Assembly (NCBI GenBank): GCA_944389835.1
Contig: CALXNU010000008.1
Location: 1 to 49,124 of the forward strand
DNA from: an uncultured Succinivibrionaceae bacterium
GTDB taxonomy: Bacteria; Pseudomonadota; Gammaproteobacteria; Enterobacterales; Succinivibrionaceae
DNA length: 49,124 nucleotides
Direction: 5' to 3'
The first letter of the stretch is position 1; the number at the start of each line of letters is the position of its first letter. Made by a program: the position numbers and the translations under genes. Positions 1-49,124 of the stretch are shown in pieces. A model generated the notes under the pieces. That model saw only the letters and a list, made by a program, of their open reading frames with translations. It had not been told where the DNA came from and searched no databases.

Positions 1-1
1 T

Positions 2-86
<85 letters not shown>

Positions 87-119
87 TCTCTCATTATCAA
101 TGGGTTTGACCAAATTAAT

Positions 120-194
120 GCGGGCATCGTATAATGGTTATTACCCAAGCCTTCCAAGCTTGTGATACGGGTTCGATTCCCGCTGCCCGCTCCA
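120..194 (+). tRNA. tRNA-Gly (anticodon TCC)
   Basis: A 75-base tRNA. The acceptor stem GCGGGCA at 120-126 pairs with TGCCCGC at 184-190, followed by T191 and an encoded CCA at 192-194. The anticodon loop CTTCCAA at 151-157 gives TCC at 153-155. It lies 33 bases after tRNA-Tyr and 66 bases before tufB. In E. coli a tRNA-Thr follows at this point; the 195-260 gap here has no tRNA, only a weak GCTC/GAGC hairpin followed by a T-rich run. Confidence 0.97.
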
Positions 195-260
195 GTTGTT
201 CTCCAGCTCTGTGAGCGATTTTTTATTTAAATCTGGTTCTTTTTCATAGGAAAAACAACA

Positions 261-1445
<1,185 letters not shown>

Positions 1446-1484
1446 TGATTTATAGTACCTTGTGTTAGGTGTTTAATATACGAT

Positions 1485-1517
1485 CCGCAATCCTTTTTTA
1501 GGGGTTGCGGTTTATTT
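1485..1517 (+). terminator. Hairpin/partial terminator between tufB and secE
   Basis: CCGCAATCC at 1485-1493 pairs with GGGGTTGCGG at 1501-1510 through a T-rich loop, and TTTATTT follows. The stem has one G-T pair. The broken T-run suggests incomplete termination, so some tufB transcription may continue into secE-nusG. Confidence 0.6.
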
Positions 1518-1560
1518 GCCTTTTAAGGCCCGGTTTTTTAAGTCAACAAGGTTCACAAAT

Positions 1561-2040
1561 ATGAGTGAAACCAAGAACGTAAAGACAGCTGAGAAGACTG
1601 CTGTAAAAAAAGCAGAGGAGAAGAAGGCTCCTGTTGCAAAAGTAAATAAGAGTGCCAAGAGCGAAGCTGTCCCGCTAATGCTAGATCGCCTATTATGGCT
1701 TTTATCAGTAGTAATTATTGTCGCAGCAATTGGCGGAAATTTTTATTATACTCAACACTATATTATTGATGAGAGCACTTTAAGTCGTTTAGTTCGTACT
1801 GTAATTGTGATAGCTACTATTATTGTAGGTTTAGCTGTAGTGCTCTTTACCAACAAAGGACGAGCCCTGCTGACTTTTGGTCGTGAGTCATACATTGAGC
1901 TTAGAAAAGTAGTATGGCCTACACGTCAAGAAGCAATGCAGACTACTTTTATTGTCTTTGTGGCAGTGTGTTTGGTAAGCCTTTTCTTGTACCTTTGCGA
2001 CCTAGTGGTGTTGCAGGTGGTACGCGCTATTACCCTGTAA
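1561..2040 (+). CDS. secE: Preprotein translocase subunit SecE
   Basis: A 159-residue inner-membrane subunit of the SecYEG channel. Three membrane segments are visible (about residues 43-62, 77-95 and the C-terminal segment near 130-155). Between the second and third lies the conserved amphipathic region with YIELRKVVWPTRQE, the SecE signature. I chose the ATG at 1561 because it follows an AAGG box and begins like enterobacterial SecE (MS...). The frame stays open further upstream but without a better ribosome binding site. The N-terminus carries a Lys/Ala/Glu-rich stretch of about 40 residues, making it roughly 30 residues longer than E. coli SecE (127). nusG follows after 12 bases. Confidence 0.95.
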   Translation: MSETKNVKTAEKTAVKKAEEKKAPVAKVNKSAKSEAVPLMLDRLLWLLSVVIIVAAIGGNFYYTQHYIIDESTLSRLVRTVIVIATIIVGLAVVLFTNKGRALLTFGRESYIELRKVVWPTRQEAMQTTFIVFVAVCLVSLFLYLCDLVVLQVVRAITL

Positions 2041-2052
2041 GAGGTATTGCCC

Positions 2053-2766
2053 ATGTCAGATCTCAATGATTTTGATTTTACGAAAGATATCGTAGCTCCT
2101 GGCTTAGAGGAAAACGAGTCTTCTGTAGAAGAGTCAACTGGCAGTGAAGCTCAAGAGACTGTAGAAAGTGTACAAAAGCCTCAAGAAGAAGTTTTAAAAG
2201 AAGAGCCAAAAACTAAAGAGGAGATCAAAGGGCCTCTTCGTTGGTACGTGATTCAAGCTTTCTCAGGTTTTGAACAACGTGTAGCTCAAACTTTACGTGA
2301 AAGAGTAAAGCTTCTTAATATGGAAGATGACTTTGGCGAAATCTTAGTTCCAAAAGAAAAAGTCAAAGAAATCAAAGATGGTAAGAAGCGTGAGTCAGAG
2401 CGTAAGTTCTTCCCAGGTTATGTTTTAATTCAAATGAGAATGAACAATGAAACCTGGCAGTTAGTTAAGCATACAGATAGAGTGCTTAATTTCGTGGGTG
2501 GAACTCCAGACAGACCATTACCTATTACTACCGCTGAGGCTGAGAAAATTTTATCTCGCTTGCGTGAGTCTGAGGAATCACCAAGACCAAAGACTATGTT
2601 TGAGGTTGGTGAGTCTGTACGCGCTATTGATGGTGCCTTCAAAGACTTCGTAGGAACTGTTGAGAAGGTTGATTACGAGAAGAATCGTCTTACAGTTTCA
2701 ATTGCTATTTTCGGAAGAGCAACTCCAGTTGATCTTGAATTTAGCCAAGTCGAAAAAGATCTCTAA
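2053..2766 (+). CDS. nusG: Transcription termination/antitermination protein NusG
   Basis: A 237-residue RNA polymerase-binding factor that supports elongation, Rho termination and coupling to the ribosome. The NGN domain starts at about residue 63 ([15 protein letters not shown]) and contains [14 protein letters not shown] domain follows ([19 protein letters not shown]) and the end [18 protein letters not shown] is typical. The ATG at 2053 has GAGG at 2041-2044; an in-frame TTG at 2047 is less likely. Relative to E. coli NusG (181 residues) there is an extra acidic N-terminal segment of about 55 residues, rich in Glu and Ser. secE lies directly upstream and a terminator follows. rplK, its usual downstream neighbour, is 9.7 kb away. 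Confidence 0.96.
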
Positions 2767-2775
2767 TGTTTATAA

Positions 2776-2814
2776 GCTGCCAAGCTCTTTGGCAGCTTCA
2801 CTCCCCTTTTTTTA
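2776..2814 (+). terminator. Rho-independent terminator after nusG
   Basis: GCTGCCAA at 2776-2783 pairs perfectly with TTGGCAGC at 2789-2796 across a five-base loop. A T-rich stretch follows at about 2807-2813. It separates secE-nusG from bioF. Confidence 0.75.
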
Positions 2815-2912
2815 TCTCTCAAAATCTCTAACAAAGCTAACCCTTGTTTTTTTTCTAATTTCACGTTAAATCTCTAAGCTTAAGTTATATTGATCTTAAA
2901 AAGGAGTTGGTA

Positions 2913-4076
2913 TTGTTTAGATCAGAAGATCTTTTTTCTCATGAACTTAATATTTTGCAACAACAGGGCAGTTTAAGACAAACCTTAAGTGTTGATGAAA
3001 GATTAAATCAAGACGGTAAAAAGCTTATAAATTTAGCAAGTAATGACTATCTAAGTTTGGCTACTTTGCCTTTTGATCATGAAGATTTTAATCACTTCTA
3101 TTGCTCTTTTAATTTAAATCCTTGGCAATTTGCCTCTACAGGATCGCCTCTTTTAACTGGGTATAGCTCTTTTACCAAAGTTTTTGAAGAGGAGATCTCA
3201 AGGTTAAGTGGTAAGGCGGCTTTAGCTTTTAATTCAGGTTTTGAGGCGAATTGTGGAGTTTTGGAGGTAATAGGGGCATCTTGTTTAATCCTTGCCGATA
3301 AGCTTTCTCACGCCTCAATTTTAGATGGGATCACTAAAGCGTCTAAAGCTAAAGTTATGCGTTTTTCACATAATAATCTTGAGCATTTAGAACTTCTTCT
3401 TAATAAATATGAGAAAAGTTTTGAGCAGGTGTTGATTATTAGTGAGTCGATTTTTAGCATGGATGGGGATTTTGCTCCTTTAGAAAAATTGGTAGCGCTA
3501 AAACAAAAGCATCCTAAAGTCATGCTCTATATAGATGAAGCGCATGCCTTTTTTACCCGTTCTAAAAACCTTTTAGGTCTTAGTTTTGAATTAAAGCTTT
3601 CCGAGGAAATTGATTTTATTTTGTTAACCTTAGGGAAAGCTTTTGCAGGACATGGAGCAGTTTTGTTGTGTTCAAAAGTAGCGCGGGAGTATTTAGTAAA
3701 TAAAGTAAGACCCTATATTTTCTCAACCGCTCTGCCGCCTCTTTTGTGGGCTTTTAATTTTTATCGTCTAAAGCAACATTATAATTTAGCGGTTAAAAGA
3801 TCCTTGCAACTTGAGGAATTAGTCAAAAAGGCACAGGAGATGTTTTTACCTTTAGGGATTAATGTTTCCTCGCAAATTATTCCTTTAACCGTAGGAAGCA
3901 ATGAGAAGGCACTTACTTTAAGCAAACTTTTAATAGAAAAAGGCTTTTTTGCGCTACCCATTCGCCATCCCACCGTGCCTTTTGGCAAAGAGCGTGTGCG
4001 TGTGTCTTTAAATGCAGCTTTAAATTCCCAGGATCTTTCAACACTTGTGACCACCGTGTTTAAGTTTTGTAAATAG
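2913..4076 (+). CDS. bioF: 8-amino-7-oxononanoate synthase (biotin synthesis)
   Basis: A 387-residue PLP-dependent enzyme of the alpha-oxoamine synthase family. It condenses pimeloyl-ACP (or -CoA) with L-alanine to make 8-amino-7-oxononanoate. Visible motifs are NLASNDYL near the N-terminus, the PLP-stacking histidine in KLSHASILDG, the DEAHA aspartate/histidine pair, and the Schiff-base lysine at about K242 in LTLGKAFAGHGA. Length is close to E. coli BioF (384). I chose the TTG at 2913 because AAGGAG at 2901-2906 sits six bases upstream. It leads a bioF-bioG-bioC set. bioA, bioB and bioD are not in the window. Confidence 0.93.
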   Translation: MFRSEDLFSHELNILQQQGSLRQTLSVDERLNQDGKKLINLASNDYLSLATLPFDHEDFNHFYCSFNLNPWQFASTGSPLLTGYSSFTKVFEEEISRLSGKAALAFNSGFEANCGVLEVIGASCLILADKLSHASILDGITKASKAKVMRFSHNNLEHLELLLNKYEKSFEQVLIISESIFSMDGDFAPLEKLVALKQKHPKVMLYIDEAHAFFTRSKNLLGLSFELKLSEEIDFILLTLGKAFAGHGAVLLCSKVAREYLVNKVRPYIFSTALPPLLWAFNFYRLKQHYNLAVKRSLQLEELVKKAQEMFLPLGINVSSQIIPLTVGSNEKALTLSKLLIEKGFFALPIRHPTVPFGKERVRVSLNAALNSQDLSTLVTTVFKFCK

Positions 4077-4087
4077 GAAATAACAGA

Positions 4088-4768
4088 ATGCGCTTTGAAT
4101 TGATAAATAAAGGTTCTTTTGATTTTATTTTAGTAATAAGTGCAGGTTTTGCTCAAAGTAAAGAGGTTTTTACATCTTTAGTTGATAACAAGATTGCCTT
4201 AGCTGTTGCTTATGATTGGCGCTTACAAGAGAGCTTTACAAATGAATTTCTTGCAAATTATGAAAAAATTGGCCTTTTAGCCTGGTCTTTAGGGGTAAAA
4301 ATGGCAGGTTTGCCATTAAGTGGTTTTGAACACAAGCTCTCTTATGCTATTGCCTATAATGGCACTATAGAAGGCATTTATAAGGGACGAGGTATCAATC
4401 CTAGGGCTTATGATTTGACACTTAAAAATTTTAGTGAACAAACCTTTTTTAGGTTTTTAGAAAAAATGTGCGCAAGTAAAGAGGATTTTGAGCGTTATCT
4501 TAAATTAAGAGGACCTTTTTTCTCACTTGAAAGTTATAAAGAAGAGTTAATGTTCTTAAAATACAGTAAAGCCTATCCACTAAATTACGATGAAGCCGTA
4601 ATTGGTCTTGCAGATAGTATTTTCCCACCACTTTGCCAACAGGAGTCGTGGGAAAATTGTGGGAAAACACCTGTTTTAGATAAAATTCCCCACAGCTTTC
4701 ATTATGATCCCACAGCTTTATCCACAATTTGTGCGAAAATCTTGTCAAAAACTATTGGGAAGAACTAG
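4088..4768 (+). CDS. bioG: Pimeloyl-ACP methyl ester esterase, BioG type
   Basis: A 226-residue protein of the BioG (DUF452) family of alpha/beta hydrolases. BioG removes the methyl group from pimeloyl-ACP methyl ester, ending the BioC-started pimelate synthesis; it replaces BioH in several lineages. The nucleophile-like serine is S67 in LLAWSLGV, and the candidate catalytic histidine is H202 in the C-terminal IPHSFHY. The segment FPPLCQQESW is also of the family type. Start ATG is 11 bases after bioF. The order bioF-bioG-bioC matches Haemophilus-type biotin operons, which supports the call. The last 120 bases carry an unusual cluster of DnaA-box-like motifs (listed separately). Confidence 0.85.
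   Translation: MRFELINKGSFDFILVISAGFAQSKEVFTSLVDNKIALAVAYDWRLQESFTNEFLANYEKIGLLAWSLGVKMAGLPLSGFEHKLSYAIAYNGTIEGIYKGRGINPRAYDLTLKNFSEQTFFRFLEKMCASKEDFERYLKLRGPFFSLESYKEELMFLKYSKAYPLNYDEAVIGLADSIFPPLCQQESWENCGKTPVLDKIPHSFHYDPTALSTICAKILSKTIGKN
4621..4738. other. Cluster of DnaA-box-like 9-mers inside bioG
   Basis: One perfect TTATCCACA lies at 4718-4726. Related 9-mers are TTTCCCACA (minus strand, 4658-4666), TTTCGCACA (minus, 4730-4738), TTCCCCACA (4686-4694), GATCCCACA (4706-4714), TTTCCCACG (minus, 4647-4655) and TTTCCCACC (4621-4629). All lie within coding sequence. Seven related motifs in 118 bases is visually striking, but only one matches the consensus exactly and no function is shown. 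Confidence 0.35.
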
Positions 4769-4777
4769 GGCTTTTTT

Positions 4778-5533
4778 ATGGATCATTCACTTGTGGAAAA
4801 ACGTTTTTTAAAGGCGAGAGCAACTTATGAAGATCATGCCATAGTTCAAAAGCTTTTAGCGCAAGATTTATGCTTTAAACTTAAGGGGGTAAAAGAGCAG
4901 TCAAGCATTCTTGAAATAGGTTGTGGCACAGGTCTTTTTACTAATTTACTTCTTGATTTAAAACCAAGTCACTTAGTTTTAAATGATTTAAGTTCTGAGC
5001 TTTGTGTGGAAGCATTAAAGAAAGTTAGCATAAAAGCACCAACTTTAGAGTGTAAGATCTTAGCTGGCAATATGGATCTTATCGCCTTTAAGGGGCAGTT
5101 TGATTTAATCTGTGCTAATGCGGCCTTACAGTGGAGTGTGAATTTAGAGGCTTTACTTAAGAAATTAAAAGCACATTTACTCCCAGGAGGAAAAATTGCT
5201 TTTACAACTTTTTTACCTGGAACTTTGCAAGAGTTAACAAAAGCAGGTTCAAAAGGACTTGACTATGTAAGTAGAGATTGTATTTTAAGTTATTGTCAAA
5301 ATTTGGGATTTAAAGTATTACTTGATGAAAAAGAAGAAGTTTTAGCCTTTAAAGATGCCCGTTGTGCTCTCAAACATTTAAGCTTAACCGGGGTTAGTGC
5401 GATAAAACGTAAAGTTTGGACTAAAGGTGATCTTAAACAATTAATGCACAATTTGCAGGTACAAAGTCCCTTAGCAAATAAAGTTTTACTTACCTTTAAA
5501 ACTTTGAGCGTGATCGCAACTTTACAAGAATAG
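4778..5533 (+). CDS. bioC: Malonyl-ACP O-methyltransferase BioC
   Basis: A 251-residue SAM-dependent methyltransferase that methylates malonyl-ACP so that fatty acid synthase can build the pimeloyl chain. Motif I, ILEIGCGTGLF, is at residues 44-54. LVLNDLS forms motif II, and DLICANAALQW is the typical BioC post-motif region. Length matches E. coli BioC (251). It starts nine bases after bioG and works in sequence with it: BioC adds the methyl group and BioG removes it. No convincing terminator follows; the 5534-5617 stretch is AT-rich without an evident gene. Confidence 0.93.
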   Translation: MDHSLVEKRFLKARATYEDHAIVQKLLAQDLCFKLKGVKEQSSILEIGCGTGLFTNLLLDLKPSHLVLNDLSSELCVEALKKVSIKAPTLECKILAGNMDLIAFKGQFDLICANAALQWSVNLEALLKKLKAHLLPGGKIAFTTFLPGTLQELTKAGSKGLDYVSRDCILSYCQNLGFKVLLDEKEEVLAFKDARCALKHLSLTGVSAIKRKVWTKGDLKQLMHNLQVQSPLANKVLLTFKTLSVIATLQE

Positions 5534-5617
5534 ACTAGATTTTCTAAATGTAATTTTTTTGTAAACTAATTTGAGGTTTAATGTAAGAGAGATCCTAAAA
5601 ATAGCTTAAAAATCACG

Positions 5618-5670
5618 TTTTTGATTTTACAAAGCCTCACTAGAATGAGCTCAACTAATATTTAGTGAGG
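5618..5670 (+). promoter_or_regulatory. Inverted repeat over the leader and ribosome binding site of the transporter operon
   Basis: CCTCACTA at 5635-5642 and TAGTGAGG at 5663-5670 are perfect inverted arms separated by 20 bases. The right arm contains the GTGAGG ribosome binding site for the ATG at 5677. A possible promoter (TTTTTG at 5618-5623, 17 bases, TAGAAT at 5641-5646) overlaps the left arm. The repeat may therefore be a two-arm operator, or an mRNA hairpin hiding the ribosome binding site if transcription starts further upstream. Confidence 0.5.
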
Positions 5671-5676
5671 TTAAAA

Positions 5677-6735
5677 ATGTTAAAAAGAACTTTAGCCGCT
5701 ATGGCTTTAACTACCATCGTTGCATCTTCTAATGCAGCTTTTGCTGATGATGCTCAAATTGCAGATTTAATTAAAGCCGCTCAACAAGAGGGTGCAGTTT
5801 GGTCATTAGCTATGCCAGATCCTTGGGCAAACTGGAAAGAAACCTGGCAAGACATTACCAATTTATATGGTATTGAGCACATTGATACTGACATGAGCTC
5901 TGCTCAAGAAATTGCCAAGTTTGATGCTGAAAAGAATAATCCAACAGGTGATATTGGCGATATTGGTCAGGCTTTTGCTGAGGTGGCAGTTAAAAAGGGT
6001 GTAACCCAACCTTACAAGCCAACTACTTGGGATTCCATTCCTGACTGGGCTAAAGATCAAGATGGTCACTGGTGCTTAGCTTATACCGGTACTATTGCTT
6101 TTATGACTAACATTACTTTAGTTAAGAACCCACCAAAGAGCTGGGCTGATTTATTAAAGGGTGATTACAAGATTACTGTAGGTGATGTGGGTATTGCCGC
6201 TCAAGCTAATAATGCTGTATTAGCAGCTGCCATTGGTTTAGGTGGTGATGAGACTAACTTAAAGCCTGCTTATGAGTTCTTCGGTGAACTTGCTCGCCAA
6301 GGCAGATTATTATTTACCGATCCTTCATTAGCTAACCTTGAAAAGGGTGAGGTTGAGGTTGCCTTACTTTGGGATTTCAATGCCTTAAATTATCGTGATC
6401 AGGTAGATCCAACTCGCTTTGATGTCACCATTCCTGAGGAAGGTTCAGTAACCTCTGGTTATACCACCATTATCAATAAGTATGCAGCTCATCCAAATGC
6501 TGCCAAGCTTGCTCGTGAGTTTATTTTCTCAGATAAAGGTCAAATTAACTTAGCTCGTGGTTATGCTCGTCCAATTCGCTCCGATGTAGTGTTACCTGAG
6601 GATGTTAAGGCAAAGCTCATTCCTGATGAGGCCTATAAGAATGCTCGTCCAATCAAGGATTTTGCTGCTTGGGAGAAGTCTTCTCGTCAAATGCCAAGAA
6701 TGTGGCAAGAGTACGTCTTAATTCATCAGCAATAA
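5677..6735 (+). CDS. ABC transporter periplasmic substrate-binding protein
   Basis: A 352-residue exported binding protein of the iron/thiamine/spermidine-like cluster. Residues 1-23 form a signal peptide (KR at 3-4, hydrophobic core, AFA cleavage site before DDA). The mature protein has an early aromatic segment (MPDPWANWKETW), a DIGDIGQAF region in the first lobe and the SGYTTIINKYAAHPNAAKLAREFIFS region common to this class. The ATG at 5677 follows GTGAGG; an in-frame GTG at 5665 would remove the signal-peptide-proximal start and is rejected. It leads an operon with a hydrolase, two permeases, an ATPase and a HAD phosphatase. The substrate is not determinable from sequence; the enzymes suggest a phosphorus-containing compound. 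Confidence 0.85.
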   Translation: MLKRTLAAMALTTIVASSNAAFADDAQIADLIKAAQQEGAVWSLAMPDPWANWKETWQDITNLYGIEHIDTDMSSAQEIAKFDAEKNNPTGDIGDIGQAFAEVAVKKGVTQPYKPTTWDSIPDWAKDQDGHWCLAYTGTIAFMTNITLVKNPPKSWADLLKGDYKITVGDVGIAAQANNAVLAAAIGLGGDETNLKPAYEFFGELARQGRLLFTDPSLANLEKGEVEVALLWDFNALNYRDQVDPTRFDVTIPEEGSVTSGYTTIINKYAAHPNAAKLAREFIFSDKGQINLARGYARPIRSDVVLPEDVKAKLIPDEAYKNARPIKDFAAWEKSSRQMPRMWQEYVLIHQQ

Positions 6736-6744
6736 GAGGCGATT

Positions 6745-7557
6745 ATGCTAAAACACAAGGTAATCTTGGTTTTGCTTGATGGTCTAAATTATACCGTGGC
6801 CCAAGAGAGCATGGGCCACTTAGGAGCCCTCGTTGATGGGGGCTTGGGCCATTTATATAAAGTAAAATCTCAACTCCCTTCAATGTCTCGTCCTTTATAT
6901 GAGTGCATTTTAACGGGGGTAAAACCAATTGATAGTGGTGTGGTGCACAATGGAGTGGTAAGACTTTCTTACAATGAGTCAATTTTCTCTATTGCCAAAG
7001 CCCAAGGTTTAGTAACCGCAGCTTCTGCCTATCATTGGGTAAGTGAACTTTATAATAAAGCACCTTTTGATCCGGTAAGAGATCGCATTGTAAATGATGA
7101 AAGCTTAAATATTGCTCACGGTGTTTTCTATCAATGGGATGATTATCCAGATGAGGCCGTGATCTTAGATGCTGAGCATTTAAGATTAAGCTATGATCCA
7201 GATTTTCTTTTTATACATCCTATGAATGTTGATGATACAGGACATCATTTTGGTTTTGATTCCAAAGAGTATCGCAACAGTGCACGAAAAGTTGATATCT
7301 ATTTATCTTATTTTTTAGGTCTTTGGTTAAAAGAAGGTTATCAAGTAATCGTTACCTCAGATCACGGTATGAACAATGATGGAACGCATGGTGGACTTTT
7401 GTCCTGCGAGTGTGAAGTTCCATGTTTTGTATTTGGTAAAGCTTTTAGTTTTGATCCTAAAGTCTCAATTGAACAGACTCAAATTGCAGGTTTATGTTTA
7501 GATCTTTTAGGCCTTAAACATGATAAAGCCTTACCAAAAGGAGTTATCGGTGGTTAA
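6745..7557 (+). CDS. Alkaline-phosphatase-superfamily hydrolase (NPP/phosphonoacetate-hydrolase-like)
   Basis: A 270-residue metal-dependent hydrolase of the alkaline phosphatase superfamily, of the nucleotide pyrophosphatase/phosphodiesterase or phosphonoacetate hydrolase type. Metal and catalytic positions are visible: D12 in LLDGLNYT, the nucleophile region PSMSRPLYECILTG (S48 or nearby), DDTGHHFG at 163-170, SDHGM at 205-209 and H215 in GTHGG. There is no signal peptide, so it should act in the cytoplasm on an imported compound. It lies nine bases after the binding-protein gene and overlaps the first permease by eight bases, so translation is probably coupled. The exact ester or phosphonate substrate is unknown. 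Confidence 0.8.
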   Translation: MLKHKVILVLLDGLNYTVAQESMGHLGALVDGGLGHLYKVKSQLPSMSRPLYECILTGVKPIDSGVVHNGVVRLSYNESIFSIAKAQGLVTAASAYHWVSELYNKAPFDPVRDRIVNDESLNIAHGVFYQWDDYPDEAVILDAEHLRLSYDPDFLFIHPMNVDDTGHHFGFDSKEYRNSARKVDIYLSYFLGLWLKEGYQVIVTSDHGMNNDGTHGGLLSCECEVPCFVFGKAFSFDPKVSIEQTQIAGLCLDLLGLKHDKALPKGVIGG

Positions 7558-8407
7558 AAAACACTATCATCATATGTCAAAGGCTCTAACCTATACCGCA
7601 TGTCTTGGGCCTTTTGCCATTTTGTTTTTCTTATTTCAGTTAGCCCCAATTTTATGGGTGGTAATTAATTCCTTTATTTATGAAGGTGAGTTTACCTTTG
7701 ATAACTACCGCGCAATTTGGGAGTCAGCATTTACCATGCAGGCTTTCTATAATTCCTTGTGGTTATCTTTAATTTCAAGTGTATTAGGTTTGTTAATTGG
7801 CCTTATTACCGTTAACTCTTTAAGACGAGTTCCAGGCAAGATTAGAAATGCGGTAATTGCTTTTATCAATATGAGCTCTAATTTCTCAGGAGTGCCACTT
7901 GCCTTTGCTTTTATTATCATCTTAGGTACTAATGGTGCTTTAACCTTACTTTTACGTGAGATTGGTCTTATTGATGATTTTGAGCTCTATGGTAAATGGG
8001 GTCTTTTGGCAATTTACACTTATTTTCAGATCCCACTTTCTGTTTTGCTTCTCTATCCTGCTTTTGACTCTTTAAAAGATGAGTGGCAAGAGGCCGCAGC
8101 TTTACTTGGTGCTTCAATTTGGCAATACGTTTATAAAGTAGCTCTGCCAATTTTAACCCCAGCTATGATTGGTACTTTTGTAATTTTAATTGCCAACGCT
8201 ATGGGAGCTTACGCTAGTGTCTATGCCTTAACTACAGGTAATTACAATGTAATCACCATTCGTATCGCAGCTTTGGTATCAGGCGATATTTTCCTAGAGC
8301 CAAATTTAGCTGCCGCTATCTCTGTGGTGTTAATGCTGATTATGGCCTTTATCGTCATGATCAATTACACGGTATTAAATAGGTCACGTTATGCAAAGAA
8401 ACAATAA
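7550..8407 (+). CDS. ABC transporter permease 1
   Basis: A 285-residue inner-membrane permease of the binding-protein-dependent type. About six hydrophobic segments are visible, and the cytoplasmic EAA loop reads EWQEAAALLGASIWQYVYKVALPIL, the site that contacts the ATPase. I chose the GTG at 7550 because AAAAGGAG at 7536-7543 is six bases upstream; an ATG at 7520 is in frame but has no comparable ribosome binding site. It overlaps the hydrolase gene (eight bases) and the second permease (17 bases). It should pair with the next gene to form the channel. Confidence 0.87.
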   Translation: MVKKHYHHMSKALTYTACLGPFAILFFLFQLAPILWVVINSFIYEGEFTFDNYRAIWESAFTMQAFYNSLWLSLISSVLGLLIGLITVNSLRRVPGKIRNAVIAFINMSSNFSGVPLAFAFIIILGTNGALTLLLREIGLIDDFELYGKWGLLAIYTYFQIPLSVLLLYPAFDSLKDEWQEAAALLGASIWQYVYKVALPILTPAMIGTFVILIANAMGAYASVYALTTGNYNVITIRIAALVSGDIFLEPNLAAAISVVLMLIMAFIVMINYTVLNRSRYAKKQ

Positions 8408-9173
8408 TCTTTTACATCGGATTGTGATTGCGGTAGTGGTCTTAGTGATGGTTTTACCGCTTGTTGCAACCTTACTTTATTCCTTATCCACACATTGGGG
8501 TGCAACCATTTTACCTGATGGCTTTACTTTTAAATGGTATCTTGACCTTTTAGGTGAGCCAAGATTTTTAGCAAGTTTTGGTAGATCTTTATTGGTATGC
8601 ATATGTGGTCTTTTCCTGTGTATTGTGGTGATGTTGCCAGTGATTTTCTTGGTGTTCCTTTCACTTCCAGGATTAAAAAAGGTCTTTAACTTTATTGTGG
8701 TTTTACCTTTTGCCGTACCACCTGTAGTTTCATCTGTAGGTTTATTACAACTTTATTCAGATGGTTTTCTACCAATTAGCGGTACTTTTTGGATCTTAAT
8801 TTTTACTTACTTTACAATTGTGATCCCTTTTGTTTACCGCTCAATGGCCAATAGCTTTGCGGCAATTAATTTACACGATCTAGTAGATGCAGCTCGCTTA
8901 CTTGGAGCCTCTACCCCTAAGGCGTTTTTCTTGTGCGTCTTGCCAAATCTTAAAAAAGGTATTTTATCGGCCTGCTTTATTAGTTTCTCAATTTTGTTTG
9001 GTGAGTTCGTGTTTGCCAATATCTTAGTAGGCTCACGTTATGAGACGATGCAAATTTATTTATACAACACGCGTTCAGTCTCAGGTCACTATACCTCAGC
9101 CTTAGTAATTTTCTACTTTGCCTTCATTTTTGTGTTCACCCTGTTAGCTAATCGTATAGGTAATAAGAAATGA
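8391..9173 (+). CDS. ABC transporter permease 2
   Basis: A 260-residue inner-membrane permease and partner of the preceding one. The first membrane segment begins near residue 10 (IVIAVVVLVMVLPLVATLL). The EAA-type loop is DLVDAARLLGASTPKAFFLCVLPNL. It overlaps permease 1 by 17 bases and its stop overlaps the start of the ATPase (ATGA), which indicates tight co-translation. Confidence 0.87.
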   Translation: MQRNNNLLHRIVIAVVVLVMVLPLVATLLYSLSTHWGATILPDGFTFKWYLDLLGEPRFLASFGRSLLVCICGLFLCIVVMLPVIFLVFLSLPGLKKVFNFIVVLPFAVPPVVSSVGLLQLYSDGFLPISGTFWILIFTYFTIVIPFVYRSMANSFAAINLHDLVDAARLLGASTPKAFFLCVLPNLKKGILSACFISFSILFGEFVFANILVGSRYETMQIYLYNTRSVSGHYTSALVIFYFAFIFVFTLLANRIGNKK

Positions 9174-10183
9174 GTTACGTTGTAGTACAGAATTTAGCCA
9201 AATCATTTGGCGATACTTTAGTCTTTTCAAATATTAATTTCACTATTGAAAAAGGTGAGTTTATTACTTTATTAGGACCTTCTGGCTGCGGCAAATCAAC
9301 CTTATTACGTTGTATCGCAGGCTTAAATTCAGTCTCAGATGGTCATATTATGGTTGAAGGTCAGGAGATCACCGACTTACCACCACAAAAGCGTGGTATT
9401 GGTATGGTTTTCCAAGCCTATGCTCTCTTTCCTAATATGACAGCTAAAGAGAATATTGCCTTTGGTCTTAAAATTCGTGGTGAAGACAAAGAATTAATTG
9501 AGAAAAAGGTCAAAGAAGTAATTGAGATTGTAGAGTTACAGGGCAGAGAAGATCACTTAATTGATGAGTTATCAGGTGGTCAAAGACAAAGAGTGGCACT
9601 TGCTCGCGCTTTAGTTACTCGTCCTCGTATCTTATTTTTAGATGAGCCTTTATCTGCTTTAGATGCCAAGATTAGAAAGCGCCTTCGTTATTTAATTCGT
9701 CAAGTACAAAAAGATATGGGCTTAACCACTATTTTCGTAACGCACGATCAAGAAGAGGCGATGGTAATGTCAGATCGTATTTTCTTGATGAATGCAGGAA
9801 ATATTGTACAGTCTGGCACCCCTGATGAAGTTTATACTCGTCCACAAAATGAGTTTGTGGCAGGATTTATGGGCAATTACAACATTGTCAATGAAGCTTT
9901 AAGCCGCGATTATTTTGGGACAACTTCTGGTTTGAAAACAGCAGTGCGCCCTGAGGCGATTTTCATTAATGAAAAGGCACAAGGGGTGGAGTGTACTGAA
10001 AAAGCAGTACCTGGCAAGATTATTTTCAAACAACTTTTAGGTAATGTCATGCGCTATAGCGTTGATACTAAAGGTGCTGAGTTTAGTGTTGATGTTTTAA
10101 ACTCTAATGAGCAGATCTATAACGAAGGCGATGAAGTAAAGCTTTACTTTACTAAATCTGAGATCAATGAGCTTAGAGCATAG
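9170..10183 (+). CDS. ABC transporter ATP-binding protein
   Basis: A 337-residue ATPase that powers the two permeases. Walker A GPSGCGKST is at residues 36-44. The Q-loop is VFQAYALFP, the signature LSGGQRQRVALARAL, Walker B RILFLDEPLSALD, and the H-loop TIFVTHDQEE. A C-terminal regulatory TOBE-like part contains AVRPEAI. The set matches the iron/spermidine/AEP/molybdate-type import ATPases. The start overlaps the end of permease 2; the HAD gene begins eight bases downstream. Confidence 0.92.
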   Translation: MSYVVVQNLAKSFGDTLVFSNINFTIEKGEFITLLGPSGCGKSTLLRCIAGLNSVSDGHIMVEGQEITDLPPQKRGIGMVFQAYALFPNMTAKENIAFGLKIRGEDKELIEKKVKEVIEIVELQGREDHLIDELSGGQRQRVALARALVTRPRILFLDEPLSALDAKIRKRLRYLIRQVQKDMGLTTIFVTHDQEEAMVMSDRIFLMNAGNIVQSGTPDEVYTRPQNEFVAGFMGNYNIVNEALSRDYFGTTSGLKTAVRPEAIFINEKAQGVECTEKAVPGKIIFKQLLGNVMRYSVDTKGAEFSVDVLNSNEQIYNEGDEVKLYFTKSEINELRA

Positions 10184-10191
10184 GAGATGCT

Positions 10192-10860
10192 GTGAACTTA
10201 TATGTCTTTGATATGGATTACACTTTAATTAATGCCGATAGTAGTACCCTTTGGTGCCACTATTTGGCAGAAAATAAAATTGTAGCAAATCCTCAAGCTT
10301 TTTTATTACAAGAAAAAGAGCTGATGGAGGCTTATGATAGAGGACAGATGCAAGTTGCAGACTATATTCGCTTCTCCATGGGCGCATTGGCACATTTGAG
10401 TGTAGCAGAGGTTGATGCTTATTGTGAGGCCTATGTTAAAAGCGTTATTCCTCATAAGATCTTTGAAGAGGGCTTTAATTTAGTTCAAAGCTTAAAGGCT
10501 CAAGGTGAAAGATTATTAGTGATCTCAGCTTCAGCTTCTTTTATTGTGAAGAAAGTAGCAAGTCTTTTTGGCTTAGATGAGGTCTTAGCCGTTGAGGTTA
10601 AAAAAGTAGCTGATCACTACGCCACAGAAATTGAGGGTTTACCGCCTTTTAAAGAAGGTAAGGTGACTGCCCTTAAAAAATGGCAAAAAGATCATGGTTT
10701 TGAAGATGCCACGGTGCATTTTTACACTGATTCTATTAATGACTTACCTTTGTGTTTGGTAGCAGATAAAGTTTCTGTGGTAAATCCAGGAGCTTTATTA
10801 TTAGAAGAAGCAAATAAGCGCCACTTTGAAGTTTTAAAGTGGCAAAGAACACATTCTTGA
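10192..10860 (+). CDS. HAD-superfamily (subfamily IB) phosphatase
   Basis: A 222-residue cytoplasmic phosphatase related to phosphoserine-phosphatase-like HAD-IB proteins. Motif I is VFDMDYTLI with the nucleophile D7 and acid/base D9. Motif II is VISASASF, the lysine motif III is in KEGKVTALKKW, and motif IV is YTDSINDLPL. Phosphonatase-type features are not evident, so I read it as a phosphate monoesterase. GTG start at 10192 preceded by TAGGAGA. As the last gene of the transporter operon it could remove phosphate from the product of the upstream hydrolase; that pairing is inference. Confidence 0.82.
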   Translation: MNLYVFDMDYTLINADSSTLWCHYLAENKIVANPQAFLLQEKELMEAYDRGQMQVADYIRFSMGALAHLSVAEVDAYCEAYVKSVIPHKIFEEGFNLVQSLKAQGERLLVISASASFIVKKVASLFGLDEVLAVEVKKVADHYATEIEGLPPFKEGKVTALKKWQKDHGFEDATVHFYTDSINDLPLCLVADKVSVVNPGALLLEEANKRHFEVLKWQRTHS

Positions 10861-10869
10861 CCTCAATTT

Positions 10870-10890
10870 AAAGGCTCGTTTTGAGCCTTT
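10870..10890. terminator. Bidirectional hairpin between the HAD gene and the MFS gene
   Basis: AAAGGCTC at 10870-10877 pairs perfectly with GAGCCTTT at 10883-10890 across GTTTT. It lies between two convergent genes. The flanking T and A runs are short, so it is a moderate terminator for each strand. Confidence 0.6.
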
Positions 10891-10904
10891 ATCTTAAATT
10901 CTTC

Positions 10905-12131
10905 TCATAAGCTTAGGTGCTTTTTAGATCTTCTTTTAAACAAAGGCATCTTTAAAGGATGATCTTTGCCATGGACAAAGTAGTATAAAACTGCGGTCAA
11001 CAAGGTTAGCGCACTTAACAAGTAGAACATACTCTCAAAACCTAAAGCTACTGCAATAAGTCCAAAGAGATAGGGACTTAAGCCATTTCCTAGATCAAAG
11101 AAAATAAAGAAAGTAGAGGATGCCTGGGCATATCTTTCTTTTGAGACTAACTTTAAGGTTAGAGCTTGACCTGAGGATTGGAAATTACCAAAACCTAAAC
11201 CTTGGAAAATACCTGCTAGGATAATTAGAAAACTGTTTTGCGCGATGGCAAGAAGTAGGAGGGCAATAGCAGTGAAGATAATTGCCGGGTATAAAACAAT
11301 ATTTTCACCAAAACGATCAAAGAATCTGCCACTTATAGGGCGGGTGATAATAGTTACAAAGGCTGAAGTGCAGAAAAAGAGACTGGCTGCGGTTTCTAAA
11401 TGGCGCTCTTGAGAGAAATTTCCCAAAAAGGAGGAGATTGCTCCATAGCCTAAGGACATTAAAGCGGCAATTAAAGCAAAATTAACAACTTTGGGTTCAA
11501 TGTAACTTGAAAGCTTTAACAGAGACTTTGATGTTGAGGGGATCGTAGGTGGATTTTTAATGACAAGTGAACATAAAAAGGCAAGCACACTTAAGAGTGT
11601 GGTTTCTTTTAAAAGAAAATCATAGTTAACAAAATTTACAATAAAAAGTCCTAAAAAGGGTCCTAAAGCTAGGGCTAAAGCTGTTGAGAGGGAGAAAATA
11701 CTCACACCTAAACCCTGAATACTCGATGGTACACAATAGGCCATAATCGTGCCGGTTGCAGTTAAGGTCGCGCCAAAGAAGATCCCTTGTATTAGACGTT
11801 GCGCATACATAATGCTAAGTGAGCTTAAAAAGAAGTTGGCAAAAGTTAGAAGACAAAAGGTTAGAGTGCCAAAGATTAACACCTTAGCACAACCAATTTG
11901 TGAGATGAGATTGCCAAAAATGAAGCGGCCTATAAGACAGCCTACGACCATTAAGCCTGCACTTAGACCTGCTTGCGCTAGAGCTACGTTAAAATGCTCT
12001 TTAGCAAAAAGAGCCGAGGAGACGAAGATTTGGTAATAAGTTATCATCACCAAAAAATTCGTGACAGTTACTGTACAAAAGTTTCTTGAAAAAAGTTGCT
12101 TTAAACCAAAAGTTGGCTCTAACTTTTCCAT
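10905..12131 (-). CDS. MFS transporter, drug-efflux-like
   Basis: A 408-residue membrane protein with about 12 hydrophobic segments and the general major facilitator pattern. The GRFIFGNLISQIGCAKVLIFG loop after the second helix is the motif A region, and ITRPISGRFFDRFGENIVLYP is its counterpart in the second half. This is the style of the DHA1 proton-driven efflux group. The start ATG has AGAAGG upstream on the minus strand. It faces the HAD gene and diverges from rplK. Substrate unknown; sugar or metabolite export is also possible. Confidence 0.8.
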   Translation of the reverse strand: MEKLEPTFGLKQLFSRNFCTVTVTNFLVMITYYQIFVSSALFAKEHFNVALAQAGLSAGLMVVGCLIGRFIFGNLISQIGCAKVLIFGTLTFCLLTFANFFLSSLSIMYAQRLIQGIFFGATLTATGTIMAYCVPSSIQGLGVSIFSLSTALALALGPFLGLFIVNFVNYDFLLKETTLLSVLAFLCSLVIKNPPTIPSTSKSLLKLSSYIEPKVVNFALIAALMSLGYGAISSFLGNFSQERHLETAASLFFCTSAFVTIITRPISGRFFDRFGENIVLYPAIIFTAIALLLLAIAQNSFLIILAGIFQGLGFGNFQSSGQALTLKLVSKERYAQASSTFFIFFDLGNGLSPYLFGLIAVALGFESMFYLLSALTLLTAVLYYFVHGKDHPLKMPLFKRRSKKHLSL

Positions 12132-12291
12132 AAGACCTTCTTTTAAATAGTGATGAGCTTTAGGCTTATTGACTTAAGTGAACATGATTTTAACAGAATC
12201 TAAGCAAGGTAAAGCTTTTTTAAGTCTTAGGGAGTAAAATTTAGCATCTAAAATTGTGACAGAACTTTTAAAAAATATTTTAAAAATACAC
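12132..12291. other. Divergent AT-rich intergenic region upstream of rplK
   Basis: No gene is visible. It separates the minus-strand MFS gene from the rplK promoter and is strongly A+T-rich, with A and T tracts near 12270-12290 that could act as an UP element for the promoter at 12292. Confidence 0.5.
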
Positions 12292-12320
12292 TTGACCTAA
12301 AAAAAATTTAAAAATATTTT
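12292..12320 (+). promoter_or_regulatory. Promoter of the rplKAJL-rpoBC operon
   Basis: TTGACC at 12292-12297, a 17-base spacer and TATTTT at 12315-12320 fit a sigma-70 promoter, with A/T tracts immediately upstream. Transcription would start near 12327, giving a leader of about 125 bases before rplK. Confidence 0.7.
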
Positions 12321-12356
12321 GCCTAATGATAAAAATTTTGCTAAACTTTTGCAGTT

Positions 12357-12450
12357 GTTTTGCCTGTGAGCAAAACCGGGGTTTTCACCCTAGGGAAGCG
12401 CTTAATAAAAGCGCGGTATCACCCAATTATCATAAAGGATAACTTCAATC
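12357..12450 (+). promoter_or_regulatory. rplK leader with hairpins, candidate L1 autoregulation site
   Basis: GTTTTGC at 12357-12363 pairs with GCAAAAC at 12370-12376. A second structure brings GGG near 12393 to CCC near 12423 around an inner GCGCTT/AAGCGC stem. In E. coli, L1 represses rplK-rplA by binding this leader. The position fits that role, but I cannot confirm the L1 motif. The rplK ribosome binding site AAGGA lies just after the second hairpin. Confidence 0.45.
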
Positions 12451-12879
12451 ATGGCAAAGAAAGTAACTGCCTATATTAAGTTACAGGTTGGTGCAGGTAG
12501 CGCTAACCCAGCTCCACCAGTTGGCCCAGCTTTAGGTCAGCACGGTGTGAACATTATGGAGTTCTGCAAGGCTTTTAACGCACAAACTCAAAAGCTTGAG
12601 AAGGGAGCTCCTGTTCCTGTAGTTATTACTGTCTATCAGGATAAGTCCTTCACTTTCGTTACCAAGACTCCTCCAGCCTCTTTCTTAGTTAAGAAGGCTT
12701 TAGGTTTACAGTCTGCTTCTCACAAGCCAGGTAAGGATATCGTTGGAACCATCACTCAAGCTCAATTACTTGAGATTGCTAAGATCAAAGAGCCAGATAT
12801 GACTGGTGCTGATCTTGAGGCTTCTGCTCGTTCCATCGGTGGTACTGCTCGTTCAATGGGCATTAAGGTGGAGGGTTAA
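12451..12879 (+). CDS. rplK: 50S ribosomal protein L11
   Basis: A 142-residue protein, equal in length to E. coli L11, that forms the GTPase-associated centre with 23S rRNA. The N-terminal proline-rich part ([20 protein letters not shown]) and the C-terminal rRNA-binding domain ([33 protein letters not shown]) are both intact. It leads the rplKAJL-rpoBC operon and is followed after two bases by rplA. Confidence 0.98.
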
Positions 12880-12881
12880 TC

Positions 12882-13598
12882 ATGGCTAAGTTATCAAAGC
12901 GCATGAAGGAGATCCGCTCCATCGTTGATCGTTCTCGTGAGTATGATGTCACCGAGGGTTTTGAGACTCTTATTAAGTGTGCTAAGGCAAAGTTTGTTGA
13001 ATCAGTAGATGTTGCCATTCAATTAGGCATCGATCCTACTAAGTCAGATCAGAACATTCGTGGTGCAACTGTATTACCAAATGGTACTGGTCGTACTGTT
13101 CGTGTTGCCGTGTTTACTCAAGGTCAATTAGCAGAAGACGCTAAGGCCGCAGGTGCTGATTTCGTCGGTATGGACGATTTAGCCGCTGAAGTTAAGCGTG
13201 GCATGATGGACTTTGACGTAGTTGTTGCTTCTCCAGATGCAATGCGCGTTGTAGGTCAATTAGGTCAGATTTTAGGTCCACGTGGCTTAATGCCAAACCC
13301 AAAGGTTGGCACTGTAACTCGTGACGTTGTCTCTGCTGTTAAGAATGCAAAGGCAGGTCAGGTTCGTTACCGTAACGACCGTGGTGGCGTTATTCAAGCC
13401 TCCATTGGTAAGGTTAACTTCACCCCAGCTCAGCTTACCGAGAACTTAAATGCCCTTCTAGGTGCTATTACTCGTGCTAAGCCTGCCGCTGCTAAGGGCA
13501 CTTTCATCCGTAAGGTTTGCATTTCCACTACTATGGGTGCAGGCATTACTGTTGATAAGAACAGCTTAAAGGCTGATTCTTCAGCTTCAGCTGAATAA
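12882..13598 (+). CDS. rplA: 50S ribosomal protein L1
   Basis: A 238-residue protein that forms the mobile L1 stalk and, in E. coli, represses its own operon through the rplK leader. The signature region [15 protein letters not shown] is intact, as are the flanking [10 protein letters not shown] and [12 protein letters not shown] segments. Length is close to E. coli L1 (234). Only two bases separate it from rplK, so translation is coupled. Confidence 0.98.
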
Positions 13599-13607
13599 CA
13601 GTTTTTA

Positions 13608-13802
13608 ACCGGTAGAGGATGTCTACCGGTATAAAAGATTTGGCCGGGAGTTGTTCTCCCACCAAAGACCGCAGGGGGAAACATCCTTAATCATCCTGCG
13701 CAGGCGGAACAGCTTCACAGGATTTTCCTTTGGAACTGATTTCCGGTAGTTAGCCCCACACGGGGTAGTGTTCGTAAGAACGATCCAGGAGTCATGCTAA
13801 AA
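13608..13802 (+). promoter_or_regulatory. rplA-rplJ intercistronic leader (L10 leader type)
   Basis: The 204-base gap before rplJ is densely structured. A perfect nine-base hairpin pairs ACCGGTAGA at 13608-13616 with TCTACCGGT at 13622-13630. GGGAG/CTCCC forms a second stem near 13646-13660. CCAAAG (near 13661) can pair with CTTTGG (near 13729). GTTC-GTAA-GAAC at about 13770-13781 is capped by a tetraloop just before AGGAG. In E. coli L10(L12)4 binds a long leader here and blocks rplJ translation; the length and location agree. Confidence 0.7.
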
Positions 13803-14327
13803 ATGGCATTAAATATCGAAGACAAGAAGGCAATTGTTGCCGAGGTCAACGAAGCCGCCAGCAAAGCATTGTCAGCCGTTGTCGCAGATTCATGCGGTAT
13901 TCCGGTTGCCATGATGACCAAACTCCGCAAGGATTGCCGTGACAACAACGTTTACTTACACGTTGTTCGTAACACTCTTCTTGCTCGTGCAGTTGAAGGT
14001 ACTGAGTTTGAGTGCATGAAGGACGCTTTCAAGGGCCCAACCTTAATTGGTTTGTCCATGGAGCACCCAGGTGCAGCTGCTCGTATTTTCAAGGAGTTTG
14101 CTAAGGCAAATCAGAACTTCACCGTTAAGGCATTAGCCTTTGAAGGTAAGTTCTACGACGGTAAAGACATTGACGTGCTTGCTACCTTACCAACTTACGA
14201 GGAAGGTATTGCCAAGTTGCTTGCTACTATGAAGGAAGCTGCAGCTGGTAAGCTCGTACGTACTCTTGCTGCTTTAGGCGATAAGTTAAAGGCAGAAGGC
14301 GGTGAAGCCCCTGCCGTAGCCGAATAA
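13803..14327 (+). CDS. rplJ: 50S ribosomal protein L10
   Basis: A 174-residue stalk base protein that carries the L7/L12 dimers. The start [15 protein letters not shown] matches the E. coli L10 start, so I use the ATG at 13803 with AGGAG at 13787-13791; an ATG at 13794 is in frame but too close to the ribosome binding site. The C-terminal helix that binds L7/L12 ([18 protein letters not shown]) is present. It is slightly longer than E. coli L10 (165). rplL follows after 70 bases. Confidence 0.96.
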
Positions 14328-14397
14328 TTTGATTATTACGGTTTTTTAATGATTTAAGGCTCTATGCCTACCAGATAATTTTAAAGGAAAGTTAAAA

Positions 14398-14769
14398 ATG
14401 GCTTTAACCAAAGATGAAATCATCGAAGCAATTGCCTCTATGAGCGTAATGGATGTTGTTGAGCTCGTTAAGGCAATGGAAGAGAAGTTTGGCGTTTCTG
14501 CTGCTGCCGCTGTTGTCGCTGGCCCTGCTGCTGGTGGTGCTGCCGCTGCTGAAGAGAAGACCGAGTTCGACGTAACCTTAAAGGAAGTTGGTGCTAACAA
14601 GATTGCCGTTATTAAGGCTGTTCGTACCGCTACCGGTTTAGGCCTTAAGGAAGCTAAGGACTTAGTTGAGTCTGCTCCAGCTAAGGTCAAGGAAGGCTTA
14701 CCTAAGGAAGAGGCCGAGGCTCTTAAGAAGGCCTTCGAGGAAGCTGGCGCTAAGGTCGAGTTATCTTAA
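14398..14769 (+). CDS. rplL: 50S ribosomal protein L7/L12
   Basis: A 123-residue stalk protein. The N-terminal dimerisation part ([32 protein letters not shown]) leads to an Ala/Gly-rich hinge at about residues 35-55. The C-terminal factor-binding domain contains [24 protein letters not shown] and [20 protein letters not shown]. Codon usage is strongly biased, as expected for a very abundant protein present in several copies per ribosome. AAGGAAAG precedes the start. Confidence 0.98.
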
Positions 14770-14785
14770 TCGACGCTTCGATGCT

Positions 14786-14859
14786 TGGTCGATCTGCACC
14801 GGATCGACCATAGTTAATTTGCCAATTCAAACCCGATCCTCAGTAATGGGGATCGGGTT
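14786..14859 (+). promoter_or_regulatory. Two hairpins between rplL and rpoB (attenuator/processing region)
   Basis: TGGTCGATC at 14786-14794 pairs with GATCGACCA at 14802-14810. AACCCGATCC at 14830-14839 pairs with GGATCGGGTT at 14850-14859. Neither is followed by a long T-run, so partial termination or RNase III processing is more likely than full termination. In E. coli this gap holds an attenuator and an RNase III site, which lowers rpoBC relative to rplL. Confidence 0.65.
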
Positions 14860-14930
14860 CGGTGCCTGATATGAGACATGATGCTTTGCATCTCCCCCAC
14901 GAAACAGATCAACCTGAGGAACCCCAGTCC

Positions 14931-17900
14931 ATGGTCTACTCGTATACTGAGCAAAAACGTATCCGTAAGGATTTTGGTAGGCGTGTAAAGGTTTTAGATA
15001 CACCATACCTACTTGCAGTTCAGCTTGACTCATTTAAACAGTTTATTTCCTCTGATCCGCTCAATGAGAACGGGCTTGTAGCAGCTTTTAAGAGCGTTTT
15101 CCCAATTAGAAGTTACTCAGGAAACGCTGAGCTTTGCTATAACAGCTTTCACTTAGGCGAGCCAAAATTTGACGTTCGTGAGTGTATGATCCGTGGCACC
15201 ACCTATAGTGCCCCACTTAAGGTCAAGTTAAGTCTCGTTCGTTACGAGAAAGATGCGCCAAAAACCGTAAAAGAGCGTATCGACCAGGATGTCTACATGG
15301 GTGAAATCCCACTCATGACCGACAACGGTACCTTTATTATTAATGGTACTGAGCGTGTGGTGGTGTCCCAGTTACACAGAAGCCCTGGTGTGTTCTTTGA
15401 TAATGATAAAGGCAAGACTCACCCAGGTCGTATTTTATTCTCCGCCAGAATTATTCCTTATCGTGGTTCATGGTTAGACTTTGAGTTTGATCACCGCGAT
15501 AATATGTATGTACGTATTGACCGTCGTCGTAAGTTACCTGCAACTGTATTATTACGTGCTTTAGGTTTTAATACTGAGAAGATCTTAGATTTATTCTTTG
15601 ACACAGTCGAAATTGAAATTGCTAAGAACAAGCTTTTAATGGAGCTTGTCCCAGATAGACTTCGCGGTGAAACAGCCTCTTTTGATATTTCTTTAAACAA
15701 GAAAGTTTTAGTTGAAAAGGGTAAGAAGATTACTGCCCGTCACATTCGTGAATTAAAGAAGGCCGAGGTTAATTCAATTGAGGTTCCACCTGAGTACTTT
15801 GTAGGCAAGATTGTCGCTCGCGATTACTACAACAAGTTAGGTGAGAAGGTAGTACAAGCTAATACTGAGATTACCGAAGGCTCAATTGAGGAAATCTTCA
15901 CTAAGTTCCGTGAAAGTGGCATTAAGAAGTTTGAGATCCTCTATACTTCACAAGTTGATGAAGGTTCATTTATCGCTGATACTTTACGCGATGACACAAC
16001 TCGTGATTTAACCTCAGATGAGGCTGATAGATTAGCTGCCTTATTTGAGATTTATAAGATGATGCGCCCAGGTGAACCACCAACTGCTGAGGCTGCTGAG
16101 ACTTTATTCCAGAATTTATTCTTTGATGCTGACCGCTATGAGTTATCTTCTGTAGGTCGCATGAAGTTTGATTCACGCTTTACTGAGACTAAGTACTTTA
16201 AGGCAGGTTTAGCTCGCGCTTTTGCCGATGAAGAGGTTTCAGTAAATAAAGCTGATTCTGCAATTGTAGTAGCTCAAGGCAAAGTGTATGCACGCTTCCC
16301 TGAGATTGTAGATATTGTTAAGGCACACTTAGACCAAGGTGAGGTTGAGTGTATGCCAAATACTACTCCTGCAAGATGCGCAGATAAGCTTTTAGATTAT
16401 TTAGATGGCCTTTTATATAAGTCAAACGATGATCCTTGGATTAAGCCACACGACAGATTTGTGCGTAAGGTTAAGTTCACTCAAGGCGAGGAGAGCTTTA
16501 CTTTTGATAATGCTGTAGTGTTACCATTATCTGTGCTTGATTTAAAAGTAAACGTTGATGACTTAGAAGACATTAAGGTCACTGATCCTAAGGGTCGCGA
16601 TTTAGGTTTACTTGAAAATAGTATTGATGATCCATTGATGCCACGTGGTACTTTATCCCACAATGACATCGTTAAGGTCATGAGATACTTAGTTAAGATC
16701 CGCAATGGTAAAGAGAATATTGATGATATTGACCACTTAGGCAATCGTCGTATTCGCTCTGTAGGTGAAATGGCTGAAAACCAATTCCGTATTGGTTTAG
16801 TGCGTGTTGAAAGAGCAGTTAAAGAGCGTTTATCTTTAGGCGATCTTGATAACACCACTCCTCAGGAGTTAATCAACGCCAAGCCAATTTCAGCTGCAAT
16901 TAAAGAGTTCTTTGGCTCTTCACAGTTATCTCAATTTATGGATCAAAACAATCCATTATCTGAGGTAACTCACAAGCGTCGTATTTCAGCTTTAGGTCCT
17001 GGTGGTTTAACTCGTGAAAGAGCAGGCTTTGAAGTTCGTGACGTTCACCCAACTCACTACGGTCGCTTATGCCCAATTGAGACCCCTGAAGGTCCAAACA
17101 TTGGTCTTATTAATTCTTTGGCTGTATTTGCTCGTTGCAATGACTATGGCTTCTTAGAGACTCCATACCGAAAGGTTGAAAATGGTTTAGTTTCTGAGGA
17201 CTTTGAGTACTTATCTGCAATTGATGAAGGCCAATATGTTATAGCTCAGGCTAACACTGACTTAGATGCTGAAGGTCACATTATTGATGAGTACGTACAA
17301 TGCCGTTATAAAGGCGAGTCTACTGTACGTCGCTCCTCTGATGTGCAGTACATGGACGTGTCACCTCAACAGGTTATTTCAGTTGCAGCAGCCTTAATTC
17401 CATTCCTTGAGCACGATGACGCTAACCGTGCTTTGATGGGTGCTAACATGCAACGTCAGGCTGTACCTACTGTACGCTCTGAAAAGCCATTTGTTGGTAC
17501 TGGTATGGAAAGAGCTGTGGCCGTTGACTCAGGTGTAACTATTATCGCCAAGCGTGGTGGTGTAGTTGAACACGTTGATGGTGCTCGTATTGTCGTTCGT
17601 GTAAACGAAGATGAGATCGAAGGCATCCATGATGCTGGTATTGATATTTACAATTTAATCAAATACTCAAGATCAAATCAGAATACTTGCATTAACCAAC
17701 GTCCATGCGTGGGTTTAAATGAGAAGGTAAGAGCAGGTGACGTATTAGCCGATGGTAGCTCTACTGATTTAGGCGAGCTTGCCTTAGGTCAAAACTTACG
17801 CGTAGCCTTCATGCCATGGAATGGTTACAACTACGAGGACTCTATCTTAGTTTCAGAGAGAGTGGCTGCTAAAGATAGATTAACTACCATTCACATTCAG

Positions 17901-19427
17901 GAATTATCTTGTGTGGCTCGTGACACCAAGTTAGGCCCTGAGGAAATTACTGCTGATATTCCAAATGTAGGTGAGGCCGCTTTATCTAAGTTAGACGAGT
18001 CAGGTATTGTCTACGTAGGTGCTGAGGTAGTAGGTGGTGATATCTTAGTAGGTAAGGTCACTCCAAAGGGAGAGACTCAATTATCTCCTGAAGAGAAATT
18101 ACTTCGCGCCATTTTCGGTGAAAAGGCCTCTGAGGTTAAAGATTCCTCAATGCGCGTACCAAATGGCGTGTCAGGTACGGTAGTTGACGTGCAGATCTTC
18201 ACCCGCGAAGGTGTAGAGAAAGATGCTCGTGCTCTTGAAATTGAAGAGATGCATATTAACAAAGCTAAGAAGGACTTAGATGAAGAGTTCTCCTTCTTAA
18301 CTCAAGGCTTAATGCATCAGGCAAGAGCTCATGTCATTCGTCAAGGCTTCTCAGAAGTTGAGGTAGAAAACCTCTCTGATGCTGAAGTGCTTGCAATGCG
18401 CTTAGATGATGATACTGCTCAAAGACAATTAGAAGAGTTTGCCGCTCGTTTAGAAGAGTTCCGCAAAGAGTATCAAGAAAAATTTGAGAAGGCTCGTCGT
18501 AAGATCACCGAAGGCGATGATTTAACTCCAGGCGTGCTTAAGATTGTTAAGGTTTACTTAGCAGTTAAGCGTCGTATTCAGCCAGGTGATAAGATGGCAG
18601 GTCGTCACGGTAACAAGGGTGTTATCTCCAAGATTTGCCCAATTGAGGATATGCCATACGATGAGAATGGTCGTCCAATGGACATCGTGCTCAATCCTCT
18701 AGGTGTGCCATCTCGTATGAACATCGGTCAGGTGCTTGAAGTACACTTAGGTTTAGCGGCTAAGGGTATTGGTGAAAAGATTGACAGGATGCTCATTGAG
18801 CAAAGAGCAATCAGTGAAATTCGTGAGACCTTACAGAAGATCTACGATTTAGGTAATACTTCACAAGGCATTGATTTGTCAACTTTATCTGACGATGAAG
18901 TTATGACTTTAGCTCAAAATGTTCGTGATGGTATGCCTGTTGCAACTCCAGTATTTGATGGTGCCGATGAAAGCTCCATTAAAGAAATGTTGCGCTTAGC
19001 TGATTTACCAGAATCAGGTCAGATGACTCTTTATGATGGCACAACCGGTCAGCCATTTGAGCGTAAAGTTACTGTAGGCTATATGTACATGTTAAAGCTC
19101 AACCACTTAGTAGACGATAAGATGCACGCTCGTTCTACTGGTTCTTATAGCTTGGTAACTCAACAGCCATTAGGAGGTAAAGCTCAATTTGGTGGTCAGA
19201 GATTTGGTGAGATGGAAGTGTGGGCCCTTGAGGCCTATGGTGCAGCATACACCTTACGTGAAATGCTTACCGTTAAATCTGACGACGTCAATGGTAGAAC
19301 GAAGATGTATAAGAACATCGTTGATGGAGCTTATCGTATGGATGCAGGTGTGCCTGAATCCTTTAACGTGTTATTACGTGAAATTCGTTCACTTGGCATT
19401 AACATTGACCTTGTGCGCAAGGACTAA
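14931..19427 (+). CDS. rpoB: DNA-directed RNA polymerase beta subunit, with lineage-specific insertion
   Basis: A 1498-residue core RNA polymerase subunit. The start [18 protein letters not shown] matches E. coli beta, so the ATG at 14931 (TGAGGA at 14915-14920) is used rather than the open frame from 14862. The rifampicin region [19 protein letters not shown]...[12 protein letters not shown] is wild type, and the catalytic-side segments ([32 protein letters not shown]) are intact. Length exceeds E. coli (1342) by 156. Most of the excess is a segment at about residues 418-573, between [10 protein letters not shown] and [14 protein letters not shown], where E. coli has about 15 residues. The frame is open throughout and codon use is uniform, so this looks like a true protein insertion. 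Confidence 0.97.
16182..16650 (+). other. Inserted segment within rpoB (about 155 codons)
   Basis: Codons of about residues 418-573 of beta have no counterpart that I can place in E. coli beta; flanking residues align closely on both sides. The segment contains [14 protein letters not shown] at its start, a run [20 protein letters not shown] and ends in DDPLMPRG. It includes two cysteines ([14 protein letters not shown]) too few for an obvious zinc site. It lies about 100 residues before the rifampicin region. Confidence 0.75.
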
Positions 19428-19437
19428 AGAAATTTTC

Positions 19438-19459
19438 TCCGCAGGCACTAGCCTGCGGA
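19438..19459 (+). promoter_or_regulatory. Perfect hairpin between rpoB and rpoC
   Basis: TCCGCAGGC at 19438-19446 pairs perfectly with GCCTGCGGA at 19451-19459 across an ACTA loop. It ends seven bases before the GGGAG ribosome binding site of rpoC and has no T-run, so an mRNA processing or stability role fits better than termination. Confidence 0.65.
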
Positions 19460-19478
19460 CCTACCGGGAGATACTGTA

Positions 19479-22400
19479 GTGAGTATTCAAGAAAACGCTC
19501 AGGATGATGCCCTCTTAGAGGGTCTTGCCGCCTCTACTGAGAAAGCACCTGCAACTGAAGATGCAGGTCTTGATCTCAACCTCTCAGAGAGTTTTGGCAA
19601 GTTAGCTGGTCGTAGCAATGCCGCTTTCAAGCAGCGTCTTGAAGATTTTGATGCCATCAAAATTGGTCTTGCATCCCCAGAGATGATCCGTGCTTGGTCC
19701 TATGGCGAGGTCAAGAAGCCTGAGACCATCAATTATCGTACCTTTAAGCCAGAACGTGATGGCTTGTTCTGTGCCAAGATCTTTGGCCCTGTCAAAGATT
19801 ATGAGTGCTTATGCGGTAAGTATAAGCGTTTAAAGCATCGTGGTACTATCTGCGATAAGTGCGGTGTAGAAGTCACTCAAGCTAAAGTGCGCCGTGAGAG
19901 AATGGGGCATATTGAATTGGCCTCTCCTGTTGCACATATTTGGTTCTTAAAGTCTTTACCATCACGTATCGGTCTTATTTTAGACATGAAGTTACGTGAC
20001 ATTGAGTCAGTACTTTATTTTGAAAGCTATGTCGTAACCGATCCTGGTATGACTGAGCTTGAAGGTCGTCAGCTTTTAACTGAAGAGCAATACGTTGATG
20101 CTTTAGAGAAGTATGGTGATGACTTCTCAGCTAAGATGGGTGCTGAGGCTATCTTAGAGATCTTACAGAATATGGATTTAGAGTCTGAGGCTCGCGCTTT
20201 ACGTGAAGCTTTAGAGACTACTTCCTCTGAAAGCAATCGCAAGAAGTTCTCTAAGAGATTAAAGTTAATCGAATCCTTTATCTCATCTGGCAATAAGCCT
20301 GAGTGGATGATTTTAACTGTTTTACCAGTTTTACCACCAGATTTACGTCCATTAGTTCCATTAGATGGCGGACGTTTTGCAACTTCTGATTTAAACGATC
20401 TTTATCGTCGTGTTATCAATCGTAACAATCGTTTAAAGAGATTGTTAGATTTAGCCGCCCCTGAGATCATTGTGCGCAACGAAAAGCGTATGCTCCAAGA
20501 GTCTGTTGATGCTCTTATGGATAATGGTCGTCGCGGTCGTGCAATTACCGGTTCTAACAAGCGTCCTTTAAAATCCTTAGCTGACATGATTAAGGGTAAG
20601 CAAGGTCGTTTCCGTCAGAACCTGTTAGGTAAGCGTGTTGACTACTCTGGCCGTTCAGTAATTACCTGCGGACCATTCTTAAGATTACATCAATGCGGCT
20701 TGCCAAAGAAGATGGCCTTAGAGCTCTTTAAGCCATTTATTTATGGCCGTTTAGAGTTACGCGGTCTTGCAACTACCATCAAAGCTGCCAAGAAGATGGT
20801 AGAGCGTGAGGATGCTGTGGTATGGGATGTTTTAGACGAGGTAATTCGTGAGCACCCAGTATTATTAAATCGCGCTCCTACTTTGCACCGTTTAGGTATT
20901 CAGGCCTTCGAGCCAATCTTGATTGAAGGTAAGGCTATTCGTTTACACCCATTAGTCTGTACCGCATTCAACGCTGACTTCGACGGCGACCAGATGGCTG
21001 TGCACATTCCATTAACTCTTGAGGCTCAACTTGAAGCTCGTGCTTTAATGATGTCAACTAACAACATCTTATCACCAGCCTCAGGCGATCCTATCATTGT
21101 GCCAGGCCAAGACGTGGTCTTAGGTCTTTACTACATGACTCGTATGCGCGTAGGTGCTAAGGGCGAGGGTATGATTATCTCTGATGCCCGTGAAGCTGAG
21201 CGCATCTATAAGTCAGGTTTAGCTGATATGCAAGCACGTGTGGCTTGTCGTATTAAGTATGCCGTAAAAGACCCAGACACTGGTGTGATTGAAGATCGTA
21301 ATGAAGTGCGTTTAACTACTGTGGGACGTGCCATTTTATCTTTAATCTTACCACGTGGCTTATCTTACGATTTAATTGACCCACCATTAGCTGGGGTCAA
21401 TCAAGAGACCATCCCTGAGATTTTAACTCACAAGGATTGGTTTACTCATGTTTCTAATGTGCCTTTAGGGAAGAAACAAATTGCAGCCTTATTAAATAAC
21501 AGCTATCGTCTGTTAGGTCTTAAGGATACTGTAATGTTTGCTGACCATATTATGTACACTGGCTTCCGCAATGCTGCAATTTCTGGATCTTCAGTGTGCG
21601 TGGATGACATGTTAATTCCAAAGGAGAAGCAAAGCATTATTGCTTCTGCCCAAAAGGAAGTTATGTCCATTCAAACTCAGTATGAGAACGGTCAGATCAC
21701 CCCAGGTGAGAGATATAACAAGGTTATTGACGTGTGGTCTAATGCCAATGATAAGGTGATGAAGGCCATGATGTCTAACCTCTCTGTTGAGACTGCCAAG
21801 AACATCTTAGGTGAGGAAGAGAAGCAAGCTTCCTTCAACAGCATCTATATGATGGCTGACTCTGGTGCTCGTGGATCTCCAGCTCAGATCCGTCAGTTAG
21901 CAGGTATGCGTGGCTTGATGGCAACCCCAGATGGTTCCATTATTGAAACCCCAATTATTGCTAACTTCCGTGAAGGCTTAAACGTTCAGCAGTACTTCAT
22001 TTCAACCCACGGTGCTCGTAAGGGTCTTGCTGATACTGCATTGAAGACTGCAAACTCAGGATATTTGACTCGCCGTTTAGTCGACGTAGCTCAAGACTTA
22101 GTGATTACTGAGTACGATTGTGGTACTGATGATGGCTTAGATATTACTCCACATGTAAGTGGTGGTGATGTTATTGAGTCTTTACGTGATCGTGTCTTAG
22201 GTAGAACATTAGCTGCTGACGTAATTCGTCCAGGTTCTCGTGAGATCTTAATTCCAGCAGGTACTCTTTTAGATGAGAAGGGCTGCAAGATCTTAGAGGA
22301 TGCTAAGGTTGATAGAGTAAAGGTTCGCTCACCAATTACTTGTAAGACCAAGTTTGGTGTTTGCGCTAAGTGCTATGGTCGCGATTTAGCTCGTGGACAT

Positions 22401-23936
22401 TTAGTCAACGCAGGTGAGGCTGTAGGTGTTATCGCCGCTCAGTCAATCGGTGAGCCTGGAACTCAGCTTACCATGAGAACCTTCCACATCGGTGGTGCTG
22501 CATCTCGTGCTGTCGCTGAATCTGGTGCAACCGTAAGAAATAGCGGTACCGTACGTATTGCTAATGTTAAGACTGTAGTTAACACTGAAGGCAAGGAAGT
22601 GGTAACTTCCCGTCAGGCCGAGTTAATGGTGATGGATGAGTTTGGCGCTTCAAAAGAAAGCCACAAGATCCCATACGGTGCAGTCTTAGAGGTTAAGGAT
22701 GGCGATGAGGTTAAAAACGGTGCTACTGTTGCTCGTTGGGACCCTCACACTCACCCAATTATTTCTGAAGTGCACGGTCGCATTCAGTACATCGACATTA
22801 TCGAAGGTGTTACCGTAGATAAGAAGGAAGATGAGGCTTTAGGTATTTCTTCTATTGAAGTGCGTGAAATTGCAGCTCGTCCTCCACAGGGTAAGGAAAA
22901 GCGTCCTGCCGTTAAGATTGTCGATGAGCAAGGCAATGATGTTATGATCCCAGGTACTACCGTGGCTGCTCAATACTTACTTCAGGCAAAAGCCATTGTG
23001 CAGTTAAATGACGGTGCGGAGATCAATATCGGTGATATTATCGCTCGTATTCCTCAAAAGGCTGGCGGTACTAAGGATATTACCGGTGGTTTACCACGTG
23101 TTGCTGACTTATTTGAGGCCAGATCTCCAAAAGAGCCTGCTATCTTAGCTGAGATTTCAGGTACTGTATCTTTTGGTAAGGAAACTAAGAGCAAGCGTCG
23201 TTTAATCATCACTCCAGAACAAGGTGCTGTAGATGAGGCCGGAGAGCTTATTCCACAGCATGAGGAGATGATCGCCTTATCACGTAACCTCAACGTATTC
23301 GAGGGTGAGAAGGTGCAAAAGGGTGAAATGATTGCTGAAGGCCCTGAGTCTCCACATGACATCTTAAGATTACGCGGTGTTAATGCTGTTGCCAATTACA
23401 TTGTTAACGAAGTGCAAGACGTTTATCGTTTACAAGGTGTAAAGATTAACGATAAGCACATTGAAGTAATTGTCCGTCAGATGTTACGCAAGTGCGAGAT
23501 CTTAGATGCAGGTGATAGCACTGAGTTCTTAGAGGGAGAACAGGCTGAAGTCGCTCAAGTTCGTTTAGTAAATGAGCGCTTAGAGGCTCAAGGTAAGAAG
23601 CCAGTTCGTTACCGTCATATTTTGATGGGCTTAACTAAAGCTTCACTTTCAACTGAGTCCTTCATCTCAGCCGCCTCCTTCCAGGAGACCACTCGTGTGT
23701 TAACTGAGGCTTCAGTTGCAGGTAAGACTGATGAATTACGTGGCTTAAAGGAGAACGTAATCGTAGGTCGTTTAATTCCTGCTGGTACTGGCTTTAAGTA
23801 TCATCAGCAACGCCGTGAGGAGATCGCAAGAGCTCACCTCATGGAAAGCACCGCTCAAAGTGCTAACCAAGTATCAGCTGAAGATCTGCAAAAGCAGTTA
23901 TCTGCAGCTTTAGAGGCAGCTGATGCCTTAAAGTAA
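19479..23936 (+). CDS. rpoC: DNA-directed RNA polymerase beta' subunit
   Basis: A 1485-residue catalytic subunit. The N-terminal zinc ribbon has C110, C112, C125 and C128. The Mg-binding loop NADFDGDQ places D500, D502 and D504. The second zinc site is visible in EYDCGT and [20 protein letters not shown], and the C-terminal part contains [14 protein letters not shown] start at 19479 with GGGAG at 19466-19470. Relative to E. coli (1407) it has about 40 extra N-terminal residues (acidic/Ala-rich, [10 protein letters not shown]...), plus smaller internal additions such as one near [18 protein letters not shown]. Confidence 0.97.
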
Positions 23937-23954
23937 GCTTAGCTTATCGCCTAT

Positions 23955-23988
23955 AAAAAAGCCCGAAGGAAACTTCGGGTTTTTTATT
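23955..23988 (+). terminator. Strong Rho-independent terminator of the rpoBC operon
   Basis: CCCGAAG and CTTCGGG pair across a GAAA loop at 23962-23979. Six A residues precede the stem and six T residues follow. It ends the rplKAJL-rpoBC transcription unit. The following 23989-24142 is AT-rich, with a possible -10 TACAAT at 24094-24099 for ridA and no clear -35. Confidence 0.92.
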
Positions 23989-24142
23989 GCCTAAAAAATA
24001 AAAAGTAGCACTATTTTTGAGAAAAAACATTAAGAAGTGTTACTTGTATAGCCTTTATAAAGACTTTTCCTGTTATAAACAGTATAAAAGCGGTACAATC
24101 GACCTAATGGCATTTTGATATTCTTTTAAGAAGGATTTTTAA

Positions 24143-24532
24143 ATGAGCGATATTCGTGTTTTAAATACTAATAATGCTCCAGCTGCAATTGGCCCTTATG
24201 TGCAAGGAAAGATTGCAGGTGGTTTCTTATTTGCTTCAGGTCAGATCCCTCTTGATCCTAAAACAGGTGAAATTGTAGGTTCAACTATTAAAGAGCAAGC
24301 TGAACAAGTTATGAAGAATGTAACCGCTTTAATTGTTGAGGCGGGTGCTACCATGAATGATATTGTCAAGACAACTTGCTTTTTAAAGGATATTGCTGAT
24401 TTTGCAGCTTTCAATGAAGTTTATGCTGATTTCATTGGAGAAGAGGCTCCAGCTCGCTCTTGTGTGGGTGGTTTATCCTTACCAAAGGGTGTGCTTTGCG
24501 AAGTTGAAGTTGTAGTTTATTTAGGTAAATAA
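24143..24532 (+). CDS. ridA: RidA family enamine/imine deaminase
   Basis: A 129-residue trimeric enzyme that hydrolyses reactive 2-aminoacrylate and related enamines released by PLP enzymes. The family signature SCVGG...LPKGVLCEVEVV is present with the substrate-binding R105 in APARSCV. GPYVQG and FASGQIPLDPKTGEIVG near the N-terminus are also typical. Length fits E. coli RidA (128). AGAAGGA precedes the ATG. The tusDCB genes follow after nine bases, suggesting co-transcription. Confidence 0.94.
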   Translation: MSDIRVLNTNNAPAAIGPYVQGKIAGGFLFASGQIPLDPKTGEIVGSTIKEQAEQVMKNVTALIVEAGATMNDIVKTTCFLKDIADFAAFNEVYADFIGEEAPARSCVGGLSLPKGVLCEVEVVVYLGK

Positions 24533-24541
24533 GGCTTTATT

Positions 24542-24892
24542 ATGCATCTATTATTTGTGTTGACTTTAGAGCCAAATGTTGAATATTGCAATTTCTTGCA
24601 GTCTTTAGTTAAAGAAGCTTTAAGCCGAGGGCACAAGATAGATGCATTGTATTTAACAAAAAGTGCGGTAGCTTTAGCCTCACCGCATTTTGCTTTAGGC
24701 AGTGAACAAAAACAATTACAAGATAAGCTTTATCGTTTGTCTATAGAAGGTGAATTTCCGATTTTAGTATGTGGCAAGGCTTATCGCGCTTGTGGTTTGC
24801 CACCAAGTAACCTTGGAAAGGGAATGATGTTAAGTGGTTATACCGAGCTTGCAAAATGCATTGTTGAGGCAGATAAGGTAGTTGAACTATGA
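24542..24892 (+). CDS. tusD: Sulfurtransferase TusD
   Basis: A 116-residue DsrE-fold protein. TusBCD relays sulfur from TusA to TusE for 2-thiouridine formation at tRNA position 34. The sulfur-carrying cysteine is C77 in ILVCGKAYRACGL, at the place of Cys78 in E. coli. The C-terminal LSGYTELAKCIVEADKVVEL is typical. It is somewhat shorter than E. coli TusD (128). The stop overlaps the start of tusC (ATGA). Confidence 0.9.
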   Translation: MHLLFVLTLEPNVEYCNFLQSLVKEALSRGHKIDALYLTKSAVALASPHFALGSEQKQLQDKLYRLSIEGEFPILVCGKAYRACGLPPSNLGKGMMLSGYTELAKCIVEADKVVEL

Positions 24893-25212
24893 GTTTAGTC
24901 ATTGAAATTGCCTCCTCCCCTGCCACCTCGCAGGCCTATGAGCACGCGATAGAGTTGGCAATTGCTTTAAGTGATGTTGAAAAGGATGTTGTAGTTTGGA
25001 TCTCAGGCGAGGCGGCATTAGCTGCGATGATGTTAAGCCAAGATGAGAATTGTATTTTTGTGAAAAAGTTAAAACAATTAGCTTTACTTGAGATTAAATG
25101 TGTTGTCTACGCAGGTTTAAACTTAGCCGCTCCTTTATCTTTTGTTGAGCCAAAAGATGGAAATCAATTGCGTGAACTTATTACAAATAGTACAAAATCG
25201 GTGGTGTTTTAA
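24889..25212 (+). CDS. tusC: Sulfurtransferase complex subunit TusC
   Basis: A 107-residue DsrF-like protein, the second subunit of the TusBCD hexamer. It is recognised chiefly from its place between tusD and tusB with overlaps at both ends, and from a DsrE/F-like alternation of beta strands and helices (SLVIEIASSPATSQAYEHAIELAIAL; VVWISGEAALAAM). E. coli TusC is 119 residues. Confidence 0.85.
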   Translation: MSLVIEIASSPATSQAYEHAIELAIALSDVEKDVVVWISGEAALAAMMLSQDENCIFVKKLKQLALLEIKCVVYAGLNLAAPLSFVEPKDGNQLRELITNSTKSVVF

Positions 25213-25430
25213 TGCTTCATTTGGTGTTTTCAAATGCAGCTTTAGCGTGTAGTCAGTTTATCTTTACTGAAGATGATACGGTAGTTTTAATGCGCGGAGT
25301 TGCAAATTTAGGACTTGAGAGACTTAACTGTAAGGTTATAAGTTTAGATCATTGCGCCAGCAATGAAGATGGCGCAAAACTTTTAATGGATTTGATTGAA
25401 AGTTCAAGTTCAGTTAGAAGCTATTACTAG
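25212..25430 (+). CDS. tusB: Sulfurtransferase complex subunit TusB
   Basis: A 72-residue DsrH-like subunit. It begins MLHLVFSN, the MLH start being typical, followed by DDTVVLMRGVANLG in place of the strand-turn of E. coli TusB. At 72 residues it is shorter than the E. coli protein (95), ending after SSSSVRSYY. It overlaps tusC by one base and its stop overlaps the stop of the minus-strand DUF3737 gene. tusA and tusE are not in the window. Confidence 0.82.
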   Translation: MLHLVFSNAALACSQFIFTEDDTVVLMRGVANLGLERLNCKVISLDHCASNEDGAKLLMDLIESSSSVRSYY

Positions 25431-26278
25431 CTATCAAGCTCAATTTTACAGTTATTAGGCTGCCACACATTTTCATCAATAATGATTTCTTTGATTTGTG
25501 AGGCTTTAATATAGCCTGTAACTGGGTTTTTAACTGAGGTGATTGGCCCTTTAATGCAAGCTTCAACTTCACTGTTTTCAAAAGCTAAGTCGGCATCTTC
25601 AGCAAAAGTACAATCAATAAGCTTTAAGCCTTTGCAATAGCAAAGAGGTTGCGTACCTGCAAGATGACAATTTTCAAAAGTAATATTGCGTGCATACCAA
25701 GCTAAGTATTCAGTACGAATAGTGGAGTTTCTAATTACCACATTTTCACATTCCCAAAAGAGATCTTTTGAGTCAATATCGGCATTTTCAATGGTTAAAT
25801 TTTTGCAGTATTGAAAAGCGTATTTGCCTCTGAAAAAGAAATCTTTAAGGTAGACATTTTCATTCATTAAACATAAATAATCAGCATCGTAAACTTTAAC
25901 ACCAATGCCTTTTAGATCTTTGCAACGCCAAAGAGTTTCGGTGGCATTTTCAAAAGTGCAGTCGACAAGGTTAATGCCTCTTACTTCACGTAAGATTTTA
26001 GGTGATCTACTAAAGCAATTACGCATGGTAAGATTCTCGTCATACCACAAAGGAGCACGACAATCTTCTTTTAAAGTGCAATGATCCATGAGGGTATTAT
26101 GATTGTGCCAAAGTGCATATTTGCCAATGAAGGTGCAATTGTGAGTATTAATATTTGTACATTCTTTAAGGCAAGATTCGCCCTCATTAAAGGTACAATT
26201 TCTAAGTTCAAGTCCGTGGCGATGATAAAGAGCTCTTTCACCACCAAAGCTTTGATTTTCAATAATTTGAGTGTCCAT
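25427..26278 (-). CDS. DUF3737 family protein, predicted right-handed beta-helix
   Basis: A 283-residue protein made of about 20-residue repeats with N-C-x-F/I/L steps (LRNCTF, HNCTF, MDHCTL, MRNC, LVDCTF, FENCHL, LIDCTF), as in pectate-lyase-like or pentapeptide-like beta-helices. It matches the DUF3737 family as I know it; the biochemical role is unknown. No signal peptide is visible. The minus-strand ATG is preceded by AGGA. It is the third gene of a minus-strand run after the MATE gene, but it also has its own promoter with a palindrome (listed). Convergent four-base overlap with tusB. Confidence 0.8.
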   Translation of the reverse strand: MDTQIIENQSFGGERALYHRHGLELRNCTFNEGESCLKECTNINTHNCTFIGKYALWHNHNTLMDHCTLKEDCRAPLWYDENLTMRNCFSRSPKILREVRGINLVDCTFENATETLWRCKDLKGIGVKVYDADYLCLMNENVYLKDFFFRGKYAFQYCKNLTIENADIDSKDLFWECENVVIRNSTIRTEYLAWYARNITFENCHLAGTQPLCYCKGLKLIDCTFAEDADLAFENSEVEACIKGPITSVKNPVTGYIKASQIKEIIIDENVWQPNNCKIELDS

Positions 26279-26306
26279 AATTGTTCCTGTAATTTAGATT
26301 TTTTGC

Positions 26307-26335
26307 ATGGTAGCAAGCGTTAAATCGCTTGACAA
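26307..26335 (-). promoter_or_regulatory. Promoter with internal palindrome for the DUF3737 gene
   Basis: Read on the minus strand: TTGTCA (26335-26330), a 17-base spacer, TACCAT (26312-26307). Inside lies the perfect inverted repeat CAAGCG-N6-CGCTTG at 26314-26331, almost filling the space between -35 and -10. This is the classic place for a dimeric repressor (or a MerR-type activator). No regulator gene is adjacent. Confidence 0.6.
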
Positions 26336-26388
26336 GCAAGACTTCTAATTTAAGAGAAATTGACAACTTTTAAGTAAAGATGGCACAT

Positions 26389-27834
26389 TTATGCTGTGAC
26401 CTCTTCTTTAATTTCCATCTTTTTGGGCAAGGCTTTTTTAAGCCAGGAACCTTTTAAAAGTCTAATTAGGAAAATTAGACCTCTAAAACAAAGTTCGCCA
26501 CACATTGCAATCCATACGCCGTAAAGTCCAAAATGAGGAGCCATTAAATAAGCTGAGGTTAAACGTACCCCCCACATTGAGAAGAAATTCATTAAAGATG
26601 GGGCAAAGGTGTCACCTGCGCCAACAAAGACGCCATAAGAAACAATGGCTACAGCACATAAAGGCTCTGCAAAAGCTTCAATTCTTAAAATACCTACTGC
26701 TAAATCTTGGATCTCTTTGACTGGGGTCATGATACTTAAAAGCTCTGGAGCGAAAACGTACATTAAAATGCCCGCAATACTCATAACAAAAACACCCACG
26801 GCAACTGAGATTTTGGCAAAAGCAAAGGTAAGTTTCGGTCTTTTAGCTCCAATTGATTGACCAACTAAGGTGGTGGCTGCCTCGCTAATACCGTTACCTG
26901 GCATATAACAAATACTTTCGACGGTAATTGCAAAAGAATGCGCGGAAAGGGCAATAATTCCCAAAGGCGCTACAATCATGGTGGAGATAATTTGAGCCAA
27001 GGAGATGGCCAAATGCTGTAGCGCAATTGGCACGCCTATTTTAATTGCTTTAACTACAATTTCTTTTTGAGGTTTGAAGGATTCTTTTTCTTTAAGTAAA
27101 GAGAGTTTAGGTGATTTAATGGCTGCAAAGAAGGTCATGATTGCAGAGGATAAGATAAAGGCACAGGCGGTACCTAACGCGGCTCCTGCAACTCCTAAAT
27201 TAGCACCAAAAACTGAAAATTTAAAACCTAAAAGATTGACCTCATGGCTGTCGAAAATAAAGATAAAGTTAAAGAAAACATCAAAGATGCACATTAAGAT
27301 ATTCACTAAGGAAGGGATCTTCATATTGCCAGAGCAACGCAACATAGCACCTGAGAGGAAGTTTAACTGCATAAAAGGCAAAGAGATGGCAAAAATTAAA
27401 AAGTATTTGCTACCATCTTCGCAGATCTCAGGAGCTCCTCCTAACCAGTGAGGAAGTGGGTTTGAGATGAAAACTCCAATTGAAGAGAGGATTAGGGCAC
27501 ATAAAGTTGCACAGACATAAGCTTGTCTTAAAACCTTGCGGGCTGAATATTCATCACTTGCACCTACAAAGTGGGCAACTTGTACGGCAAAACCCATAGC
27601 AACTGCGGCTGTAAGACCGCCGAAGACCCACAAAGTTGAGGTAACTAAGGCAACTGATGCTGAGGCTTTAGCTCCTAAGGATCCCACCATTGATGCGTCA
27701 ATATAAAACATCATAATGGTGGAGAGTTGGGCAAGCATAGAAGGCAAGGAGAGTCTTATAATAAGCTCTATCTCTTGTCTTATACTTAGCGGTTGATGAG
27801 TTCTAATGAGCTCTAAAAGTTGTTCATCTTTCAT
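26389..27834 (-). CDS. MATE family efflux transporter
   Basis: A 481-residue membrane protein with about 12 helices in two similar halves. The first helix region LSLPSMLAQLSTIMMFYIDASMVGSLGAKASASVAL is typical of MATE proteins, as is IGVPIALQHLAISLAQIISTMIVAPLG at the start of the second half. MATE proteins export cationic drugs or metabolites using Na+ or H+. The ATG has a weak AGG upstream. It lies 36 bases after the YczE/kinase fusion gene on the same strand and may be co-transcribed with it. Confidence 0.9.
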   Translation of the reverse strand: MKDEQLLELIRTHQPLSIRQEIELIIRLSLPSMLAQLSTIMMFYIDASMVGSLGAKASASVALVTSTLWVFGGLTAAVAMGFAVQVAHFVGASDEYSARKVLRQAYVCATLCALILSSIGVFISNPLPHWLGGAPEICEDGSKYFLIFAISLPFMQLNFLSGAMLRCSGNMKIPSLVNILMCIFDVFFNFIFIFDSHEVNLLGFKFSVFGANLGVAGAALGTACAFILSSAIMTFFAAIKSPKLSLLKEKESFKPQKEIVVKAIKIGVPIALQHLAISLAQIISTMIVAPLGIIALSAHSFAITVESICYMPGNGISEAATTLVGQSIGAKRPKLTFAFAKISVAVGVFVMSIAGILMYVFAPELLSIMTPVKEIQDLAVGILRIEAFAEPLCAVAIVSYGVFVGAGDTFAPSLMNFFSMWGVRLTSAYLMAPHFGLYGVWIAMCGELCFRGLIFLIRLLKGSWLKKALPKKMEIKEEVTA

Positions 27835-27870
27835 AAAAAAGCCTGTCGTGCCTAATTTAACATTAAAAGC

Positions 27871-29193
27871 TTAGGCTTTAAGTTTCTCTTTAACCAAGCT
27901 TTCAATTACCTTGGCACAATTTTCAATACCAATGGTGCCAACATCTAAACTTAAATGATAGTTTTTAGGGTCATTGATATTCTTGCCAGTATAGTGCAAA
28001 TAATGTTCAGCGCGTCTTTTATCATTTGTACTCATGGCCTTAAGAGCCTCTTCTTTATCTTGATGATAATGCTCTTTGCAAAATTGAAGCTTCTTATCAA
28101 GGAGAGCATATAAAAAGACATTAAGACATTTAGGATTATCTTTTAAAATATCATTAGCTCCACGTCCAACAATTACACAGGCTTTCTCTTTGGCCAAGGA
28201 GCGAATTACCTTAGCGCAGGCTACATATAAAGCATCCTGTTTGGACATGGATTTTTCAGGTGGAGCAAAATAATCTTGCATAATCATCTCATAGAGCAAA
28301 GAGCTGTCCATTGCTTGATCATTTTGACTTACATAATCAAGGGATAGTCCTGATTCTTTGGAGATCATTTGAATAAGATCAGTGTCATAGAAAGCAAGTT
28401 TAAGATCATCTGCAAGCTTTTTACCAATAATCCTACCTCCGCAACCATATTCGCGGGCGATGGTAATGACAAGTTTAAAATCCTCTTTAAGATCGGACGT
28501 TTGAGAGGCAATGCTCGTAGGATCTTTAGTAAACCAAGTATTTAAAAACTTAAGTTTAGGCATGAAAATTCTAACTAAAGGTCCGACGCATAAGGCACCG
28601 ATTAAAGTGCCTTCTCTGACACCTTCAATGGCACTTAATTTGGTGAAAATTAAAGAGAAGATTACCGCTAAAAAGACTAAGGTTAGATCAAAGGCCATTT
28701 TGACATAGCCAAACTCAAATTTAAGGCGCGTTGCTATAAGTTTTACAGTGGCCTCACCTGAGATCATAGTGGCATTTGCTGTAACTTGCAGTGATACGCT
28801 AAAAGCTAGAGTTATGGCACCTAAAATTAAGAGGCTAAAAGCTCCTATATAAGGTAAGGTAGGGGCTAAAAAGAGATTTAAAACCATCATGCCCACATCA
28901 ATTGAGGCAGCGAAAATAAAGGAAATGGGAATTTGTAAAAAAAGTTGCAAGTATTGCTCTTTTCTTTGTGCTTTGGGCCATAAAAAATACTGAATTACAA
29001 TGAGCAGAATATTAAATAAGAAGGTAATTTCACCTAAAGATAAGGGCGTGTGTAAAGAGAGCACGTAATTTGGGGATGAAATTGGGGTATTACCTAAGTT
29101 TGCTCTTGCAACCATTGCAATAGCAAAGCCTTGCAAGAAAAGGGAGATAAAGAAAATAAAATAACGTTTGCTAAGTTCGGTTTTAGTGCGCAT
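27871..29193 (-). CDS. YczE-like membrane protein fused to a cytidylate-kinase-like domain
   Basis: A 440-residue two-domain protein. Residues about 1-215 carry five or six hydrophobic segments of the YczE/YitT-like membrane family (SLFLQGFAIAMVARANLGNTP, LGEITFLFN). Residues about 232-440 are a cytidylate-kinase-like domain (Cytidylate_kin2 type): ITIAREYGCGGRIIGKKLADDL gives the phosphate-binding loop, followed by FYDTDLI, VIVGRGAND and YHLSLDVGTIGIENCAKVI. The frame is open across the junction, so fusion rather than two genes. The ATG at the minus-strand start follows AAGG. The fused kinase may phosphorylate a nucleotide or unrelated small molecule; the substrate is unknown. Confidence 0.82.
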   Translation of the reverse strand: MRTKTELSKRYFIFFISLFLQGFAIAMVARANLGNTPISSPNYVLSLHTPLSLGEITFLFNILLIVIQYFLWPKAQRKEQYLQLFLQIPISFIFAASIDVGMMVLNLFLAPTLPYIGAFSLLILGAITLAFSVSLQVTANATMISGEATVKLIATRLKFEFGYVKMAFDLTLVFLAVIFSLIFTKLSAIEGVREGTLIGALCVGPLVRIFMPKLKFLNTWFTKDPTSIASQTSDLKEDFKLVITIAREYGCGGRIIGKKLADDLKLAFYDTDLIQMISKESGLSLDYVSQNDQAMDSSLLYEMIMQDYFAPPEKSMSKQDALYVACAKVIRSLAKEKACVIVGRGANDILKDNPKCLNVFLYALLDKKLQFCKEHYHQDKEEALKAMSTNDKRRAEHYLHYTGKNINDPKNYHLSLDVGTIGIENCAKVIESLVKEKLKA

Positions 29194-29416
29194 AGAAATA
29201 CCTTGTGGACTGTCTAATTTAAAGTTGCGATATTTTATCGTATAAGCTCAAAAAGAAAGAAGAAGATGGAAATTTTTGGTGCAAGAGAGGGCTTAAGAGA
29301 GCTTTTGTGTAAGGCTTTGGTCAAAAGATAGTAAATTATGGCGCAAAAGCGATAAATATGCACTTTCTTTTTAAGAAAAATTTGAGCTAAATAGATCTTT
29401 TTTTGAATTTATGTTT
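29194..29416. other. Intergenic region between the minus-strand cluster and the str operon
   Basis: About 220 bases without a gene that I can support. It is A+T-rich and should hold the divergent promoters of the YczE/kinase gene and of rpsL. Confidence 0.5.
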
Positions 29417-29475
29417 TATAATGGCGTGCCTTTCGTATATACGAAGGCAAGGTAAAGTCTGTCCTAGTAAAGGAC
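29417..29475 (+). promoter_or_regulatory. Promoter -10 and leader palindromes of the str operon
   Basis: TATAAT at 29417-29422 is a perfect -10; I find no good -35 at 16-18 bases. The start of transcription would fall in a palindrome: TTCGTATATACGAA at 29432-29445, extended by TGCC/GGCA at 29427-29430 and 29446-29449. A second small hairpin is GTCCT/AGGAC at 29461-29465 and 29471-29475. AGGAG for rpsL follows. Confidence 0.5.
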
Positions 29476-29497
29476 TAACAGGAGATTTTATTTAAAT

Positions 29498-29872
29498 ATG
29501 GCTACAATTAATCAATTGATCCGCAAACCGCGCGTCAAAGTGGTCTCCAAGAATAAGGTTCCAGCCTTAGAAGGTTGCCCACAAAAGCGTGGCGTTTGCA
29601 CTCGCGTGTATACCACCACGCCAAAGAAGCCGAACTCCGCTATGCGTAAAGCCTGCCGTGTTCGCTTAACTAACGGCTTTGAAGTTACTTCATACATTGG
29701 TGGTGAAGGTCACAACTTACAGGAGCACTCCGTTGTCATGATCCGTGGTGGTCGTGTTAAGGATCTCCCAGGTGTTCGTTATCACACCATTCGTGGTTCC
29801 TTAGACTGCGCAGGCGTTAAGGACCGCAAGCAGGGCCGTTCCAAGTACGGTGTCAAGAAGCCTAAGGCTTAA
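29498..29872 (+). CDS. rpsL: 30S ribosomal protein S12
   Basis: A 124-residue decoding-centre protein. [18 protein letters not shown] and [13 protein letters not shown] are intact with the lysines (K43 and K88 regions) that are changed in streptomycin-resistant mutants, so this is the sensitive form. Length equals E. coli S12. It leads rpsL-rpsG-fusA-tufA. Confidence 0.98.
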
Positions 29873-29970
29873 TGGCATCCCCGGAAAGTAAGGCCAAACT
29901 AAGTTATTTGCCAATAAACAATTAAGTTTACCAAATGTTTTGGGAAACCCTGAAGAACGAGGATTTTTAA
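29873..29970 (+). promoter_or_regulatory. rpsL-rpsG spacer, candidate S7 autoregulatory site
   Basis: A 98-base spacer with an AT-rich interior and a small CCAAA/TTTGG hairpin near 29934-29946, ending in a GAGGA ribosome binding site for rpsG. In E. coli a spacer of almost the same length is the S7 repressor target. The correspondence rests on location and length, not a verified motif. Confidence 0.4.
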
Positions 29971-30441
29971 ATGCCAAGACGTCGTGTTGTCGGTCAGCGT
30001 AAAATTCTGCCCGATCCAAAGTTCGGTTCTGAGCTTTTAGCAAAGTTCATCAACGTAGTTATGCTTGATGGTAAGAAGTCTATCGCAGAGAGCATTGTCT
30101 ACGGCGCATTAGATACTATCGCAGAGAAGAGCGGCAAGGAGCACCTCGCCCTGTTCGAGGAGGCTCTCGATCATATCCGCCCATCTGTTGAGGTAAAGTC
30201 CCGCCGTGTTGGCGGTTCCACCTATCAGGTGCCAGTTGAAGTCCGTCCAGCTCGTGGCAATGCCCTTGCTATGCGTTGGTTAGTTGATGCAGCTCGCGCT
30301 CGTCATGAGAAGACCATGGCTGCCCGCTTAGCCGGTGAGATGATGGATGCCGCAGAGAATAAGGGCTCCGCCGTCAAGAAGCGTGAGGATGTTCACCGTA
30401 TGGCTGAGGCTAATAAGGCCTTTGCTCACTTCCGCTGGTAA
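29971..30441 (+). CDS. rpsG: 30S ribosomal protein S7
   Basis: A 156-residue protein that starts assembly of the 30S head. It begins [28 protein letters not shown], and [21 protein letters not shown] is the S7 signature. The length matches the common form of E. coli S7 (156 in strain B). In E. coli, S7 regulates the str operon. GAGGA precedes the ATG; fusA follows after 18 bases. Confidence 0.98.
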
Positions 30442-30459
30442 TATCAGAGGTTACATAAA

Positions 30460-32562
30460 TTGCCACGTACAACTCCTATCAGCCTATACCGTAATATCGG
30501 TATTAGTGCTCACATTGATGCAGGCAAAACCACTACTACAGAGCGTATTCTGTTCTACACTGGCAAGAACCACAAATTAGGTGAGGTTCACGACGGTGCA
30601 GCCACCATGGACTGGATGGCTCAAGAGCAGGAGCGCGGCATCACTATTACTTCCGCTGCAACTACTTGCTTCTGGAAGGGTATGGCCCATCAGTTCCCTA
30701 AGCAGTATCGCTTTAACATTATTGACACCCCAGGCCACGTAGACTTTACCATTGAGGTAGAGCGTTCAATGCGTGTTCTTGACGGTGCTGTAATGGTGTA
30801 TTGCGCTGTAGGTGGTGTTCAGCCACAGTCTGAGACCGTATGGCGTCAGGCTAACAAGTATCACGTACCACGTATCGCATTCGTCAACAAGATGGACCGT
30901 ACCGGTGCTAACTTCTTACGTGTTGTAGATCAAATCAAGACTCGTTTGAAGGGCAATCCAGTACCACTTCAACTCCCAATTGGTAAAGAAGATTCTTTCG
31001 TGGGTGTTGTTGACCTCTTAAAGCGTAAAGCAATCGACTGGAATGAGGCCGATCAAGGCGTTACCTTCGAGTACACCGATATTCCAGCTGATATGGTCGA
31101 TGAAGTTGAAGAGTGGCGTGCTAAGATGGTCGAGGCAGCAGCTGAGGCCGATGAGACCTTAATGGACAAGTTCTTCTCAGAAGGTGATTTAACTGAGGAA
31201 GAGATTGTTCAAGGTTTACGCGCTCGTACTTTACGTGGCGAAATTATTCCAATGACCTGCGGTTCAGCCTTTAAGAACAAGGGCGTGCAGGCTATGCTCG
31301 ATGCTGTCGTAATGTACTTACCATCTCCTCTTGATGTACCACCAGTTAAGGGCGAGAAGCTCGATGGTACTCCAGATGAGCGTAAGACTGACGACAAAGA
31401 GCCATTCTCTGCTTTAGCATTCAAGATCGCAACCGATCCATTCGTAGGTAATTTAACCTTCTTACGTTGCTATTCAGGTTGCATCAATTCAGGCGACACC
31501 GTCTTGAATTCTGTTAAGCAAAAGCGTGAGCGTTTTGGTCGTTTAGTGCAAATGCACGCTAACAACCGTAACGAGATTAAGGAAGTCTATGCAGGCGATA
31601 TCGTTGCCGCTATCGGCTTAAAGGAAACCACCACTGGTGATACCCTTTGCGCTGAAAACGCTCCAATTATCTTAGAGCGTATGGAGTTCCCAGATCCTGT
31701 GATCTCCGTTGCTGTTGAGCCTAAGACCAAGTCCGACCAAGAGAAGATGGCTTTAGCCTTAAACCGCTTAGCTCAAGAAGATCCTTCATTCCGTGTTCAC
31801 ACTGATGAAGAGTCAGGTCAGACCATTATTTCTGGTATGGGTGAGTTACACCTCGACATTATTGTTGACCGTATGCGTCGTGAGTTCAACGTTGATTGCA
31901 ACGTTGGTAAGCCTCAAGTTGCATACCGCGAGACCATTCGTTCCAAGGTCGAGCAGGAAGGCAAGTTTGTTCGTCAATCAGGTGGTCGTGGTCAGTATGG
32001 TCACTGCTGGCTCCGTATTGAGCCTTTAGAGGCCGGTAAGGGCTATGAGTTCGTCAACGAAGTAGTCGGTGGTGTTATTCCTAAGGAATACATCCCAGCT
32101 GTGGATAAGGGCGTTCAAGAGCAGATTGCAAACGGTGTTTTAGCAGGCTTCCCAGTAGTTGATGTTAAAGTCACTGTTTACGATGGTTCTTACCACGAAG
32201 TTGACTCTTCAGAAATGGCCTTCAAGATTGCAGGTTCTATGGCCTTTAAGGCTGGCTTTATGAAAGCCAATCCTGTACTCTTAGAGCCTATGATGAAGGT
32301 TGAGGTTGATACTCCTGAGGAGTACATGGGCGATGTGATCGGTGACTTGAACCGTCGTCGTGGTCTTGTTGAGGGTATGGAAGATGGTCCTACCGGCAAG
32401 ATCGTTCGTGCTATGGTTCCATTAGCTGAGATGTTTGGTTACGCAACTGATCTTCGTTCTCAAACCCAGGGTCGTGCTTCATACGTAATGGAATTTGGTC
32501 ATTACGCTGAGGCTCCAAAGAACATTGCTGACGCAGTAATTGCTTCTCGTCAGACTAAGTAA
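30460..32562 (+). CDS. fusA: Elongation factor G
   Basis: A 700-residue GTPase that drives ribosomal translocation. The P-loop is AHIDAGKTT near residues 17-25. DTPGHVDF and NKMDR follow, and the C-terminal domains IV and V are complete ([26 protein letters not shown]). The only start that fits both the protein and the ribosome binding site AGAGG (30446-30450) is TTG at 30460, an uncommon start codon for such a highly expressed gene. Length is close to E. coli EF-G (704). Confidence 0.97.
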
Positions 32563-32575
32563 GTTTTATAAATTA

Positions 32576-32595
32576 GGCGGGGCTTAAGCCTCGCC
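32576..32595 (+). promoter_or_regulatory. Hairpin between fusA and tufA
   Basis: GGCGGGGC at 32576-32583 pairs with GCCTCGCC at 32588-32595 across TTAA, with one G-T pair. No T-run follows, so read-through into tufA is expected. It may be an mRNA processing or stabilising structure. Confidence 0.6.
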
Positions 32596-32616
32596 ACATT
32601 AAAGGAAATTAAAAAA

Positions 32617-33801
<1,185 letters not shown>

Positions 33802-33829
33802 TTAGCTTTTTTATAAGCTGATTCTTAAA

Positions 33830-33862
33830 AGAAAAGAGGGAGCAATCCCTCTTTTCTCGTTT
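33830..33862 (+). terminator. Terminator of the str operon
   Basis: AGAAAAGAGGGA at 33830-33841 pairs perfectly with TCCCTCTTTTCT at 33846-33857 across GCAA. The 3' arm contains T-rich sequence, and CGTTT follows. It ends rpsL-rpsG-fusA-tufA. Confidence 0.75.
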
Positions 33863-33992
33863 AAAGAACCTAAATTTCTAAACTTAAAGTCAAAGCCTTC
33901 CTTAAATTTTTTCCCTTAAAGTGTGCAAAAGTAGCATTCTTGCATCAAATGTAAGTCTCCATAAGATTTTTTTTGTTAAGATTTAAAAAGTA

Positions 33993-34024
33993 TTTTTTGT
34001 GATCTTTGCTTAATTCACAAAAAA
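33993..34024. repeat. Inverted repeat upstream of glpX
   Basis: TTTTTTGTGA at 33993-34002 and TCACAAAAAA at 34015-34024 are perfect arms with a 12-base spacer. The TGTGA/TCACA halves resemble CRP half-sites, but the usual spacing is six. It lies 77 bases before the glpX start and may be an operator or a weak terminator. The rest of the 33863-34100 gap is AT-rich. Confidence 0.45.
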
Positions 34025-34100
34025 AAGCACCGGATTGTTTTAAGATCAAGACAAAATTATGTTTTAATCGCAAAGTCAAAAGCGAATAACAGGAGTCGTT

Positions 34101-35087
34101 ATGTATCAGCATCTAACTGACAAAAATCTGGCCCTTGATTTAGTACGTGTAACTGAGGCCGGAGCTTTGGCTGCTGCTCACTATTTTGGTAAGGGTGATA
34201 AGGAAGCAGCAGATGGCGCAGCTGTTGATGCCATGCGTATTGCCTTTCAAGGTTTACATATTCGTGGCACCGTAATTATTGGTGAAGGTGAGAAAGATCA
34301 TGCTCCAATGCTCTACAACGGTGAGAGTGTCGGTTTTGGTGATGGTCCTGAAGTAGATGTTGCAGTAGATCCAGTTGAAGGAACCTCTGCGGTAGCAAAT
34401 GGACGTTTAAACGCCGTATCAGTAGTGGGTGTGGCTCAAAAAGGAAGCATGTTTAATCCAGGCCACAGCTTCTATTGCAAGAAGATTGCAGTAGGTCGTG
34501 AAGCTGCAGGAGTTATTGATTTAGATGCTCCAGTTAAAGATAACTTAATGAAGATTGCCCGCGCCGTTGGTAAGCCAATTACTGAGGTCAACGTCTTTGT
34601 TTTAGACAAGCCACGTCACAAGAAGTTAGTTCAAGACATTAGAATGGCTGGTGCTAGAGTTAACTTACACAATGATGGTGATGTCGCAGGTGCCTTAATG
34701 GCAGTAGATCCAAGATCTCATATCGATCTTCTCATCGGAACTGGTGGCACTCCTGAGGCAGTTATTACTGCTTGTGCTATTAAAGGCTCAGGTGGTCAAA
34801 TTTTAACTCGTTTAGATCCACAAACTGAAGAAGAGAGAAGACGTCTTATTGAAGATGGTATTGATCTAAATGTCATTCGTGGCGTAGATGATTTAATTAC
34901 CTCAGATCAGTGCTTCTTTGCTGCAACTGGTGTTTCAGAAGGTGAGGTGTTATCAGGTGTTCAGTATCAAGGTGAATATGCTATCACCACTTCTTTAACT
35001 ACTCGTGGTAGAACTGGCACCATGCGTTATATTCAAGCTTGGCACAATCGTAAGAAGTTAGCTAAGATGAGTACTATTCTCTATTAG
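34101..35087 (+). CDS. glpX: Fructose-1,6-bisphosphatase class II
   Basis: A 328-residue enzyme of gluconeogenesis that converts fructose 1,6-bisphosphate to fructose 6-phosphate. The class II motifs are present: VIIGEGEKDHAPML, DVAVDPVEGTSA, and LIGTGGTPEAVITACAIKGSGGQ. Length is near E. coli GlpX (336). The ATG has CAGGAG upstream. It stands alone here, not in a glycerol operon. A decayed copy of its last 50 bases and terminator lies 195 bases downstream. Confidence 0.95.
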   Translation: MYQHLTDKNLALDLVRVTEAGALAAAHYFGKGDKEAADGAAVDAMRIAFQGLHIRGTVIIGEGEKDHAPMLYNGESVGFGDGPEVDVAVDPVEGTSAVANGRLNAVSVVGVAQKGSMFNPGHSFYCKKIAVGREAAGVIDLDAPVKDNLMKIARAVGKPITEVNVFVLDKPRHKKLVQDIRMAGARVNLHNDGDVAGALMAVDPRSHIDLLIGTGGTPEAVITACAIKGSGGQILTRLDPQTEEERRRLIEDGIDLNVIRGVDDLITSDQCFFAATGVSEGEVLSGVQYQGEYAITTSLTTRGRTGTMRYIQAWHNRKKLAKMSTILY

Positions 35088-35113
35088 TTTGAAAATATAG
35101 TATGTAAAAAAAG

Positions 35114-35137
35114 AAGGCTCCTTAAGGGGCCTTTTTA
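35114..35137 (+). terminator. Terminator of glpX
   Basis: AAGGCTCC at 35114-35121 pairs with GGGGCCTT at 35126-35133 (one G-T pair) across TTAA, followed by TTT. The A-run before the stem is also typical. Confidence 0.85.
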
Positions 35138-35281
35138 GTATCTTATATAAGCGCTCATCTTTGACAGTTTCTAAGCTTAAAGCGTTTAACATCAATAAGA
35201 TACATTTTTTAAATGTAGCTATGTCTATGATAAGCTCTTAAGATGGCAAAAACTTTTGACATTGTGGTATCCGCTAGATTT

Positions 35282-35356
35282 AAGCTTGGCACAATCGTAA
35301 GAGGTTTATTTTAGATGAGTACTATTCTTTATAATTTTGAGAATATAGAAAAAATG
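35282..35356 (+). pseudogene. Remnant of glpX 3' end (second copy)
   Basis: This stretch repeats the last codons of glpX and its 3' untranslated part, with substitutions and a small change of length that breaks the frame. No start or upstream homology is present, so it cannot encode a functional protein. Confidence 0.7.
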
Positions 35357-35380
35357 AAGGCTCCTCGTGGAGCCTTTTTA
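35357..35380. terminator. Bidirectional terminator shared by the repeat copy and the SieB-like gene
   Basis: AAGGCTCC at 35357-35364 pairs perfectly with GGAGCCTT at 35369-35376 across TCGT, followed by TTT on the plus strand. On the minus strand the stem is followed by CATTTTTT, which suits the SieB-like gene ending at 35398. Confidence 0.8.
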
Positions 35381-35397
35381 GCATCGTTTAGAAGATC

Positions 35398-36039
35398 TTA
35401 AGCAACTTTTGCAGCAGCTTGAGTTTGATTCTCTTTAGCATTTAAAAGTGAGCCTTGGCCACGATAGGATTTAACAATGATAGTATCGCGGGCAAATCCA
35501 GGGCGACTTTGCATAATTTGGCTAATTTGCTCGTCATCCATCTTAGAGCGTGAAAGACCAATAGATCTATAGGTGATAAATGGACGGGCTTCTTTTGAAA
35601 TCATGAATAAACCTTTATTTTCATTCTCTGTATCATTAGAGGTTAAGGTTAAGATGCCACTGTCTAATAAAGAGTTGACGGTTGGCTCATCTAAAGGTAA
35701 TTCAAGAACGTTACGTCTTTGTAAGACGAACTCACGAAGTAAAGCCTTTTCTGAAAAATCTAAAGTAGAGACGGTTTTTAGCATGTAGTTTTCAGTCTTT
35801 TTCACATGGGTCTTAGTGAAAATTAAGCTAGTTAAAGCAATTAAACCGCGGCTTATAAAAAGTGAAGACTCGATAATGAGAGCTAAATATAAATAAAATT
35901 TCTTACCTTCAATTTTGGCAGCAAGCTCAGGAGATAAAGACTCCAAAGGTAAAAAGAGCATTAATAAAGTTAAGATTAATAACCATAACATGGCAATATT
36001 AAGAAGTTTGGTAAGCTTATTTTCGATGCTAGTATTCAT
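35398..36039 (-). CDS. SieB-like (superinfection exclusion B family) membrane protein
   Basis: A 213-residue protein with two N-terminal membrane segments (about 15-32 and 47-73) and a cytoplasmic C-terminal part. The segment LDFSEKALLREFVLQRRNVLELPLDEPTVNSLLDSGIL resembles the SieB superinfection-exclusion family as I recall it. The lambda SieB protein blocks growth of infecting phages, but many chromosomal relatives have no tested function. No phage genes surround it. Its ribosome binding site is weak (GGGG). The call is from recalled pattern only; a generic membrane protein is the alternative. Confidence 0.5.
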   Translation of the reverse strand: MNTSIENKLTKLLNIAMLWLLILTLLMLFLPLESLSPELAAKIEGKKFYLYLALIIESSLFISRGLIALTSLIFTKTHVKKTENYMLKTVSTLDFSEKALLREFVLQRRNVLELPLDEPTVNSLLDSGILTLTSNDTENENKGLFMISKEARPFITYRSIGLSRSKMDDEQISQIMQSRPGFARDTIIVKSYRGQGSLLNAKENQTQAAAKVA

Positions 36040-36283
36040 AATTTATGCCCCATTTAAGGTAACTAAAATTTATTGTGTGTAAAAATAGAGCATAAGTCAT
36101 GCCAATACTTAGAAAATGGCTTATATAAGCCATTTGTAAAGTCTCTTGTCAAAAAAGCTACGGCCTTTTTAACTTATCTTTTTGGAACTGTAGTCAAAGA
36201 GCCGACAATGTTTGGTCTAATGAGTATATAATTAATTAAGTGTTGCAAATCGAAGTTTTAACTTTGATTTTTGGTGTTCATAA

Positions 36284-36658
<375 letters not shown>

Positions 36659-36691
36659 TAAGGCGCTTTGGCGCCTCACAAAAGGTCGCCT

Positions 36692-37273
36692 ATGTCCAAA
36701 GTTTTCACTGCACTAATTTCTCTTTTCGCAGCCGGAGTTATTACCGGCTGTTCAACTACGCCACCTTCAAATCCTGATAATCTTTGTGCAATTTTTCAGG
36801 AGAAGGATAGTTGGTACGTGGCAGCTCATGAAGTCCATGATAAATATGGAGTACCAATTAATGTGGCGATGGCCATTATGTCAAAAGAATCAGCATTTGT
36901 GGATGATGCAAAACCTCCAATGCGCTGGTTTTTATTTATCCCTTATGGACGGGGTAGTTCTGCATATGGCTATGCTCAAGCTCAAGATCCAGTATGGGAA
37001 GATTATGTCGATGAGGCTGGATCTTTCTTCTCTTCACGTGATGATTTTGCCGATGCTCTAGATTTTATTGCTTGGTATATGACACGCACTAAGAAGGTTA
37101 ATGGCGTGCCTTTAACAGATGCCTATAATCAATACTTAAATTATCATGAAGGGTGGGGCGGCTTTACCCAAGGTACTTATAAAGATAAGGATTGGTTACT
37201 TAATTTAGCGCGTGATGTTCAAGAAACATCAGATCGTTATCGTGAACAACTTTTAAAGTGTAATCTTTATTAA
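36692..37273 (+). CDS. Lipoprotein with SLT (lytic transglycosylase-like) domain
   Basis: A 193-residue predicted outer-membrane-targeted lipoprotein. The signal sequence ends in ITGC with lipidated C20. The domain starts near residue 55; AMAIMSKESAF gives the catalytic-glutamate candidate E66. RGSSAYGYAQA, DDFADALDFIAWYM and YNQYLNYHEGWGGF match the SLT_4-type lytic transglycosylase family. Such enzymes cleave peptidoglycan glycan strands. The ATG at 36692 with AAAGG at 36681-36685 is preferred to the upstream TTG. gmhB follows after eight bases. Confidence 0.85.
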   Translation: MSKVFTALISLFAAGVITGCSTTPPSNPDNLCAIFQEKDSWYVAAHEVHDKYGVPINVAMAIMSKESAFVDDAKPPMRWFLFIPYGRGSSAYGYAQAQDPVWEDYVDEAGSFFSSRDDFADALDFIAWYMTRTKKVNGVPLTDAYNQYLNYHEGWGGFTQGTYKDKDWLLNLARDVQETSDRYREQLLKCNLY

Positions 37274-37281
37274 GGATCTTT

Positions 37282-37827
37282 ATGCAAAAAGCAGTTTTTT
37301 GTGATCGTGATGGGGTTATTAATGTTGATCACGGTTATGTGGGGAAAATTGAAGATTTTCAATTAATTGATGGGGTAATTGAGGCTTTAGCAAGCTTAAG
37401 ACGCAAAGGTTTTATCCTAGTTTTAGTTACCAATCAATCAGGCATTGCAAGAGGCATGTATACGGAAGATGATTTTTGGAAAGTCACCGAATATATGCAA
37501 GATCTCTTATCTTATGATTTAGCTTTATTTGATGCGGTGTATTTTTGCCCACATCTAAAAGATGCTACCGTTGAAGCCTATAGAATGGACTGTGAGTGCC
37601 GCAAGCCTAAAAGCGGGATGTTTTTAAGTGCTAAAGAAGATCTTGACCTTGATATGAGTAAATCCTATATGGTCGGAGATAAGGCTTCTGATTTAATTGC
37701 AGCTTTAGGGGCTAAAGTGCAAAATTTGATTTTAGTAGGCGATCATTTAGCTCAAGAAAAGGAAGCTTTAAAAGATCTTAATTACACTTATTTTAAAGAT
37801 CTAAAAGCTTTTGCTGATTCTTTGTAA
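37282..37827 (+). CDS. gmhB: D-glycero-beta-D-manno-heptose 1,7-bisphosphate 7-phosphatase
   Basis: A 181-residue HAD phosphatase for ADP-heptose synthesis, needed for the inner core of lipopolysaccharide. The motif CDRDGVIN places the nucleophile D8 and acid D10. TNQSGIARG is motif II. A zinc site is formed by CPH and CECRKP, and VGDKASDL is motif IV. Length is close to E. coli GmhB (191). It shows that the cell makes heptose-containing lipopolysaccharide, if the other genes are present. Confidence 0.92.
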   Translation: MQKAVFCDRDGVINVDHGYVGKIEDFQLIDGVIEALASLRRKGFILVLVTNQSGIARGMYTEDDFWKVTEYMQDLLSYDLALFDAVYFCPHLKDATVEAYRMDCECRKPKSGMFLSAKEDLDLDMSKSYMVGDKASDLIAALGAKVQNLILVGDHLAQEKEALKDLNYTYFKDLKAFADSL

Positions 37828-37842
37828 TGTAAGGAGTGCTTT

Positions 37843-38463
37843 GTGTTTAATAAGTATTTGCAAGTTTTAGGATGTGGTCTTTTAGCCTTGTCTTTGAGCG
37901 CTTGTACAAGCTCAACTGATAGTAGTTATGAAGAAGGTGGTTATCATCAAGGTGCTACCTATCAGGTAAATGATTATGACCGTCTTATCTCCCCTTACTC
38001 TTTAATTCCTAATGGTACAGATTTACAGTATTTGCGCTTGACGCATTTGATGACCGGATCTGAGAGAGTTTGTGTCTTAAATAGTGGTGATTTTACGAAT
38101 GGGCAGTATGTAGTGCGCAACAGTGGATCATATGTGCAAAGAAGTATTGCAGATAATATTTCTCAACATGGAAATCCCATTGTACTTTTAAACGGCTCAA
38201 ATCCTTCTTTGCTACAAGATACCGCAAGAGATAAAGATTGCAATATTATTGCAGTTTCAAAGCTTTTAAGTTGGCATCACAATAGCGATGGTTCTCCTTA
38301 TATTTCAATTCGCTTAGATATGTACGATACCTCATCTTTAAGCTTATTAAATTCCGTGCGTTTTATGGCAGGGGCTAATAGTTTAATTGAGTTATACGAT
38401 GACTCAAAAGGTGTGATTAAACCTTTAATTGCTACTTATATTCATAAGCTATATCAAAATTAG
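37843..38463 (+). CDS. DUF4823-type lipoprotein
   Basis: A 206-residue lipoprotein with the lipobox LSAC (C21). The C-terminal half (CNIIAVSKLLSWHHNSDGSPYISIRLDMYDTSSLSLLNSVRFMAG..., ending in LIATYIHKLYQN) resembles DUF4823 proteins, whose function is unknown. GTG start at 37843 with AAGGAG at 37831-37836. It sits 15 bases after gmhB and 99 bases before lpp. Confidence 0.72.
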   Translation: MFNKYLQVLGCGLLALSLSACTSSTDSSYEEGGYHQGATYQVNDYDRLISPYSLIPNGTDLQYLRLTHLMTGSERVCVLNSGDFTNGQYVVRNSGSYVQRSIADNISQHGNPIVLLNGSNPSLLQDTARDKDCNIIAVSKLLSWHHNSDGSPYISIRLDMYDTSSLSLLNSVRFMAGANSLIELYDDSKGVIKPLIATYIHKLYQN

Positions 38464-38562
38464 GGAAAAAAGTTTCGCCTGTTGTTTCAAAGTGTATTAG
38501 AATAGGGTAAACAGCAATTTATTTAAGCTGTTTTTCTGTTTAAACAGTATTGGAGAATACTC

Positions 38563-38793
38563 ATGAATAAGTATCAGGTTATTTTAGGCGCTGTTGCTTT
38601 AGGTGCCACTGTTCTTACCGGCTGCACCGCAAACTTAGACGAGTTAAACGCTAAGGTTGACGCTATTGCCGCTGATGTTGACGCTTTAAAGGCTCAGCAG
38701 TCAAAGTTAGCTAACGATGTTGCTTTCGTTAAGTCTGACGCTGCTCGTGCTAATGAGCGTTTAGATAACCTTGCTCGTCGTTACAAGAAGTAA
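38563..38793 (+). CDS. lpp: Major outer membrane (Braun) lipoprotein
   Basis: A 76-residue small helical lipoprotein. The signal peptide ends in LTGC with C21 lipidated; the mature part is a coiled coil with the tail DAARANERLDNLARRYKK, very close to E. coli Lpp (78 residues). The terminal lysine would be linked to peptidoglycan. Codon usage is strongly biased toward abundant-protein codons (GCT, CGT, GTT), unlike the neighbouring lipoprotein genes. A strong terminator follows. It supports a gammaproteobacterial envelope. Confidence 0.93.
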   Translation: MNKYQVILGAVALGATVLTGCTANLDELNAKVDAIAADVDALKAQQSKLANDVAFVKSDAARANERLDNLARRYKK

Positions 38794-38813
38794 TTTGACG
38801 CTTTAGGTTTAAA

Positions 38814-38847
38814 GGACAGGCTCACTTAGGTGGGCCTGTTCTCGTTT
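38814..38847 (+). terminator. Terminator of lpp
   Basis: GGACAGGCTCAC at 38814-38825 pairs with GTGGGCCTGTTC at 38830-38841 (two G-T pairs) across TTAG, followed by a short T-rich tail. The 38848-38992 stretch to recC is T-rich with no gene. Confidence 0.8.
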
Positions 38848-38992
38848 GGGCCTTTATCTTTTCTGTTAACCCTGCCTTTTTTATCTTATTTCGCTTTTTT
38901 CTTTAACTTTTCCTTATTTTGGAAAGATCTCGTGCTATGTTTAAAGGGGCTTCTTGCACAAGATGAGCGCTTTAAAATAAGGAGATCTTAAG

Positions 38993-41900
38993 GTGAGAGA
39001 TAAAAGTGGTTTTTCGATTATAAGTTCTAATGATTTAGGTGTTTTAGCTTCAATTTGTGCGCAAATTACAAAAGTGCATCCTTTAAAAAATCCATTGGCA
39101 AGAGAGCAAGTCTTAGTGATGAGTCTTGGTATGAAAACCTATTTAAGCCAAGAACTTGCCAAAGAGAATGGTATTTTTGCTTGCGTAGATTTTAAACAAA
39201 CCTGGCAACTTATTTGGGATATTTATAAAGTAGCTTTTGAAAAACTACCTCATCGCTCTTCCTTTTCACGTTCAAGTGTCGCTTTAAGTATTTTAGGTAT
39301 TGAGGATGAACTGATAAAAGATCCAGCGTTCTCTAAAATAAAAGATTATGTGCAAGATGATTTAGATGGCACTAAGCATTATGAATTAGCAAGAAGTCTT
39401 GCTGATACTTATGATCAATATCAAATGTATCGCCCAGATTGGATTTTAGCGTGGGACAAGATGAGCGCTCTTGATTTTGCAAGTTATGCGCAAAATAAAG
39501 GAGCCCCAGGTAAGGTTAAGGATTTTTTAGATAAAGCCACTCGCTTTAATAATGCTAAAAAAACGGTACGAGATCTTTTAGAGGCGAATGTGTGGCAGGC
39601 GCATTTGTGGACCTTATTGCGCTCAAATATGCAAGCTCGCACTCAAGATGATTTTATTGTCGAAGATGAAAATCTAAAAGGTGAGTATCTTTTAGATAGA
39701 AGCGAGATCATGCAAAGATTAAATACCAAGCTTTGGGAAAAAGATCTTGATCTTGAAAGATTGCCAGAGCGTGTGTTTATTTTTGGAGTTTCAGCGCTAC
39801 CTCCAATGGTAATTGAGTTTTTGCAAGCTCTAGGGCAGGTAAGTCAAGTTTATTTAATGCTTTTAAATCCGTGTAAAGAATATTGGGGTGATCTTAGCGA
39901 TACTTTTAAAGAAGATTTTGAGACTTTCCGCAAATTAGTTTTAACGCAAAACACCAAGCTTGATTTTAAGGTTCAAGCCAAGCTTTTAGAGAGTAAGGCC
40001 GATCCTGAAGTTTATAAAGAAGATTTCTATGTAGAAAATGAAGAGTATGGTGGTGCTGAAAGAGTTGATGGCAATCAGCTGTTACTATCTTTAGGCAAAC
40101 AAGGTCGAGACAATCTTTCTTTGCTGTTTAATTTAAATCCGCTACCTAATTTTATTACTTGCTTTGTTGATCATGAGCCTCAAAATCTTTTAGGTTATTT
40201 GCAACAAGATCTACTTTCACTTAAAGAGGCAGGGGATAAGATAGATCTTAAAGTGCAAGATCATTCCCTTGAAATTCATCGCTGTCATACTAAAAGACGT
40301 GAAGTTGAGGTATTGCGTGACTGCATTTTAAGACGTTTTAAAGAGGCAAGTGAAAAAGGGGAGAGTCTATTGCCAAGAGATATTGTGGTGATGGTGCCGA
40401 CTATTAATGAATATGCACCATATATCACTTCAGTATTTGGCAGTTCTTGTGGCACAAATTTGGAGATCCCCTTTGCCATTTCAGATAGAACTACCCTTGA
40501 ATCATCTCCTGTTGCTAATGCGCTTTTAGATCTTCTAGATTTAAGCTCAAAGCCTATTACTGTGGCGCAAGTTTTAGATTTACTGTCAGTTGAGTCAATT
40601 GCCAAGCGTTTTAAGATAGCAAGCGAGGATGTAGAAGTTATTGGCATGTGGCTTGAGGAGAATGCAGTATTCTGGGGACTTAATGATGAGGATACGAAGA
40701 AAGAAGCTGAGATCTCAATTCCAGGTAGTTTAAGACATGGTCTTGATCGCATGATCTTAGGGACGATGTTAGGTGATGATACTAAAGCTCTTTGTTACAG
40801 TGAAATTGAGGGACAAGATGCTACTTTACTTGGTAATTTAAATGAGTTTATTGAAGCTTTAATTAAGCTTCAAACAATTTTTATTCCAAATCTTTCAGAA
40901 GATGCCGCTTCATGGCGCACCTTATTATTTGATCATATACAAAAGCGCTTTTTCGATGATGATGAAGATACTGTCTCTCAGTTTAAAACCATTGAAGAGG
41001 CCATTTTAGAGTTAATTGAGGTAAGTAAGAACTTAAAGTTAAAGCCTAAGATTAAATTGCCAGTCTTCAGAGCCATTCTTGCCCAAGCTTTAGATTCAGC
41101 CCGCGATTTTACGCCTTATCTTAAAGATAAGATTAATTTTTGCTCATTAATCCCTATGCGTGCGGTTCCTTTTAAGCATATTTTTATTATGGGACTTAAT
41201 GATTTAGATTTCCCAAGAAAAGAGCGGATGCCAGGCTTTAATTTAATGGGGATCTCAGGGCTTTCAAGAAGAGGTGATAGATCACGTGGCTTTGAAGATC
41301 GTTTCTTATTTTTAGAAGCACTGCTCTCTGCGCGGGAGTCAATTACTTTTTCTTATATAGGAGAAAGTCCAAACTCCAAGCAAGAGCTCATGCCCTCAAG
41401 TGTTATTTCCGAGCTTTTAGACTATATTGCAGATAATTTTACTATAGAGGGAAGTGACTCAAGGGCGAGTCTTGAGGCGCATTTAATTTATAAAGAGCAT
41501 ATGAGTGCCTATCATGAAGACAATTATTCAACTTTAAATGGGCATTATCCATCATTTGATGCAAGTAACTTTATTTCGATAAAAGAGTTTGGACAACAAG
41601 AATTTAGCTATTTAGGGCAGTATCAGAATCTTGCTTTAAAATATCCTTTGATTATTGAGACTTTGAAAAAGGAAGGGCTTAAGCTTAATCTTAAAGATTT
41701 AATTTCCTTTTTAAAGAATCCTGCAAGAAACTTTTTAACGCAAGTTTTAGGTTTTAGTTTAGACAGTTTTACCGATTCAAGTGTCAGAGAAGTTGAGCCT
41801 TTTGAACTTGATAATTTAACTTTTTCATCTTACTTAGAGACACTAACAAAGCTTGAAGATTCTGAGGTTGAGGGCTTTTTGGAGTTAGAAAAAGAGCGTG

Positions 41901-42586
41901 GCTATTTGCCTTACAGTGTGTTTGGTGAGAGTGCCTGTGCACAATTACTTGAAAGTCGAGATATTATTCTTAAGTCCTTAAAAGATAATGCTCATCTTTC
42001 ATCTTTTGCCAAGATTAAAGAGCAAGCCTTTAACCCCCATGATTTTGTTATACCTATAAAATTTGGTGATGAAGAGCTTAATGTTCAAGTTTTGCTTAAA
42101 GGTTTTGCTAAAACCACGCCAATTATTCTTGATGCGTATAAAAAAGACTCTACAGGGAAAAAAGATCAAAAAGACAGCGAAGATCACGATGAGCTCAAAC
42201 GTGCCTCTTTTGCCTTTAGCCTTTTAGGTGAGGCCTTAGCTCAATATTGCTTACATCAAAAGGTACAAGAGGTTCATTTAATTTCCAAAGAGGGTACTTT
42301 CTTCACTCTTGAGGCATTAAGTGAAAGTGAACTTCAAGAGTTTACTAAAAAGGCTTTGTATTTTTATACCTTAGGGCGTTTAATGCCACTTGCCGCCCCA
42401 CAGAGAATGCTTGAGCTTTATGATCCAGAAAAAGATTTTCAAAATGATCCTCTCGCTTATGAAAGGGAGGCTTGTTTCTTATTTGGCAATTATCAAACTA
42501 TTTTAAATGATGATAGGTTACAGGAGATGTTTGTAAAGGTTTGGGGGTTTTATCAAGAGCTTAAAGCGAAGATAAGTGTTAAATAA
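38993..42586 (+). CDS. recC: Exodeoxyribonuclease V subunit gamma (RecC)
   Basis: A 1197-residue subunit that splits duplex DNA ahead of the RecB and RecD motors and recognises Chi. The N-terminus fits RecC (VLVMSLGMKTYLSQELAKENGIFACVDF...LIWDIY), and RAVPFKHIFIMGLNDLDFPRKE is the RecC counterpart of the MRSIPFKVVCLLGMND region in E. coli. It is longer than E. coli RecC (1122). GTG start at 38993 has AAGGAG at 38979-38984. recB follows after 18 bases; the ptrA gene that separates recC and recB in E. coli is absent. Confidence 0.93.
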   Translation: MRDKSGFSIISSNDLGVLASICAQITKVHPLKNPLAREQVLVMSLGMKTYLSQELAKENGIFACVDFKQTWQLIWDIYKVAFEKLPHRSSFSRSSVALSILGIEDELIKDPAFSKIKDYVQDDLDGTKHYELARSLADTYDQYQMYRPDWILAWDKMSALDFASYAQNKGAPGKVKDFLDKATRFNNAKKTVRDLLEANVWQAHLWTLLRSNMQARTQDDFIVEDENLKGEYLLDRSEIMQRLNTKLWEKDLDLERLPERVFIFGVSALPPMVIEFLQALGQVSQVYLMLLNPCKEYWGDLSDTFKEDFETFRKLVLTQNTKLDFKVQAKLLESKADPEVYKEDFYVENEEYGGAERVDGNQLLLSLGKQGRDNLSLLFNLNPLPNFITCFVDHEPQNLLGYLQQDLLSLKEAGDKIDLKVQDHSLEIHRCHTKRREVEVLRDCILRRFKEASEKGESLLPRDIVVMVPTINEYAPYITSVFGSSCGTNLEIPFAISDRTTLESSPVANALLDLLDLSSKPITVAQVLDLLSVESIAKRFKIASEDVEVIGMWLEENAVFWGLNDEDTKKEAEISIPGSLRHGLDRMILGTMLGDDTKALCYSEIEGQDATLLGNLNEFIEALIKLQTIFIPNLSEDAASWRTLLFDHIQKRFFDDDEDTVSQFKTIEEAILELIEVSKNLKLKPKIKLPVFRAILAQALDSARDFTPYLKDKINFCSLIPMRAVPFKHIFIMGLNDLDFPRKERMPGFNLMGISGLSRRGDRSRGFEDRFLFLEALLSARESITFSYIGESPNSKQELMPSSVISELLDYIADNFTIEGSDSRASLEAHLIYKEHMSAYHEDNYSTLNGHYPSFDASNFISIKEFGQQEFSYLGQYQNLALKYPLIIETLKKEGLKLNLKDLISFLKNPARNFLTQVLGFSLDSFTDSSVREVEPFELDNLTFSSYLETLTKLEDSEVEGFLELEKERGYLPYSVFGESACAQLLESRDIILKSLKDNAHLSSFAKIKEQAFNPHDFVIPIKFGDEELNVQVLLKGFAKTTPIILDAYKKDSTGKKDQKDSEDHDELKRASFAFSLLGEALAQYCLHQKVQEVHLISKEGTFFTLEALSESELQEFTKKALYFYTLGRLMPLAAPQRMLELYDPEKDFQNDPLAYEREACFLFGNYQTILNDDRLQEMFVKVWGFYQELKAKISVK

Positions 42587-42604
42587 GGAAAGTGGAGTTA
42601 AGTT

Positions 42605-45600
42605 ATGGAAGTTCGTAAAGAGAGTTTAATTAAGCGTTTTAACCTTGATAAAGCAGCTTTAATTGAGGCAAGTGCCGGTACGGGTAAAACTTTTACAATT
42701 ACTTATTTAGTCTTACGCTTGTTATTAGGTTCAGGTCAGGATAATCAAACCTATCTTACGAAAGGACATGGGGAGCGCTTTGGACCTTTGCCTTTGGAGA
42801 ATATTTTAATTGTAACTTTTACAAGAGCCGCCACATCAGATCTTAGAGCTAGAATTCGCGAGAAAATTCGTCAAGCGCGTATTGTTTTTGAAAAACTTGC
42901 CAAAGGTGAGGAAGTAGGTGAGATTGAAGAGCAGATGCAAGAGCTTGTAGATGAATTTTCCAATCCTTCAGTACAAAAATTTTGTGCACGAGTCTTACTT
43001 AAAGCTGAAAGATCGGTTGATAATGCCTCAATTTGTACAATTCACTCTTTTTGTAATACTGCTTTGAATCAAATTTATGCTTTTGAAGCAGGAGAGGCTT
43101 TTAAAATCTCTTTAGTTGATGATCCTTCTGATTTTGAAGATGAGGCTTGTATAAGTCTTTGGCGTAAGCTTTTTTATAAACAAGATACAAGATTGCCAAA
43201 TTACTTATTGGAAGTTTTAGGCTTTAGCTCTCCGCAAAGTATAAAGGGAGTTTTACAACAAATTAATCGGGTAAGACTTACTGATTTTAAACAAGGGCTT
43301 TTAGGTTATAGGATTATCAATGCTTCACTTATTGAAAATAAAGCCCCTGCAAGCCTTGATAAGTATAAAGAAGATTTACAACAAGAATTTTATAAAGTCC
43401 TTGAGCAATTTGCTGTAGCATTTTCCCAAAGAGAGTTAAAACTTAAACAGGCTTTTTTAAAAGTAAAGAGTGAAGTAAGTAAAGATGACTTAAGAGGACT
43501 TATTGAAGAGGGCGAGGATGGCGTTTTAAGGGCAGGACCTCTTTTAATAGAAGCAAAAGGTAAAAATCTACAAAAAGATGCAGCGCCTATGATATTAAAT
43601 TTGCTTTCTTTATATGATAAAGAGAGTTTGACTTATGAGGAACTTGACGCTTTAAGTGCTTGTAAGTTTACTGGCGTTTTTATTGCAAATGAGCGAGATC
43701 GTGCTTTTAAAAAATATCAACACAAAGAGAGATTAAAGCTCATTGCAGGATCTTTAGGGGCTTTTAATGAAACAAATCAAAGTTTAGGCTCAGATTATGA
43801 TAAATATCATGACTGTGTGGTCTGTCTTTTAGCGATGTTATGTCAAAGTGAAATTGAGACTTTAATGCGCCAAAAGAAGGTGATGAGCAATGATGATGTC
43901 TTAAAGCGCTTAGATTTTGCTTTAAATTGTCGCGGGGATCTAAGTGAAAATTTAGCCAAACTTATTCGCTTAACCTATCCTGTGGCAATTATTGATGAGT
44001 TCCAAGATACCGATCCTACGCAATATGCCATTTTTGAAAAACTTTATTTGCAAAAAGAGATTAATGCGCGCTGTTATTTAATCGGAGATCCTAAGCAATC
44101 AATTTATGCTTTTAGAGGCTCGGATATTAATTCTTATTTAAAGGCTAAACATAAAATTGAAGAGCTTTCAGGTGATTTGCCAAATCACGGTATTCACACT
44201 TTAGATTGTAACTATAGATCAGCCCCTCAAGTTGTTGAGGGAGTTAATCATATTTTTAATGGCACTTTTAATCCTGCGCTTTTGCAAGGTGAAGGTCCAT
44301 TTTTAACTCAGGAAATATCTTTTCATGATGTAGGTTTTTCCAAAGGTAAGGCACAATTTCATTTTTTAGGTGAAGAAAGTTTAGGTACGTATTTTAATTT
44401 TATAAATTACGAAGAAAGTGAGATTTACCAACAAGAGAAAACAGCCAAGGATACTTTGACTAAGGGCACTTTGCAAAAAATGCAAGCTTTATGCTGTGCG
44501 CAAATGGTCAAAAAGATCTTAGAGAAAGGCGTTTTAGTACCAAATGGGCAAAGTGTTGAAGAAAAACCTAATGTTAAACCTAATGAAATTGCCATTTTAG
44601 TAAGAGGCGCTAAAGAAAATGAGCTAATTTCTGAGGCTTTAAAACAATTAGGCATTGCAAGTGTTTATTTTTCAGATAAAAGCTCGGTTTTAAAAGAGGG
44701 AGATGGAGATAGTATTCGCGCTACAGAAAATGCCCAAGTTATGGGTTATTTAATGGAATCGATGGCAGAACCTTATAATCGAAGATTAGTAACAAGATTA
44801 CTTGGCTCTTCCTTACTTGCTAAAAACGGAGAGGAGTTTGTCGACTCTTTAGATGAAGAAAAGTTTGAAGCTGAGGTTAAACTTTTATATGAAGCTAAAA
44901 ATCTGTGGCGTCAAGTGGGCTTTTTAGCCGCCTTCTCACTTTGGTTTAGTAAACATGATGGAGTTAAAAACCTTTTGCGGTTTAAAGGTGGTGAAAGACG
45001 CGTTACTGATTTTTATCATATTGCAGAGCTCATGCAAGAAAAGCACTCTTTAATTGTAGGTGTGCAGGCGCAACTTCGTTATTATCAAAATTTAATTCGC
45101 GATTTAGAAGATGATGTCTCACAAGAGTCAGTTAAAAAACGCTTAGAGTCTGAAAGATCACAAATTCAGGTAAGAACTATTCACAACTCTAAGGGTTTAG
45201 AGTTTCCAATTGTGCTTATGCCATTTTTATGGACTTATACCGCAGTAAGAGCTGATGCGTCCTTTGGCATTATTTTTTATCAAGAAAATGAAGGTTTAAC
45301 TTTAGATTTAGCCTCAGATGAGCAAAGCAAGGAGCTAAGTAAACAAGGTAAGATCGAAGAGGATGTAAGACTTACTTATGTAGCCTTAACAAGAGCTTGT
45401 GCGGCTAACTTTTTATTTATTGTAACTGCTGCAAAAGATGGACGATCTGGATCATACAGTTCATTTGCAAATTTAATTTTAGATCCTAAGCAAGGTGGTG
45501 CCTTATTAAAAAATACTTTACAAGACAGTGGTAAATTTACCCCAAGAATTATTGACGTGCCAACGTCCTTTGAGCTTTATCAGGAAAAAGCAAGTGAAAA

Positions 45601-46651
45601 GCAAGAGCATTATGCCGTGTCGACTCTTGATCCTAAGGTTTTGGAAAATGATTTTACCTTTACCTCTTATACCTCAATTGTGCGGGAGATTGATAAAACT
45701 AAACTTAATGCCTATCTTGGAGAAAACATAGATAGGCTTGATGTTGAAAAGGAAGATGTACAAGATCCAAAAGAGGAAAATTTGGCGTGGCGTTTTTATT
45801 TCCCACGAGGGACGCGTGCTGGAACTTTTTTACATACCATGATGGAAAAATGTCCTTTTGAGCGCGCAACTTGTAGCGAAGATCCTTTATCAGGCATGGT
45901 AAGTGAGTTAATTGCAAATCAAGATTTAAGCATTCAAAGCAAATGGATCTCACTTATTAATACCATGCACATTAAACGTTTAACTTCTCAAGGTGAGGAG
46001 GTCATGGAAGGGGATTTAGCTCAAGAGGGGGAGGTTAGCGCTTATTTAACCATTTGGTTAAAAGATATTATTAGCGCACCTTTAGTTGGCACTTTATCTC
46101 TATCCTCGCTTAAAGAAGGATCATATGTGCCTGAAATGAGTTATTTGCTACCTGTACATCAGGCCAAACTATCGGCTTTAGATAAGATTATTAAAGATAA
46201 TGCCAAGGAGATCTTCAAGCAAAATCCTACGCTTTACAGTCGTGAAGATCGGGCGAAAATTTTGGGTCGTACTATTTCAGATGGTGTGATTGATGGTTTT
46301 GTAAATGGTTCTTTAGATTTAGTGTGCACTTTTGGTAAGGAGGATTTAAATCGCTATTATGTAATTGACTATAAGTCAAATTATTTGGGATCTAAAATTG
46401 AAAATTATGCTTTTGAAAACCTTGAGAGATCACTTTTTGAGCATTGTTATGATGTGCAATATCTCTTCTATTCTTTAGCTTTACATCGCCTTCTAAGGTC
46501 AAGGATTAAAGATTATGACTATCAAAAAGATTTTGGTGGGGTGATTTATTTGTATTTAAGGGGTATGCAAAAAGGCGATGCAAATCATGGCATTTATAAA
46601 TACAAAGTAAAAGAAGAGTTAATTGAAAAATTAGATAAGCTTTTTGACTAG
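42605..46651 (+). CDS. recB: Exodeoxyribonuclease V subunit beta (RecB)
   Basis: A 1348-residue helicase-nuclease. Walker A is EASAGTGKTFTI at about residues 21-32, Walker B is IIDEFQDTDPTQY, and later helicase motifs include HNSKGLEFPIVLMP and LTYVALTRA. The C-terminal nuclease has the catalytic residues in AGTFLHTMME, GSLDLVCTF and YYVIDYKSN. It is about 170 residues longer than E. coli RecB (1180). recD follows after 12 bases, so the complex is co-translated. Confidence 0.95.
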   Translation: MEVRKESLIKRFNLDKAALIEASAGTGKTFTITYLVLRLLLGSGQDNQTYLTKGHGERFGPLPLENILIVTFTRAATSDLRARIREKIRQARIVFEKLAKGEEVGEIEEQMQELVDEFSNPSVQKFCARVLLKAERSVDNASICTIHSFCNTALNQIYAFEAGEAFKISLVDDPSDFEDEACISLWRKLFYKQDTRLPNYLLEVLGFSSPQSIKGVLQQINRVRLTDFKQGLLGYRIINASLIENKAPASLDKYKEDLQQEFYKVLEQFAVAFSQRELKLKQAFLKVKSEVSKDDLRGLIEEGEDGVLRAGPLLIEAKGKNLQKDAAPMILNLLSLYDKESLTYEELDALSACKFTGVFIANERDRAFKKYQHKERLKLIAGSLGAFNETNQSLGSDYDKYHDCVVCLLAMLCQSEIETLMRQKKVMSNDDVLKRLDFALNCRGDLSENLAKLIRLTYPVAIIDEFQDTDPTQYAIFEKLYLQKEINARCYLIGDPKQSIYAFRGSDINSYLKAKHKIEELSGDLPNHGIHTLDCNYRSAPQVVEGVNHIFNGTFNPALLQGEGPFLTQEISFHDVGFSKGKAQFHFLGEESLGTYFNFINYEESEIYQQEKTAKDTLTKGTLQKMQALCCAQMVKKILEKGVLVPNGQSVEEKPNVKPNEIAILVRGAKENELISEALKQLGIASVYFSDKSSVLKEGDGDSIRATENAQVMGYLMESMAEPYNRRLVTRLLGSSLLAKNGEEFVDSLDEEKFEAEVKLLYEAKNLWRQVGFLAAFSLWFSKHDGVKNLLRFKGGERRVTDFYHIAELMQEKHSLIVGVQAQLRYYQNLIRDLEDDVSQESVKKRLESERSQIQVRTIHNSKGLEFPIVLMPFLWTYTAVRADASFGIIFYQENEGLTLDLASDEQSKELSKQGKIEEDVRLTYVALTRACAANFLFIVTAAKDGRSGSYSSFANLILDPKQGGALLKNTLQDSGKFTPRIIDVPTSFELYQEKASEKQEHYAVSTLDPKVLENDFTFTSYTSIVREIDKTKLNAYLGENIDRLDVEKEDVQDPKEENLAWRFYFPRGTRAGTFLHTMMEKCPFERATCSEDPLSGMVSELIANQDLSIQSKWISLINTMHIKRLTSQGEEVMEGDLAQEGEVSAYLTIWLKDIISAPLVGTLSLSSLKEGSYVPEMSYLLPVHQAKLSALDKIIKDNAKEIFKQNPTLYSREDRAKILGRTISDGVIDGFVNGSLDLVCTFGKEDLNRYYVIDYKSNYLGSKIENYAFENLERSLFEHCYDVQYLFYSLALHRLLRSRIKDYDYQKDFGGVIYLYLRGMQKGDANHGIYKYKVKEELIEKLDKLFD

Positions 46652-46663
46652 GAGGGATTGCAG

Positions 46664-48868
46664 ATGGAAAGTACAAGTTTATATGCAAAGTGTAAAGAGA
46701 CTGAAGTAGTAAGTAATATGGCCAAAGCTGAAATTGGCTTTATCTTAACTCACTATGCGATCCCCAACGATAAAGAAGATCTTTTATGCTTATTAATTTT
46801 AGCTTTAGAGTATCAATTACAAAAAGGTGATGTTTGTATTCGTTTAACCTATGAGGCGATCGATAAGGTTTTAAAAGAATGGCTTTTAAGTACTGAGCAT
46901 TTTAAAGATGTAGATAAAGCGCAAGAGTTAGGAGATCTAGTGCGTTTTATTTATGCCAAAGTTTTAAAACCAAGGGCTCAAGTTTTTTTTAAAGATGAGT
47001 TAAAAGATCTGCCATGTATTTGTTATGAAGATAAATCTCAAGAGGAATTACCACTTGTAATTTCCTATGATCGTCTTTATTTTCGCCGCTATTTTATCTA
47101 TGAGCAAAAAGCCTCGAAGTTTGTATTAGAAAATCCGAATCTCTCCTATTATGAGGATAAAAAAGATTATATAAAACAAGCTTTAAATATACTCTTTCCT
47201 AAAACTTCTTCTGAGATTGAATGGCAAAAAGTGGCAGCTGCCATGGCAACCTTAAGACGCTTTACCATCATTTCAGGAGGACCTGGTACCGGTAAAACAA
47301 CTACTGTAACTAAGCTTTTGTTATTACTCTTATCTTTAGATAAAAATTTAAAGAAAGTCTGTCTTTGTGCTCCAACAGGAAAGGCGGCTGCGAGAATGGC
47401 AGAGTCTTTAAGTTTTGGACTTAAAAGTCTCAAAGATCATGAGGCCTTAGCTTTAGCAAAGCTTGCAGGTGTTGACTTACAAGAGGAGATTTTAGCTAAG
47501 ATTGAAGTCAAACCTTTAACCTTACATGCTTTAATTAAAGTGATCCCTCATCGAAGTGGAGCCATTTTCAATCAAGATAATCCCTTAGAGTGTGATATTT
47601 TAATTGTAGATGAAGTCTCCATGCTTGATTTGTCACTTTTTAATCGTTTAATTAATGCGCTAAGTTCAAATACCATTGTGGTGATGTTAGGCGATCGTGA
47701 TCAGCTAAATTCAGTTGAGGCAGGATCAGTCTTAGGTGATTTGTGTAAACGTATTGGTAAGATTTTAAGTTTAGAGACTTTAGAGAAGCTCTCCTACTTA
47801 AGTGGCTTTAGTGTCGAAGATCTAAAACAAGGTAAGCTTAGTGATGAGATTTGTCTTTTAATTAAAAGTCATCGCTTTAACGAAGCCTCAGGCATTGGTG
47901 TGTTATCAAGAGTAATTAATGCTAAAGAATTTTCTGATTTAAATTTTGACTTAAAAAGTTTAAGAAAACCGTTAAGAGAATTTTTAGAAAGCGTTGCCCC
48001 ATTACTTCTTGACTACGCTTACGAGAAGATGGCTTTAATCGATCTTGTACTCAAAGCATATAAAGATACGCTTTTTATAAAATATTTAGGAGAGGGGCGA
48101 GGTGAGTTAAGTTTAGATAAGGCAGCATCTCTTATTGCTAAAGAGGTGGTACAAAAGCCAAGAGTCTTTAATAGCTTTAAAGAAGAGGCAGAGCCTTTGC
48201 CAAGTCAAAATGCTTATGCAATAAATTTCTTTGAATTTTTAACTTATTTAGCGCAAAAGGATTTTTGCCTAAATGAAAATGAGGCACTAGAGGCTTTTAC
48301 TTTGCTTGATAAGTTTAGAGTGCTCTGTTCAAATCGCCAAGGCCTTTTAGGAGATCTCAAATTAAATGAGAGTATCGAAGAGGAGGTGATTAGTACTTTT
48401 AAGCTTGAAGATAAGCTTGAGGTCTTAGCCTCTCATAAATGGTTCCCAGGGCGGGTGGTGATTATTACCAAAAACGATCCACTACTTAAAATTCATAATG
48501 GCGATGTAGGTTTTGCCGCTTATGAAAGACTTCAAGATGGCTCAAAAGGCTCTTTGCGACTCTTTTTAAGAAATGAAAAAGAAGAGAATGGGCAAAAGGT
48601 AAAAATGCTCTCACCTTTGTTTGTGGTAAATCATGACAGTGGCTTTGCGATGACTATCCATAAGTCACAAGGCTCTGAATACTCAAAAGTGTTAATTGTT
48701 TTAAGTGAGAGAATGAATGAGGTTATCTCGCGTGAGCTTATTTATACGGCCATCACCAGAGCTAAAGATTATGTAAAGCTTATTTGTGATAGGAATATTT
48801 TACGAGAGGGTGTAAATCGTGATGCGGTGCGTGAAAGCGGTTTGAGTTTACGCATTGTAAAAGATTAA
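46664..48868 (+). CDS. recD: Exodeoxyribonuclease V subunit alpha (RecD)
   Basis: A 734-residue superfamily 1B helicase, the 5'-3' motor of RecBCD. Walker A is GGPGTGKTTTV (K211). APTGKAAARM, LIVDEVSMLDL, GDRDQLNSVEAGSVLGDL and the C-terminal MTIHKSQGSEY and IYTAITRAK motifs are all present. The ATG at 46664 has GGAGGG eight bases upstream; TTG at 46658 is too close. It is longer than E. coli RecD (608). RecBCD degrades linear DNA and starts homologous recombination at Chi. Confidence 0.95.
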   Translation: MESTSLYAKCKETEVVSNMAKAEIGFILTHYAIPNDKEDLLCLLILALEYQLQKGDVCIRLTYEAIDKVLKEWLLSTEHFKDVDKAQELGDLVRFIYAKVLKPRAQVFFKDELKDLPCICYEDKSQEELPLVISYDRLYFRRYFIYEQKASKFVLENPNLSYYEDKKDYIKQALNILFPKTSSEIEWQKVAAAMATLRRFTIISGGPGTGKTTTVTKLLLLLLSLDKNLKKVCLCAPTGKAAARMAESLSFGLKSLKDHEALALAKLAGVDLQEEILAKIEVKPLTLHALIKVIPHRSGAIFNQDNPLECDILIVDEVSMLDLSLFNRLINALSSNTIVVMLGDRDQLNSVEAGSVLGDLCKRIGKILSLETLEKLSYLSGFSVEDLKQGKLSDEICLLIKSHRFNEASGIGVLSRVINAKEFSDLNFDLKSLRKPLREFLESVAPLLLDYAYEKMALIDLVLKAYKDTLFIKYLGEGRGELSLDKAASLIAKEVVQKPRVFNSFKEEAEPLPSQNAYAINFFEFLTYLAQKDFCLNENEALEAFTLLDKFRVLCSNRQGLLGDLKLNESIEEEVISTFKLEDKLEVLASHKWFPGRVVIITKNDPLLKIHNGDVGFAAYERLQDGSKGSLRLFLRNEKEENGQKVKMLSPLFVVNHDSGFAMTIHKSQGSEYSKVLIVLSERMNEVISRELIYTAITRAKDYVKLICDRNILREGVNRDAVRESGLSLRIVKD

Positions 48869-48886
48869 GCTCTAAATTCGTAAATT

Positions 48887-48935
48887 TTAGGTGGGCAATT
48901 TAGGAGTGTCGCGCTTAATTTTGTTGCTCACCTAA
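48887..48935 (+). repeat. Inverted repeat after recD
   Basis: TTAGGTGGGC at 48887-48896 and GCTCACCTAA at 48926-48935 pair over ten positions (one G-T) across a 29-base loop. No T-run follows, so it is not a standard terminator. It may be an mRNA 3' structure. Confidence 0.5.
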
Positions 48936-48956
48936 GAAAGTTTGGGCTAGCTTTAA

Positions 48957-48970
48957 GTGATCTAGATCAA
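48957..48970. promoter_or_regulatory. FNR/CRP-like palindrome
   Basis: GTGATCTAGATCAA matches the FNR consensus TTGAT-N4-ATCAA in 9 of 10 positions, and its TGATCTAGATCA core also equals the centre of the ideal CRP site. It lies about 140 bases before the promoter at 49095. Confidence 0.45.
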
Positions 48971-49094
48971 AGAAGCTTGAGTTGAGATCTAAATTTAAGC
49001 TACAAAATGTGAGCAAACTCGCATTCTTAAGCGCTTTTCTTTGCTAGACTAGAATTCATTTCGTAAAAAATTTTAAAAATTTTTGAAAAAAGTG

Positions 49095-49122
49095 TTGACG
49101 GATTTTAAAAAGTGTCTATAAT
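49095..49122 (+). promoter_or_regulatory. Near-consensus promoter at the window end (stable-RNA type)
   Basis: TTGACG at 49095-49100, a 16-base spacer and TATAAT at 49117-49122, followed by GC. Alternating A and T tracts just upstream (about 49064-49090) look like an UP element. TATAATGC is the start seen at many rRNA and tRNA promoters, so a stable-RNA operon may begin just outside the window. Confidence 0.75.
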
Positions 49123-49124
49123 GC

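What the first reader, a model, noticed from the sequence alone, without database searches (positions are those of the whole stretch)
35035..35385. Decayed duplicate of the glpX tail and terminator
Blocks of 20 and 16 identical bases plus the terminator stem recur in the same order 247 bases downstream, with about 140 unrelated bases between. It looks like the remnant of a tandem duplication or of an insertion between repeats later reduced. The second terminator now serves the convergent SieB-like gene, so a copied terminator may have been recruited.
Basis: seen in the sequence. Interest (0 to 1): 0.5.

Follow-up and report, generated by a model that had tools for sequence, protein, structure and literature searches.

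The report
Fossil footprint of a jumping gene
The repeated end of the glpX gene is most likely the worn scar of a mobile element that, unusually, copied about 130 bases of its landing site when it jumped in and later crumbled to a stub; it is an instance of a known but unexplained oddity.

Summary
The repeat is real: window 35022-35153 (last 66 nt of glpX, 3' UTR, terminator) recurs at 35269-35396, 104 of 127 aligned bases identical, far above chance. The "unrelated" spacer holds one end of an insertion sequence: a profile built without it finds 35157-35227 at E 5.9e-11, and a terminal-repeat match begins at 35154, where copy 1 ends. The same end sits at contig breaks in this genome and a relative. 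IS1634-family transposases match in 56 of 56 family genomes searched. Of the copies tested, 18 are flanked by clean, locus-specific direct repeats of 30-740 bp; 0 of 28 other IS loci in three of those genomes are. In this genome a recent insertion with a related end appears to have split feoB-associated from fur, leaving a 111-bp, 99% repeat. None of 17 relatives shows a second glpX tail.

Best reading: an old IS1634-type insertion made a ~130-bp target duplication, then decayed to ~114 bp. Each gene kept its own copy, so no terminator needed recruiting. Known kind; the mechanism of the long duplication was called unexplained in 2008.

The parts
34101..35087 (+). glpX, class II fructose-1,6-bisphosphatase; intact, its last 66 nt lie in copy 1
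   Evidence: ORF; Pfam FBPase_glpX E 2.6e-126
35022..35153 (+). Copy 1 of the decayed long target-site duplication: end of glpX, 3' UTR, terminator
   Evidence: Alignment with 35269-35396, 104 of 127 aligned bases identical; outer limits approximate
35111..35136 (+). Terminator-like hairpin of glpX (copy 1)
   Evidence: Scan; fold -15.3 kcal/mol on +, -8.3 on -
35154..35267 (-). Remnant of an IS1634-family element, about 114 bp. The left end, 35154-35229, is of the type found downstream of a transposase, so the lost transposase would have read on the - strand (inferred)
   Evidence: nhmmer E 5.9e-11 for 35157-35227; 82% to G000:C29:2-72; terminal-repeat matrix at 35154, rank 6 of about 98,000 window positions, both strands
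35249..35267 (-). Possible decayed opposite terminal repeat of the element (not established)
   Evidence: Matrix score at 35267 reached by 2.2% of window positions: inconclusive
35269..35396 (+). Copy 2 of the decayed long target-site duplication; coding frame broken
   Evidence: Alignment and three-frame translation
35357..35376 (-). Terminator-like hairpin of copy 2, facing the SieB-like gene
   Evidence: Scan; fold -13.6 kcal/mol on -, -15.3 on +
35398..36039 (-). Convergent gene with a SieB domain
   Evidence: ORF; Pfam SieB PF14163 E 3.8e-26; a similar convergent gene follows glpX in 7 of 17 relatives

Best explanation
The repeat is the decayed long target-site duplication of an IS1634-family insertion sequence. 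The element inserted at the glpX 3' end. Its two ends joined target strands about 130 bp apart, and gap filling copied that stretch to both sides. The element was later deleted internally to about 114 bp and the two copies drifted to 82% identity. Because tail and terminator were copied whole, glpX kept an intact end on the left and the convergent SieB-like gene kept a terminator on the right. Shown: the repeat, the IS end in the spacer, long duplications by this IS family in this bacterial family, and a probable recent case in the same genome. Inferred: that this particular pair arose in one insertion, the order of decay, and the use of both terminators.
For: The spacer carries an IS end: profile built without it, E 5.9e-11; 82% to C29 over 71 nt; terminal-repeat match starts where the copy-1 homology ends. 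The end type occurs just downstream of an IS1634-family transposase in L190 (score 42 against 27-38 for 20 shuffled spacers). 18 clean direct repeats of 30-740 bp flank IS1634 copies in relatives, 17 re-read in wider stretches and 100% identical between copies; cross-locus null maximum 29 in 112 pairs; 0 of 28 rve-type IS loci show it. Own-genome case: C105 and C29 carry a 111-bp 99% repeat beside IS ends and between genes that lie together in 6 of 6 relatives searched. 0 of 17 relatives show a second glpX tail (two hold under 800 nt downstream).
Against: The second terminal repeat is only a weak match (2.2% of window positions reach its score). No intact element with exactly this end is held: L190 is distant and has no long repeat itself. 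Of the 11 IS1634 matches in the window's own genome only C118 has a long flanking repeat, and that one contains tRNA-Phe; several others stop at contig ends. 37 of 54 copies tested show no long repeat, the 5 G001 (same-genus) copies tested among them. The C105-C29 junction lies in an assembly gap. The two glpX copies are only 82% alike, so identity cannot show a single event.
Confidence: 0.88

Rival explanations
1. A plain tandem duplication of the glpX tail and terminator (slippage or unequal crossing-over) came first; an IS inserted later between the copies and decayed.
For: The two copies are in direct orientation and only 82% alike, so their common origin cannot be dated against the insertion.
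Against: Needs two independent events at one junction, with the IS end starting where copy 1 ends. This IS family makes repeats of this size in one step, and a 111-bp repeat of another gene tail accompanies a related end in the same genome.
Confidence: 0.07
2. The repeats are attachment sites left by a site-specific integrative element that entered at the glpX 3' end and restored the gene end.
For: A duplicated gene tail on both sides of foreign DNA, with the gene left intact, is what such elements leave (established knowledge).
Against: The foreign DNA matches an IS end, not an integrase element; 0 of 17 relatives show a second tail there; glpX search of viral contigs and spacer/locus searches of phage and plasmid records found nothing.
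Confidence: 0.02
3. Copy 2 is a kept regulatory RNA or 3'-UTR-derived small RNA rather than debris.
For: The hairpin stem is intact in both copies, although loop and one stem base differ.
Against: No Rfam family reaches its gathering score, the scan finds no promoter-like site in the spacer, and mismatches lie throughout the copy. The hairpin is explained by its place at the end of the SieB-like gene.
Confidence: 0.03

Closest known systems
IS1634 (Mycoplasma mycoides) and IS1549 (Mycobacterium smegmatis), IS1634 family
   Same: Same transposase family model (NF033559) and the same habit of long, variable direct repeats; 8-514 bp is quoted in PMC2266710 (passages).
   Different: Elements with clean repeats here are mostly about 2.0-2.7 kb against 1.5-2.0 kb given as typical; the longest repeat seen here is 740 bp. 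The glpX copy is a remnant without a transposase.
Ordinary IS1634-family elements with short repeats, e.g. ISGka5
   Same: Same family; many copies in the same genomes show no long repeat.
   Different: 5-6 bp repeats (PMC2266710, PMC8024623, passages), not about 130 bp. I did not measure 5-6 bp repeats here.
Integrative elements that duplicate a gene 3' end at attachment sites
   Same: Duplicated gene tail on both sides of inserted DNA, gene left intact.
   Different: No integrase gene seen at the locus, and each repeat is unique to its locus among the sequences held.

Membership tests
IS1634-family insertion (at the glpX locus) | IS1634-family transposase between the ends | tested here: not met
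   The spacer is about 114 bp with no ORF; the element is at most a remnant. 11 family matches lie elsewhere in the genome.
IS1634-family insertion (at the glpX locus) | One end homologous to an IS1634-family element end | tested here: met
   nhmmer E 5.9e-11; link to a transposase through L190
IS1634-family insertion (at the glpX locus) | Both terminal inverted repeats at the borders of the target duplication | tested here: inconclusive
   35154: 0.006% of window positions score as high; 35267: 2.2%
Long target-site duplication of the IS1549/IS1634 kind | Direct repeats well over the 5-6 bp of the family, abutting the element, locus-specific | tested here: met
   About 130-bp repeat abuts the remnant; the family does this in relatives
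Long target-site duplication of the IS1549/IS1634 kind | Empty site in relatives (one tail only) | tested here: met
   0 of 17 relatives show a second tail. These are other species, so it is not a same-species empty site; two loci hold under 800 nt.
Integrative element attachment sites | Integrase element, or the same duplication at the same gene in relatives | tested here: not met
   0 of 17 relatives show a second tail; no ORF in the spacer

The most novel reading that the evidence does not exclude
One clade of large IS1634-family transposases in Succinivibrionaceae often joins its two ends to target strands tens to hundreds of base pairs apart (30-740 bp, beyond the 514 bp quoted in 2008). 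Insertions therefore copy whole gene tails and terminators. Landing at a gene end can leave both neighbours intact, and decayed insertions leave paired tails and terminators such as the pair at glpX.
Probability: 0.6. Interest if true: 0.6.

Novelty: new member of a known kind. Interest (0 to 1): 0.45.

Why it matters
A small 'decayed duplicate' turns out to be a readable fossil of an unusual transposition reaction. A 2008 review of the family says that no mechanistic model had been proposed for its long, variable target duplications (PMC2266710, passages). All 56 Succinivibrionaceae genomes searched match the family model, and transposase groups with and without long repeats occur side by side. 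That makes the question testable by comparing transposases. It also warns annotators that paired gene tails or paired terminators can be IS footprints rather than evolved regulation.

Tried and rejected
Tandem duplication of a 247-bp unit: the spacer is not similar to glpX upstream of the repeat or to anything else in the window. IS630/mariner identity: the TA after several G016 ends first suggested it; dropped, because 2 of the 6 G016 ends lack TA (C41, C1) and the terminal repeats fit the IS1634 copies. Own-genome C118 repeat (128/129 bp, 94%, around an IS1634 fragment) looked like an intermediate stage; it contains tRNA-Phe on both sides, so tandem tRNA genes are an alternative and I do not count it. 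Rfam: only matches below gathering scores. Viral-contig, phage and plasmid searches: nothing. In the family search with the spacer, 6 of 56 genomes matched at E 0.01 or better: the own genome, G016, and four with only short stretches of 19-39 nt, which I did not interpret. Target preference for gene 3' ends: 6 of 17 repeats hold one against 2.1 expected, terminators 2 against 1.1; suggestive only, since survival of harmless insertions would give the same. Dropped from the count of long repeats: L221 (repeat start also in L219 and L220, so probably inside the IS), L241 (94%, ragged, reaches the edge of the fetched stretch) and L258 (C118, tRNA). L271 was fetched but not tested; L200 was left out (contig edge). 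The tree is a quick FastTree with midpoint root; branch support was not examined and the clade was read by eye. One search printed five minus-strand loci (L005, L006, L007, L014, L015) on the wrong strand; the relatives' count comes instead.

Full report
What is there. glpX (34101-35087, +) ends in a hairpin at 35111-35136. The convergent SieB-domain gene (35398-36039, -) faces it, and a P-II gene follows. The last 66 nt of glpX, its 3' UTR and its hairpin recur at 35269-35396. Local alignment scores 124 against a maximum of 31 in 500 shuffles, and 104 of 127 aligned bases match, with two gaps. Copy 2 has in-frame stops. Both hairpins still fold, at -15.3 kcal/mol each on the + strand and -8.3 (copy 1) and -13.6 (copy 2) on the - strand.

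The spacer. It resembles nothing else in the window. A search of the own genome with the wider locus, however, brought up the first bases of another contig, G000:C29. With the spacer as query the match is 82% over 71 nt, E 7e-12. In the family search (56 genomes) the spacer also matched five contig starts of one relative, G016, at 71%. Using that end as query gave six contig starts in G016, 100% alike over 72-74 nt, followed by unrelated sequence. Repeats that break assemblies and have one sharp edge are what IS ends look like. A profile built from the C29, G016 and G052 (L190) ends, without the spacer, finds window 35157-35227 at E 5.9e-11; apart from the training ends and copies of this same window region, the next hit is E 0.08.

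Which IS. NF033559 (IS1634 family) matches in 56 of 56 genomes of the family searched, over the cut-off in 50, and 11 times in the window's genome. Among the IS1634 loci compared the spacer matched only L190 (G052:C82), where the end lies just downstream of the transposase (score 42; 20 shuffled spacers over 50 of those loci reached 27-38). A terminal-repeat matrix from 18 ends gives 35154 (+) a score reached by 0.006% of window positions, at the edge of the copy-1 homology. The opposite end at 35267 is weak, 2.2%. So one end is established and the other is only possible.

Does this IS family make such repeats here? In one search I aligned the flanks of 54 IS1634 copies from G053 (closed), G020, G009, G001 and G000. 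17 scored 58 or more and the other 37 scored 32 or less; 112 cross-locus pairs gave at most 29. I dropped three of the 17: L221 (repeat start also in sister copies), L241 (ragged) and L258 (tRNA-Phe on both sides). One search tested 40 loci, partly the same ones, and added four clean cases (98, 95, 91, 30 bp). The 18 clean repeats run from 30 to 740 bp, and by their first and last 30 bases none recurs at another place among the sequences held. Re-read in wider stretches, 17 of 17 are 100% identical between copies. As a control, 28 of 30 rve-type IS loci in G053, G020 and G009 were testable, and none exceeded score 28. In a quick tree of 66 transposases, read by eye, 17 of the 18 clean repeats fall among 32 tips of one clade, which also holds L190; the other 34 tips include one, of 38 bp. 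Many copies, 15 tips of that clade among them, show no clean long repeat; rearrangement, contig ends and partial copies may explain some, but I did not test that. In the window's own genome only C118 of the 11 matches has a long repeat, the ambiguous tRNA case, and L190 itself has none.

A recent case in the same genome. G000:C105 ends and C29 begins in IS-end sequence, and both carry a 111-bp, 99% repeat of the tail of a small gene. That gene resembles the FeoB-associated Cys-rich family, below Pfam's cut-off. The C105-type end also closes C14 and lies near the end of C80. The neighbour on C105 is a Fur-family gene. In 6 of 6 relatives searched, a similar small Cys-rich gene lies beside it on the same strand. 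So an element with an end related to that in our spacer most likely split this pair recently and copied 111 bp of a gene tail, which is the glpX picture before decay. The junction itself lies in an assembly gap.

Relatives at glpX. Of 17 family loci, none shows a second tail within 800 nt (L037 and L040 hold less), and seven have a SieB-like gene convergent to glpX. The duplication is thus confined to the window's lineage in this sample.

How it most likely happened. An IS1634-type element joined its ends to the two target strands about 130 bp apart, and fill-in copied the stretch. Copy 1 stayed with glpX and copy 2 with the SieB-like gene, so both kept a terminator. Later the element lost its interior and copy 2 lost its reading frame. 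That the insertion made this repeat is inferred from the family's behaviour; the order of decay and the terminator use are inference without transcript data.

Known or new. PMC2266710 (passages read) gives 5-6 bp repeats as usual for the family, 8-514 bp for IS1549 and IS1634, and says no mechanistic model had been proposed. PMC8024623 (passages) has 6 bp for ISGka5. The original IS1634 paper I saw only as a title in a reference list (PMC11004492); passages of PMC3053259 on IS1634 do not treat repeat length. Searches for IS1634 with Succinivibrio found 0 papers; IS1634 with 'long direct repeats' found 2, neither on this family; a broader search on Succinivibrionaceae, insertion sequences and target site duplication listed 10 of 340 papers, none of which holds the family name. 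This library is partial, so I say only that these searches did not find it described. The glpX feature is a fossil of a known kind; the wealth of cases in this bacterial family is the more useful result.

Noticed in passing
L258 (G000:C118) 381-508 and 1790-1918: A 128/129-bp direct repeat at 94% holding a tRNA-Phe gene on each side of an IS1634-family transposase fragment: either tandem tRNA genes or another long target duplication that copied a tRNA gene.
   Followed up: partly
L174 (G000:C105 end) and L035 (G000:C29 start): A probable recent IS1634-type insertion between a fur-family gene and a feoB-associated gene, with a 111-bp 99% repeat on the two contig ends.
   Followed up: yes
L241 (G053:C1:2385812-2392128): About 800 bp at 94% flank an IS1634 copy at 4.5 kb spacing; ragged, perhaps an old or nested insertion with a very long repeat.
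   Followed up: no
L324, L325, L331 (three G009 loci): Three separate IS copies in one genome have clean repeats of 95 bp each, with different sequences; chance or a preferred length is open.
   Followed up: no
window 34101-35087 and L052-L073: This glpX protein is 58-63% identical to Desulfovibrionaceae-type copies, while several family members carry only a copy about 41-43% identical: two glpX types within one bacterial family, perhaps by transfer.
   Followed up: no
window 7664-7694 and 9233-9263: A 31-nt direct repeat at 81% with 1569-base spacing; not examined, possibly chance.
   Followed up: no
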